From Morinoia aosen (Eukaryota > Arthropoda > Malacostraca > Amphipoda > Talitridae): a stretch of 64,000 nucleotides of DNA. The stretch lies in assembly GCA_030386875.1 (NCBI GenBank), contig CM059559.1, positions 6,569,177 through 6,633,176 of the forward strand, written 5' to 3'. The first letter of the stretch is position 1. Each line of letters opens with the position of its first letter. The translations under genes were made by a program, and so were the position numbers. Of the stretch, positions 1 to 64,000 are shown piece after piece. The notes beneath the pieces were generated by a model. It did no database searches, was not told the DNA's origin, and worked only from the letters and a program-made list of their open reading frames with translations.

Positions 1-172
1 ACATCTTGTCTCTTCCTGACACATTTGGTCTCTTCCTGACACATTTGGTCTCTTCCTGACACATTTGGTCTCTTCCTGACACATTTGGTCTCTTCCTGAC
101 ACATTTGGTCTCTTCCTGACACATTTGGTCTCTTCCTGACACATTTTGTCTCTTCCTGACATATTTGGTCTC
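1..172. repeat. 20-bp tandem array
   Basis: About 8.5 head-to-tail copies of ACATTTGGTCTCTTCCTGAC, nearly perfect, already running at base 1, so the array continues to the left of the window. The last unit decays near 160-172. Confidence 0.95.
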
Positions 173-297
173 CTCCTTCCCGACACATTCGCCTCGGTCC
201 TCGTCATCAAGGGGTGCAAGCGACAGGCACCGCTGTGCTCTCCTACTCTTTTTCCTCCCACGATTGCTCCCCAAAGCCTCCCCTTTCCTCCTCATAA

Positions 298-805
298 AGT
301 TGCAGCAGGCGACGTTTTCTCCCCACGCAGTTGCAGCAGGCGACGTTTTCTCCCCACGCAGTTGCAGCAGGCGACGTTTTCTCCCCACGCAGTTGCAGCA
401 GGCGACGTTTTCTCCCCACGCAGTTGCAGCAGGCGACGTTTTCTCCCCACGCAGTTGCAGCAGGCGACGTTTTCTCCCCACGCAGTTGCAGCAGGCGACG
501 TTTTCTCCCCACGCAGTTGCACCAGGCGACGTTTTCTCCCCACGCAGTTGCAGCAGGCGACGTTTTCTCCCCACGCAGTTGCAGCAGGCGACGTTTTCTC
601 CCCACGCAGTTGCAGCAGGCGACGTTTTCTCCCCACGCAGTTGCAGCAGGCAACGTTTTCTCCCTACGCAGTTGCAGCAGGCGACGTTTTCTCCCCACGC
701 AGTTGCAGCAGGCGACGTTTTCTCCTCACGCAGTTGCAGCAGGCGACGTTTTCTCCCCGCGCAGTTGCAGCAGACGAAGTCTTCTCCCCACGCAGCAGGC
801 AGATC
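298..805. repeat. 31-bp tandem array
   Basis: About 16 copies of a 31-bp unit that starts GTTGCAGCAGGCGACG and ends TTTTCTCCCCACGCA. Copies differ by isolated substitutions, more often towards the 3' end. Because 31 is not a multiple of three and the unit has no stop in any plus frame, all three plus frames stay open (predicted proteins of 172-305 residues made of 31-residue repeats). These are artefacts of the repeat. Confidence 0.95.
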
Positions 806-1078
806 CCCACGCTCCCCACGCTGCACCGAAGGAAGCCCCGCAATTTTAATGCGCGTTCGATGTTAACAGCGGGAGTGCCGGAGCGAACATGCGGGCTCGT
901 CCGCACACCCGCCGGAGTGCGGATATCGGCCCCTGCGCTGGATATTCTGAATATCCGGCCTGCCTTTCCATATCGAAAGGTTACCTACTGCGGCGGAGTG
1001 TCCAGGTGTGGAGTGAGGGTGTCGGAGTGGCGGTGTGGTGTGCTCGGGAGCTGTTATGCGTGATTAGATGAGGGTTGT
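806..1078. other. Unique spacer, moderately GC-rich
   Basis: Non-repetitive sequence between the 31-bp array and the hAT fossil. No gene or regulatory site that I can support is visible. The short open frames here are run-outs of the array frames. Confidence 0.6.
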
Positions 1079-1351
1079 GTGCTTGAAATTCAGCGTTTTG
1101 AAAATTGGCTTTCAAAGCTTTTTTATTTCCGAGATATTCTTGACAAGATTTATAACTTCATAATACCATTAAATGGCGAAAATACAAATATTCATATATT
1201 AAAAACCGCAAGCCTCCGGAAAAAAGAACATGCATGGTTAATCAATGAAAAAAGTAACTCATGTGAGATATCTCCTTGTCTGGGAGAGTCCATCACGGAA
1301 AATCAACTAAATTTTCAAACAATCAAACCAATAATAATTGAGCCTTGGTGA
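1079..1351 (+). pseudogene. hAT-family transposase fragment
   Basis: A 90-codon frame beginning MLEIQRFENWLSKLF. The stretch from about residue 9 (NWLSKLFYFRDILDKIYNF) through NGENTNIHILKTASLRKKEHAWL resembles the conserved block of domesticated and active hAT transposases of the ZBED5/FAM200/GTF2IRD2 type, where a WL-x-DLAFL-x-DI helix is followed by LN-x-LQGK-x-x-NI and an FKKKL-x-LW motif. Those proteins run to about 600 residues, so this is a small remnant of one. Similarity stops near residue 60. The partly overlapping second frame (1338-1649) is not recognisable and runs into a hAT-like MITE end, so I do not annotate it. Assignment is by eye from remembered family motifs, with no search run. 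It could be coincidence in an AT-rich stretch. Confidence 0.45.
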
Positions 1352-1541
1352 GCTTTGGGAAAAATTAAAGAAAAATATTTTTTTCAAAAAATCAGATATG
1401 GGCCAATTTGGTAAGATCCAGAATTTATTTGATATTGAAGTCGAAAAAGTGTGTCATGTCACACAATCAAAGGGGCCTTGCAAAATAGAATATTTTAAGT
1501 GGGTCGAGGCGGGTATATATTTGAAAACAGCTGCTCTAGAC

Positions 1542-1660
1542 CAGGGCTTCTCAACCGGGGGTACATGTACCTTTAGGGGTACATTCAACATACATCATAT
1601 GTTAAAATTTACAATGTGTATTTACATACAACCGTATAAGTGTATATAATTATTAATTAT
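1542..1660 (+). mobile_element. hAT-like MITE, 5' part
   Basis: Begins with the terminal sequence CAGGGCTTCTCAACC, preceded by CTCTAGAC (1534-1541), which fits the NTCTAGAN target preference of hAT elements. The same 15-bp terminus starts the complete copy at 50737-50942. The 3' end is absent: the sequence passes straight into the 9-bp array at 1661, so the element was truncated or replaced by array growth. Confidence 0.55.
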
Positions 1661-1905
1661 TGCCCCACGTGCCCCACGTGCCCCAACGTGCCCCACGTGC
1701 CCCACGTGCCCCACGTGCCCCACGTGCCCCACGTGCCCCACGTGCCCCACGTGCCACACGTGCCCCACGTGCCCCACGTGCCCCAACGTGCCCCACGTGC
1801 CCCACGTGCCCCACGTGCCCCACGTGCCCCACGTGCCCCAACGTGCCCCACGTGCCTCGCGTGTCCCACGTGCCCCGCGTATCCCGCGTGTCCCACGTGC
1901 CAGGT
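1661..1905. repeat. 9-bp CACGTG-bearing array
   Basis: About 26 copies of CGTGCCCCA with occasional 10-bp units (AACGTGCCCC). Each standard junction makes the palindrome CACGTG, about 20 times in 245 bp. The last units degrade (CGCGTGTCCC). Confidence 0.95.
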
Positions 1906-2369
1906 CTCCAGCGCACCCGCAAGTCCGGTGCGCGCTTTTTGCCGGTTCCCCTCGCGCGTTCATTTAGTTTGGCATTTCTTGCATGTTCCCCTCATGTTCC
2001 CCTCACTCATGCATCAGCATCTAAGCCAATCATCTTCTTCCCAGGGAGCAGCGTCCCCTCGCTCTGCCCAGCGTTCTCTTTTGTGTCTCCCCTCGGCGTC
2101 TCCCTTCGCTTCCCTCAGCGCCTCCCCTCGCTTCCCTCGGCCGGCTCTCCAATGCATTCCATTACTGGACGACCCTCCGTTGCTGGCGCTCCCATTCCAG
2201 CGAGGGACATTTTTGTTCCGCACTTTCTGTCCGTAGTGCCACAGTCAATTATTGCGGATAAATTGCAGTAATTCCGGCCCGGACGTACCGCGCTCCGCGT
2301 CCGCTGTGTCGCTCCGGCAGCGGTAGTGCTGGTAGTGCTTGAGAGGGGCTAGAGAGGGCTGATAGCGTT
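1906..2369. other. Unique GC-rich spacer
   Basis: Non-repetitive, C/T-rich on the plus strand. An imperfect internal similarity (CTCCCCTCG/CTTCCCTC pieces near 2085-2140) is too weak to call an array. No gene recognised. Confidence 0.5.
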
Positions 2370-2885
2370 GGTAGGGCTGGAGTGGGTGTTGGTAGTGCTG
2401 GAGTGGGTGTTGGTAGTGCTGGAGTGGGTGTTGGTAGTGCTGGAGTGGTTGTTGGTAGTGCTGGAGTGGGTGTTGGTAGTGCTGGAGTGGGTGTTGGTAA
2501 TATGCTGGAGTGGGTATTGGTAATATGCTGGAGTGGGTATTGGTAATATGCTGAAGTGGGTATTGGTAATATGCTGAAGTGGGTATTGGTAATATGCTGA
2601 AGTGGGTATTGGTAATATGCTGAAGTGGGTATTGGTAATATGCTGAAGTGGGTATTGGTAATATGCTGAAGTGGGTATTGGTAATATGCTGAAGTGGGTA
2701 TTGGTAATATGCTGAAGTGGGTATTGGTAATATGCTGGAGTGGGTATTGGTAATATGCTGGAGTGGGTATTGGTAATATGCTGGAGTGGGTGTTGGCAGT
2801 GCTGGAGTGGGTGCTGGTAGTGCTGGAGTGGGTGCTGGTAGTTCTGGAGTGGGTGCTGGTAGTGCTTGAGTGCTGGTAGTGCTGC
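2370..2885. repeat. 21/23-bp tandem array
   Basis: Two related unit lengths alternate in blocks. 21-bp units (GGAGTGGGTG then TTGGTAGTGCT) occupy about 2380-2505 and 2790-2885. 23-bp units (GGGTATTGGTAATATGCTG core) occupy about 2505-2790. The 23-bp type differs by G-to-A changes and a 2-bp insertion, so a variant arose inside the array and expanded as a central block. Minus-strand frames of 185-222 residues are repeat artefacts. Confidence 0.95.
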
Positions 2886-3324
2886 AGGTGAACGTCTTGC
2901 GTTCATAAATCACGATTTACATGCCGTTGAATTCCCGCTTTTTCAACGACTTTTTCAAACGTAGTAAGTCCCTCCCTAACATTGCACATGCCTTCGACCG
3001 GTAAATATTCTTAACAACGCAGCAACTCCACACGCTAACTCCACCCCAACATAACGTGAGATCTTGGAACATTTCCCCATCTTCCCCTGCCAGGCGGGTT
3101 CGTTGCTTAACCCTCGGATGTGCGAGGGAAGCCCTTCGTCGGATGCCGTCCGAGGGTAAGGAAGCAATTTTGCTGAGTCAGCCACAACTGGGACGATTGG
3201 CTGGCCAATAAGGTTACTATTCCCACGAGAGATCGAGTCTGGTGCTTGTACTGATCACCACAGGGCACCTACAACTCTGACATTCACCAAAATGAACTTG
3301 CAAGTAAATGCGGTGTGGTAGGAA
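2886..3324. other. Unique spacer
   Basis: Ordinary mixed-composition sequence between the array and the MITE pair. I see no gene, RNA or repeat in it that I can support. Confidence 0.5.
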
Positions 3325-3553
3325 TTAACACTTTGACTGCAGCAACTAAATATTAAGTTCAACACCAAACTCAAATTCAAAGTCAACTGTAGTAAGCTAT
3401 TTGGAAAATATCAAACATGAACTGGATCTTGTCTTCATTTTGCTTTGATCAAGTATTTATGAAAATTGAATTTACGACTACTGGTTGGTCAGCAGCATTT
3501 TGAAAATAACTTCCGTGAACCACCGGTGGCGCACGTCGCAGTCAAAGTGTTAA
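3325..3553 (-). mobile_element. TTAA MITE, family 2 (piggyBac-type)
   Basis: A 221-bp element (3329-3549) flanked by perfect TTAA duplications (3325-3328, 3550-3553). Termini are CACTTTGACTGC and its inverted partner GCAGTCAAAGTG. TTAA duplication plus a CAC-starting terminus is the signature of piggyBac-superfamily non-autonomous elements. It lies in the opposite orientation to the copy at 52631-52848, with which it shares ACCGGTGG near one end and a GTTCAACAC/GAACTTAAGTT stretch near the other. No coding capacity. Confidence 0.8.
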
Positions 3554-3567
3554 GAATTGCAGACGAT

Positions 3568-3849
3568 CTAACCCGTTGACTAGTACGTTCGCGCAATCGT
3601 TACGGTTGGTTAAGTCAGGTTGTGAGTAGCAGAATCGAAAAACCGGTTTTACTGCTCGAACATATTTCTATTCTTTCTGAAAAGCACGAAAGAATATAAT
3701 TGCGCGATAGTACTTTACCTTGTACGCCAAAATTTAATTTGAAACAATGTAGTGGAATAACTGAAATGCAATTTATTTCTACTGGCATTGAAATACGCTG
3801 TATACCCCCAGTGGTGCATATATGTACCTATGTGTAGTCAACGTGTTAA
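3568..3849 (+). mobile_element. TTAA MITE, family 3 (piggyBac-type)
   Basis: A 274-bp element (3572-3845) flanked by CTAA (3568-3571) and TTAA (3846-3849). Ends are CCCGTTGACTAG and TAGTCAACGTG. It starts 18 bp after the family 2 element. Internal landmarks AAAAACCGG-TTTACTGCTC and, near the 3' end, CAGTGGTGCATATATGTACC recur in the element at 46037-47289. The latter segment is the ancestor-like form of that element's 26-bp array. Confidence 0.75.
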
Positions 3850-4081
3850 TGAAAAAAGTAGGTGGGGTCCTAGGACAGATCCTTGAGGAACACCTATACC
3901 AAGGGCATCTACTCAAATGCAAGCAACACGACAACAATTGTACGCAAAATTGAGATCTCATTATCCGCAGTAAAAAGATTAATACCATTTATCGAATGGT
4001 ACCATAGAAGTGAAGTAATATTTGAACATCCTCCACGGCCATTTCTTGCTAAAGTGTTCACCTTTAGTATAGAAAAGTTAG

Positions 4082-4350
4082 TTTAAGCCTCCCCGCACCA
4101 CAACAAAGGTGCTCCATAAAGACGAAGGATGAAGGCACCATCTATTATGTCTTACTGAGATAAGGATCGCCAAATCTATGCACAAAGTTTGTTTCTATAC
4201 AAGATCCAGTCACGCATAAAAAACAATAAATTGAGAAAAAAAAAGTTTATAAAATGCAATAAAAGTTCAAGAAGAAAGGAGTACACGCTGAGAAGAGGAC
4301 AGCAGTGAACCGAAACAAGAGAGCCAGTAATAGTGTTCAAATCTGCTTCG
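4082..4350 (+). repeat. SINE-like family A, copy 1 (partial)
   Basis: Matches the family A order of landmarks: GTTTAAGCCTCC, ACAACAAAGGTG, GAAGGCACCATCTA, ATCTATGCACAAAG, AAGTTCAAGAAGAAAG, GGACAGCAGTGAACCGAAA. The 3' quarter seen in other copies (CTCGGGCCCTCACAT to CCCTGAGGGG) is not recognisable. It ends before the decamer array. Confidence 0.7.
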
Positions 4351-4485
4351 CTTTCTTGAAAATCTTCATTTCGATTCCACTTCTTATACAGCTTACTGGA
4401 CAATGTACGGCAATAGTACGTTATGCAATTAATTTTCATTCAAAATTTCATCTGAGTCTTGCTGGTTAATGTTTTGGAAATCCCA

Positions 4486-6190
4486 ACACCGCCACCCAAC
4501 GCCACCCAACGTCGTGCAACGCCACCCAACGCCACCAAACGTCGTGCAACGTCGTGCAACGCCACCCAACGCCACCCACGCCACCCAACGCCACCAAACG
4601 TCGTGCAACGTCGTGCAACGCCACCCAACGCCACCAAACGTCGTGCAACGCCATCCAACGCCATCCAACGCCACCAAACGCCACCCAACGTCGTGCAACG
4701 CCACCCAACGCCACCAAACGTCGTGCAACGTCGTGCAACGCCACCCAACGCAGAAAACCGTCGTGCAACGTCGTGCAACGCCACCCAACGGTCGTGCAAC
4801 GTGGTGCAACGCCACCCAACGCCACCCAACGGTCGTGCAACGTGGTGCAACGCCACCCAACGCCACAAAGCGTCGTGCAACGTGGTGCAACGCCACCCAA
4901 CGCCACCCAACGGTCGTGCAACGTGGTGCAACGCCACCCAACGCCACCCAACGGTCGTGCAACGTGGTGCAACGCCACCCAACGCCACCCAACGGTCGTG
5001 CAACGTGGTGCAACGCCACCCAACGCCACCCAACGGTCGTGCAACGTGGTGCAACGCCACCCAACGCCACAAAGCGTCGTGCAACGTGGTGCAACGCCAC
5101 CCAACGCCACCCAACGTCGTGCAACGTCGTGCAATGTCACCCAACGCCACCCAACGTCGTGCAACGTCGTGCAACGTCACCCAACGCCACCAAACGTCGT
5201 GCAACGTCGTGCAACGCCACCCAACGCCACCAAGCGTCGTGCAACGTCGTGCAACGCCACCCAACGCCACCAAGCGTCGTGCAACGTCGTGCAACGCCAC
5301 CCAACGCCACCAAACGTCGTGCAACGTCGTGCAACGCCACCTAACGCCACCAAACGTCGTGCAACGTCGTGCAACGCCACCAAACGTCGTGCAACGTCGT
5401 GCAACGCCACCCAACGCCACCAAACGTCGTGCAACGTCGTGCAACGCCACCCAACGTCGTGCAACGTCGTGCAACGCCACCCAACGCTAAAAAACGTCGT
5501 GCAACGTCGTGCAACGCCACCCAACGCCACCAAGCGTCGTGCAACGTCGTGCAACGCCACCCAACGCCACCAAACGTCGTGCAACGTCGTGCAACGCCAC
5601 CCAACGCCACCAAACGCCACCAAACGTCGTGCAACGTCGTGCAACGCCACCAAACGTCGTGCAACGTCGTGCAACGCCACCCAACGCCACCAAACGTCGT
5701 GCAACGTCGTGCAACGCCACCCAACGCTAAAAAACGTCGTGCAACGTCACCCAACGGTCGTGCAACGTCGTGCAACGCCACCAAACGTCGTGCAACGTCG
5801 TGCAACGCCACCCAACGCCACCAAACGTCGTGCAACGTCGTGCAACGCCACCCAACGCCACCAAACGTCGTGCAACGTCGTGCAACGCCACCCAACGCCA
5901 CCCAACGGTCGTGCAACGTCGTGCAACGCCACTCAACGCCACAAAGCGTCGTGCAACGTCGTGCAACGCCACCCAACGCCACCCAACGTCGTGCAACGTC
6001 GTGCAATGTCACCCAACGCCACCAAACGTCGTGTAACGTCGTGCAACGCCACCCAACGCCACCCAACGCCACCCAACGCCACCCAACGTCGTGAACGTCG
6101 TGCAACGCCACCCAACGCCATTAAACGTCGTGAACGTGGTGCAATGTCACCCAACGTCACCAAACGTTATGCAACGTCGTCCAACGCCCC
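4486..6190. repeat. Decamer array, higher-order (HOR) part
   Basis: About 170 decamers of three kinds: CGCCACCCAA, CGCCACCAAA and CGTCGTGCAA, arranged mainly as 40-bp higher-order units (two CGTCGTGCAA, then CGCCACCCAA, then CGCCACCAAA), with local variants such as CGTGGTGCAA and CGGTCGTGCAA. Continuous with the homogenised part at 6190. All six frames are largely open (up to 346 residues on the minus strand) because no unit contains a stop. Confidence 0.95.
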
Positions 6191-9100
6191 CCTACCTCAC
6201 CCAACGTCGTCCAACATCGTGCAACGTCGTCCAACGTCGTGCAACGTCGTCCAACGTCGTGCAACGTCGTCCAACGTCGTGCAACGTCGTCCAACGTCGT
6301 GCAACGTCGTGCAACGTCGTGCAACGTCGTCCAACGTCGTGCAACGTCGTCCAACGTCGTCCAACGTCGTCCAACGTCGTCCAACGTCGTCCAACGTCGT
6401 CCAACGTCGTCCAACATCGTGCAACGTCGTGCAACGTCGTCCAACGTCGTCCAACGTCGTCCAACGTCGTCCAACGTCGTCCAACGTCGTCCAACGTCGT
6501 CCAACGTCGTCCAACGTCGTCCAACGTCGTCCAACGTCGTCCAACGTCGTCCAACGTCGTCCAACGTCGTCCAACGTCGTCCAACGTCGTCCAACGTCGT
6601 CCAACGTCGTCCAACGTCGTCCAACGTCGTCCAACGTCGTCCAACGTCGTCCAACGTCGTCCAACGTCGTCCAACGTCGTCCAACGTCGTCCAACGTCGT
6701 CAAACGTCGTCAAACGTCGTCAAACGTCGTCAAACGTCGTCAAACGTCGTCAAACGTCGTCAAACGTCGTCAAACGTCGTCAAACGTCGTCAAACGTCGT
6801 CAAACGTCGTCAAACGTCGTCAAACGTCGTCAAACGTCGTCAAACGTCGTCAAACGTCGTCAAACGTCGTCAAACGTCGTCAAACGTCGTCAAACGTCGT
6901 CAAACGTCGTCAAACGTCGTCAAACGTCGTCAAACGTCGTCAAACGTCGTCAAACGTCGTCAAACGTCGTCCAACGTCGTCCAACGTCGTCCAACGTCGT
7001 CCAACGTCGTCCAACGTCGTCCAACGTCGTCAAACGTCGTCAAACGTCGTCAAACGTCGTCAAACGTCGTCAAACGTCGTCAAACGTCGTCAAACGTCGT
7101 CAAACGTCGTCAAACGTCGTCAAACGTCGTCAAACGTCGTCAAACGTCGTCAAACGTCGTCAAACGTCGTCAAACGTCGTCAAACGTCGTCAAACGTCGT
7201 CAAACGTCGTCAAACGTCGTCAAACGTCGTCAAACGTCGTCAAACGTCGTCAAACGTCGTCAAACGTCGTCAAACGTCGTCAAACGTCGTCAAACGTCGT
7301 CAAACGTCGTCAAACGTCGTCAAACGTCGTCAAACGTCGTCAAACGTCGTCAAACGTCGTCAAACGTCGTCAAACGTCGTCCAACGTCGTCCAACGTCGT
7401 CAAACGTCGTCCAACGTCGTCCAACGTCGTCCAACGTCGTCAAACGTCGTCAAACGTCGTCAAACGTCGTCAAACGTCGTCAAACGTCGTCAAACGTCGT
7501 CAAACGTCGTCAAACGTCGTCAAACGTCGTCAAACGTCGTCAAACGTCGTCAAACGTCGTCAAACGTCGTCAAACGTCGTCAAACGTCGTCAAACGTCGT
7601 CAAACGTCGTCAAACGTCGTCCAACGTCGTCAAACGTCGTCAAACGTCGTCCAACGTCGTCAAACGTCGTCAAACGTCGTCAAACGTCGTCCAACGTCGT
7701 CAAACGTCGTCAAACGTCGTCAAACGTCGTCAAACGTCGTCAAACGTCGTCAAACGTCGTCCAACGTCGTCCAACGTCGTCCAACGTCGTCCAACGTCGT
7801 CCAACGTCGTCCAACGTCGTCCAACGTCGTCCAACGTCGTCCAACGTCGTCCAACGTCGTCCAACGTCGTCCAACGTCGTCCAACGTCGTCCAACGTCGT
7901 CCAACGTCGTCCAACGTCGTCCAACGTCGTCCAACGTCGTCCAACGTCGTCCAACGTCGTCCAACGTCGTCCAACGTCGTCCAACGTCGTCCAACGTCGT
8001 CCAACGTCGTCCAACGTCGTCCAACGTCGTCCAACGTCGTCCAACGTCGTCCAACGTCGTCCAACGTCGTCAAACGTCGTCAAACGTCGTCAAACGTCGT
8101 CAAACGTCGTCAAACGTCGTCAAACGTCGCCCAACGTCGTACAACGTCGTCCAACGTCGTCCAACGTCGTCAACGTCGTCCAACGTCGTCCAACGTCGTC
8201 CAACGTCGGTCAACGTCGTCCAACGTCGTCAACGTCGTCCAACGTCGTCCAACGTCGTCCAACGTCGTCCAACGTCGTCACGTCAAACGTCGTCAAACGT
8301 CGTCAAACGTCGTCAAACGTCGTCAACGTCGTCAAACGTCGTCAAACGTCGTCAAACGTCGTCAAACGTCGTTCAAACGTCGTCAAACGTCGTCAAACGT
8401 CGTCAAACGTCGTCAAACGTCGTCAAACGTCGTCAAACGTCGTCAAACGTCGTCAAACGTCGTCAAACGTCGTCAACCGTCACGTCGTCAAACGTCGTCA
8501 AACGTCGTCAAACGGTCGTCCAACGTCGTCCAACGTCGTCCAACGTCGTCAAACGTCGTCAAACGTCGTCAAACGTCGTCCAAACGGTCGTCAAACGTCG
8601 TCAAACGTCGTCAAACGTCGTCAAACGTCGTCAAACGTCGGTCAAACGTCGTCCAACGTCGTCCAACGTCGTCAACGTCGTCCAACGTCGTCCAACGTCG
8701 TCCAACGTCGTCCAACGTCGTCCAACGTCGTCCAACGTCGTCCACGTCGTCCAACGTCGTCCAACGTCGTCAAACGTCGTCAAACGTCGTCAAACGTCGT
8801 CAAACGTCGTCAAACGTCGTCAAACGTCGTCAAACGTCGTCAAACGTCGTCAAACGTCGTCAAAACGTCGTCAAACGTCGTCAAACGTCGTCCAACGTCG
8901 TCCAACGTCGTCCAACGTCGTCCAAACGTCGTCAAACGTCGTCAAACGTCGTCAAACGTCGTCAACGATCGTCAAACGTCGTCAAACGTCGTCAAACGTG
9001 GTCAAACGTCGTCAACGTCGTCAAACGTCGTCAAACGTCGTCAAACGTCGTCAAACGTCGTCAACGTCGTCCAACGTCGTCCAACGTCGTCCAACGTCGT

Positions 9101-9245
9101 CCAACGTCGTCCAACGTCGTCCAACGTCGTCCAACGTCGTCAAACGTCGTCAAACGTCGTCAAACGTCGTCCAACGTCGTCCAACGTCGTCCAACGTCCG
9201 TCCAACGTCGTCCAACGTCGCCCAACGCCACCTAACGTCGTCCAA
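6190..9245. repeat. Decamer array, homogenised CGTCGTCCAA/CGTCGTCAAA part
   Basis: About 305 copies of CGTCGTCCAA or CGTCGTCAAA in long pure blocks (for example CCAA type about 6360-6700, CAAA type about 6702-6960 and 7031-7380, CCAA type about 7761-8070). From about 8130 to 9235 many units are 9 or 11 bp through single-base slips. Two CpG per unit. The plus-strand frame of 1617 codons starting in the HOR part and running to 9407 has no composition beyond the repeat and is not a gene. Confidence 0.95.
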
Positions 9246-9432
9246 CCGCATCAAGCAGCGTTTAAGGGACGGTTTGAGCACGGCGCGTTTCAGAAAAGCA
9301 GCGTTGGTTTTTGTGCGAGCGTTGGGGCGGCCGAGCATTGGTATGTCGGAGTTATGCTCCCCACTCTTAACCCAATCATTGGCGCCACTAAATTACTTAT
9401 CCTCTGAGAATAACAGCTTTGAAGGATGCGCT
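9246..9432. other. Unique spacer
   Basis: Short unique stretch after the decamer array. A plus-strand frame runs through it only because it is entered open from the array. Confidence 0.5.
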
Positions 9433-9454
9433 CTCACCCCTGCATAGGGGTGAG
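9433..9454. other. Perfect 9-bp hairpin
   Basis: CTCACCCCT, loop GCAT, AGGGGTGAG: a perfect inverted repeat with a 4-base loop immediately before the G-rich 34-bp array. Function unknown. No T-run follows that would suggest a terminator. Confidence 0.6.
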
Positions 9455-9685
9455 GGACTTAGTGGGTACGGGGGAGGGGAGAGGGTACTGGGCTTAGGGG
9501 GTCCGAGAGAGGAAGGGGGGTACTGGCTTAGGGGGGTCCGAGAGAAGGAAGGGGGTACTGGGCTTAGGGGGTCCGAGAGAAGGAAGGGTACTGGGCCTTA
9601 GGGGGGTCCGAGGAAGAGAGGGGAGTACTAGCCTTAGGGGATCCGGGGGAAAGGAGGAGGACCTGGGCTTAGGGTCCGGAGCAGA
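9455..9685. repeat. ~34-bp degenerate G-rich array
   Basis: About six copies of a unit built from GGGTACTGGGCTTAGGGGG followed by TCCGAGAGAAGGAAG, with length variation of 32-37 bp and runs of four to six G. Confidence 0.85.
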
Positions 9686-9840
9686 GAGAGTGGAGGAGAA
9701 GAGAGATACAGAAGTGAGGGTGCAAGTAAAGAGAATAGAAGCAGCTGCGTTACAACAGAACTTACCAAAAATGGGGAAGAAAATGGTTGGCATTCCTGGT
9801 TGGTGGGGAATAATGTCGGCAGGGCAAATTGTAGGCATAT

Positions 9841-10165
9841 TCGTACCCCGTCCGTACCCCGTCCGTACCCCGTCCGTACCCCGTCCGTACCCCGTCCGTA
9901 CCCCGTCCGTACCCCGTCCGTACCCCCGTCCGTACCCCGTCCGTACCCCGTCCGTACCCCGTCCGTACCCCGTCCGTACCCCTTCCGCCCGTCCGTACCC
10001 CGTCCGTACCCCGTTTGTACCCCGTCCGTACCCCGTCCGTACCCCGTCCGTACCCCGTCCGTACCCCGCTCGTACCCCGCTCGTACCACGTCCGTACCAC
10101 GTCCGTACCACGTCCGTACCACGTCCGTACCACGTCCGTACCACGTCCGTACCACGTCCGTACCA
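9841..10165. repeat. 11-bp tandem array
   Basis: About 29 copies of GTCCGTACCCC. The last third changes to GTCCGTACCAC (from about 10083), a block replacement by a single-base variant. Decays into GACTGTCCCACGACCC after 10165. Confidence 0.95.
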
Positions 10166-10209
10166 CGTCCGTACTCCGACTGTCCCACGACCCAACCACG
10201 CCCGTACCA

Positions 10210-10594
10210 CGTCCGCAGCAGCAGGTACGGACGTGACGCAGGCGTGACAGGCGTACGCAAGGATTGCCACCACACAAATGCCCGCCACTGCGATTGTACC
10301 ATCAACTGTTGTCCAAATTCCGCTCCCAGATAGTGAACAAGTTTCTAAATACTACGAAGAGCAGATAGGACAAAATGGCGTCGACAATGATAATTACATT
10401 TTTTGAGGCGACCGTCTAAGAAAGACACGATAATAAAACAATTTAACGATATTACTATAATAATACGATAACAAAACCATTCGATAATACAAGATTTTGA
10501 ATTCATGAGAATTAGCTTAGATATGTCCAACAAGAGCCGCATCTCGCTCAAGTGGATTCCATTGAATCACAGCGTCGAAAAAATTAGACGTCAA
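10210..10594. other. Unique AT-rich spacer
   Basis: Non-repetitive and AT-rich. A 68-codon minus-strand frame (10345-10551) shows nothing recognisable and is within chance expectation. No other feature seen. Confidence 0.5.
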
Positions 10595-10718
10595 CAAATT
10601 TAGAATTATTTGTAAGGCAATTGTACTAGCTCACTTTTTTCTCATAGAAGCCTGTCGTCATGCTTCTTTGAAACAAAAGTGAGCTGTGCCAACTGCTTAG
10701 CAAATAATTATTTAGTAG
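10595..10718. repeat. Long imperfect fold-back (inverted repeat)
   Basis: Arms of about 55 nt at roughly 10595-10650 and 10662-10718 pair around the short loop CCTGTCGTCATG. Matching segments include AGCTCACTTTT with AAAAGTGAGCT, AATTATTTG with CAAATAATT, and TAGAAG with CTTCTTTG. Small mismatches and bulges are spread along the stem. The geometry suits a fold-back MITE or a hairpin precursor. Nothing shows transcription. Confidence 0.65.
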
Positions 10719-10724
10719 AACTGA

Positions 10725-10896
10725 ACACGGCGAGTGCGATACGGCCCATCCATGGGTCGATCGAAACAATTTCAATAATTCTTGAAAATGAATGGTATTT
10801 GACTTATTGTTTGTTATTTGTAAATATCTAACAACTTTTTGAATTTATTTTGAGTTGAATTCTGAACTTAAGTTTAACCAGTCGTAATAAACGTGT
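10725..10896 (+). mobile_element. TTAA MITE family 2, diverged copy
   Basis: The 3' part (TTTGAGTTGAATTCTGAACTTAAGTTTAACCAG, split here as TTTGAGTTGAATTC and TGAACTTAAGTTTAACC) follows the family 2 copy at 52631-52848 closely, ending AACGTGTAAAG where the intact copy has CAAAGTGTTAA. The 5' limit is a weak alignment (AACACGGCGAGTGCGATACG against the CACTTTGACTGTGACGTG end). The 13-bp array starts a few bases after its 3' end. Confidence 0.5.
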
Positions 10897-10902
10897 AAAG
10901 TT

Positions 10903-12897
10903 ATGGGAGGTGCAGGCAGGCGGTGCAGGCAGGCGGTGCAGGCAGGCGGTGCAGGCAGGCGGTGCAGGCAGGCGGTGCAGGCAGGAGGTGCCGGCAGGCG
11001 GTGCAGGCAGGAGGTGCAGGCAGGCGGTGCAGGCAGGCGGTGCAGGCAGGCGGTGCAGGCAGGCGGTGCAGGCAGGCGGTGCAGGCAGGCGGTGCAGGCA
11101 GGCGGTGCAGGCAGGCGGTGCCGGCAGGCGGTGCCGGCAGGCGGTGCAGGCAGGCGGTGCAGGCAGGCGGTGCAGGCAGGCGGTGCAGGCAGGCGGTGCA
11201 GGCAGGCGGTGCAGGCAGGCGGTGCAGGCAGGCGGTGCAGGCAGGCGGTGCAGGCAGGCGGTGCAGGCAGGCGGTGCAGGCAGGCGGTGCAGGCAGGCGG
11301 TGCAGGCAGGCGGTGCAGGCAGGCGGTGCAGGCAGGCGGTGCAGGCAGGCGGTGCAGGCAGGCGGTGCAGGCAGGCGGTGCAGGCAGGCGGTGCAGGCAG
11401 GCGGTACAGGCAGGAGGTGCAGGCAGGCGGTACAGGCAGGAGATGCAGGCAGGCGGTGCAGGCAGGCGGTGCAGGCAGGCGGTGCAGGCAGGCGGTGCAG
11501 GCAGGCGGTGCAGGCAGGCGGTGCAGGCAGGCGGTGCAGGCAGGCGGTGCAGGCAGGCGGTGCAGGCAGGCGGTGCAGGCAGGCGGTGCAGGCAGGCGGT
11601 GCAGGCAGGCGGTGCAGGCAGGCGGTGCAGGCAGGCGGTGCAGGCAGGCGGTGCAGGCAGGCGGTGCAGGCAGGCGGTGCAGGCTGGCGGTGCAGGCAGG
11701 CGGTGCAGGCAGGCGGTGCAGGCAGGCGGTGCAGGCAGGCGGTACAGGCAGGCGGTGCAGGCAGGCGGTGCAGGCAGGCGGTGCAGGCAGGCGGTGCAGG
11801 CAGGCGGTGCAGGCAGGCGGTGCAGGCAGGCGGTGCAGGCAGGCGGTGCAGGCAGGCGGTGCAGGCAGGCGGTGCAGGCAGGCGGTGCAGGCAGGCGGTG
11901 CAGGCAGGAGGTGCCGGCAGGCGGTGCAGGCAGGCGGTGCAGGCAGGCGGTGCAGGCAGGCGGTGCAGGCAGGCGGTGCAGGCAGGCGGTGCAGGCAGGC
12001 GGTGCAGGCAGGCGGTGCAGGCAGGCGGTGCAGGCAGGCGGTGCAGGCAGGCGGTGCAGGCAGGCGGTGCAGGCAGGCGGTGCAGGCAGGCGGTGCAGGC
12101 AGGCGGTGCAGGCAGGCGGTGCAGGCAGGCGGTGCAGGCAGGCGGTGCAGGCAGGCGGTGCAGGCAGGCGGTGCAGGCAGGCGGTGCAGGCAGGCGGTGC
12201 AGGCAGGCGGTGCAGGCAGGCGGTGCAGGCAGGCGGTGCAGGCAGGCAGTGCAGGCAGGCGGTGCAGGCAGGCGGTGCAGGCAGGCGGTGCAGGCAGGCG
12301 GTGCAGGCAGGCGGTGCAGGCAGGCGGTGCAGGCAGGCGGTGCAGGCAGGCGGTGCAGGCAGGCGGTGCAGGCAGGCGGTGCAGGCGGGCGGTGCAGGCG
12401 GGCGGTGCAGGCAGGCGGTGCAGGCAGGCGGTGCAGGCAGGCGGTGCAGGCAGGCGGTGCAGGCAGGCGGTGCAGGCAGGCGGTGCAGGCAGGCGGTGCA
12501 GGCAGGCGGTGCAGGCAGGCGGTGCAGGCAGGCGGTGCAGGCAGGCGGTGCAGGCAGGCGGTGCAGGCAGGCGGTGCAGGCAGGCGGTGCAGGCAGGCGG
12601 TGCAGGCAGGCGGTGCAGGCAGGCGGTGCAGGCAGGCGGTACAGGCAGGCGCTGCAGGCAGGCGGTGCAGGCAGGCGGTGCAGGCAGGCGGTGCAGGCAG
12701 GCGGTGCAGGCAGGCGGTGCAGGCAGGCGGTGCAGGCAGGCGGTGCAGGCAGGTGGTGCAGGCAGGTGGTGCAGGCAGGTGGTGCAGGCAGGTGGTGCAG
12801 GCAGGTGGTGCAGGCAGGTGGTGCAGGCAGGTGGTGCAGGCAGGTGGTGCAGGCAGGTGGTGCAGGCAGGTGGTGCAGGCAGGCTGTGCAGGCAGGC
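10903..12897. repeat. 13-bp tandem array
   Basis: About 153 copies of GGTGCAGGCAGGC. Sparse single-base variants (GGTGCCGGC, GGTACAGGC, AGGAGGTG). The last block, about 12750-12880, is the GGTGCAGGCAGGT variant. All three plus frames (793-810 residues) and two minus frames stay open because the period is 13 and the unit lacks stops. These are not proteins. Confidence 0.97.
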
Positions 12898-12984
12898 GGC
12901 AGAACACAGCTTATTCATCATATTCAGCGCGACACGGACACCTCGTGTCTTATTCAGCGGCCGCCGGCACCCCTCGCCGGCCTG

Positions 12985-13275
12985 TCCGCCTGTCTACCCC
13001 GCTGTCTGTCCGCCTGTCTGCCCAGCTGGCTGTCCGCCGGTCTGCCCAGCTGTCTGTCCGCCTGTCTGCCCAGCTGGCTGTCCGCCGGTCTGCCCAGCTG
13101 TCTGTCCGCCTGTCTGCCCAGCTGTCTGTCCGGCTGCCTGTCCGCCTGTCTGCCCAGCTGCCTGTCCGCCTGCCTGCCCAGCTGCCTGTCCTCCTGTCTG
13201 CCCAGCTGCCTGTTCTCCCGTCTGCCCAGCTGTCTGTTCTCCCGTCTGCCCAGCTGTCTGTTCTCATGTCTGCCC
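12985..13275. repeat. 24-bp tandem array
   Basis: About 12 copies of a 24-bp unit made of GTCTGCCCAGCTG followed by TCTGTCCGCCT, with variants GGCTGTCCGCCG and CCTGTTCTCCC. The period is a multiple of three, hence the 105-residue minus frame of 8-residue repeats. Confidence 0.93.
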
Positions 13276-13884
13276 AGTCGTCACCAATTAACCATTTGCC
13301 CCACGTCTATGCTTTTTTCACAAATTAACCATTAACCGTGGCCGTACGTAACATGTCTGTTCGCAAACATAACGAACACGCCTCACTGGCTCGAGCGGGT
13401 AGCTCCATCACGGCGGCGCACCTGCCAGTCACGGAAGACTTCGTGAGGCGAGAACCAGAGGTGGACCGTGCGAGTTTGCAAATCTTTGTGTTTCTTTATT
13501 GCGTTCCTTATTGCACATTGGTTCTTATTAATAACAACACATAGAATTCATTTTCATATATCAGCCTTTCGCGATGAACACGCCTTACTACAGAGTGGTT
13601 CTTATTATATAAGAACCATAAGTACTTAAATTTAATTTCTCTTATTAGAGGCTGATGGTAGCGGATACCAAATATCCTATTGGAAAGTTTCCAAAAACAA
13701 TGAGATTTGATCATAAAAATATTAATTCCTACGTTCGAGACGATATTGTATTGAAATGAAAATCCATCGAAAAACATGAACCCTGGATCGGTAGATTCAT
13801 CAAAAGAAAACATCACAACTCTCAGCTCTGAACGTCGGTGTAAGTTCTGCTGAGTGAACGGGGCTACTCTCGGAGTCCTGGCAT
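13276..13884. other. Unique spacer with small hairpin
   Basis: Mixed unique sequence. At 13597-13619 there is a perfect inverted repeat TGGTTCTTAT-TAT-ATAAGAACCA. A 135-codon minus frame (13508-13915) overlaps it but shows no recognisable domain. Confidence 0.5.
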
Positions 13885-14180
13885 GTAGACTCAGCAGCAG
13901 CAATCGCAGCAGCACTCAGCAGCAGCAGCAATCGCAGCAGCACTCAGCAGCAGCAGCACCCAGCAGCAGCGGCACTCAGCAGCACCCAGCAGCAGCGGCA
14001 CTCAGCAGCACCCAGCAGCAGCGGCACTCAGCAGCACCCACCAGCAGCAGCACTCAGCAGCACTCAGTAGCAACCAGCAGCAGCAGCAGCAGCAGCACCG
14101 CCACCACCACTCATCTGCACTCAGCAGCACGCAGCAGCAGCACCACTCAGCAGCACTCAGCAGCACCCAGCAGCAGCAGC
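13885..14180. repeat. CAG-rich compound repeat
   Basis: Irregular repetition of CAGCAGCACTCAGCAGCAC and CAGCAGCAGC. The plus frame reads as Ser/Gln/His/Ala-rich, as expected from CAG runs. It is continuous in frame with the 11-bp array, which creates an apparent 742-codon frame (13854-16082) that I do not regard as a gene. Confidence 0.9.
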
Positions 14181-14289
14181 TTCATCAAGTTAGGCAAATT
14201 GGAGCGGCAGGCTCGGGCGGCACTCGTACCTCCGCCAGCACTAATTACTGGCGGCCGCTGCTGGACCGGGCCGTGGTGGTGCTTCACTG

Positions 14290-15965
14290 GCCCCTCACTG
14301 CCCCCACACTGCCCTCGCACTGCCCTCACTCTGCCCTCACTCTGCCCTCGCACTGCCCTCGCACTGCCCTCGCACTGCCCTCGCACTGCCCTCGCTCTGC
14401 CCTCGCACTGCCCTCGCACTGCCCTCGCTCTGCCCTCACTCTGCCCTCACTCTGCCCTCACTCTGCCCTCACTCTGCCCTCACTCTGCCCTCACTCTGCC
14501 CTCACTCTGCCCTCACTCTGCCCTCACTCTGCCCTCACTCTGCCCTCACTCTGCCCTCACTCTGCCCTCACTCTGCCCTCACTCTGCCCTCACTCTGCCC
14601 TCACTCTGCCCTCACTCTGCCCTCACTCTGCCCTCACTCTGCCCTCACTCTGCCCTCACTCTGCCCTCACTCTGCCCTCACTCTGCCCTCACTCTGCCCT
14701 CACTCTGCCCTCACTCTGCCCTCACTCTGCCCTCACTCTGCCCTCACTCTGCCCTCACTCTGCCCTCACTCTGCCCTCACTCTGCCCTCACTCTGCCCTC
14801 ACTCTGCCCTCACTCTGCCCTCACTCTGCCCTCACTCTGCCCTCACTCTGCCCTCACTCTGCCCTCACTCTGCCCTCACTCTGCCCTCACTCTGCCCTCA
14901 CTCTGCCCTCACTCTGCCCTCACTCTGCCCTCACTCTGCCCTCACTCTGCCCTCACTCTGCCCTCACTCTGCCCTCACTCTGCCCTCACTCTGCCCTCAC
15001 TCTGCCCTCACTCTGCCCTCACTCTGCCCTCACTCTGCCCTCACTCTGCCCTCACTCTGCCCTCACTCTGCCCTCACTCTGCCCTCACTCTGCCCTCACT
15101 CTGCCCTCACTCTGCCCTCACTCTGCCCTCACTCTGCCCTCACTCTGCCCTCACTCTGCCCTCACTCTGCCCTCACTCTGCCCTCACTCTGCCCTCACTC
15201 TGCCCTCACTCTGCCCTCACTCTGCCCTCACTCTGCCCTCACTCTGCCCTCACTCTGCCCTCACTCTGCCCTCACTCTGCCCTCACTCTGCCCTTGCACT
15301 GCCCTCACACTGCCCTCACACTGCCCTCACACTGCCCTCACACTGCCCTCACACTGCCCTCACACTGCCCTCACACTGCCCTCACACTGCCCTCACACTG
15401 CCCTCACACTGCCCTCACACTGCCCTCACACTGCCCTCACACTGCCCTCACACTGCCCTCACACTGCCCTCACACTGCCCTCACACTGCCCTCACACTGC
15501 CCTCACACTGCCCTCACACTGCCCTCACACTGCCCTCACACTGCCCTCACACTGCCCTCACACTGCCCTCACACTGCCCTCACACTGCCCTCACACTGCC
15601 CTCACACTGCCCTCACTCTGCCCTCACTCTGCCCTCACTCTGCCCTCACACTGCCCTCACACTGCCCTCACACTGCCCTCACACTGCCCTCACACTGCCC
15701 TCACACTGCCCTCACACTGCCCTCACACTGCCCTCACACTGCCCTCACACTGCCCTCACACTGCCCTCACACTGCCCTCACACTGCCCTCACACTGCCCT
15801 CACACTGCCCTCACACTGCCCTCACACTGCCCTCACACTGCCCTCACTCTGCCCTTACTCTGCCCTCACACTGCCCTCGCACTGTCCTCGCACTGCCCTC
15901 CCACTGCCCTCGCACTGCCCTCGCACTGCCCACGCACTGTCCACGCACTGCTCTCGCACTGCCCT
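14290..15965. repeat. 11-bp tandem array
   Basis: About 152 copies of CTGCCCTCACT or CTGCCCTCACA. The order of variants is CTGCCCTCGCA at the left edge (about 14340-14430), CACT type to about 15290, CACA type to about 15850 with a small CACT island near 15612-15650, then CTGCCCTCGCA again at the right edge. The open plus frames are repeat artefacts. Confidence 0.97.
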
Positions 15966-16052
15966 CTACACGGGAGCAGGTACCGAGCTGTGGGGGGAAA
16001 CATACTCGTTCGTATTATGCGCATTAGGCGCGCTATGCGATTATGTGTTCTA

Positions 16053-16592
16053 GAGGCTGAAATTAAATGTACCAGGGGCTGAAATTAAATGTACCAGGGA
16101 CTGAAATTAAATGTACCAGGGACTGAAATTAAATGTACCAGGGGCTGAAAATGTACCAGGGACTGAAATTAAATGTACCAGGAACTGAAATTAACTGTAC
16201 CAGGGACTGAAATTAAATGTACCTGGGACTGAAATTAAATGTACCAGGGACTGAAATTAAATGTACTATGAACTGAAATGAAATGTACCAGGAACTGAAA
16301 TGAAATGTACCAGGAACTGAAATGAAATGTACCAGGAACTGAAATGAAATGTACCAGGGACTGAAATTAAATGTACCAGGGACTGAAATTAAATGTACCT
16401 GGGACTGAAATTAAATGTACCAGGGACTGAAATTAAATGTACCATGAACTGAAATGAAATGTACCAGGGACTAAAATTAAATGTACCAGGGACTGAAATT
16501 AAATGTACCAGGGACTGAAATTAAATGTACCAGGAACTGAAATGAAATGTACCAGGGACTGAAATTAAATGTACCAGGGACTAAAATAAAAT
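16053..16592. repeat. 22-bp AT-rich tandem array
   Basis: About 25 copies of a 22-bp unit, GGGACTGAAATT then AAATGTACCA, with variants GGGGCTG, GGAACTG, ATGAACTG and one short unit near 16143. It is one of the few AT-rich arrays in the window. Confidence 0.95.
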
Positions 16593-16859
16593 ACACTTTA
16601 GACCCTATGATGATTCGCTCATTTTCACCAGTGCTGAACAGTTCCACAAAACCCTAATTTCGACAAAAGCCGAAGCGCCTGACCGGCCACCGCGACACCC
16701 ACCTAGAGTAGTTTGTTGTGTTCAGTTTACAGTATGTCGTCCAGTTGTACACTTCTGTGCGTTGTACACTTCATGAGAACCTCAACTGGAACGGATAAAA
16801 GTATCCCAGTTATTCAAAACTTGAACTGATCATTAAATGAGCTGAATTACCGGGACTAA
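16593..16859. other. Unique spacer
   Basis: Unique sequence, nothing recognised. Confidence 0.5.
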
Positions 16860-17091
16860 TGCCTTTGAACCGCACGTAACACGTTAGTTGGCCGCCGTTG
16901 TGCACGGAGGCAATTTTCGTGTTACTGACTCACCCATAGTCACACACACAGTTATAATTAATACTTAATCAAAGCTTCATGAAGGCACGATCCAGTTGAT
17001 GTTTGCTATTTTAAAATTGCTTACTACAGTGGACTTAAAATTCGAGTTGAATTTTGAACTTTAGTATGACCCATCGCAGTGATCGCGTTGA
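16860..17091 (+). mobile_element. TTAA MITE family 2, diverged copy
   Basis: Shares with the intact copy at 52631-52848 the order TAATCAAAGCT-CATGAAGGCAC, TTTGCTAT, TTACTACAGTGGACTT and TTCGAGTTGAATTTTGAAC. Terminal regions are recognisable but decayed (GCCTTTGAACCGCACG at the start, CGCAGTGATCGCGTTGAA at the end), so this is an older insertion. Confidence 0.55.
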
Positions 17092-17225
17092 AGTGAGCAG
17101 TGCTAGAAATGCTCACTCCTCAAGACCGTCTGATTACCTCGATGATTGAAAAAATTCGTCAGCTTCAGTCGCTGTTGGGATAGTCTAAACTTTTAGTCTT
17201 GCGTAGGTCCTTTTGTAGGACTTGT

Positions 17226-19425
17226 GAAACTCCGGAGTCTTCTTGTGGGGTCCAAAAGTCTCAGAAGTCTTCTTGTGGGATCCAAAAGTCTCAGAAGTCT
17301 TCTTGTGGGATCCAAAAGTATCAGGATTCTTCTTGTGGGATCCAAAAGTCTCAGGAGTCTTCTTGTGGGATCCAAAAGTCTCAGGAGTCTTCTTGTGGGA
17401 TCCAAAAGTCTCAGGAGTCTTCTTGTGGGATCCAAAAGTCTCAGAAGTCTTCTTGTGGGATCCAAAAGTATCAGGATTCTTCTGAGGGATCCAAAAGTCT
17501 CAGGAGTCTTCTTGTGGGATCCAAAAGTCTCAGGAGTCTTCTTGTGGGATCCAAAAGTCTCAGAAGTCTTCTTGTGGGATCCAAAAGTCTCAGGAGTCTT
17601 CTTGTGGGATCCGAAAGTCTCAGGAGTCTTCTTGTGGGATCCAAAAGTCTCAGGAGTCTTCTTGTGGGATCCAAAAGTCTCAGGAGTCTTCTTGTGGGAT
17701 CCAAAAGTCTCAAGAGTCTTCTTGTGGGATCCAAAAGTCTCAGAAGTCTTCTTGTGGGATCCAAAAGTCTCAGAAGTCTTCTTGTGGGATCCAAAAGTCT
17801 CAGAAGTCTTCTTGTGGGATCCAAAAGTATCAGGAGTCTTCTTGTGGGATCCAAAATTCTCAGGAGTCTTCTTGTGGGATCCAAAATTCTCAGAAGTCTT
17901 CTTGTGGGATCCAAAATTCTCAGGAGTCTTCTTGTGGGATCCAAAATTCTCAGGAGTCTTCTTGTGGGATCCAAAATTCTCAGGAGTCTTCTTGTGGGAT
18001 CCAAAATTCTCAGGAGTCTTCTTGTGGGATCCAAAATTCTCAGGAGTCTTCTTGTGGGATCCAAAATTCTCAGGAGTCTTCTTGTGGGATCCAAAATTCT
18101 CAGGAGTCTTCTTGTGGGATCCAAAATTCTCAGGAGTCTTCTTGTGGGATCCAAAATTCTCAGGAGTCTTCTTGTGGGATCCAAAATTCTCAGGAGTCTT
18201 CTTGTGGGATCCAAAATTCTCAGGAGTCTTCTTGTGGGATCCAAAATTCTCAGGAGTCTTCTTGTGGGATCCAAAATTCTCAGGAGTCTTCTTGTGGGAT
18301 CCAAAATTCTCAGGAGTCTTCTTGTGGGATCCAAAATTCTCAGGAGTCTTCTTGTGGGATCCAAAATTCTCAGGAGTCTTCTTGTGGGATCCAAAATTCT
18401 CAGGAGACTTCTTGTGGGATCCAAAATTCTCAGGAGTCTTCTTGTGGGATCCAAAATTCTCAGAAGTCTTCTTGTGGGATCCAAAATTCTCAGGAGTCTT
18501 CTTGTGGGATCCAAAATTCTCAGGAGTCTTCTTGTGGGATCCAAAATTCTCAGGAGTCTTCTTGTGGGATCCAAAATTCTCAGGAGTCTTCTTGTGGGAT
18601 CCAAAAGTATCAGGAGTCTTCTTGTGGGATCCAAAATTCTCAGAAGTCTTCTTGTGGGATCCAAAATTCTCAGGAGTCTTCTTGTGGGATCCAAAATTCT
18701 CAGGAGTCTTCTTGTGGGATCCAAAAATATCAGGAGCCTTCTTGTGGGATCCAAAAGTATCAGGAGCCTTCTTGTGGGATCCAAAAGTATCAGGAGCCTT
18801 CTTGTGGGATCCAAAATTCTCAGGAGTCTTCTTGTGGGATCCAAAATTCTCAGGAGTCTTCTTGTGGGATCCAAAATTCTCAGGAGTCTTCTTGTGGGAT
18901 CCAAAAGTATCAGGAGCCTTCTTGTGGGATCCAAAAGTATCAGGAGCCTTCTTGTGGGATCCAAAAGTCTCAGGAATCTTCTTGTGGGATCCAAAAGTCT
19001 CAGGAGTCTTCTTGTGGGATCCAAAAGTCTCAGAAGTCTGCTTGTGGGATCCAAAAGTATCAGGAGCCTTCTTGTGGGATCCAAAAGTCTCAGAAGTCTT
19101 CTTGTGGGATCCAAAAGTCTCAGAAGTCTTCTTGTGGGATCCAAAAGTCTCAGAAATCTTCTTGTGGGATCCAAAAGTCTCAGAAGTCTGCTTGTGGGAT
19201 CCAAAAGTATCAGGAGCCTTCTTGTGGGATCCAAAAGTCTCAGAAGTCTTCTTGTGGGATCCAAAAGTCTCAGGAGTCTTCTTGTGCGATCCAAAAGTCT
19301 CAGGAGTGTTCTTGTGGGATCAAAAGTCTCAAGAGTCTTCTTGTGCGATCCAAAAGTCTCAGGAGTCTTCTTGTGGGATCCAAAAGTATCAGGAATCTTC
19401 TTGTGCGATCCAAAAGTCTCCTGAG
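17226..19425. repeat. 30-bp tandem array with a BamHI site per unit
   Basis: About 73 copies of a 30-bp unit: GTCTTCTTGTGGGATCC then AAAAGTCTCAGGA. Subtypes form blocks: AAGTCTCAG (to about 17830), AATTCTCAG (about 17860-18840), and AAGTATCAG with GCCTT in the last third. Almost every unit carries GGATCC. Because 30 is divisible by three, decapeptide repeats (DPKVSGVFLW, GSKSLRSLLV, RRLLRLLDPT) run for 670-760 residues in several frames on both strands at once, which argues against coding. Confidence 0.97.
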
Positions 19426-19616
19426 TCGTTCTACACAGTCCGCCACCACCAAAGAATGACCACCACCGTCGCGGTGTGGATGACAATAATGTCCCATTCG
19501 GTAGATGCGGTTCAATAGATGAAGCTCACTTCATATATACAATAAACATGCATAGAATTCCGTTATTTCAGCCTCAGTGCAGGCAACCATCAAGTTTATT
19601 TGGCTTGCCATTGCTG
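19426..19616. other. Unique spacer
   Basis: Unique sequence between the 30-bp array and a TTAA MITE. Nothing recognised. Confidence 0.5.
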
Positions 19617-19889
19617 TTAACACGTTCCCTGTGTATTGGGCCATATGTGTACCAACAGGTGTATTGCTCTTTTGAGTGCCGGTATAAATGCACGACATTA
19701 GGTGTTTCCCGACATTTTTTTAAATAATTGAAATCATACGAGGTAAAATGTTATCGTGCAATTGCATTTATCCTAATCCTTAGGATAAATTAAAACATAC
19801 TCAAGCTGGAAAATCGATATCCCTATTCTGCTACTTGAAACCTAACCCAAAACCCCGTTGAAGTCGCAGAAACGCAGGGAACGTGTTTA
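19617..19889 (+). mobile_element. TTAA MITE, family 4 (piggyBac-type)
   Basis: A 265-bp element (19621-19885) with termini CACGTTCCCTGTG and CGCAGGGAACGTG, flanked by TTAA (19617-19620) and TTTA (19886-19889). No coding capacity. The terminus shares the CACGTT start with family 3 but the interior is different, so the two were probably moved by related transposases. Confidence 0.75.
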
Positions 19890-19930
19890 GAGTTTTTAAT
19901 GTAGATTTAATGAACGTAGTGTGTAATTAG

Positions 19931-20171
19931 CAATGACTTTCTGAAATGTCTTCTTAACTGCGACGTGACCCACCGGTGGTCACTGTGGGGATGTTCATAT
20001 TGCTGCTGACCGACCAGCAGTCACAAACTCAATTTTCATATTCACTTAATGAAAACTAGATAGAGGCACGATTTATTTAATGTTCGTTTTTATTTAAATT
20101 CATCGCTAAAATTAAGTCTAATTTGAGTTGGATGCTGAACTTTAGCTTCTCTCGCCACAATTTACGTATTG
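19931..20171 (+). mobile_element. TTAA MITE family 2, diverged copy
   Basis: Carries GCGACGTGACCCACCGGTGG, GCTGCTGACCGACCAGCAG, CACAAACTCAATTTTCAT and TTTGAGTTGGATGCTGAAC in the same order as the copy at 52631-52848. Ends are decayed. It lies directly 5' of SINE-like copy 2. Confidence 0.65.
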
Positions 20172-20233
20172 AAAGCAGTTCGTGCTGAGGCCAGCCCTGT
20201 GTACTCACCTGGTCTGGATATTTGTTTAGAGAT

Positions 20234-20591
20234 TAGATTAGATTCTTAGTTAGCTTAAGCCTCCCTATCCGCAACAAAGGCTATCCAAAGAGAGGAAGGA
20301 AGAAGGCACCATTTAGTATGGAGTTAAGGGAACGTGGAATCTATGCAGAAAGGACATAGAAACAGTAAGATGAGAAAGAAGTTCATGAAACAAGATCAAA
20401 GTTGAAGAAGAAAGTAGTAGGTGCTGAAAAACAGGACAGCAGTGAACCGAAAAAGATGGTCCGTAACAAAACAAAAACCTATTTTATTACAACAAAAAGG
20501 AAGCCCTACCTAACCTTTAGCTCGGGCCCTCACATAGTCCCCCTGGGAGCACTAATTCCCATAGATACAACAATAGTATCCCCCTGAGGGG
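20234..20591 (+). repeat. SINE-like family A, copy 2 (near full length)
   Basis: Runs from GATTAGATTAGATTC through GTTAGCTTAAGCCTCCC, AGAAGGCACCATTTAGTATG, GAGTTAAGGGAACGTGG, GATCAAAGTTGAAGAAGAAA and ACAGCAGTGAACCGAAA, then CTCGGGCCCTCACATAG, to the 3' end CCCCCTGAGGGG. No poly-A tail, no terminal inverted repeats and no long frame. The 61-codon frame in it is chance. Confidence 0.85.
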
Positions 20592-20639
20592 ACGTCTGAG
20601 TGATAACTACGCTTAGTTATGTTAGTTTAGGTTAGGATT

Positions 20640-21013
20640 GATTGACAATAAGTTAGTTAGGTTAGTTACGTTACCCTCACCACAACAAAAGTGTTCAAAG
20701 AGAGGAAGGATGAGGGGCCCCATTTAGTATTGAGTCGAGGTAATACGTAATCTATGCACAAGGTGTGTTCCCGCTCAGGGCATAGAAACAGTAAGTTGAG
20801 AAGGAAGTTCATGAAACAAGATCAAAGTTGAAAAAGAAAGTAGTGGGTGCTGAAAAACAGGACAGCAGTGAACCGAAAAAAATGTGGCTCTTAATAAAAC
20901 AAAAAACACTATTTCAACAAAAGGAAGGCCTACCTAACTCGCAGCTCGGGACCTCACATTTTCCTTCTAGGAGTGCTAATTCTCCTAGACACAATCGTTG
21001 TCGCCCCCTGAGG
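20640..21013 (+). repeat. SINE-like family A, copy 3
   Basis: A second copy directly downstream of copy 2 in the same orientation, with GTGTGTTCCCGCTCAGGG in the middle (a segment shared with copies at 23230 and 39000) that copy 2 lacks. So at least two subfamilies differ by a ~15-20 bp internal indel. Ends CCCCCTGAGGTGA. Confidence 0.85.
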
Positions 21014-21386
21014 TGATTTCATGTTTCATTTATTCACGCTACACCTCCGAACATGCATATATTCCAAGCGCTTTCCTTACTCACAAGAAACAGTTAATTA
21101 TTGAAAAAAAAATATGTAGTAATTTTTGTAGACTCAAACGTTGGTCTCGCCATCAGATCTAGCGAGACACCACTTTTGGCAGGGCATCAGCTTCACGGAA
21201 TTTGGCAAGCGTGATGGTGCCAAGATGCGTTGCACACATGTGATGGCAGGTCACAGGTTTAGGCAGGAGGGGGGCGAGGGGGGGGAAGGGGGGCGGCCCA
21301 AATTGCAGCGGCCTACGGGCTCGTTTGGGGGGCGGCGAGCCTCGTAAACTGACGCCTGGCGTTCTGCTCAGCTGCCAGGGTGTCCT
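21014..21386. other. Unique spacer
   Basis: Unique sequence ending in a G-rich patch (21265-21300) and a short (GCCT)n run at 21387-21412. No gene recognised. A 68-codon frame here is within chance. Confidence 0.5.
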
Positions 21387-21477
21387 GCCTGCCTGCCTGC
21401 CTGCCTGCCGCCTGCCTCCGCCTGTGTCATTGTCTCACTTTTTCTTTCTTTCTTTTCTGTGGAAACATTCATTTCTT

Positions 21478-22320
21478 TTTTGTCCAATCCGACACTACTA
21501 CTTTTTTGTCCAATCCCACACTACTACTTTTTTGTCCAATCCCACACTACTACTTTTTTGTCCAACCCCACACTACTACTTTTTTGTCCAATCCCACACT
21601 ACTACTTTTTTGTCCAATCCCACACTACTACTTTTTTGTCCAATCCCACACTACTACTTTTTTGTCCAACCCCACACTACTACTTTTTTGTCCAATCCCA
21701 CACTACTACTTTTTTGTCCAATCCCACACTACTACTTTTTTGTCCAACCCCACACTACTACTTTTTTGTCCAATCCCACACTACTACTTTTTTGTCCAAT
21801 CCCACACTACTACTTTTTTGTCCAATCCCACACTACTACTTTTTTGTCCAATCCCACACTACTACTTTTTTGTCCAATCCCACACTACTACTTTTTTGTC
21901 CAATCCCACACTACTACTTTTTTGTCCAATCCCACACTACTACTTTTTTGTCCAATCCCACACTACTACTTTTTTGTCCAATCCCACACTACTACTTTTT
22001 TGTCCAATCCCACACTACTACTTTTTTGTCCAACCCCACACTACTACTTTTTTGTCCAATCCCACACTACTACTTTTTTGTCCAATCCCACACTACTACT
22101 TTTTTGTCCAATCCCACACTACTACTTTTTTGTCCAATCCCACACTACTACTTTTTTGTCCAATCCCACACTACTACTTTTTTGTCCAATCCCACACTAC
22201 TACTTTTTTGTCCAATCCCACACTACTACTTTTTTGTCCAATCCCACACTACTACTTTTTTGTCCAATCCCACACTACTACTTTTTTGTCCAATCCCACA
22301 CTACTACTTTTTTGTCCAAT
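21478..22320. repeat. 26-bp tandem array
   Basis: About 32 copies of a 26-bp unit, ACTTTTTTGTCCAATCCC then ACACTACT, nearly perfect, with CCAACCCC as the main variant. All three plus frames are open (334-490 residues). Pieces of the unit (TGTCCAACCTCCCACAC) recur loosely just after the array to about 22400. Confidence 0.96.
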
Positions 22321-22959
22321 CTTCCACTTTTTACACTTTCATTTTCTGTCCAACCTCCCACACTTTACCTTATTGTCCGATATCTCACATTTCTACCTCT
22401 CATTCAGTCTTTCTATCGTCCTTCGATCTCATCCAATTTTTTCATACCTTTCTTTCCCTCTAATTACTTTCTTCGTACTTTCACTTTTCCTTATAAAGTC
22501 TTTCACACTTCATCTTTCCTTCTTACAGTCTACTCTCGGTTTCCACACAATCTCTCTCTAGCTTCAATTGTTTCTTGTCAAGTATCCAACACTTTTCATT
22601 CCGTTTCGTTTTTGGGCTTTTCCTTCTTCTCTACGTCTGTCCAAAGCAGTCTTTTGCACCTCACATCTGTCTTTGCACTGCCTCGTCACCTCAAAATTAT
22701 TGCAATAATAAAATCCCAATTAATGTGGGATTTAAAATCACACTTTAAATGTTATCATACTGACGTGTGTGCTTCACATGAATCAAGATGTAGCTGAATG
22801 TTTCCATCAAAAACTCAGTGGCTGTTGAAAAGAAAATAAAAATCTCCTTAAAAATTCACTAGCAGTCACTAAGAAGAAAAGTTTCAGAATACTTCACGCG
22901 CGGGTTTGTAAAGAGAACTGGCTATTTCTTCACGCAAAAGTTGGGTATTGTTTTCCTCA
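22321..22959. other. Pyrimidine-rich then unique spacer
   Basis: 22321-22700 is T/C-rich on the plus strand and looks like decayed array edge followed by unique sequence. The rest is AT-rich and unique. No gene recognised. Confidence 0.5.
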
Positions 22960-23230
22960 ATTTTAGATTATGTTACATAATGATTCAATTATATTAGATA
23001 AATGTTTGATTATATAACATAAGGATAAGATTATATTGCATAAGGATTAGATTATATTAGATATTAATTAAATTATATTACATAAAGATTAGATTATATT
23101 GCATTTGGATTAGATTACATTACAAATAATTAGATTACATTGGGATTAGATTATATTAGATAATGATTAAATTATATTGCACAAGGTTTGGATTATATTA
23201 CATAATGATTAAACTATATTGCATAAGGAT
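22960..23230. repeat. Degenerate ~20-bp GATTAGATTATATTACATAA array
   Basis: About 13 imperfect units of GATTAGATTATATTACATAA with indels. The array runs straight into SINE-like copy 4, whose family 5' end begins GATTAGATTAT, so unit and element head share sequence. Confidence 0.8.
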
Positions 23231-23605
23231 TAGATCAAAGAAGATGTTAGTTTTAGTCGCCCTAACCATAACAAAGGAGTCTCAATGAGTAGAAGGAGGA
23301 AGGCACCCTTTAGTATAGACTTGAGGGAACGTGGAATTTTTGCACAGGGTGTGTTCCCACACAAGATTCCCTGCGCATAGAAACTGTGTAAGTTGAGTAG
23401 AAAGTTCGTGCAACAGATAAAAGTTGGAAAAGAAAGTAGTTTGTACAAGAAAAAAGGAGAGCAGTGAACCGAAAAAGTTCGTAACGAAACAAAATCCTCT
23501 TCTGTATTAACAAAAAGAAGGCCTACCTAACTCTCATTTCGGGACCTCTCACTTTTACCCTGGGAGCGCTTTTACCCTTTACCCATTCTGAGGGTACGCA
23601 ATGTT
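23231..23605 (+). repeat. SINE-like family A, copy 4
   Basis: Contains GAAGGCACCCTTTAGTAT, GAGGGAACGTGGAATTTTTG, GTGTGTTCCCACAC, CAGTGAACCGAAAAAG, AAGGCCTACCTAACTCTC and ends TTCTGAGGGTAC. Belongs with copies 3 and 6 to the subfamily carrying the TGTGTTCCC segment. Two 67-72 codon minus frames here are chance. Confidence 0.8.
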
Positions 23606-23624
23606 GAATTCATGATTAGATTAG

Positions 23625-23919
23625 CCCTTAGTTTTAGCCTCCCTACCCGCAGCAACAAATGCTATCCAAAGAGAGGAAGTAGGAAGACACCATTTAGTAT
23701 GGAGTTAAGGAAACGCGGAATCTACGCAGAAAGGGCATAGAAACAGTAAGTTGTGAAAGAAGATCATGAAACAGGACCAAAGTTGAAGAAGAAAGTAGTA
23801 GGTGCTGAAAAACAGGACAGCAGTGAACCGAAAAAAGATGGTCCTAAGCATAACAAAAACATATTATTTCAATAAAAAAGAAAGCCTACCTAACTCTCAG
23901 CTCGGGACCTCACATATTG
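23625..23919 (+). repeat. SINE-like family A, copy 5 (interrupted)
   Basis: Starts GATTAGATTAGCCCTTAG and follows the family to CTCAGCTCGGGACCTCACAT, where the LTR at 23920 begins. The expected 3' 60 bp is not clearly resumed after the LTR, although TATTGGCCCTCC at 24553 could be its decayed continuation. Confidence 0.75.
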
Positions 23920-24306
23920 TGTTGAAGAAATTTGACCATTTGACTAAGATATTCTCACAATAAGTACCGCTTACGGTGACATGTAGCAGAAACAAACCTG
24001 CTTACTGTTTACAGTCAAAAAAACATAAATGTACAGCTAAAAAACAGTTCTAAAACCTGCTTCATGCTCTGAAGAATAATAAAAAGAAAATCGATGATAC
24101 GAAAGTCGTTCAGCTCTAATTTGGCTTTTATTCTCACTATGTTTGACTCCAGAGAATCATGGCAATTTACCGAGTTAAAGCACTATACTTCGGAATATAA
24201 ACGTTTTTCGTTCTATTCATCTCTTTAACTTCGTCAACTAATTTAGCTAAAGTGTATTTACGATAACAGTTTGTGTTGTTCGCTTATCTGAGACTTACAG
24301 TTGATT

Positions 24307-24315
24307 TATAAATAG
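24307..24315 (+). promoter_or_regulatory. TATA box inside the candidate LTR
   Basis: TATAAATAG followed by AGGGCACATAAG lies about 390 bp into the LTR, where a U3 promoter would be expected. No transcript evidence. Confidence 0.35.
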
Positions 24316-24510
24316 AGGGCACATAAGCATGCAGGGAGTCGTAACCCACAAATCAGACGGCAAAACTGGAGAGTGGAGATAATTTCACCTCACAGCGGCG
24401 TAGATGTCTTCCAGGCAGAGTGGCCTAGTTCCTAGTTCAGTTCCTAGTTAGTAACTTGGCTAGGAAAAGCCAGTTTGGCAACCCTGCGATGAACACCACG
24501 CCTCTAACTT

Positions 24511-24550
24511 GAGTGTCCTAAAATTTTAGGTTTTGTGGGTTAGGACACTC
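24511..24550. other. 10-bp hairpin near LTR 3' end
   Basis: GAGTGTCCTA and TAGGACACTC form perfect 10-bp arms separated by 20 bases. It is at the 3' end of the candidate LTR. Confidence 0.5.
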
Positions 24551-24557
24551 CATATTG

Positions 24558-25194
24558 GCCCTCCAAATAAAAAGTGTTATTACTTGATTTAATTTCAATA
24601 CATTAGAGAAGTAGAAATGTGTTTGTCACTTAGCAAGCCTTCCGAGAGTACATGAATTGATGTAATTCAAACGAGAGACCAATGCATGTACAAACAGAAG
24701 AAGAAAAACAGTTCATTATCAATAAAGTTGACGGAAATTGGAACATTGGTTTTTCCAATGTCTTTACATGAAATGGTTGGTAAACGCACATGAGGATCAT
24801 GACAGCCCATGTCAACGTTTGTGTAGAAGATTGCAAAACATGAGAATTTCATGGTCAAATTAGTCAAGTATAATGGTTATAAATCTATAAAATAATAAAA
24901 GATACAAAGACAATTATACATTGATGTTCTATGTTTTTGGCAGTCTCCACTTACACCGACATATGAGGTTTGGATTCGGCGATACGAAGAGAATGTATAG
25001 ATAGTACACGATGAACATAATAGCTTTGGCTTCTGCGATAAAAAAGAATAATGTAGATAGTGTACGCAGAACATCACCCAAAATTAGGAATTTCCACGTG
25101 CATCATATCACCGTGAGTGCCTCTTTTCTTAAAAGATCGTAATGGTTTCAGTCAACGAAGGGTTCAATTCATTCAGAGATTTCATTTAAACGAT
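24558..25194. other. Unique AT-rich spacer
   Basis: Unique AT-rich sequence. Minus frames of 66-68 codons (24630-24867, 24877-25077) show no recognisable domain. A degenerate ~70-bp similarity between 24945-25000 and 25000-25080 (GATACGAAGAGAATGTATAGATAG against GATAAAAAAGAATAATGTAGATAG, read in two parts each) suggests a small old duplication. Confidence 0.45.
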
Positions 25195-25545
25195 TTCTTA
25201 AGCGATCTTTTAATTTGGAGGATCTTTTTCATTTGGAAGATCTTTTAATTTGGAGGATCTTTTAATTTGGAGGATCTTTTCGTTTCGAGGATATTTTCAT
25301 TTGGAGGATCTTTTAATTTCGAGGATCTTTTCATTTGGAGGATCATTTAATTTCGAGGATCTTTTCATTTGGAGGATCATTTAATTTCGAGGATATTTTC
25401 ATTTGGAGGATCATTTAATTTCGAGGATATTTTCATTTGGAGGATCATTTAATTTCGAGGATATTTTCATTTGGAGGATTTTTTAATTTCGACGATCTTT
25501 TCATTTGGAGGATCATTTAATTTCGAGGATATTTTCATATTACTT
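25195..25545. repeat. 18-bp array with 36-bp higher order
   Basis: About 19 units of GGATCTTTTCATTTGGA / GGATCATTTAATTTCGA type (18 bp). From about 25300 they alternate strictly, making a 36-bp higher-order unit (TTTGGAGGATCATTTAATTT next to TTCGAGGATATTTTCATT). Confidence 0.93.
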
Positions 25546-25560
25546 CACCAGCTTTCGAGC

Positions 25561-25890
25561 TCATTTTTTACACGACCGCCTATAATTCAGCACTAAGCCG
25601 GTGCATTCACAATAGCAGCACTCTTCATAATTTACACTTTCAGCGGCTACGTACATTTCACAACTTTCAAACTTCACGAAATATAACACGCGATGAACTT
25701 GGGATACATTCATTCTTTCACAACTTCTTTGAGTGGGTGAATAGGTAAACTTTTGGCACGAGAGATGTACAGGTTTCTTCGTGGTGACACAAATCCCGAG
25801 TCTACAAAATATATTTTCTTTCAAAGTGAAGACGCGCCAATCAACTTCAAAGGCCAGCGTGTGCCTCTCCTGCACGCTCTTTTGTGTCAT
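25561..25890 (-). CDS. Candidate terminal exon, small cysteine-rich protein
   Basis: A 109-codon minus-strand frame starting MTQKSVQERH and ending NYRRSCKK before a TGA. Ten cysteines, far more than chance: a C-x4-C pair (FCRLGIC, near residues 29-33), single cysteines at about 44, 54 and 74, a CC-x-C-x-C cluster (EECCYCECTG, about 91-96), and one near the C-terminus. The frame stays open upstream of the ATG for about a dozen codons, reading HFPKDSLLF. An AG splice-acceptor-like site (ATAATAG) lies there, so it could be a last exon rather than a complete gene. No signal peptide is seen in this piece, as expected if an upstream exon encodes it. It sits in unique sequence between two minisatellites. 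I do not recognise the family: it is not a clear match to SVWC/Vago, bursicon or PTTH spacing. A secreted disulfide-rich role is an inference from the cysteines alone, and chance cannot be excluded. Confidence 0.35.
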   Translation of the reverse strand: MTQKSVQERHTLAFEVDWRVFTLKENIFCRLGICVTTKKPVHLSCQKFTYSPTQRSCERMNVSQVHRVLYFVKFESCEMYVAAESVNYEECCYCECTGLVLNYRRSCKK

Positions 25891-26054
25891 AAATAGCAGG
25901 CTGTCCTTCGGGAAATGTCTTCTATTATATTAGCAAACGATTTTATGTTAATGTAAACAACATCTGCAATATTAGCATACGATTTGATATTAATATGAAC
26001 AACTTGACACTGATAAATAGATGGCCAAGTTAACTTTGGAGCAAGTGTTAATTT
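25891..26054. other. Unique AT-rich spacer
   Basis: Contains a short internal near-duplicate (TTAGCAAACGATTTTATGTTAAT and TTAGCATACGATTTGATATTAAT, each given here only in part: GCAAACGATTTTATG / GCATACGATTTGATA) 50 bp apart. Confidence 0.45.
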
Positions 26055-26405
26055 CACCCTGTCTCTAACCCTGTCCCTCACATCGCCCCTCACACCGCCC
26101 CTCACATCGCCCCTCACATCGCCCCTCACATCGCCCCTCACATCGCCCCTCACATCGCCCCTCACATCGCCCCTCACATCGCCCCTCACATCGCCCCTCA
26201 CATCGCCCCTCACATCGCCCCTCACATCGCCCCTCACATCGCCCCTCACATCGCCCCTCACATCGCCCCTCACATCGCCCCTCACATCGCCCCTCACATC
26301 GCCCCTCACATCGCCCCTCACATCGCCCCTCACATCGCCCCTCACATCGCCCCTCACATCGCCCCTCACACTGCCCCTCACACTGCCCCTCACACCGTCC
26401 CTCAC
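26055..26405. repeat. 12-bp tandem array
   Basis: About 29 copies of ACATCGCCCCTC, with ACACTGCCCCTC and ACACCGCCCCTC at the edges. Minus frames read (GDVR)n and (CEGR)n because the period is divisible by three. Confidence 0.96.
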
Positions 26406-26464
26406 CCTCCGTTCTTATCAAGCTTCCCTCGTTAGCTCGCTTGGTCTGGTAATCCGTCCTAACT

Positions 26465-26715
26465 GGCCCTTACTGCCGCCTTACTGCCGCCCTTACTGCC
26501 ACCACCCTTACTGCCACCACCCTTACTGCCACCACCCATACTGCCACCACCCATACTGCCACCACCCTTACTGCCACCACCCTTACTGCCACCACCCATA
26601 CTGCCACCACCCTTACTGCCACCACCCATACTGCCACCACCCTTACTGCCACCACCCTTACTGCCACCACCCTTACTGCCACCACCCATACTGCCACCAC
26701 CCATACTGCCACCCC
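26465..26715. repeat. 15-bp tandem array
   Basis: About 16 copies of ACTGCCACCACCCTT or ACTGCCACCACCCAT. The minus frame reads (GGGSK/GGGSM)n, a linker-like look that follows from the unit and is not evidence of a gene. Confidence 0.96.
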
Positions 26716-26898
26716 CAGGTACATGTGCGTCACGTGTGTCACCTGTTCATCACGTGCCACGTGTGGGTTGGGACATGTGGTACATGTGTGTTTCATTACG
26801 TGGGTGCGGAGCGTGTCTTTTCACGTGTGTCACATGCATGTTGTGTCCGGTGTCACGTGTGTCACGCTGTGACAATCCGCGACTTTCCCGTCACTGCA
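26716..26898. other. CACGTG-rich spacer
   Basis: GT-rich stretch with irregular TCACGTGTGTCAC motifs. CACGTG occurs about five times in 150 bp, without a fixed period. Confidence 0.6.
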
Positions 26899-28380
26899 TC
26901 ACTCCACTCCACCAGCACTCCACTCCACCAGCACTCCACTCCACCAGCACTCCACTCCACCAGCACTCCACTCCACCAGCACTCCACTCCACCAGCACTC
27001 CACTCCACCAGCACTCCACTCCACCAGCACTCCACTCCACCAGCACTCCACTCCACCAGCACTCCACTCCACCAGCACTCCACTCCACCAGCACTCCACT
27101 CCACCAGCACTCCACTCCACCAGCACTCCACTCCACCAGCACTCCACTCCACCAGCACTCCACTCCACCAGCACTCCACTCCACCAGCACTCCACTCCAC
27201 CAGCACTCCACTCCACCAGCACTCCACTCCACCAGCACTCCACTCCACCAGCACTCCACTCCACCAGCACTCCACTCCACCAGCACTCCACTCCACCAGC
27301 ACTCCACTCCACCAGCACTCCACTCCACCAGCACTCCACTCCACCAGCACTCCACTCCACCAGCACTCCACTCCACCAGCACTCCACTCCACCAGCACTC
27401 CACTCCACCAGCACTCCACTCCACCAGCACTCCACTCCACCAGCACTCCACTCCACCAGCACTCCACTCCACCAGCACTCCACTCCACCAGCACTCCACT
27501 CCACCAGCACTCCACTCCACCAGCACTCCACTCCACCAGCACTCCACTCCACCAGCACTCCACTCCACCAGCACTCCACTCCACCAGCACTCCACTCCAC
27601 CAGCACTCCACTCCACCAGCACTCCACTCCACCAGCACTCCACTCCACCAGCACTCCACTCCACCAGCACTCCACTCCACCAGCACTCCACTCCACCAGC
27701 ACTCCACTCCACCAGCACTCCACTCCACCAGCACTCCACTCCACCAGCACTCCACTCCACCAGCACTCCACTCCACCAGCACTCCACTCCACCAGCACTC
27801 CACTCCACCAGCACTCCACTCCACCAGCACTCCACTCCACCAGCACTCCACTCCACCAGCACTCCACTCCACCAGCACTCCACTCCACCAGCACTCCACT
27901 CCACCAGCACTCCACTCCACCAGCACTCCACTCCACCAGCACTCCACTCCACCAGCACTCCACTCCACCAGCACTCCACTCCACCAGCACTCCACTCCAC
28001 CAGCACTCCACTCCACCAGCACTCCACTCCACCAGCACTCCACTCCACCAGCACTCCACTCCACCAGCACTCCACTCCACCAGCACTCCACTCCACCAGC
28101 ACTCCACTCCACCAGCACTCCACTCCACCAGCACTCCACTCCACCAGCACTCCACTCCACCAGCACTCCACTCCACCAGCACTCCACTCCACCAGCACTC
28201 CACTCCACCAGCACTCCACTCCACCAGCACTCCACTCCACCAGCACTCCACTCCACCAGCACTCCACTCCACCAGCACTCCACTCCACCAGCACTCCACT
28301 CCACCAGCACTCCACTCCACCAGCACTCCACTCCACCAGCACTCCACTCCACCAGCACTCCACTCCACCAGCACTCCACA
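26899..28380. repeat. 16-bp tandem array, essentially perfect
   Basis: About 92 copies of ACTCCACTCCACCAGC with no variants that I can see across 1.48 kb. Plus frames of 577-720 residues and minus frames of 497-530 residues are all open, reflecting a stop-free 16-bp unit. Confidence 0.98.
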
Positions 28381-28494
28381 CCACCGCACCACTTCCCTCT
28401 CACCACTCCACCGGTCCACCAACACCACCGTCTCGACACAAAACACCGCGACATTTTCTTCTCTTCTAGAACCTCACATCACTTGGTCCCACCA

Positions 28495-28665
28495 CTTCAT
28501 CACACTCCATCACTTCACCACCACTCCCCCACTTCACCACCACTCCCCCACTTCACCACCACTCCCCCACTTCACCACCACTCCCCCACTTCACCACCAC
28601 TCCCCCACTTCACCACCACTCCCCCACTTCACCACCACTCCCCCACTTCACCACCACTCTCCTCC
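28495..28665. repeat. 19-bp tandem array
   Basis: About nine copies of CCCACTTCACCACCACTCC. Its composition resembles the preceding 16-bp array, but the unit is distinct. Confidence 0.94.
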
Positions 28666-28844
28666 ACTCCATCATGGACATTTCCAACTCGACACTCCAC
28701 CACACACCCCAGCACTTCATGTGCCGCCTCGCCACTCCCCGCTGCGCCGCCACTCCACCACTCCCCCACTCCACCACTCACGCTCGCAGCTTCCATTAGG
28801 CTCTCCTCGTTACGCTCGCCAAGCTTCCTGTGTTGCCGTGGTTA

Positions 28845-30775
28845 CTGCTGCTGGTGTAGTGCTGCTGGTGTAGTGCTGCTGGTGTAGTGCTGCTGGTGTA
28901 GTGCTGCTGGTGTAGTGCTGCTGGTGTAGTGCTGCTGGTGTAGTGCTGCTGGTGTAGTGCTGCTGGTGTAGTGCTGCTGGTGTAGTGCTGCTGGTGTAGT
29001 GCTGCTGGTGTAGTGCTGCTGGTGTAGTGCTGCTGGTGTAGTGCTGCTGGTGTAGTGCTGCTGGTGTAGTGCTGCTGGTGTAGTGCTGCTGGTGTAGTGC
29101 TGCTGGTGTAGTGCTGCTGGTGTAGTGCTGCTGGTGTAGTGCTGCTGGTGTAGTGCTGCTGGTGTAGTGCTGCTGGTGTAGTGCTGCTGGTGAAGTGCTG
29201 CTGGTGTAGTGCTGCTGGTGTAGTGCTGCTGGTGCTGCTGGTGTGGTGCTGCTGGTGTAGTGCTGCTGGTGTAGTGCTGCTGGTGTAGTGCTGCTGGTGT
29301 AGTGCTGCTGGTGTAGTGCTGCTGGTGTAGTGCTGCTGGTGTAGTGCTGCTGGTGTAGTGCTGCTGGTGTAGTGCTACTGGTGTGGTGCTGCTGGTGTAG
29401 TGCTGCTGGTGCTGCTGGTGTGGTGCTGCTGGTGTAGTGCTGCTGGTGTGGTGCTGCTGGTGTAGTGCTGCTGGTGTGGTGCTGCTGGTGTAGTGCTGCT
29501 GGTGCTGCTGGTGTAGTGCTGCTGGTGTAGTGCTGCTGGTGTAGTGCTGCTGGTGTAGTGCTGCTGGTGTAGTGCTGCTGGTGTAGTGCTGCTGGTGTAG
29601 TGCTGCTGGTGTAGTGCTGCTGGTGTAGTGCTGCTGGTGCTGCTGGTGTAGTGCTGCTGGTGCTGCTGGTGTGGTGCTGCTGGTGTAGTGCTGCTGGTGT
29701 AGTGCTGCTGGTGCTGCTGGTGTAGTGCTGCTGGTGCTGCTGGTGTAGTGCTGCTGGTGCTGCTGGTGTAGTGCTGCTGGTGTAGTGCTGCTGGTGCTGC
29801 TGGTGTAGAGCTGCTGGTGTAGTGCTGCTGGTGCTGCTGGTGTAGTGCTGCTGGTGTGGTGCTGCTGGTGTGGTGCTGCTGGTGTGGTGCTGCTGGTGTG
29901 GTGCTGCTGGTGTAGTGCTGCTGGTGTAGTGCTGCTGGTGTAGTGCTGCTGGTGTAGTGCTGCTGGTGTAGTGCTGCTGGTGTAGTGCTGCTGGTGCTGC
30001 TGGTGTAGTGCTGCTGGTGTAGTGCTGTTGGTGTAGTGCTGCTGGTGCTGCTGGTGTAGTGCTGATGGTGCTGCTGGTGTGGTGCTGCTGGTGCGGTGCT
30101 GCTGGTGTGGTGCTGCTGGTGTAGTGCTGCTGGTGTGGTGCTGCTGGTGTAGTGCTGCTGGTGTAGTGCTGCTGGTGTAGTGCTGCTGGTGCTGCTGGTG
30201 TAGTGCTGCTGGTGCTGCTAGTGCAGTGCTGCTGGTGTAATGCTGCTGGTGTAGTGCTGCTGGTGTAGTGCTGCTGGTGTAGTGCTGCTGGTGTAGTGCT
30301 GCTGGTGCTGCTGGTGTAGTGCTGCTGGTGCTGCTGGTGTAGTGCTGCTGGTGTGGTGCTGCTGGTGTGGTGCTGCTGGTGTAGTGCTGCTGGTGTAGTG
30401 CTGCTGGTGTAGTGCTGCTGGTGTAGTGCTGCTGGTGTAGTGCTGCTGGTGTAGTGCTGCTGGTGTAGTGCTGCTGGTGTAGTGCTGCTGGTGTAGTGCT
30501 GCTGGTGTAGTGCTGCTGGTGTAGTGCTGCTGGTGTAGTGCTGCTGGTGTAGTGCTGCTGGTGTAGTGCTGCTGGTGTGGTGCTGCTTTTGTAGTGCTGC
30601 TGGTGTAGTGCTGCAGGTGTGTGGTGCTGCTGGTGTGGTGCTGCTGGTGTGGTGCTGCTGGTATGGTGCTGCTGGTGTGGTGCTGCTGGTGTGGTGCTGC
30701 TGGTATGGTGCTGCTGGTGCGGCTGGTGTAGTGCTGCTGGTGCTGCTTGTGGTGTAGTGCTGCTGGTGTGTTGGC
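28845..30775. repeat. 14-bp tandem array
   Basis: About 137 copies of TAGTGCTGCTGGTG with TGGTGCTGCTGGTG as a scattered variant and frequent short units (TGCTGCTGG) in the second half. The TAG keeps most plus frames closed. Only the 3' end, where TGGTG units dominate, gives 60-70 codon frames. Confidence 0.96.
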
Positions 30776-30904
30776 GTTGGTGCTGTTTGTGGTGTTGGTG
30801 CTGCTTGTGTTGTTGCTACGGGTGCTGGTGTGGATGCTAGTGCTGCTTATATACTAATGCTACTGCGGATGCTAGTCCTACTTCATTACTAGCGCTACTG
30901 CTAG
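30776..30904. other. Degenerate bridge between the 14- and 18-bp arrays
   Basis: GTGCTG/GCTGCT-rich sequence with no stable period, intermediate in content between the two arrays it joins. Confidence 0.6.
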
Positions 30905-31085
30905 AGCTGCTGTTAGTGCTTCTGTTGGTTCTGGTGCTTCTGTTGGTTCTGGTGCTTCTGTTGGTTCTGGTGCTTCTGTTGGTTCTGGTGCTTCTGTTGG
31001 TTCTTGCGCTTCCGTTGGTTCTGGTGCTTCTGTTGGTTCTGGTGCTGCTGCTGGTGCTGGTGCTGCTGCTGGTGCTGGTGCGGCA
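30905..31085. repeat. 18-bp tandem array
   Basis: About ten copies of GGTTCTGGTGCTTCTGTT. The minus frame reads (PEPTEA)n. It ends in GGTGCTGCTGCT units. Confidence 0.93.
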
Positions 31086-31469
31086 TAAACACCACACAAT
31101 CAGCAGCACAGGCAGGTGTAGGCGCGACACACACACACCTCACGGTGTCCCTCAAACACTAACGCAACAGCTACTCGGCAGCGTGCACATATGCCGCGTT
31201 GAACTTGCCTTGCGTCCTGTCTTGTTTTCAACAGGGAACTGTTTGGGCCCTATCCTAGTCTCAACAGGCGCTGTCCTGCGCCCCGTTCATTTGCCAACAG
31301 GACACCGTTTTGCCGTTTAGCGCTCTGTGCTCATTTCGAAGTGACCTGCGGTAGTGGCGGGAGTTGCTGCGCTTGTGCTTTTATTGGCGCGGGGTTTTGT
31401 GCCGCGCTCCCACGTGCCGTGTGCTCACGCTTTGTGTGCGCTGGCTGTTGGTACTGCGAGTTGCGGGAC
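31086..31469. other. Unique spacer with weak repeats
   Basis: TCCTGTCTTGTTTTCAACAGG-like pieces recur loosely (about 31215-31310: TTTTCAACAGG, GTCTCAACAGG, TTTGCCAACAGG). No gene recognised. Confidence 0.45.
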
Positions 31470-32190
31470 AGACCGTGTAGACCCTGTAGATTTTTTATAC
31501 CCTACAGACCTTGTAGACCCTGTAGATTTTTTTAGACCCTACAGACCTTACAGACCCTGCAGATTTCTTTAGACCCTACAGACCGTGTAGACCCTGTAGA
31601 TTTTTTAGACCCTACAGACCTTGTAGACCCTGTAGATTTTTTTAGACCCTACAGACCTTACAGACCCTGCAGATTTCTTTAGACCCTACAGACCTTGTAG
31701 ACCCTGTAGATTTTTAGACCCTACAGACTTTGTAGACCCTGTAGATTTTTTTAGACCCTACAGACCTTACAGACCCTGCAGATTTCTTTAGATCCTACAG
31801 ACCTTGTAGACCCTGTAGATTTTTTTAGACCCTACAGACCTTACAGACCCTGCAGATTTCTTTAGATCCTACAGACCTTGTAGACCCTGTAGATTTTTTT
31901 AGACCCTACAGACCTTACAGACCCTGCAGATTTCTTTAGATCCTACAGACCTTGTAGACCCTGTAGATTTTTTTAGACCCTACAGACCTTACAGACCCTG
32001 CAGATTTCTTTAGATCCTACAGACCTTGTAGACCCTGTAGATTTTTTTAGACCCTACAGACCTTACAGACCCTGCAGATTTCTTTAGATCCTACAGACCT
32101 TGTAGACCCTGTAGATTTTTTTAGACCCTACAGACCTTACAGACCCTGCAGATTTCTTTAGACCCTACAGACCTTGTAGACTCCACAGAC
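31470..32190. repeat. 37-bp array with 74-bp higher order
   Basis: About 19 monomers of 37 bp. From about 31780 two types alternate strictly: one with CAGACCTTGTAGACC and GATTTTTTTAGACCC, the other with CAGACCTTACAGACC and GATTTCTTTAGATCC. This makes about six clean 74-bp higher-order units. Confidence 0.95.
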
Positions 32191-32428
32191 CTTATGACGC
32201 GTGAGTAGCATTGCCTTTTCTACGGAGTCATAACAAAAAAAATTGAACACGCGTGCGGGAATCAAAAAGCAAAATTCGCATTAATTTCGAGGAGAGGAAA
32301 AGTTTTCCTCCAAAGAAACAATGAACAGATATTAGCTGGTATTTAACATACTCGTGAATGTCCGCGAAAAGACCGTCGGATTCAAGAAAATCAAACGGCA
32401 TGAAAGAACACTTCGACACACAGGACCC
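32191..32428. other. Unique spacer
   Basis: Unique AT-rich sequence. A 104-codon minus frame (32228-32542) is carried by the 15-bp array (pentapeptide CIFYS repeats) and is not recognisable outside it. Confidence 0.5.
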
Positions 32429-32525
32429 AAAAATACACGAGTAAAAAATACACGAGTAAAAAATACACGAGTAAAAAATACACGAGTAAAAAATACACGA
32501 GTAAAAAATACACGAGTAAAAATTC
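32429..32525. repeat. 15-bp tandem array
   Basis: Six to seven copies of AATACACGAGTAAAA. Confidence 0.95.
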
Positions 32526-32869
32526 ACAACCCAAAATAGCACAAATTTTGGGACACCCCGTGCGTGTGCTCCGTGTCACGACACTTCACTATACAGCGGC
32601 CCTCGCATTCCACATGCCTTGTTTTTTGAACAAAATACAAAATATAAGTAGTAGTAGAAGACTATTTCGAAATACAAGTAGTCCAACCAAATACATGTAG
32701 TTTAGTCGTAGTTGACTTCTTCAAGATATAAGTAGTCCTACCAAATACATAAAGTCGTTGTCGTACTAGTAGGAGACTTCTTCAAAATGCAAGTGGTCCA
32801 AGTTGCCCCCAGTTATTCAATCACTCACCACGTTAGTTGAACGCCTGGGACTGGTATTATAATTACTAC
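32526..32869. other. Spacer with loose AAATACAAGTAGTCC repeats
   Basis: Degenerate AAATACAAGTAGTCC / AAATACATGTAGTTT / AGATATAAGTAGTCC pieces at about 32635-32790. Otherwise unique. Confidence 0.5.
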
Positions 32870-35800
32870 ACCACTATTATACCACTAGTTAGTTTGGGAT
32901 ATCATTACCCCATTATTACAGCACTAGTTAGCTTGGGACAGCATTACCCCATTATTACAGCACTAGTTAGCTTGGGACATCATTACCCCATTATTACAGC
33001 ACTAGTTAGCTTGGGACATCATTACCCCATTATTACAGCACTAGTTAGTTTGGGACAGCATTACCCCATTATTACAGCACTAGTTAGCTTGGGACATCAT
33101 TACCCCATTATTACAGCACTAGTTAGCTTGGGACATCATTACCCCATTATTACAGCACTAGTTAGTTTGGGACAGCACTACCCCATTATTACAGCACTAG
33201 TTAGCTTGGGACATCATTACCCCATTATTACAGCACTAGTTAGCTTGGGACATCATTACCCCATTATTACAGCACTAGTTAGTTTGGGATATCATTACCC
33301 CATTATTACAGCATTAGTTAGCTTGGGACATCATTACCCCATTATTACAGCACTAGTTAGCTTGGGACATCATTACCCCATTATTACAGCACTAGTTAGC
33401 TTGGGACATCATTACCCCATTATTACAGCACTAGTTAGCTTGGGACATCATTACCCCATTATTACAGCACTAACTAGCTTGGGACATCATTACCCCATTA
33501 TTACAGCACTAGTTAGCTTGGGACATCATTACCCCATTATTACAGCACTAGTTAGCTTGGGACATCATTACCCCATTATTACAGCACTAGTTAGCTTGGG
33601 ACATCATTACCCCATTATTACAGCACTAGTTAGTTTGGGACATCATTACCCCATTATTACAGCACTAGTTAGCTTGGGACATCATTACCCCATTATTACA
33701 GCACTAGTTAGCTTGGGACATCATTACCCCATTATTACAGCACTAGTTAGCTTGGGACATCATTACCCCATTATTACAGCACTAGTTAGCTTGGGACATC
33801 ATTACCCCATTATTACAGCACTAGTTAGCTTGGGACATCATTACCCCATTATTACAGCACTAGTTAGCTTGGGACATCATTACCCCATTATTACAGCACT
33901 AGTTAGCTTGGGACATCATTACCCCATTATTACAGCACTAGTTAGCTTGGGACATCATTACCCCATTATTACAGCACTAGTTAGCTTGGGACATCATTAC
34001 CCCATTATTACAGCACTAGTTAGCTTGGGACATCATTACCCCATTATTACAGCACTAGTTAGCTTGGGACATCATTACCCCATTATTACAGCACTAGTTA
34101 GCTTGGGACATCATTACCCCATTATTACAGCACTAGTTAGCTTGGGACATCATTACCCCATTATTACAGCACTAGTTAGCTTGGGACATCATTACCCCAT
34201 TATTACAGCACTAGTTAGCTTGGGACATCATTACCCCATTATTACAGCACTAGTTAGCTTGGGACATCATTACCCCATTATTACAGCACTAGTTAGCTTG
34301 GGACATCATTACCCCATTATTACAGCACTAGTTAGCTTGGGACATCATTACCCCATTATTACAGCACTAGTTAGCTTGGGACATCATTACCCCATTATTA
34401 CAGCACTAGTTAGCTTGGGACATCATTACCCCATTATTACAGCACTAGTTAGCTTGGGACATCATTACCCCATTATTACAGCACTAGTTAGTTTGGGACA
34501 TCATTACCCCATTATTACAGCACTAGTTAGCTTGGGACATCATTACCCCATTATTACAGCACTAGTTAGCTTGGGACATCATTACCCCATTATTACAGCA
34601 CTAGTTAGCTAGGGACATCATTACCCCATTATCACAGCACTAGTTAGCTTGGGACATCATTACCCCATTATTACAGCACTAGTTAGCTTGGGACATCATT
34701 ACCCCATTATTACAGCACTAGTTAGCTAGGGACATCATTACCCCATTATCACAGCACTAGTTAGCTTGGGACATCATTACCCCATTATTACAGCACTAGT
34801 TAGCTTGGGACATCATTACCCCATTATTACAGCACTAGTTAGCTTGGGACATCATTACCCCATTATTACAGCACTAGTTAGCTTGGGACATCATTACCCC
34901 ATTATTACAGCACTAGTTAGCTTGGGACATCATTACCCCATTATTACAGCACTAGTTAGCTTGGGACATCATTACCCCATTATTACAGCACTAGTTAGCT
35001 TGGGACATCATTACCCCATTATTACAGCACTAGTTAGCTTGGGACATCATTACCCCATTATTACAGCACTAGTTAGTTTGGGACATCATTACCCCATTAT
35101 TACAGCACTAGTTAGCTAGGGACATCATTACCCCATTATTACAGCACTAGTTAGCTTGGGACATCATTACCCCATTATTACAGCACTAGTTAGCTAGGGA
35201 CATCATTACCCCATTATTACAGCACTAGTTAGCTTGGGACATCATTACCCCATTATTACAGCACTAGTTAGCTTGGGACATCATTACCCCATTATTACAG
35301 CACTAGTTAGCTTGGGACATCATTACCCCATTATTACAGCACTAGTTAGCTTGGGACATCATTACCCCATTATTACAGCACTAGTTAGCTTGGGACATCA
35401 TTACCCCATTATTACAGCACTAGTTAGCTTGGGACATCATTACCCCATTATTACAGCACTAGTTAGCTTGGGACATCATTACCCCATTATTACAGCACTA
35501 GTTAGCTAGGGACATCATTACCCCATTATTACAGCACTAGTTAGCTTGGGACATCATTACCCCATTATTACAGCACTAGTTAGCTAGGGACATCATTACC
35601 CCATTATTACAGCACTAGTTAGCTTGGGACATCATTACCCCATTATTACAGCACTAGTTAGCTTGGGACATCATTACCCCATTATTACAGCACTAGTTAG
35701 CTAGGGACATCATTACCCCATTATTACAGCACTAGTTAGCTTGGGACATCATTACCCCATTATTACAGCACTAGTTAGCTTGGGACATCATTACCCCATT

Positions 35801-38745
35801 ATTACAGCACTAGTTAGCTTGGGACATCATTACCCCATTATTACAGCACTAGTTAGCTTGGGACATCATTACCCCATTATTACAGCACTAGTTAGCTTGG
35901 GACATCATTACCCCATTATTACAGCACTAGTTAGCTTGGGACATCATTACCCCATTATTACAGCACTAGTTAGCTTGGGACATCATTACCCCATTATTAC
36001 AGCACTAGTTAGCTTGGGACATCATTACCCCATTATTACAGCACTAGTTAGCTTGGGACATCATTACCCCATTATTACAGCACTAGTTAGCTTGGGACAT
36101 CATTACCCCATTATTACAGCACTAGTTAGCTTGGGACATCATTACCCCATTATTACAGCACTAGTTAGCTTGGGACATCATTACCCCATTATTACAGCAC
36201 TAGTTAGCTTGGGACATCATTACCCCATTATTACAGCACTAGTTAGCTTGGGACATCATTACCCCATTATTACAGCACTAGTTAGCTTGGGACATCATTA
36301 CCCCATTATTACAGCACTAGTTAGCTTGGGACATCATTACCCCATTATTACAGCACTAGTTAGTTTGGGACATCATTACCCCATTATTACAGCACTAGTT
36401 AGCTTGGGACATCATTACCCCATTATTACAGCACTAGTTAGCTTGGGACATCATTACCCCATTATTACAGCACTAGTTAGCTAGGGACATCATTACCCCA
36501 TTATCACAGCACTAGTTAGCTTGGGACATCATTACCCCATTATTACAGCACTAGTTAGCTTGGGACATCATTACCCCATTATTACAGCACTAGTTAGCTA
36601 GGGACATCATTACCCCATTATCACAGCACTAGTTAGCTTGGGACATCATTACCCCATTATTACAGCACTAGTTAGCTTGGGACATCATTACCCCATTATT
36701 ACAGCACTAGTTAGCTTGGGACATCATTACCCCATTATTACAGCACTAGTTAGCTTGGGACATCATTACCCCATTATTACAGCACTAGTTAGCTTGGGAC
36801 ATCATTACCCCATTATTACAGCACTAGTTAGCTTGGGACATCATTACCCCATTATTACAGCACTAGTTAGCTTGGGACATCATTACCCCATTATTACAGC
36901 ACTAGTTAGCTTGGGACATCATTACCCCATTATTACAGCACTAGTTAGTTTGGGACATCATTACCCCATTATTACAGCACTAGTTAGCTAGGGACATCAT
37001 TACCCCATTATTACAGCACTAGTTAGCTTGGGACATCATTACCCCATTATTACAGCACTAGTTAGCTAGGGACATCATTACCCCATTATTACAGCACTAG
37101 TTAGCTTGGGACATCATTACCCCATTATTACAGCACTAGTTAGCTTGGGACATCATTACCCCATTATTACAGCACTAGTTAGCTTGGGACATCATTACCC
37201 CATTATTACAGCACTAGTTAGCTTGGGACATCATTACCCCATTATTACAGCACTAGTTAGCTTGGGACATCATTACCCCATTATTACAGCACTAGTTAGC
37301 TTGGGACATCATTACCCCATTATTACAGCACTAGTTAGCTTGGGACATCATTACCCCATTATTACAGCACTAGTTAGCTAGGGACATCATTACCCCATTA
37401 TTACAGCACTAGTTAGCTTGGGACATCATTACCCCATTATTACAGCACTAGTTAGCTAGGGACATCATTACCCCATTATTACAGCACTAGTTAGCTTGGG
37501 ACATCATTACCCCATTATTACAGCACTAGTTAGCTTGGGACATCATTACCCCATTATTACAGCACTAGTTAGCTAGGGACATCATTACCCCATTATTACA
37601 GCACTAGTTAGCTTGGGACATCATTACCCCATTATTACAGCACTAGTTAGCTTGGGACATCATTACCCCATTATTACAGCACTAGTTAGCTTGGGACATC
37701 ATTACCCCATTATTACAGCACTAGTTAGCTTGGGACATCATTACCCCATTATTACAGCACTAGTTAGCTTGGGACATCATTACCCCATTATTACAGCACT
37801 AGTTAGCTTGGGACATCATTACCCCATTATTACAGCACTAGTTAGTTTGGGACAGCATTACCCCATTATTACAGCACTAGTTAGCTTGGGACATCATTAC
37901 CCCATTATTACAGCACTAGTTAGCTTGGGACATCATTACCCCATTATTACAGCACTAGTTAGCTTGGGACATCATTACCCCATTATTACAGCACTAGTTA
38001 GCTTGGGACATCATTACCCCATTATTACAGCACTAGTTAGCTTGGGACATCATTACCCCATTATTACAGCACTAGTTAGCTTGGGACATCATTACCCCAT
38101 TATTACAGCACTAGTTAGCTTGGGACATCATTACCCCATTATTACAGCACTAGTTAGCTTGGGACATCATTACCCCATTATTACAGCACTAGTTAGCTTG
38201 GGACATCATTACCCCATTATTACAGCACTAGTTAGCTTGGGACATCATTACCCCATTATTACAGCACTAGTTAGCTTGGGACATCATTACCCCATTATTA
38301 CAGCACTAGTTAGCTTGGGACATCATTACCCCATTATTACAGCACTAGTTAGCTTGGGACATCATTACCCCATTATTACAGCACTAGTTAGCTTGGGACA
38401 TCATTACCCCATTATTACAGCACTAGTTAGCTTGGGACATCATTACCCCATTATTACAGCACTAGTTAGCTTGGGACATCATTACCCCATTATTACAACA
38501 CTAGTTAGCTTGGGACATCATTACCCCATTATTACAACACTAGTTAGCTTGGGACATCATTACCCCATTATTACAGCACTAGTTAGCTTGGGACATCATT
38601 ACCCCATTATTACAGCACTGGTTAGCTTGGGACATCATTACCCCATTATTACAGCACTAGTTAGCTTGGGACATCATTACCCCATTATTACAGCACTAGT
38701 TAGCTTGGGACATCATTACCCCATTATTACAGCACTAGTTAGCTC
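32870..38745. repeat. 39-bp tandem array with 1872-bp duplication
   Basis: About 150 copies of a 39-bp unit: AGCTTGGGACATCATTACC then CCATTATTACAGCACTAGTT (SpeI site ACTAGT). Rare variants: TTGGGA to TAGGGA, AGCTTG to AGTTTG, GACATC to GACAGC, TTATTACA to TTATCACA. The variant pattern repeats with an exact 1872-bp (48-unit) offset (see findings). The only open plus frame reads 13-residue repeats (SLGHHYPIITALV) and is closed wherever a TAG variant unit occurs. I see no reason to call it coding. Confidence 0.98.
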
Positions 38746-38999
38746 AAGACTCGCTGGCCACAATAGAGGCGATCTCATGTGAAAAAAGAAAATAAAATAA
38801 TGAGAAACACTTCATTTCCAATACAAATAATACAATGAACACATCTTTGTTTTCTAAAATATCTTAAAGTAAGGGTCCTTATATGCCACACACATGAATA
38901 TCATAATACCCATGTCACCAGTCGAAATAAATCATTGAGGGCGATGTATTCCTTATGTTTTTTAATTAAGATTTGATTATACATGTCAGTAAAATAATA
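38746..38999. other. Unique AT-rich spacer
   Basis: Unique sequence, nothing recognised. Confidence 0.5.
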
Positions 39000-39310
39000 A
39001 AAGAGAACACAATGACGTCAGAGCAAAGAGAAAGGACCATTTGTTAGTGGCATGAACTGCAGGGAACGTGGAATATGTGCACAAGGTCTGTTCCCACACT
39101 ATACCCTGAAGCAGTAAATTAGAAAAGAAGGACACATTAGGATAGAAACAGCAAGTTAGGAAGGAAGAGGGAGGAAAGACAGAGAAGAGAGAGCCAGGAA
39201 GGCATCAAAGCTGAAAGAAGCAAAGTGGGCACGAAAGATAGAAGTCCCTAAGACCTATGTATGGATAAGGGGACCTAACAGTATCCCCCTAGTGGACGCT
39301 AGTCCCTGTA
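39000..39310 (+). repeat. SINE-like family A, copy 6 (diverged)
   Basis: Recognisable by CAGGGAACGTGGAATATGTG, CACAAGGTCTGTTCCCACAC, GGATAGAAACAGCAAGTTAG, CATCAAAGCTGAA and AGTATCCCCCTAGTGGAC. Middle part expanded with purine-rich sequence. Confidence 0.6.
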
Positions 39311-39339
39311 GCACGGGATACCCTTTCACACTCTTCTAA

Positions 39340-40115
39340 CGTAGCACACCCTTTCAACCCTCCCCACTTCCCCACCAAGTCACCCTTTCAACACTCCCCA
39401 CCTCCCCACTTCCCTACCAAACCACCCTTTCAACACTCCTCACCTCCCCACATCCCCACCAAGTCACCCTTTCAACACTCCCCACCTCCCCACTTCCCCA
39501 CTTCCCCACCAAGTCACCCTTTCAACACTCCCCACCTCCCCACTTCCCCACCAAGTCACCCTTTCAACACTCCTCACCTCCCCACCTCCCCACCTCCCCA
39601 CCTCCCCACCTCCCCACTTCCCCACCAAGTCACCCTTTCAACACTCCCCACCTCCCCACCAAGTCACCCTTTCAACACTCCTCACCTCCCCACCTCCCCA
39701 CCAAGTCACCCTTTCAACACTCCTCACCTCCCCACTTCCCCGACAAGCCACCCTTTCAACACTCCCCACCTCCCCACTTCCCCACCAAGTCACCCTTTCA
39801 ACACTCCCCACCTCCCCACTTCCCCACCAAGTCACCCTTTCAACACTCCTCACCTCCCCACTTCCCCACCAAGTCACCCTTTCAACACTCCCCACCTCCC
39901 CACTTCCCCACCAAGCCACCCTTTCAACACTCCCCACCTCCCCACTTCCCCACCAAGTCACCCTTTCAACACTCCTCACCTCCCCACTTCCCCACCAAGT
40001 CACCCTTTCAACACTCCCCACCTCCCCACCAAGCCACCCTTTCAACACTCTCCACCTCCCCACTTCCCCACCAAGCCACCCTTTCAACACTCCCCACCTC
40101 CCCACTTCCCCATCC
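39340..40115. repeat. 42-bp tandem array
   Basis: About 18 copies of a 42-bp unit: ACCAAGTCACCCTTTCAACA then CTCCCCACCTCCCCACTTCC. Lengths vary by whole CTCCCCAC sub-units (for example about 39565-39625). The minus frame of 552 residues joins this array to the next one and is an artefact. Confidence 0.95.
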
Positions 40116-40309
40116 CTCCCCACTCCCCAGCACTCACACCGTAATGGGTAACACGAGCGTCTCAGGCTGCGCGGCCTCCCCAACCCCGGGGAATGATTGA
40201 CACCAGCGTGGGGAAGGTGACACGACAAGCAAAAAAGCCTAATGGGGAAGAGATCGGCCGGCGACGCAAAAACTCGGCGCTTCAAAAGTGGGGAATTTTG
40301 GTGCGGGCG
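40116..40309. other. Unique GC-rich spacer
   Basis: Unique sequence between a C-rich and a G-rich array. Nothing recognised. Confidence 0.5.
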
Positions 40310-41275
40310 CTGAGATTGTGGTGGTGTGGTGTGGTGGTGTGATGTTGGTGTGGTGTGGTTGTGATGGTGGTGTGATGGTCGTTTGGTTGTGGTGACGGTG
40401 TGGTTGTGGTGACGGTGTGGTTGTGGTGACGGTGTGGTTGTGGTGACGGTGTGGTTGTGGTGACGGTGTGGTTGTGGTGACGGTGTGGTTGTGGTGACGG
40501 TGTGGTTGTGGTGACGGTGTGGTTGTGGTGACGGTGTGGTTGTGGTGACGGTGTGGTTGTGGTGACGGTGTGGTTGTGGTGACGGTGTGGTTGTGGTGAC
40601 GGTGTGGTTGTGGTGACGGTGTGGTTGTGGTGACGGTGTGGTTGTGGTGATGGTGTGGTTGTGGTGACGGTGTGGTTGTGGTGACGGTGTGGTTGTGGTG
40701 ACGGTGTGGTTGTGGTGACGGTGTGGTTGTGGTGACGGTGTGGTTGTGGTGACGGTGTGGTTGTCGTGACGGTGTGGTTGTCGTGACGGTGGGGTTGTGG
40801 TGACGGTGGGGTTGTGGTGACGGTGGGGTTGTGGTGACGGTGGGGTTGTGGTGACGGTGGGGTTGTGGTGACGGTGGGGTTGTGGTGACGGTGGGGTTGT
40901 GGTGACGGTGGGGTTGTGGTGACGGTGGGGTTGTGGTGACGGTGGGGTTGTGGTGACGGTGGGGTTGTGGGGACAGTGGGGTTGTGGGGACAGTGGGGTT
41001 GTGGGGACAGTGGGGTTGTGGTGACGGTGGGGTTGTGGTGACGGTGGGGTTGTGGTGACGGTGGGGTTGTGGTGACGGTGGGGTTGTGGTGACGGTGGGG
41101 TTGTGGGGACAGTGGGGTTGTGGGGACAGTAGGGTTGTGGTGACGGTGGGGTTGTGGGGACAGTGGGGTTGTGGGGACAGTGGGGTTGTGGTGACGGTGG
41201 GGTTGTGGTGACGGTGGGGTTGTGGTGACGGTGGGGTTGTGGGGACAGTGGGGTTGTGGTGACGGTTGTGGTGAC
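40310..41275. repeat. 17-bp tandem array
   Basis: About 57 copies in two blocks: GGTTGTGGTGACGGTGT (about 40380-40790) and GGTTGTGGTGACGGTGG (about 40790-41270), the latter interspersed with GGTTGTGGGGACAGTGG. Confidence 0.96.
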
Positions 41276-41384
41276 AGTATAGAGCCAAAACTTCATCTAC
41301 TCAATATATTGAAGAGAAGGGACCACGAGAGCAGCCCTACACCGCACCTCGTACCGCTTAAAACAAAAAGCAACTTTTGCGTTC

Positions 41385-41707
41385 AGATTAGTTCAGATCG
41401 TAAGTTGGTTCAAGTCTCCATAACCGCAACAAAGGTGTTCCCACGCGAGGGAGAGAGAGGAAGCCACTATTTAACAAGTAATTAAGGGAAGGGGGACTCT
41501 GTGCACATGTGAGTGCCCTCATCCTGCGTGTAAAAACAGCAGGATTGAAAAGGAGGATGACTGGCCTCAGTCCAGTCTTTGGTAGTTGAAGAAGAAAGCA
41601 GATGATGTTGAAAAAGAGGACAGCATTAAACTGAAAAAGGATGTTCCGTAATAAAACAAATATTCTATTTTAATAAAAGGAAGGCTTTTCAGCTCGGGAT
41701 CTCACTT
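41385..41707 (+). repeat. SINE-like family A, copy 7 (diverged)
   Basis: Shares CATAACCGCAACAAAGGTG, AAGTAATTAAGGGAAGGGGG, TTGAAGAAGAAAGCAG, GGACAGCATTAAACTGAAAA and TCAGCTCGGGATCTCACTT with the family. The 3' end beyond TCTCACTT is missing. Confidence 0.65.
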
Positions 41708-41869
41708 CAGCGTGACATGCCAGCCACCAGCTAGAAGACGGCTGCGAGCGATGCAGCTTTTTTGTTCGAAAGCCGATATTTTCTATATTTATACGTTGAA
41801 ATATCTATACAACTGAAATCAATATCTTCAAAAACACGCTCTTCTTTACACTAACTGGATGCAGCTCTG
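41708..41869. other. Unique spacer
   Basis: Nothing recognised. The 63-codon minus frame 41805-41996 is mostly array. Confidence 0.5.
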
Positions 41870-42570
41870 GGGAGTTCAAGATGTCGCGTATCATGAACTC
41901 AGTGACCGGGATTCCATGATATTCCGTGTACCATGACCTCAGTGGCCGGGATGCCATGATATTACGTGTACATGACCTCAGTGACCGGGATGCCATGATA
42001 TTCCGCGTATCATGAACTCAGTGACCGGGACGCCATGATATTCCGTGTACATGACCTCAGTGACCGGGATGCCATGACATTCCGTGTACCATGACCTCAG
42101 TGCCCGGGATTCCATGATATTCCGCGTATCATGAACTCAGTGACCGGGATTATAGATTAGATTATTAGTTAGCTTAAGCCTCCCTATCTATAACAAAGGC
42201 GATCCAAAGAGAGGAAGGAAGAAGGCACCATCTAGCATGGAGTTAGGGGAACGCGGAATCCATGCAGAAAGGGCATAGAAACAGTAAGATAAGAAAGAAG
42301 TTCATGAAACAAGATCAAAGTTGAAGAAGAAAGTAGTAGGTGCGGAAAGAACAGGACAGCAGAGAACCGAAAAAAAATGGTTCTTTATATAACAAAAGCA
42401 TTTTATTTCAACTAAAAGAAGGCCTACATAACTCTCAGCTCGGGCCCTCGCATTGTCCCCCTAGGAGCGCTAATTCCCATAGATACAATAGTTGTATCTC
42501 CCTGAGGGGTCAGTGACCGGGATGCCATGATATTCCGCGCACCATGAACTCAGTGACCGGGATTCTATAA
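41870..42570. repeat. ~40-bp array split by a SINE-like insertion
   Basis: About seven copies (41870-42150) plus one and a half (42511-42570) of a 38-40 bp unit: CATGATATTCCGTGTACCAT then GACCTCAGTGACCGGGATGC. The array is interrupted by SINE-like copy 8. Confidence 0.9.
42151..42510 (+). repeat. SINE-like family A, copy 8 (full length, defines boundaries)
   Basis: 360 bp from TATAGATTAGATTATTAG to CTCCCTGAGGGGT, inside the ~40-bp array. CAGTGACCGGGAT (13 bp) stands immediately before it (42138-42150) and after it (42511-42523), while uninterrupted array units have it once, followed by GCCATG. This gives exact ends and a 13-bp target duplication. No terminal inverted repeats, no poly-A, no coding frame. 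Confidence 0.85.
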
Positions 42571-43254
42571 GACTCGAAGATTGCAATTCTCATGGTACTT
42601 GAACTGCTCGTACGAACTTCACCACGTTTCACTAGAATGTGCCTGTATGGTGCACAGAGATCAGGATCAGAACGTTTCAACAATTAACGCCGTTGTAGCG
42701 ACACAGCCAACAGCGTAAGTCCTTCCGCTGACTTGGCTATGGAACGAGCCCGTTTTCCTGGCCACTATGCTGAAAAAATGTATAAAATCAGTTCAAGCCT
42801 CAGAATTATGAGCTACAAGCAACAGCACGCAACGCAGCCAAGTCGACAGCAGAACTTGCGCAACCAGCTGCACTGCAGCGACGACACCGACGGCACCGGA
42901 CGGAGACGCTGTGGGGGCAAAAGGGCCATGCAGGGCCTTCTCCCTCCTGACGACGTGCGAACCCAACATTCTGAACCTTGAATTCTGAATTTAAATTTTT
43001 TAATTTCGAATTACCGAAATTTGGCATCTTGAATCCTGAATTCTGTATTTATCTTCATAAATTCTGAGTTTCCAGTAGCTCTTCAATTCTGCAGAACAGC
43101 ACACCGCACCTTTTGTGAGGGCCCGCACACCCCTCGCCAGGCCTGCACACAGCGCGTCTCCCAGCCCTGCCTTGCTGACGGTCTCGGCGTCACCTCAGTT
43201 CCTTCTCCCTTCTTGTCGGGCCTGTCCTTCGGGTCTTCGCTGAGTGTCGACTCT
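42571..43254. other. Unique spacer
   Basis: Unique sequence. An 82-codon plus frame (42733-42981, starting MAMERARFPGHYAEKMY) is unrecognised and could be chance. 42960-43080 has loose TTGAATTCTGAATTT repeats. Confidence 0.45.
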
Positions 43255-44560
43255 ACGTAGTCTTTTGTCCAGTCTTTCTTTGGTCCAGTCTTTCTTTGGT
43301 CCAGTCCGTCTTTGGTCCAGTCCGTCTTTGGTCCAGTCCGTCTTTGGTCCAGTCTGTCTTTGGTCCAGTCTGTCTTCGGTCCAGTCTGTCTTTGGTCCAG
43401 TCTGTCTTTGGTCCAGTCTGTCTTTGGTCCAGTCTTTCTTTGGCCCACTCTTTCTTTGGTCCACTCTTTCTTTGGCCCAGTCTTTCTTTGGCCCAGTCTT
43501 TCTTTGATCCAGTCTGTCTTTGGTCCAGTCTGTCTTTGGTCCAGTCTGTCTTTGGTCCAGTCTTTCTTTGGTCCACTCTTTCTTTGGTCCACTCTTTCTT
43601 TGGCCCAGTCTTTCTTTGGTCCAGTCTGTCTTTGGTCCAGTCTGTCTTTGGTCCAGTCTGTCTTTGGTCCAGTCTGTCTTTGGTCCAGTCTGTCTTTGGT
43701 CCAGTCTGTCTTTGGTCCAGTCTGTCTTTGATCCAGTCTGTCTTTGGTCCAGTCTGTCTTTGGTCCAGTCTGTCTTTGGTCCAGTCTGTCTTTGGTCCCG
43801 TCTGTCTTTGGTCCAGTCTGTCTTTGATCCAGTCTGTCTTTGATCCAGTCTGTCTTTGGTCCAGTCTGTCTTTGGTCCAGTCTGTCTTTGGTCCAGTCTT
43901 TCTTTGGTCCAGTCTTTCATTGATCCAGTCTTTCATTGATCCAGTCTTTCATTGATCCAGTCTGTCTTTGATCCAGTCTGTCTTTGGTCCCGTCTGTCTT
44001 TGGTCCAGTCTGTCTTTGGTCCAGTCTGTCTTTGGTCCAGTCTGTCTTTGGTCCAGTCTGTCTTTGGTCCAGTCTGTCTTTGGTCCAGTCTGTCTTTGGT
44101 CCAGTCTGTCTTTGGTCCAGTCTGTCTTTGGTCCAGCCTGTCTTTGGTCCAGCCTGTCTTTGGTCCAGTCTGTCTTTGGTCCAGTCTGTCTTTGGTCCAG
44201 TCTGTCTTTGGTCCAGTCTGTCTTTGGTCCAGTCTTTCTTTGGTCCAGTCTTTCTTTGGTCCAGTCTTTCTTTGGTCCAGTCTTTCTTTGGTCCAGTCTT
44301 TCTTTGGTCCAGTCTTTCTTTGGTCCAGTCTTTCTTTGGTCCAGTCTTTCTTTGGTCCAGTCTTTCTTTGGTCCAGTCTTTCTTTGGTCCAGTCTTTCTT
44401 TGGTCCAGTCTTTCTTTGGTCCAGTCTTTCTTTGGTCCAGTCTTTCTTTGGTCCAGTCTTTCTTTGGTCCAGTCTGTCTTTGGTCCAGTCTGTCTTTGGT
44501 CCAGTCTGTCTTTGGTCCAGTCTGTCTTTGGTCCAGTCTGTCTTTGGTCCAGTCCAATTT
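43255..44560. repeat. 16-bp tandem array
   Basis: About 81 copies of TCTTTGGTCCAGTCTG or TCTTTGGTCCAGTCTT in blocks, with GATCC, GGCCC and CCACTC variants. All frames on both strands are open (139-436 residues). Confidence 0.97.
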
Positions 44561-44589
44561 TTGGCCCGATCTTTCGCCCAGTCGTCTTT

Positions 44590-45415
44590 GGCTCAGTCCA
44601 GTCTTTGGCCCATTCCAGTCTTTGGCCCATTCCAGTCTTTGGCCCATTCCAGTCTTTGGCCCATTCCAGTCTTTGGCCCATTCCAGTCTTTGGCCCATTC
44701 CAGTCTTTGGCCCATTCCAGTCTTTGGCCCATTCCAGTCTTTGGCCCATTCCAGTCTTTGGCCCATTCCAGTCTTTGGCCCATTCCAGTCTTTGGCCCAT
44801 TCCAGTCTTTGGCCCATTCCAGTCTTTGGCCCATTCCAGTCTTTGGCCCATTCCAGTCTTTGGCCCATTCCAGTCTTTGGCCCATTCCAGTCTTTGGCCC
44901 ATTCCAGTCTTTGGCCCATTCCAGTCTTTGGCCCATTCCAGTCTTTGGCCCATTCCAGTCTTTGGCCCATTCCAGTCTTTGGCCCATTCCAGTCTTTGGC
45001 CCATTCCAGTCTTTGGCCCATTCCAGTCTTTGGCCCATTCCAGTCTTTGGCCCATTCCAGTATTTGGCCCATTCCAGTCTTTGGCCCATTCCAGTCTTTG
45101 ACCCATTCCAGTCTTTGACCCATTCCAGTCTTTGACCCATTCCAGTCTTTGGCTCATGCCAGTCTTTGGCTCATGCCAGTCTTTGGCCCATTCCAGTCTT
45201 TGTCCCATTCCAGTCTTTGGCCCATTCCAGTCTTTGGCCCATTCCAGTCTTTGGCCCATTCCAGTCTTTGGCCCAGTCCAGTCTTTGGCCCAGTCCAGTC
45301 TTTGGCCCAGTCCAGTCTTTGGCCCAGTCCAGTCTTTGGCTCAGTCCAGTCTTTAGCCCGGTCCAGTCTTTGGCTCAGTCCAGTCTTTAGCCCTGTCTTT
45401 GGCCCGCCTTTGACC
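44590..45415. repeat. 17-bp tandem array related to the preceding 16-bp array
   Basis: About 48 copies of TCTTTGGCCCATTCCAG. From about 45260 the units return to TCTTTGGCCCAGTCCAG. Shares TCTTTGG-CC and the CAG end with the 16-bp unit but is one base longer. Confidence 0.96.
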
Positions 45416-45789
45416 CAAGCCGCCCAGTCGAGGCCGGCCCTCATTTCCTGCGAGCCAGCAGCCCTCGGCGGTTCCATTTTTCCCCTCGGCTGCCCTCGCT
45501 CCGCTCATTTGCACGCTTTATCCTCCGCCCCTCCTGGCCCTCCTGCCCCTCCAGCCCTCACCTCCCTCCGTCATTCCACTTCAGTCCCTCCACTTTATTC
45601 AGCGCTCCTCTCACACTCGTCTTCCCTCACCTTACTTCCTCTGGCACTCCTTTACGTCTCCGTTCCTGTTTTGTACCTTCACTCCTTTCTTATTTTCACT
45701 TCTTATTATGACCTCACATTTTCACTTCTTATTATGACCTCACATTTCTTTGTTTCTTTTTTCCTATGCTCATTTGAATCTAAATTGTT
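45416..45789. other. Unique pyrimidine-rich spacer
   Basis: C/T-rich unique sequence with a short duplicate, TTTTCACTTCTTATTATGACC, trimmed here to CACTTCTTATTATGACC (about 45698 and 45722). No gene recognised. Confidence 0.45.
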
Positions 45790-45950
45790 GGGTTAGAGGT
45801 AACGAGCGCTTATCCACCGTGCGGAGCATTCGTGCATGGGTTCGAAACTCTGCATACTTCGGTGTTTCTTCTCGTTGGGAAAAGGAAGGGATATTCCCTC
45901 CTTAACCTCTGGTTTGAAGTGGGTACCGGCTCGACCGGGGGTAACCGGTA
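45790..45950 (+). repeat. Possible tRNA-derived SINE head or tRNA-like relic
   Basis: GGTTCGAAACT (45839-45849) is close to the RNA polymerase III B box, and TTAGAGGTAACG (from 45793) lies about 46 bp upstream at A-box spacing, although the A box is a poor match. No cloverleaf could be drawn convincingly. Ends next to SINE-like copy 9. Confidence 0.3.
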
Positions 45951-46036
45951 TTGGTTAGATTAGATAAGTTAGTTTAGGCCTCCCTAACCGCAATCCAAGA
46001 GAGGAAGGAGGAAGGCTCTATTGAGTACGGACTTAG

Positions 46037-47289
46037 CACGTTGACTCCCGTTGCACGGTGGCTGCGGTCAATTTGGTTTTGTTAGAAGAAGTCGTATTGA
46101 AAAACCGGCTTTACTGCTCTAATACATTTTTAAACTTTCTAAAAAGTGTAAAGAATACAATTGAACTATTGAATGTTTCCTTATATCTTAAAATTTACAT
46201 CGTACAAGGTAGCAAAATTGTTGAAATGTTATTCGTCTATTCCAGTACGTAAATGAGCCATTTCCGTAGTGGTACACATATGCACACGTACGTAGTGGTA
46301 CACATATGCACACGTACGTAGTGGTACACATATGCACACGTACGTAGTGGTACACATATGCACACGTACGTAGTGGTACACATATGCACACGTACGTAGT
46401 GGTACACATATGCACACGTACGTAGTGGTACACATATGCACACGTACGTAGTGGTACACATATGCACACGTACGTAGTGGTACACATATGCACACGTACG
46501 TAGTGGTACACATATGCACCATACGTAGTGGTACACATATGCACACGTACGTAGTGGTACACATATGCACACGTACGTAGTGGTACACATATGCACACGT
46601 ACGTAGTGGTACACATATGCACACGTACGTAGTGGTACACATATGCACACGTACGTAGTGGTACACATATGCACACGTACGTAGTGGTACACATATGCAC
46701 ACGTACGTAGTGGTACACATATGCACACGTACGTAGTGGTACACATATGCACCATACGTAGTGGTACACATATGCACACGTACGTAGTGGTACACATATG
46801 CACACGTACGTAGTGGTACACATATGCACACGTACGTAGTGGTACACATATGCACACGTACGTAGTGGTACACATATGCACACGTACGTAGTGGTACACA
46901 TATGCACACGTACGTAGTGGTACACATATGCACACGTACGTAGTGGTACACATATGCACACGTACGTAGTGGTACACATATGCACACGTACGTAGTGGTA
47001 CACATATGCACACGTACGTAGTGGTACACATATGCACACGTACGTAGTGGTACACATATGCACACGTACGTAGTGGTACACATATGCACACGTACGTAGT
47101 GGTACACATATGCACACGTACGTAGTGGTACACATATGCACACGTACGTAGTGGTACACATATGCACACGTACGTAGTGGTACACATATGCACACGTACG
47201 TAGTGGTACACATATGCACACGTACGTAGTGGTACACATATGCACACGTACGTAGTGGTACACATATGCACACGTACGTAGACTACGTG
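46037..47289 (+). mobile_element. TTAA MITE family 3 with an internally expanded 3' end
   Basis: Starts CACGTTGACTCCCG after TTAG (46033-46036), contains AAAAACCGGCTTTACTGCTC like the copy at 3572-3845, and ends GACTACGTG before CTAA (47290-47293). The ordinary copy is 274 bp. Here the segment that reads CAGTGGTGCATATATGTACC near the 3' end of the ordinary copy is present as about 39 tandem units (46262-47280), so the element is 1253 bp long. Confidence 0.8.
46262..47282. repeat. 26-bp tandem array inside a MITE
   Basis: About 39 copies of a 26-bp unit: GTAGTGGTACACATATG then CACACGTAC. Two 25-bp variant units (GCACCATACGTAG) lie 233 bp apart (46517 and 46750), marking a nine-unit internal duplication. 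Contains CATATG and TACGTA palindromes in every unit. Minus frames of 344-402 residues are repeat artefacts. Confidence 0.97.
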
Positions 47290-47563
47290 CTAAGGAAACG
47301 CGTAATCTGCTAACAAAGTGCGCAGAAACAGTAAGATGAAAAAGAAGTTCATGAAAGAAGATGAAAGCTGAAGAAAAAAGTAGTAGGAGCTGATAAAACA
47401 GGACAGCAGTGAACCGAAAGAAGATAGCCCGTAACAAAACAAATAATCTATTCTATTTTAACATAAGGAAGCCAGCCTGAAAGTTAGCTAGGGGCCTCGC
47501 ATATTCCTCTTGGAGCCATGATTCCCATCGACACACTAACTGTATCCCCTGAGGAGGTAACCG

Positions 47564-47714
47564 TCACCACTTACGAGGCTTGTGAACACCCGAGTACAAA
47601 TAATTTGTGTCATTGTGACTGAAATGAAACTACCTTCCTTCGCCCCGGCCTCTAGGTGATCTTCCTCGTCCTTAGCTTCTGTCGCTCCCCTCTCTTCTCC
47701 CACACACGCTCCCC
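47564..47714. other. Unique spacer
   Basis: Nothing recognised. Confidence 0.5.
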
Positions 47715-48790
47715 CTCCCTCATTCTGTCCATCCCCTCGTCTGTCCATCCCCTCGTCTGTCCATCCCCTCGTCTGTCCATCCCCTCGTCTGTCCATCCCC
47801 TCGTCTGTCCATCCCCTCGTCTGTCCATCCCCTCGTCTGTCCATCCCCTCGTCTGTCCATCCCCTCGTCTGTCCATCCCCTCGTCTGTCCATCCCCTCGT
47901 CTGTCCATCCGCTCGTCTGTCCATCCGCTCGTCTGTCCATCCGCTCGTCTGTCCATCCCCTCGTCTGTCCATCCCCTCGTCTGTCCATCCCCTCGTCTGT
48001 CCATCCCCTCGTCTGTCCATCCCCTCGTCTGTCCATCCCCTCGTCTGTCCATCCCCTCGTCTGTCCATCCCCTCGTCTGTCCATCCCCTCGTCTGTCCAT
48101 CCCCTCGTCTGTCCATCCCCTCGTCTGTCCATCCCCTCGTCTGTCCATCCCCTCGTCTGTCCATCCCCTCGTCTGTCCATCCCCTCGTCTGTCCATCCCC
48201 TCGTCTGTCCATCCCCTCGTCTGTCCATCCCCTCGTCTGTCCATCCCCTCGTCTGTCCATCCCCTCGTCTGTCCATCCCCTCGTCTGTCCATCCCCTCGT
48301 CTGTCCATCCCCTCGTCTGTCCATCCCCTCGTCTGTCCATCCCCTCGTCTGTCCATCCCCTCGTCTGTCCATCCCCTCGTCTGTCCATCCCCTCGTCTGT
48401 CCATCCCCTCGTCTGTCCATCCCCTCGTCTGTCCATCCCCTCCTCTGTCCATCCCCTCCTCTGTCCATCCCCTCCTCTGTCCATCCCCTCCTCTGTCCAT
48501 CCCCTCCTCTGTCCATCCCCTCCTCTGTCCATCCCCTCCTCTGTCCATCCCCTCCTCTGTCCATCCCCTCCTCTGTCCATCCCCTCCTCTGTCCATCCCC
48601 TCCTCTGTCCATCCCCTCCTCTGTCCATCCCCTCCTCTGTCCATCCCCTCCTCTGTCCATCCCCTCCTCTGTCCATCCCCTCCTCTGTCCATCCCCTCCT
48701 CTGTCCATCCCCTCCTCTGTCCATCCCCTCATTCTGTCCATTCTCTCTTCTGTCCCTCCTCTCCTCTGTCCATCCCCTCTCCTGTCCATC
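47715..48790. repeat. 16-bp tandem array
   Basis: About 66 copies in two pure blocks: CCATCCCCTCGTCTGT (to about 48430, with three CCATCCGCTCGTCTGT units near 47905) and CCATCCCCTCCTCTGT (48437-48725). A sharp single-base block switch. Confidence 0.97.
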
Positions 48791-49604
48791 CCTCAGCTCC
48801 GTCCACCTTCCGTCAGCAACATCCATCCTCTCACTTAACCCCTCACGTCCCTGTGTCCTGTCCTCCCTCGCTGCATCGCGACGCTCGATACATCTCTCCA
48901 CTCTCCGTACTTAGTGTCTATTTTTTAGTTGAACTTTCTTTCAATACTCCGCACCTCACTCCATACTCCGCATACCACTATACACTCCCTCTCCACACTC
49001 CACACTCCCTCTACACACTCCACATTCCACTCTACAATTCCTCTCCACACTCCACACTCCCTCTACACACTCCACATTCCACTCTACAATTCCTCTCCAC
49101 ACTCCACACCTCACTCCCACTCTGCGATTCATCTTCCTCCCACTCCCTGCATCCCACTTTATGCCTCCTAATCTCTGGCTCCCTCTCGCCACCACTCCAC
49201 ATCCTGTCTCCCTATACCTCCCCTCCCCCTGCATCCCCGTCCCCCCTGCATCCCCGTCCCCCCCCCCCCCCCACGGTTGAGCTTCTTCTCTCCATGGCAA
49301 TGTGACCCCACTGCAGCTGTGTCAGCTGTCGATGTTTCAATTTTACACACCCAAAATACGTTCTTTTACGAGTTATTTCAACGAGACATTTGTTGTACCT
49401 TCCCTGCCAGTCTCCAGTGGGACAAACTATGGCGATGCGTTTGCATAATTTGTTTATGATGTGAAATGATGGGAACATTTCGGCAACCGTGGCCATGTAG
49501 TTCTTTCGGTAAGCGTGTACATCAATACAGCGTATTCTGACAGTACTCATTTATGAGTGCATGCTCTGTATTGTCAGTAATATATCACGCTTATTGTCTT
49601 TTCT
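48791..49604. other. C-rich spacer with short ~52-bp duplication
   Basis: 48985-49110 holds about two and a half copies of a ~52-bp CTCCACACTCCACACTCCCT-containing unit. 49259-49272 is a C-run of about 13. The rest is unique, with no gene recognised. The 112-codon minus frame (49212-49550) has no recognisable domain. Confidence 0.6.
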
Positions 49605-49815
49605 TTTCCCATTCCTCGCTCTCTCTCTCTCTCTCCTTCTCACTTTCTTTTCCCATTCCTCGCTCTCTCTCTCTCTCCTTCTCACTTTCTTTTCCCATTC
49701 CTCGCTCTCTCTCTCTCTCCTTCTCACTTTCTTTTCCCATTCCTCGCTCTCTCTCTCTCTCCTTCTCACTTTCTTTTCCCATTCCTCGCTCTCTCTCTCT
49801 CTCCTTCTCACTTTC
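49605..49815. repeat. 42-bp polypyrimidine tandem array
   Basis: Five copies of a 42-bp unit: TTCTTTTCCCATTCCTCGC then a (CT)n run and CCTTCTCAC. About 90 percent pyrimidine on the plus strand. Confidence 0.95.
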
Positions 49816-49904
49816 AAAGGAAATTAAATGACGTGAATGAGAACTCATGACGAAATTGACGAAAGATGGTTCGCTGCATATTACAAACCTGTCGAAAGAT
49901 TAAG

Positions 49905-50276
49905 AATGATAGGAGATTAGATTATAGGTTAGTTTAAGCCTCTCTTACCGCTACAAAAAAAAAGAGCATTCTAAGGGAGCAAGGAGGAAGGCACCATTTA
50001 TTATGCATATTAGGGAATGCGGAATCTATGCAGAAGGGGCATATAAACAGAAAGTTGGGAAAGAAGTTCACGAAAAAAGATAAAAGTTGAAGAAGAAAGT
50101 CAGAGGGGCTGAAAAACAGGACATCAATGAACCGAAAAAGGTGGTCCTTACATAACAAAAATATTTCATTTCAACAAAAAGAAGGCCCACCTAACTATCA
50201 GCTCGAGCCCTCACATTGACCTTAGGAGCGCTAATTCCCAGATACAATAATTGTATCCCCCTGAGGGGAATGATAG
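49905..50276 (+). repeat. SINE-like family A, copy 10 (full length)
   Basis: Element 49913-50268 (356 bp), GAGATTAGATTATAGG to CCCCTGAGGGG, flanked by AATGATAG on both sides (49905-49912 and 50269-50276). The second clear target duplication for this family, here 8 bp (9 if the preceding G is counted). Confidence 0.85.
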
Positions 50277-50539
50277 CAATAATAAAATAATAAGGATTTA
50301 TCGTACGAGATCATTTGCGCGTTGGTGATGCGAATACGGAAAGTCTGACCGTTTTATTGGTTGTATTTTTAGTTACGTGTATCCGAAGCAAGAACGCATG
50401 ATCGTCTCATCCTGGAAGCCTTCACGAGTTACACATCAACGCTGGGTTGGGGCCCAAACCTGCTCACTTCCACCGACGCAAATTCATAAGAACACGGAAT
50501 TAAATCACCGCCAAAGCGGCGCTGATTCTCGGGTAACCG

Positions 50540-50645
50540 TTCAGACCATTCACTGCTGTCTTTTTTTCAGTACTTCTGACATTTTTCTCAATTTTTATCA
50601 TGTCTCATCAACTTCCTTCTCAACTTACTGTTTCTGTGCGCCGAA
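50540..50645 (-). repeat. SINE-like family A fragment, reverse orientation
   Basis: Reverse complement of the family middle: CATTCACTGCTGTCTTTTTT matches the complement of AGGACAGCAGTGAACCG, followed by CTTCCTTCTCAACTTACTG. The only copy seen in reverse. The 132-codon plus frame 50377-50775 overlaps it and a MITE end, so it is not a gene. Confidence 0.6.
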
Positions 50646-50728
50646 TTCGCATCAAAACGGCGGTAATTCTGAGAAGGAATGCCTTATGTGTTCACGCTAC
50701 ATAACGGCGTCTCTGGGAATGAGCAACC

Positions 50729-50950
50729 GTCTAAGCCAGGGCTTCTCAACCTTTCTGTTGTGGTGTCCCCTTTAGCTTAATGGTGTATCTTCATGTACCC
50801 CCAGCACCGTTAAAGGTTTAAGAAACTATGAAGATACACTTAATAATTAATAATTAAATATACGTATTAAATATCTATAGTATATTTCAACAAATGAAAT
50901 TTGTGAAATGCACCCTTAAGAATGCATGAAGTGGGAGCCCTGGTTTAAAA
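50729..50950 (+). mobile_element. hAT-like MITE
   Basis: Element 50737-50942 (206 bp) starts CAGGGCTTCTCAACC and ends GTGGGAGCCCTG, giving terminal inverted repeats of about 8-10 bp. Flanks GTCTAAGC and GTTTAAAA are an imperfect 8-bp duplication (5 of 8). AT-rich interior, no coding capacity. Confidence 0.65.
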
Positions 50951-51139
50951 GAAGCCCACTGTGCGTCATTGACATCGGCCGTGTTACCATGGAAAAGGTA
51001 AAAGTGCGGATTCAATCTTTAAATGGTAGAAAGATTCAAAATCTTATTAATCATCGGACAATTAAATCCCGCATGTAATCTCTATAAAATTAATTAAACT
51101 CCTCATCGGAATATATTCTTGAGAGCGAAGTGGAAATCT
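50951..51139. other. Unique spacer
   Basis: Nothing recognised. Confidence 0.5.
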
Positions 51140-51368
51140 TCGGTGATATGGTAACCCTAAGTGATATGGCAACCCTCGGGGATGTGGCAACCCTAAGTGA
51201 TGTGGCAACCCTCGGGGATGTGGTAACCCTAAGTGATGTGGCAACCCTCTGGGATGTGGTAACCCTCGGGGATGTGGTAACCCTCTGGGGTGTGGTAACT
51301 CTCGGGGATGTGGTAACCCTCGGTGATGTGGTAACCCTCGGGTATGTGGTAACCCTCGAGGATCGGGA
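51140..51368. repeat. 18-bp tandem array
   Basis: About 13 copies of GATGTGGTAACCCTCGGG, with GATGTGGCAACCCTAAGT at the left end. Confidence 0.93.
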
Positions 51369-51599
51369 TGTGCAGACGCTTATTTGGACATTATTTGTTT
51401 AAATGACTGTACTGACGCTTAGTTGTATTTCATTTATTTATAGGATTGTACATTCGTTTATTTGTTTAAACAAGGAAATATATCATGCGCGAAGGAGGTT
51501 CTTTTCCTGTCGTGAGGAGATGCCTGGACGAGCTGCGTTGCTTCCGTGTGGGGTGTGTGCAGGTGTTGTTGGTGGGATACAGGTGGTTGTGTGCCCTGC
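51369..51599. other. Unique spacer
   Basis: Nothing recognised. Confidence 0.5.
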
Positions 51600-52195
51600 C
51601 CCACCTGTTCCTGGCTCCCACTCCCTTACTTCCTGCCTCCCACTCCCCCACTTCCTGCCTCTCACTCCCCCACTTCCTGCCTCCCACTCCCCCACTTCCT
51701 GCCTCCCACTCCCCCACTTCCTGCCTCCCACTCCCCCACTTCCTGCCTCTCACTCCCCCACTTCCTGCCTCCCACTCCCCCCCTTCCTGCCTCCCACTCC
51801 CCCCCCTTCCTGCCTCCCACTCCCCCCACTTCCTGCCTCCCACTCCCCCCACTTCCTGCCTCCCACTCCCCCCACTTCCTGCCTCCCACTACCCCACTTC
51901 CTGCCTCCCACTACCCCACTTCCTGCCTCCCACTCCCCAACTTCCTGCCTCCCACTCCCCAACTTCCTGCCTCCCACTCCCCAACTTCCTGCCTCCCACT
52001 CCCCAACTTCCTGCCTCCCACTCCCCCACTTCCTGCCTCCCACTCCCCCACTTCCTGCCTCCCACTCCCCCACTTCCTGCCTCCCACTCCCCCACTTCCT
52101 GCCTCCTACTCCTCCACTTCCTGCCTCCCACTCCCTCACTTCCTGCCTCCCACTCCCCCACTTCCTGCCTCCCACTCCCCCACATGCTCCCAGTT
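51600..52195. repeat. 22-bp tandem array
   Basis: About 27 copies of a 22-bp unit: CACTTCCTGCCTCCCACT then CCCC. C-run length varies (four to eight), and there is a CCCCAA block at about 51935-52010. Frames of 200-300 residues in several phases are artefacts. Confidence 0.95.
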
Positions 52196-52254
52196 CCCCA
52201 TGTAGCCGACCGTACCTTGGCAGTGCCTCTGTTTTCAGAAGCAATAATCCTGCG

Positions 52255-52365
52255 AGGGGAGACGTGTGGGATAGCAGGGGGAGACGTGTGGGATAGCAGG
52301 GGGAGACGTGTGGGATATCAGGGGAAGAAATGTGGGAGTTCAGGGGGAAACGTGTGGGAAACATG
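52255..52365. repeat. ~22-bp G-rich short array
   Basis: About five copies of GGGATAGCAGGGGGAGACGTGT with decay to GGGATATCAGGGGAAGAAATGT, each cited in part: AGCAGGGGGAGACGTGT. Confidence 0.85.
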
Positions 52366-52592
52366 AGGGAGAGAGACGTTACTACAACAAATATATCCTT
52401 ATTTATTAGGTATTACATACGAACGTCACTACGGCAGTACTGTGATCGTATTTATTATGTACTTAACCCACATAGCAGCAGGCAGTCACAATAATATTTA
52501 CGCATTTCTACTCGAAGAACTGTTTAATAATCCTTGCCGCGACGGTTTACGAAGTTAACAGTGTGTTGAAGGTGAGGGTCGTTGTTTGTACC
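52366..52592. other. Unique AT-rich spacer
   Basis: Nothing recognised. Confidence 0.5.
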
Positions 52593-52932
52593 AGATTAGA
52601 TTTGATTATAAGTTAGCTTAAGAATCCTAACACTTTGACTGTGACGTGAGCCACCGGTGGTACACAGGGGGAGTTTTCATAAAGCTGCTGACCGGCCAGC
52701 AGTCACAAACTCATTTTCATAAAGCTTAATCAAAGCTAAATGAAGGCACAATCTCACGAAGGCTTGCTATCTTCAATATTCCTTACTATAATTGACTTTA
52801 AATTCGAGTTGAATGCTGAACTTAAGTTTTACCTGCCACAGTCAAAGTGTTAAACTACACCAAAGGTCTTCAGAGAAAGGATGGATCAAGACAACGTTTG
52901 TTAAGAGTTGAGGGAACCTGGAATCTATGGGG
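52593..52932 (+). repeat. SINE-like family A, copy 11 (split by a MITE, 3' end lost)
   Basis: Left part AGATTAGATTTGATTATAAG-TTAGCTTAAG to 52626. Right part from 52853 with CTACACCAAAGGTCTTCAG to GGAATCTATGG. Joined, it matches CCTAACCGCAACAAAGGTG of intact copies. Beyond GGAATCTATG the element is replaced by a G-run (52929-52992). Confidence 0.75.
52627..52852 (+). mobile_element. TTAA MITE family 2, best-preserved copy, nested
   Basis: Element 52631-52848 (218 bp), CACTTTGACTGTGACGTG to CCACAGTCAAAGTG, flanked by CTAA and TTAA. Inserted in SINE-like copy 11. Carries ACCGGTGG, GCTGACCGGCCAGCAG (itself a short palindrome) and GAGTTGAATGCTGAACTTAA. Confidence 0.8.
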
Positions 52933-52992
52933 GGAGGGGGAGGGGGGGAGGGGGGGAGGGGGAAGGAGGGAGGGGGGGGGGGGGAGTTGGGG
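52929..52992. repeat. G-run with sparse A
   Basis: About 64 bp of G-tracts of 3-11 broken by A, AA or T. Strong G-quadruplex potential on the plus strand. Confidence 0.9.
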
Positions 52993-53329
52993 GGCTAGAA
53001 ACTCATTTCATGATGGTTCGGTCACTTGTTTTGGCTTATGAAGACCTTCGGAGTATCTGAAGTGGGGTGTCTAGCGAGTGGACTTACGAGTACTTATGAC
53101 TAGATTCACTTGTACTTATCAGTAGCTTCACTTGTACTCATGAGTAGATTTACGAGTACTCATGTGGTCTGCATGGCAGCCACAACAAGAAATTTTCAAA
53201 TGATTAGTTCGCCAGCCACCCGATAAGAAATACGCACATGTGCGCCGTTTTGCGAACACAAGGCAAATCTAAGCTAAGAATTTGAACATGAATTGAGCGA
53301 ATGAAGTAAAAAGTGGAGACTGCAGTGTC
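52993..53329. other. Unique spacer with loose repeats
   Basis: GACTAGATTCACTTGTACTTA, in part TTCACTTGTACT, recurs three to four times at 53090-53165. Nothing else recognised. Confidence 0.5.
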
Positions 53330-53575
53330 TCTAAAGAAGACAGCAGAGGCCGCCACTGGCAACCAAACCGAGAGGAACTCTGGAATCCTCCTCAAACTCT
53401 CACGGATGATGGAGGAAAAAACCGAGAGGGAACCGAGAGGGAACCAAAACCGAAAGGAATTCTGGAATCCTCCTCAAACTCTCACCGGTGATGGAAAGGA
53501 AAAAACCGAGAGGGAACCGAAACCGAAACCGAGAGGATCTCTGAATCCTCCTCAAACTCTCACGGGCGGTAGAAA
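53330..53575. repeat. Short ~60-70-bp tandem duplication
   Basis: Three imperfect copies of a segment with GAATCCTCCTCAAACTCTCAC followed by (ACCGAGAGGGA)n, the second part varying in copy number. Cited in part: CCTCCTCAAACTCTCAC. Confidence 0.8.
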
Positions 53576-54179
53576 CAGGCAACTTCGGAGCAACGGCTCA
53601 AAAACGACGCGGGTCTCATGCATGGAAATGAAAAAAAAACAAATTGTGTATCCAAAACCTTCATCCTCAAATGCGAGGTACTTGGCGTGTAGAGTCGCAA
53701 GTTCGACGTTAACGAATTCGCATCACCACAAGAAAGATTCTAAAGTAAAAATTAATTAATCTTATATCCTATAGAGACAAAATTATAAAAGTAGTACAGG
53801 CACGGCGCGAAAAAGACCCCGCACAAAAACACACAAAAAAATTGACAATTACTTACAGCGAAGAAAAACTCCACGCACTTGTTTTTGTATTCGTCATTTC
53901 ACGAGTGACAATTCTAACAAGAAATGAAGAAACCAAGTCGCTGCACGCACGCGACCAACACAAGCGAGAACACAGCGAGGAGCAGCACAACGTACGAACA
54001 ACATGCACGCACAAAAAAGCGTGTCAGAACGTACGTGTTTATTAAGAAGCAGCGGCTGTAAGAAATTTCTGAAGCGCAGGGGGGGAGGGGGGGGGGGGGG
54101 GGGGGAGGGCGAGCGCCTTTATTGGACCATCGCTGCGTCATGACGCGTTACGGGGAGAGTGGCGGCACTTTCCCGGCCC
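53576..54179. other. Unique AT-rich spacer with G-run
   Basis: Unique sequence, no gene recognised. 54079-54111 is an almost pure G-run of about 30 bases interrupted by two A. Confidence 0.6.
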
Positions 54180-54672
54180 TCTCCAGTGGTCCTTTTCCTG
54201 CAGCCTTCTACTCTCCACTGGTCCTTTTCCTGCAGCCTTCTACTCTCCACTGGTCCTTTTCCTGCAGCCTTCTACTCTCCACTGGTCCTTTTCCTGCAGC
54301 CTTCTACTCTCCACTGGTCCTTTTCCTGCAGCCTTCTACTCTCCACTGGTCCTTTTCCTGCAGACTTCTACTCTCCACTGGTCCTTTTCCTGCAGCCTTC
54401 TACTCTCCACTGGTCCTTTTCCTGCAGCCTTCTACTCTCCACTGGTCCTTTTCCTGCAGCCTTCTACTCTCCACTGGTCCTTTTCCTGCAGCCTTCTACT
54501 CTCCACTGGTCCTTTTCCTGCAGCCTTCTACTCTCCACTGGTCCTTTTCCTGCAGCCTTCTACTCTCCACTGGTCCTTTTCCTGCAGCCTTCTACTCTCC
54601 ACTGGTCCTTTTCCTGCAGCCTTCTACTCTCCACTGGTCCTTTTCCTGCAGCCTTCTACTCTCCACTGGTCC
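54180..54672. repeat. 32-bp tandem array with a PstI site per unit
   Basis: About 15 copies of a 32-bp unit: CTGGTCCTTTTCCTGCAG then CCTTCTACTCTCCA. CTGCAG is in nearly every unit (one has CTGCAGA). Confidence 0.96.
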
Positions 54673-54769
54673 TGTTCCTTCACCCTTCTTCACTGCTGGT
54701 GGTCCTTTTCTCTCACCCTTCCTCCTTCCCGCGTCTGATTTCTCCCCTTTCTCTAGAGCCTCTTCTATT

Positions 54770-57700
54770 TGCTCTTCACCGTCTTCCTTTGGCCCTTCAC
54801 CGTCTTCCTTTGGCCCTTCACCGTCTTCCTTTGGCCCTGCACCGTCTTCCTTTGGCCCTTCACCGTCTTCCTTTGGCCCTTCACCGTCTTCCTTTGGCCC
54901 TTCACCGTCTTCCTTTGGCCCTTCACCGTCTTCCTTTGGCCCTTCACCGTCTTCCTTTGGCCCTGCACCGTCTTCCTTTGGCCCTGCACCGTCTTCCTTT
55001 GGCCCTTCACCGTCTTCCTTTGGCCCTTCACCGTCTTCCTTTGGCCCTTCACCGTCTTCCTTTGGCCCTTCACCGTCTTCCTTTGGCCCTTCACCGTCTT
55101 CCTTTGGCCCTTCACCGTCTTCCTTTGGCCCTTCACCGTCTTCCTTTGGCCCTTCACCGTCTTCCTTTGGCCCTTCACCGTCTTCCTTTGGCCCTGCACC
55201 GTCTTCCTTTGGCCCTGCACCGTCTTCCTTTGGCCCTGCACCGTCTTCCTTTGGCCCTTCACCGTCTTCCTTTGGCCCTGCACCGTCTTCCTTTGGCCCT
55301 TCACCGTCTTCCTTTGGCCCTTCACCGTCTTCCTTTGGCCCTTCACCGTCTTCCTTTGGCCCTGCACCGTCTTCCTTTGGCCCTTCACCGTCTTCCTTTG
55401 GCCCTTCACCGTCTTCCTTTGGCCCTTCACCGTCTTCCTTTGGCCCTTCACCGTCTTCCTTTGGCCCTGCACCGTCTTCCTTTGGCCCTGCACCGTCTTC
55501 CTTTGGCCCTTCACCGTCTTCCTTTGGCCCTTCACCGTCTTCCTTTGGCCCTTCACCGTCTTCCTTTGGCCCTTCACCGTCTTCCTTTGGCCCTTCACCG
55601 TCTTCCTTTGGCCCTTCACCGTCTTCCTTTGGCCCTTCACCGTCTTCCTTTGGCCCTTCACCGTCTTCCTTTGGCCCTTCACCGTCTTCCTTTGGCCCTG
55701 CACCGTCTTCCTTTGGCCCTGCACCGTCTTCCTTTGGCCCTGCACCGTCTTCCTTTGGCCCTTCACCGTCTTCCTTTGGCCCTGCACCGTCTTCCTTTGG
55801 CCCTTCACCGTCTTCCTTTGGCCCTTCACCGTCTTCCTTTGGCCCTTCACCGTCTTCCTTTGGCCCTTCACCGTCTTCCTTTGGCCCTTCACCGTCTTCC
55901 TTTGGCCCTGCACCGTCTTCCTTTGGCCCTGCACCGTCTTCCTTTGGCCCTGCACCGTCTTCCTTTGGCCCTTCACCGTCTTCCTTTGGCCCTGCACCGT
56001 CTTCCTTTGGCCCTGCACCGTCTTCCTTTGGCCCTTCACCGTCTTCCTTTGGCCCTTCACCGTCTTCCTTTGGCCCTGCACCGTCTTCCTTTGGCCCTGC
56101 ACCGTCTTCCTTTGGCCCTTCACCGTCTTCCTTTGGCCCTGCACCGTCTTCCTTTGGCCCTGCACCGTCTTCCTTTGGCCCTGCACCGTCTTCCTTTGGC
56201 CCTTCACCGTCTTCCTTTGGCCCTTCACCGTCTTCCTTTGGCCCTGCACCGTCTTCCTTTGGCCCTGCACCGTCTTCCTTTGGCCCTTCACCGTCTTCCT
56301 TTGGCCCTTCACCGTCTTCCTTTGGCCCTTCACCGTCTTCCTTTGGCCCTTCACCGTCTTCCTTTGGCCCTGCACCGTCTTCCTTTGGCCCTGCACCGTC
56401 TTCCTTTGGCCCTTCACCGTCTTCCTTTGGCCCTTCACCGTCTTCCTTTGGCCCTTCACCGTCTTCCTTTGGCCCTTCACCGTCTTCCTTTGGCCCTTCA
56501 CCGTCTTCCTTTGGCCCTTCACCGTCTTCCTTTGGCCCTGCACCGTCTTCCTTTGGCCCTGCACCGTCTTCCTTTGGCCCTTCACCGTCTTCCTTTGGCC
56601 CTTCACCGTCTTCCTTTGGCCCTTCACCGTCTTCCTTTGGCCCTGCACCGTCTTCCTTTGGCCCTTCACCGTCTTCCTTTGGCCCTTCACCGTCTTCCTT
56701 TGGCCCTGCACCGTCTTCCTTTGGCCCTGCACCGTCTTCCTTTGGCCCTGCACCGTCTTCCTTTGGCCCTGCACCGTCTTCCTTTGGCCCTTCACCGTCT
56801 TCCTTTGACCCTTCACCGTCTTCCTTTGGCCCTTCACCGTCTTCCTTTGACCCTGCACCGTCTTCCTTTGGCCCTGCACCGTCTTCCTTTGGCCCTTCAC
56901 CGTCTTCCTTTGGCCCTTCACCGTCTTCCTTTGGCCCTTCACCGTCTTCCTTTGGCCCTGCACCGTCTTCCTTTGGCCCTTCACCGTCTTCCTTTGGCCC
57001 TTCACCGTCTTCCTTTGGCCCTGCACCGTCTTCCTTTGGCCCTGCACCGTCTTCCTTTGGCCCTTCACCGTCTTCCTTTGGCCCTGCACCGTCTTCCTTT
57101 GGCCCTTCACCGTCTTCCTTTGGCCCTTCACCGTCTTCCTTTGGCCCTTCACCGTCTTCCTTTGGCCCTGCACCGTCTTCCTTTGGCCCTGCACCGTCTT
57201 CCTTTGGCCCTGCACCGTCTTCCTTTGGCCCTGCACCGTCTTCCTTTGGCCCTTCACCGTCTTCCTTTGACCCTTCACCGTCTTCCTTTGACCCTGCACC
57301 GTCTTCCTTTGGCCCTGCACCGTCTTCCTTTGGCCCTTCACCGTCTTCCTTTGGCCCTTCACCGTCTTCCTTTGGCCCTGCACCGTCTTCCTTTGGCCCT
57401 TCACCGTCTTCCTTTGGCCCTTCACCGTCTTCCTTTGGCCCTTCACCGTCTTCCTTTGGCCCTTCACCGTCTTCCTTTGGCCCTGCACCGTCTTCCTTTG
57501 GCCCTTCACCGTCTTCCTTTGGCCCTTCACCGTCTTCCTTTGGCCCTGCACCGTCTTCCTTTGGCCCTTCACCGTCTTCCTTTGGCCCTTCACCGTCTTC
57601 CTTTGGCCCTTCACCGTCTTCCTTTGGCCCTGCACCGTCTTCCTTTGGCCCTGCACCGTCTTCCTTTGGCCCTGCACCGTCTTCCTTTGGCCCTGCACCG

Positions 57701-59625
57701 TCTTCCTTTGGCCCTTCACCGTCTTCCTTTGACCCTTCACCGTCTTCCTTTGACCCTGCACCGTCTTCCTTTGGCCCTGCACCGTCTTCCTTTGGCCCTT
57801 CACCGTCTTCCTTTGGCCCTTCACCGTCTTCCTTTGGCCCTGCACCGTCTTCCTTTGGCCCTTCACCGTCTTCCTTTGGCCCTTCACCGTCTTCCTTTGG
57901 CCCTTCACCGTCTTCCTTTGGCCCTGCACCGTCTTCCTTTGGCCCTGCACCGTCTTCCTTTGGCCCTTCACCGTCTTCCTTTGACCCTGCACCGTCTTCC
58001 TTTGGCCCTTCACCGTCTTCCTTTGACCCTGCACCGTCTTCCTTTGGCCCTGCACCGTCTTCCTTTGGCCCTGCACCGTCTTCCTTTGGCCCTTCACCGT
58101 CTTCCTTTGGCCCTTCACCGTCTTCCTTTGGCCCTTCACCGTCTTCCTTTGGCCCTTCACCGTCTTCCTTTGGCCCTGCACCGTCTTCCTTTGGCCCTGC
58201 ACCGTCTTCCTTTGGCCCTTCACCGTCTTCCTTTGACCCTGCACCGTCTTCCTTTGGCCCTTCACCGTCTTCCTTTGACCCTGCACCGTCTTCCTTTGGC
58301 CCTGCACCGTCTTCCTTTGGCCCTGCACCGTCTTCCTTTGGCCCTGCACCGTCTTCCTTTGACCCTGCACCGTCTTCCTTTGGCCCTTCACCGTCTTCCT
58401 TTGGCCCTGCACCGTCTTCCTTTGGCCCTGCACCGTCTTCCTTTGGCCCTTCACCGTCTTCCTTTGACCCTGCACCGTCTTCCTTTGGCCCTGCACCGTC
58501 TTCCTTTGGCCCTTCACCGTCTTCCTTTGACCCTGCACCGTCTTCCTTTGGCCCTTCACCGTCTTCCTTTGGCCCTGCACCGTCTTCCTTTGGCCCTGCA
58601 CCGTCTTCCTTTGGCCCTTCACCGTCTTCCTTTGACCCTGCACCGTCTTCCTTTGGCCCTGCACCGTCTTCCTTTGGCCCTTCACCGTCTTCCTTTGGCC
58701 CTTCACCGTCTTCCTTTGGCCCTGCACCGTCTTCCTTTGGCCCTTCACCGTCTTCCTTTGACCCTGCACCGTCTTCCTTTGGCCCTGCACCGTCTTCCTT
58801 TGGCCCTTCACCGTCTTCCTTTGGCCCTTCACCGTCTTCCTTTGGCCCTTCACCGTCTTCCTTTGGCCCTTCACCGTCTTCCTTTGGCCCTGCACCGTCT
58901 TCCTTTGGCCCTTCACCGTCTTCCTTTGGCCCTTCACCGTCTTCCTTTGACCCTGCACCGTCTTCCTTTGGCCCTTCACCGTCTTCCTTTGGCCCTGCAC
59001 CGTCTTCCTTTGGCCCTGCACCGTCTTCCTTTGGCCCTGCACCGTCTTCCTTTGGCCCTTCACCGTCTTCCTTTGGCCCTTCACCGTCTTCCTTTGACCC
59101 TGCACCGTCTTCCTTTGGCCCTTCACCGTCTTCCTTTGGCCCTGCACCGTCTTCCTTTGGCCCTGCACCGTCTTCCTTTGGCCCTGCACCGTCTTCCTTT
59201 GGCCCTGCACCGTCTTCCTTTGGCCCTGCACCGTCTTCCTTTGGCCCTGCACCGTCTTCCTTTGGCCCTGCACCGTCTTCCTTTGACCCTGCACCGTCTT
59301 CCTTTGACCCTGCACCGTCTTCCTTTGGCCCTGCACCGTCTTCCTTTGACCCTGCACCGTCTTCCTTTGACCCTTCACCGTCTTCCATTGGCCCTGCACC
59401 ATCTTCCTTTGGCCCTGCACCGTCTTCCTTTGGCCCTCCACCGTCTTCCTTTGACCCTGCACCGTCTTCCTTTGGCCCTGCACCGTCTTCCTTTGACCCT
59501 GCACCGTCTTCCTTTGGCCGTGCACCGTCTTCCTTTGGCCCTTCACCGTCTTCCTTTTGCCCTGCACCGTCTTCCTTTGGCCCTGCACAGTCTTCCTTTG
59601 GCCCTGCACCGTCTTCCTTTATCCT
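54770..59625. repeat. 21-bp tandem array
   Basis: About 231 copies of a 21-bp unit: CCGTCTTCCTTTGGCCC then TTCA or TGCA, with a TTTGACCC variant. The period is divisible by three, so heptapeptide repeats (GPSPSSF plus strand, KEDGEGP minus strand) extend for more than 1600 residues in several frames on both strands. Higher-order structure of 462 and 252 bp is visible from the GACCC variant. Confidence 0.98.
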
Positions 59626-59764
59626 TCCATCACTTTCAATACCTGAGTTACATACCACAGGTAACCTAGACGTAGACTCCCCCCCCTTTTTTACGTAATT
59701 CTTTTCACACCAATGCACACACAGTCCCTGTAAATACTGATGACACGCACAAATACCAGGCAAC
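59626..59764. other. Unique bridge between the 21- and 17-bp arrays
   Basis: About 140 bp of unique sequence that happens to be open on the minus strand, fusing the two arrays into one 3001-codon frame (54592-63597). Confidence 0.7.
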
Positions 59765-62700
59765 AACTCCCACACGGCACCCACTCCCACACGACACCCA
59801 CTCCCACACGACACCCACTTCCACACGACACCCACTCCCACACGACACCCACTCCCACACGACACCCACTTCCACACGACACCCACTCCCACACGACACC
59901 CACTCCCACACGGCACCCACTCCCACACGGCACCCACTCCCACACGGCACCCACTCCCACACGGCACCCACTCCCACACGGCACCCACTCCCACACGGCA
60001 CCCACTCCCACACGGCACCCACTCCCACACGGCACCCACTCCCACACGACACCCACTCCCACACGACACCCACTCCCACACGACACCCACTTCCACACGA
60101 CACCCACTCCCACACGACACCCACTCCCACACGACACCCACTCCCACACGACACCCACTCCCACACGACACCCACTCCCACACGACACCCACTCCCACAC
60201 GACACCCACTCCCACACGGCACCCACTCCCACACGGCACCCACTTCCACACGACACCCACTCCCACACGGCACCCACTCCCACACGACACCCACTCCCAC
60301 ACGGCACCCACTCCCACACGATACCCACTCCCACACGACACCCACTCCCACACGACACCCACTCCCACACGGCACCCACTCCCACACGGCACCCACTCCC
60401 ACAAGGCACCCACTCCCACACGGCACCCACTCCCACACGGCACCCACTCCCACACGGCACCCACTCCCACACGGCACCCACTCCCACACGGCACCCACTC
60501 CCACACGGCACCCACTCCCACACGGCACCCACTCCCACACGGCACCCACTCCCACACGGCACCCACTCCCACACGGCACCCACTCCAACACGACACCCAC
60601 TCCAACACGACACCCACTCCAACACGACACCCACTCCAACACGACACCCACTCCCACACGACACCCACTCCCACACGACACCCACTCCCACACGGCACCC
60701 ACTCCCACACGGCACCCACTCCCACACGGCACCCACTCCCACACGGCACCCACTCCCACACGGCACCCACTCCCACACGACACCCACTCCCACACGACAC
60801 CCACTCCCACACGACACCCACTCCCACACGACACCCACTCCCACACGGCACCCACTCCCACACGGCACCCACTCCCACACGGCACCCACTCCCACACGGC
60901 ACCCACTCCCTCCCACACGGCACCCACTCCCTCCCACACGGCACCCACTCCCTCCCACACGGCACCCACTCCCACACGGCACCCACTCCCACACGGCACC
61001 CACTCCCACACGACACCCACTCCCACACGACACCCACTCCCACACGACACCCACTCCCACACGACACCCACTCCCACACGACACCCACTCCCACACGACA
61101 CCCACTCCCACACGACACCCACTCCCACACGACACCCACTCCCACACGACACCCACTCCCACACGACACCCACTCCCACACGACACACACTCCCACACGA
61201 CACACACTCCCACACGACACACACTCCCACACGACACATGCACTCCCACACAACACATGCACTCCCACACAACACATGCACTCCCACACAACACCCACTC
61301 CCACACGGCACCCACTCCCACACGACACCCACTCCCACACGGCACCCACTTCCACACGACACCCACTCCCACACGGCACCCACTCCCACACGACACCCAC
61401 TCCCACACGACACCCACTCCCACACGACACCCACTCCCACACGACACCCACTCCCACACGACACCCACTCCCACACGACACCCACTCCCACACGACACCC
61501 ACTCCCACACGACACCCACTCCCACACGGCACCCACTCCCACACGGCACCCACTCCCACACGGCACCCACTCCCACACGGCACCCACTCCCACACGACAC
61601 CCACTCCCACACGGCACCCACTCCCACACGACACCCACTCCCACACGACACCCACTCCCACACGACACCCACTCCCACACGGCACCCACTCCCACACGAC
61701 ACCCACTCCCACACGACACCCACTCCCACACGACACCCACTCCCACACGACACCCACTCCCACACGACACCCACTCCCACACGACACCCACTCCCACACG
61801 GCACCCACTCCCACACGGCACCCACTCCCACACGGCACCCACTCCCACACGGCACCCACTCCCACACGGCACCCACTCCCACACGGCACCCACTCCCACA
61901 CGGCACCCACTCCCACACGGCACCCACTCCCACACGACACCCACTCCCACACGACACCCACTCCCACACGGCACCCACTCCCACACGGCACCCACTCCCA
62001 CACGGCACCCACTCCCACACGGCACCCACTCCCACACGGCACCCACTCCCACACGACACCCACTCCCACACGACACCCACTCCCACACGACACCCACTCC
62101 CACACGACACCCACTCCCACACGACACCCACTCCCACACGGCACCCACTCCCACACGGCACCCACTCCCACACGGCACCCACTCCCACACGGCACCCACT
62201 CCCACACGGCACCCACTCCCACACGACACCCACTCCCACACGACACCCACTCCCACACGGCACCCACTCCCACACGGCACCCACTCCCACACGGCACCCA
62301 CTCCCACACGGCACCCACTCCCACACGGCACCCACTCCCACACGGCACCCACTCCCACACGACACCCACTCCCACACGACACCCACTCCCACACGACACC
62401 CACTCCCACACGACACCCACTCCCACACGACACCCACTCCCACACGACACCCACTCCCACACGACACCCACTCCCACACGACACCCACTCCCACACGACA
62501 CCCACTCCCACACGACACCCACTCCCACACGACACCCACTCCCACACGACACCCACTCCCACACGACACCCACTCCCACACGACACCCACTCCCACACGA
62601 CACCCACTCCCACACGACACCCACTCCCACACGACACCCACTCCCACACGACACCCACTCCCACACGACACCCACTCCCACACGACACACTTCCACACGA

Positions 62701-64000
62701 CACATGCACTCCCACACGACACCCACTCCCACACGGCACCCACTCCCACACGGCACCCACTCCCACACGGCACCCACTTCCACACGACACCCACTCCCAC
62801 ACGGCACCCACTCCCACACGACACCCACTCCCACACGGCACCCACTCCCACACGATACCCACTCCCACACGACACCCACTCCCACACGACACCCACTCCC
62901 ACACGGCACCCACTCCCACACGGCACCCACTCCCACACGGCACCCACTCCCACACGGCACCCACTCCCACACGGCACCCACTCCCACACGGCACCCACTC
63001 CCACACGGCACCCACTCCCACACGACACCCACTCCCACACGGCACCCACTCCCACACGGCACCCACTCCCACACGGCACCCACTCCCACACGGCACCCAC
63101 TCCCACACGGCACCCACTCCCACACGGCACCCACTCCAACACGGCACCCACTCCAACACGACACCCACTCCAACACGACACCCACTCCCACATGACACCC
63201 ACTCCCACACGACACCCACTCCCACACGGCACCCACTCCCACACGGCACCCACTCCCACACGGCACCCACTCCCACACGGCACCCACTCCCACACGGCAC
63301 CCACTCCCACACGACACCCACTCCCACACGACACCCACTCCCACACGACACCCACTCCCACACGACACCCACTCCCACACGACACCCACTCCCACACGGC
63401 ACCCACTCCCACACGGCACCCACTCCCACACGGCACCCACTCCCACACGGCACCCACTCCCTCCCACACGGCACCCACTCCCTCCCACACGGCACCCACT
63501 CCCACACGGCACCCACTCCCACACGACACCCACTCCCACACGACACCCACTCCCACACGACACCCACTCCCACACGACACCCACTCCCACACGACACCCA
63601 CTCTCACACGACACCCACTCCCACACGACACCCACTCCCACACGACACCCACTCCCACACGACACCCACTCCCACACGACACCCACTCCCACACGACACC
63701 CACTCCCACACGACACACACTCCCACACGACACACACTCCCACACGACACACACTCCCACACGACACATGCACTCCCACACGACACATGCACTCCCACAC
63801 AACACATGCACTCCCACACAACACCCACTCCCACACGGCACCCACTCCCACACGACACCCACTCCCACACGGCACCCACTCCCACACGGCACCCACTTCC
63901 ACACGACACCCACTTCCACACGACACCCACTCCCACACGGCACCCACTCCCACACGACACCCACTCCCACACGACACCCACTCCCACACGACACCCACTC
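59765..64000. repeat. 17-bp tandem array, continues past the window
   Basis: About 249 copies of CCACTCCCACACGACAC, with GGCAC versus GACAC as the main alternation and rarer variants: CACTTCC, CACTCCAAC, GATAC, CTCCCTCCC (21-bp unit), ACACACTCC, and ACATGCACTCC. Long blocks of each type. The minus frames of 1429-1435 residues are repeat artefacts. The array is cut by the window end. Confidence 0.98.

Follow-up and report, generated by a model that had tools for sequence, protein, structure and literature searches.

A minisatellite within a TTAA-type MITE of Morinoia aosen and its probable origin from a single-copy subterminal segment

The window, a stretch of 64,000 nucleotides of Morinoia aosen DNA, contains a MITE copy in which about 1 kb of tandem repeat lies close to the right end. 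The question raised by this locus is whether the array grew out of a segment that the element already possessed, as the original prediction held, or had another source. The element, its host repeat and its relatives in the window are described below, before the possible origins of the array are weighed.

The array-bearing element and its host repeat

The array-bearing copy, E2, comprises the following features.

46033–47293, plus strand: E2, a TTAA-type MITE with 4-bp target-site remnants (TTAG left, CTAA right)
46037–46048, plus strand: left terminal inverted repeat, CACGTTGACTCC
46049–46264, plus strand: interior, homologous to that of the relatives E1 and E3
46265–47281, plus strand: minisatellite, 39 units, of which 37 have 26 bp and two have 25 bp; CGTAG on both edges
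46500–46524, plus strand: variant unit 10, 25 bp, CACCATAC
46733–46757, plus strand: variant unit 19, with the sequence of unit 10, nine units further
47278–47289, plus strand: right terminus, GTAGACTACGTG, the inverted counterpart of the left end at 9 of 12 bases (by eye)

The two ends of E2 read TTAG-CACGTTGACT and AGACTACGTG-CTAA. The edges originally given for this element (46037–47289) and for its relative (3572–3845) are exact to the base when the 4-bp target-site remnants are excluded. As assembled, the array runs from 46266 to 47277 and contains 39 units, in agreement with the approximate count predicted; 37 of these are GTAGTGGTACACATATGCACACGTAC, and units 10 and 19 differ. TRF reports 46265–47281 with a period of 26 and 39.2 copies. 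At up to 3 mismatches the 26-bp unit has 37 matches in the 64-kb window, every one inside the E2 array, compared with none in each of 100 dinucleotide-preserving shuffles. The exact 20-base core of the unit gave no matches in viral_contigs or in genome_contigs, both of which are poor in eukaryotic DNA. The target-site remnants TTAG (46033–46036) and CTAA (47290–47293) are mirror images and not a direct duplication.

E2 lies between the two halves of a SINE-like repeat of approximately 350 bp that is dispersed in the window, where 13 profile hits are found, two of which are the halves beside E2.

45949–46036, minus strand: tail-side half of the SINE-like host of E2
47290–47554, minus strand: other half of the same host
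45940–45947, plus strand: GGTAACCG, possible flanking repeat of the split copy, with its partner from 47556
20245–20591, 20661–21015, 23245–23577, 23614–23918, 41385–41707, 42157–42509, 49914–50268 and 4077–4319 (minus strand): further SINE-like copies, some partial

The two halves align to adjoining parts of the unsplit copies, and the empty site in these copies is TTAA or a near form (TTAA itself in 3 of the 8 aligned). Judged from these alignments, E2 is an insertion into a SINE-like copy that was already present, and the unsplit paralogs represent the empty site. Read on the minus strand the repeat terminates in a TAATC-type tail (by eye). Nine SINE-like copies were checked for flanking repeats; two have a pair that abuts the copy or nearly does so, GAATGATAG at the copy at 49914 and GGTAACCG at the split copy, and one is confounded by the surrounding array. 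An 8-bp match lies elsewhere in two more, so an 8-bp flanking pair is unexceptional, and that of the split copy is at most suggestive. A degenerate array with a 21-bp period and GATTAGATTA within its units occupies 22963–23235, next to the TAATC-type tail of the copy at 23245, and is possibly an expanded form of such a tail.

Single-copy relatives and the kind of element

Two further members of the family are present in the window, E3 being an addition to the original prediction, and each carries the 26-bp segment once, whereas E2 carries it 39 times.

3568–3849, plus strand: E1, single-copy relative of E2, including target-site remnants
3808–3833, plus strand: 26-bp segment of E1, one copy
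19617–19889, minus strand: E3, third family member, segment once (found with a profile of E1 and E2, E 2.8e-25)
19642–19654, minus strand: TGGTACACATATG, a 13-base stretch of E3 that the unit shares exactly

When E2 is reduced to one unit and aligned end to end with E1, 181 of 275 ungapped columns are identical and the score is 147, whereas none of 500 dinucleotide shuffles exceeds 3. The interior on its own scores 121 against a shuffle maximum of 41 (n = 500). These values bear out the proposal that the two elements share both termini and interior. In a MAFFT alignment the identities are 178/275 for E1 and E2, 174/273 for E1 and E3, and 157/273 for E2 and E3 (57–65%).

The number of units retained in E2 has a clear effect on the alignment. 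With 0, 1, 2, 3 and 4 units the scores are 117, 147, 133, 115 and 93 against E1, and 46, 88, 70, 52 and 30 against E3, one unit being best in both cases. The segment had been predicted to occur once in E1 at the same place as the array, which these scores confirm; its counterpart is the full 26 bp, extending beyond the 20 originally quoted. Judged alone, the match of the E1 segment to the unit is weak to moderate (12 of 1000 dinucleotide shuffles are equally good), and what makes it convincing is its place between two collinear anchors rather than the short match itself. For the E3 segment, 5000 single-base shuffles yielded one match to the unit of equal quality. A single segment in two copies out of three makes a derived origin of the array the simplest reading; with only three known copies, 57–65% identical, this polarity rests on two against one.

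The three copies are small, dispersed elements of approximately 270 bp, array excluded, with common ends and a common interior, and mobility is indicated by the interruption of the SINE-like repeat by E2 and the empty site in its unsplit copies. The 12-base terminal inverted repeats match at 11 positions in E3, 10 in E1 and 9 in E2 (by eye). The target-site ends are CTAA/TTAA in E1, TAAA/TTAA in E3 and TTAG/CTAA in E2, so that TTAA is exact at two of the six and one base off at four. Five of the six element tips are CACG, and the left end of E1 is CCCG. A piggyBac-type affiliation had been proposed for the family and is plausible at most: the target sites are TTAA-like, but the piggyBac tip CC[C/T]T, as given in an excerpt of PMC2872659, is absent from all six ends. 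The tip given for Kolobok in an excerpt of PMC6004289, RR (AGGRR in the T2 group), is likewise not observed, the ends beginning with CA or CC. A literature search with four tip strings gave no family name among the matches listed, judged by title.

A second TTAA-type MITE family, of approximately 230 bp, is also found in the window.

3325–3553, 52625–52853, 19954–20168, 16887–17089 and, weakly, 10741–10897: copies of the second MITE family

Its two best copies have the tips CACTTTGACTG, one copy stops 14 bp before E1, and no internal array was seen in this family.

Origin of the array

The account that we consider probable as a whole has three steps. A non-autonomous DNA transposon, a TTAA-type MITE of approximately 270 bp, would have entered the SINE-like repeat. 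The 26-bp segment near the 3′ end of the MITE, with CGTAG on each side, would have been doubled by slippage or unequal exchange between these 5-bp repeats. From two units, whole-unit misalignment and the duplication of multi-unit blocks could then have given the 39 near-identical copies, and growth may have preceded or followed the insertion of E2. The central proposal, that a single-copy subterminal segment became a 1-kb array, is upheld by E1 and E3, both of which have the segment once and in collinear register with the array, and by the empty site in the SINE-like paralogs. That the change ran from one copy to many, that slippage or unequal exchange caused it, and that block duplication was a mode of growth are all inferred.

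The edges of the array are informative in this respect. The period-26 identity overruns the whole units by 1 base on the left and 4 bases on the right, and CGTAG therefore stands at both edges. A direct repeat of this length around the unit falls within the 5–10 bp on which the model of Haber and Louis is based, and the pair fits the footprint expected of slippage or unequal exchange between short direct repeats. Alternatively the pair may be derived from the unit or have arisen by chance, for which hand arithmetic gives approximately 0.5% with random flanks. The corresponding positions are CCCAG and TGTAG in E1, with two bases in common, and CCTGT and CACAG in E3, which do not match (by eye). 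On inspection, no obvious excess of short end overlaps was seen across 59 arrays. The two 25-bp variants are identical to each other and nine units apart, which suggests that a block of several units was later duplicated or converted.

Tandem arrays can collapse through the same mechanisms that expand them. It might thus be argued that the array is the ancestral state and that E1 and E3 each shrank to one unit by deletion between units, the more so as there are only three copies from which to judge. Two independent and complete contractions would be required, however, and no partial second unit is seen in the aligned E1 or E3; the near identity of the units also suggests recent growth or homogenisation. 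An ancestral array is for these reasons unlikely. The possibility that an independent minisatellite was captured by the MITE or inserted into it, its resemblance to the single-copy segment being fortuitous, draws on the moderate match of the E1 stretch taken alone. Against it, E3 fits the unit better and has 13 exact bases in common with it, removal of every unit lowers the score against both E1 and E3, and outside the array the window holds no match to the unit with 3 mismatches or fewer, nor do the two contig collections, which hold little eukaryotic DNA, contain its exact core. Such a chance resemblance appears very improbable.

Growth from the element's own segment might also have been started by DNA structure, and the original prediction suggested that hairpins near a MITE end seed amplification. 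A hairpin or other structure would in that case have stalled replication or drawn repair, and the E1 segment does contain an imperfect palindrome (GGTGCATATA/TATATGTACC). However, none of the four stretches folded is more stable than its shuffles, with z values of +0.62 for the last unit and right end, +0.53 for three units, and −0.33 and +0.94 for the two strands of the E1 segment, and no palindrome like that of E1 is listed for the E2 stretch that holds the first unit. We therefore regard seeding by a hairpin as highly unlikely and retain doubling between the CGTAG repeats as the preferred start of the array. E2 fits short-repeat slippage as the way in which an array can begin within a mobile element.

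Other arrays of the window and known systems

Tandem arrays with many different units cover 44,279 of the 64,000 bases of the window (1–64000), in 57 merged stretches. The mechanism had been put forward as an explanation for how a genome gains many unrelated minisatellites, and within the window this is not borne out. There are 36 arrays with a unit of 9 bp or more in four copies or more, and among them the E2 array is the one found inside a recognisable MITE. A listed SINE-like or MITE copy lies no more than 60 bp from five of the 57 merged arrays, where 4.9 are expected by chance (five was reached in 285 of 500 random placements); a family of mobile elements represented once in the window would escape this comparison. 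It is unlikely that the E-family MITE repeatedly seeds arrays at the same subterminal site and so acts as one source of this unusually array-rich genome; if it did, other copies in the genome would be expected to carry independent arrays.

Other contacts between arrays and mobile elements are of several kinds. Besides the E2 array with E1 and E3, the array units at 21475 and 49600 match SINE-like copies, over 13 bases (E 0.003) and 12 bases (E 0.017), respectively. One of the five arrays near mobile elements, 41885–42150, has a 40-bp period and resumes past its SINE-like neighbour; since it continues on the other side, the array is older than the SINE-like copy. TCAGTGACCGGGAT is found at both junctions of the SINE-like copy inserted in this array (41885–42563). 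A G-rich array (52929–52994) adjoins a SINE-like fragment, and the SINE-like sequence is not resumed beyond it (score 15, shuffle maximum 29). Two candidate features fall within arrays. Zf-Nsp1alpha passed the curated Pfam cut-off in a frame over the array 298–795, in a run on 8 stop-to-stop open reading frames out of the 117 listed, and is taken as a repeat artefact. The tRNA-Pro called by ARAGORN at 8182–8278 is inside an array with a 40-bp period and is probably a false positive. Rfam gave no match at the gathering threshold.

The E2 case leaves existing knowledge unchanged and gives no sign that the same route accounts for the other arrays of the region. Its value lies in how unusually readable the birth of a minisatellite is here: the relatives with one segment, the empty site, the flanking microhomology and the likely duplication of a block can all be seen in the same 64 kb.

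The comparisons that follow rest on the papers given by PMC number, which relate the older Xenopus and minisatellite-birth studies. The Xenopus elements Xmix and Xstir (Hikosaka and Kawahara, 2004; PMC12628747, PMC6004289, PMC2872659) occur as a MITE, an array and composite forms, and, as in E2, an internal segment of a TTAA-target MITE has been amplified into tandem repeats. Xmix is assigned to the T2/Kolobok group with AGGRR tips in PMC6004289 and described as a piggyBac-MITE in PMC2872659. The stem–loop mechanism between two nearby elements that was proposed for Xstir is unnecessary for E2, and Xstir forms a large family in Xenopus whereas one array is known in the E family. Xenopus miDNA4 (Scalvenzi and Pollet, 2014; PMC12628747, PMC9659126) similarly has a monomer that is single or in an array of variable length, with adjoining short direct repeats of at least 5 bp for which a role as microhomology was proposed. 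It is, however, a Tc1/mariner MITE for which its authors suggest the capture of a repeat that already existed, whereas every one of the three E-family copies has the segment. Haber and Louis (1998; PMC6947457) described a unit between direct repeats of 5–10 bp that is duplicated by slippage or unequal crossing-over and then grows, as a general model of minisatellite birth, without special reference to MITEs. BrickBuilt of Porphyromonas gingivalis (PMC4596501) is a MITE with small inverted-repeat ends and a minisatellite of 23-bp units between leader and tail, but it is bacterial and its forms are present 19 times in one strain. The coral CMITEs (PMC2872659) are TTAA MITEs with tandem arrays put down to slippage, in which whole elements are in tandem rather than a subterminal segment as in E2. 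On this comparison the E2 array would represent a clean example of an already known route to tandem repeats, with Xstir and miDNA4 as its close precedents.
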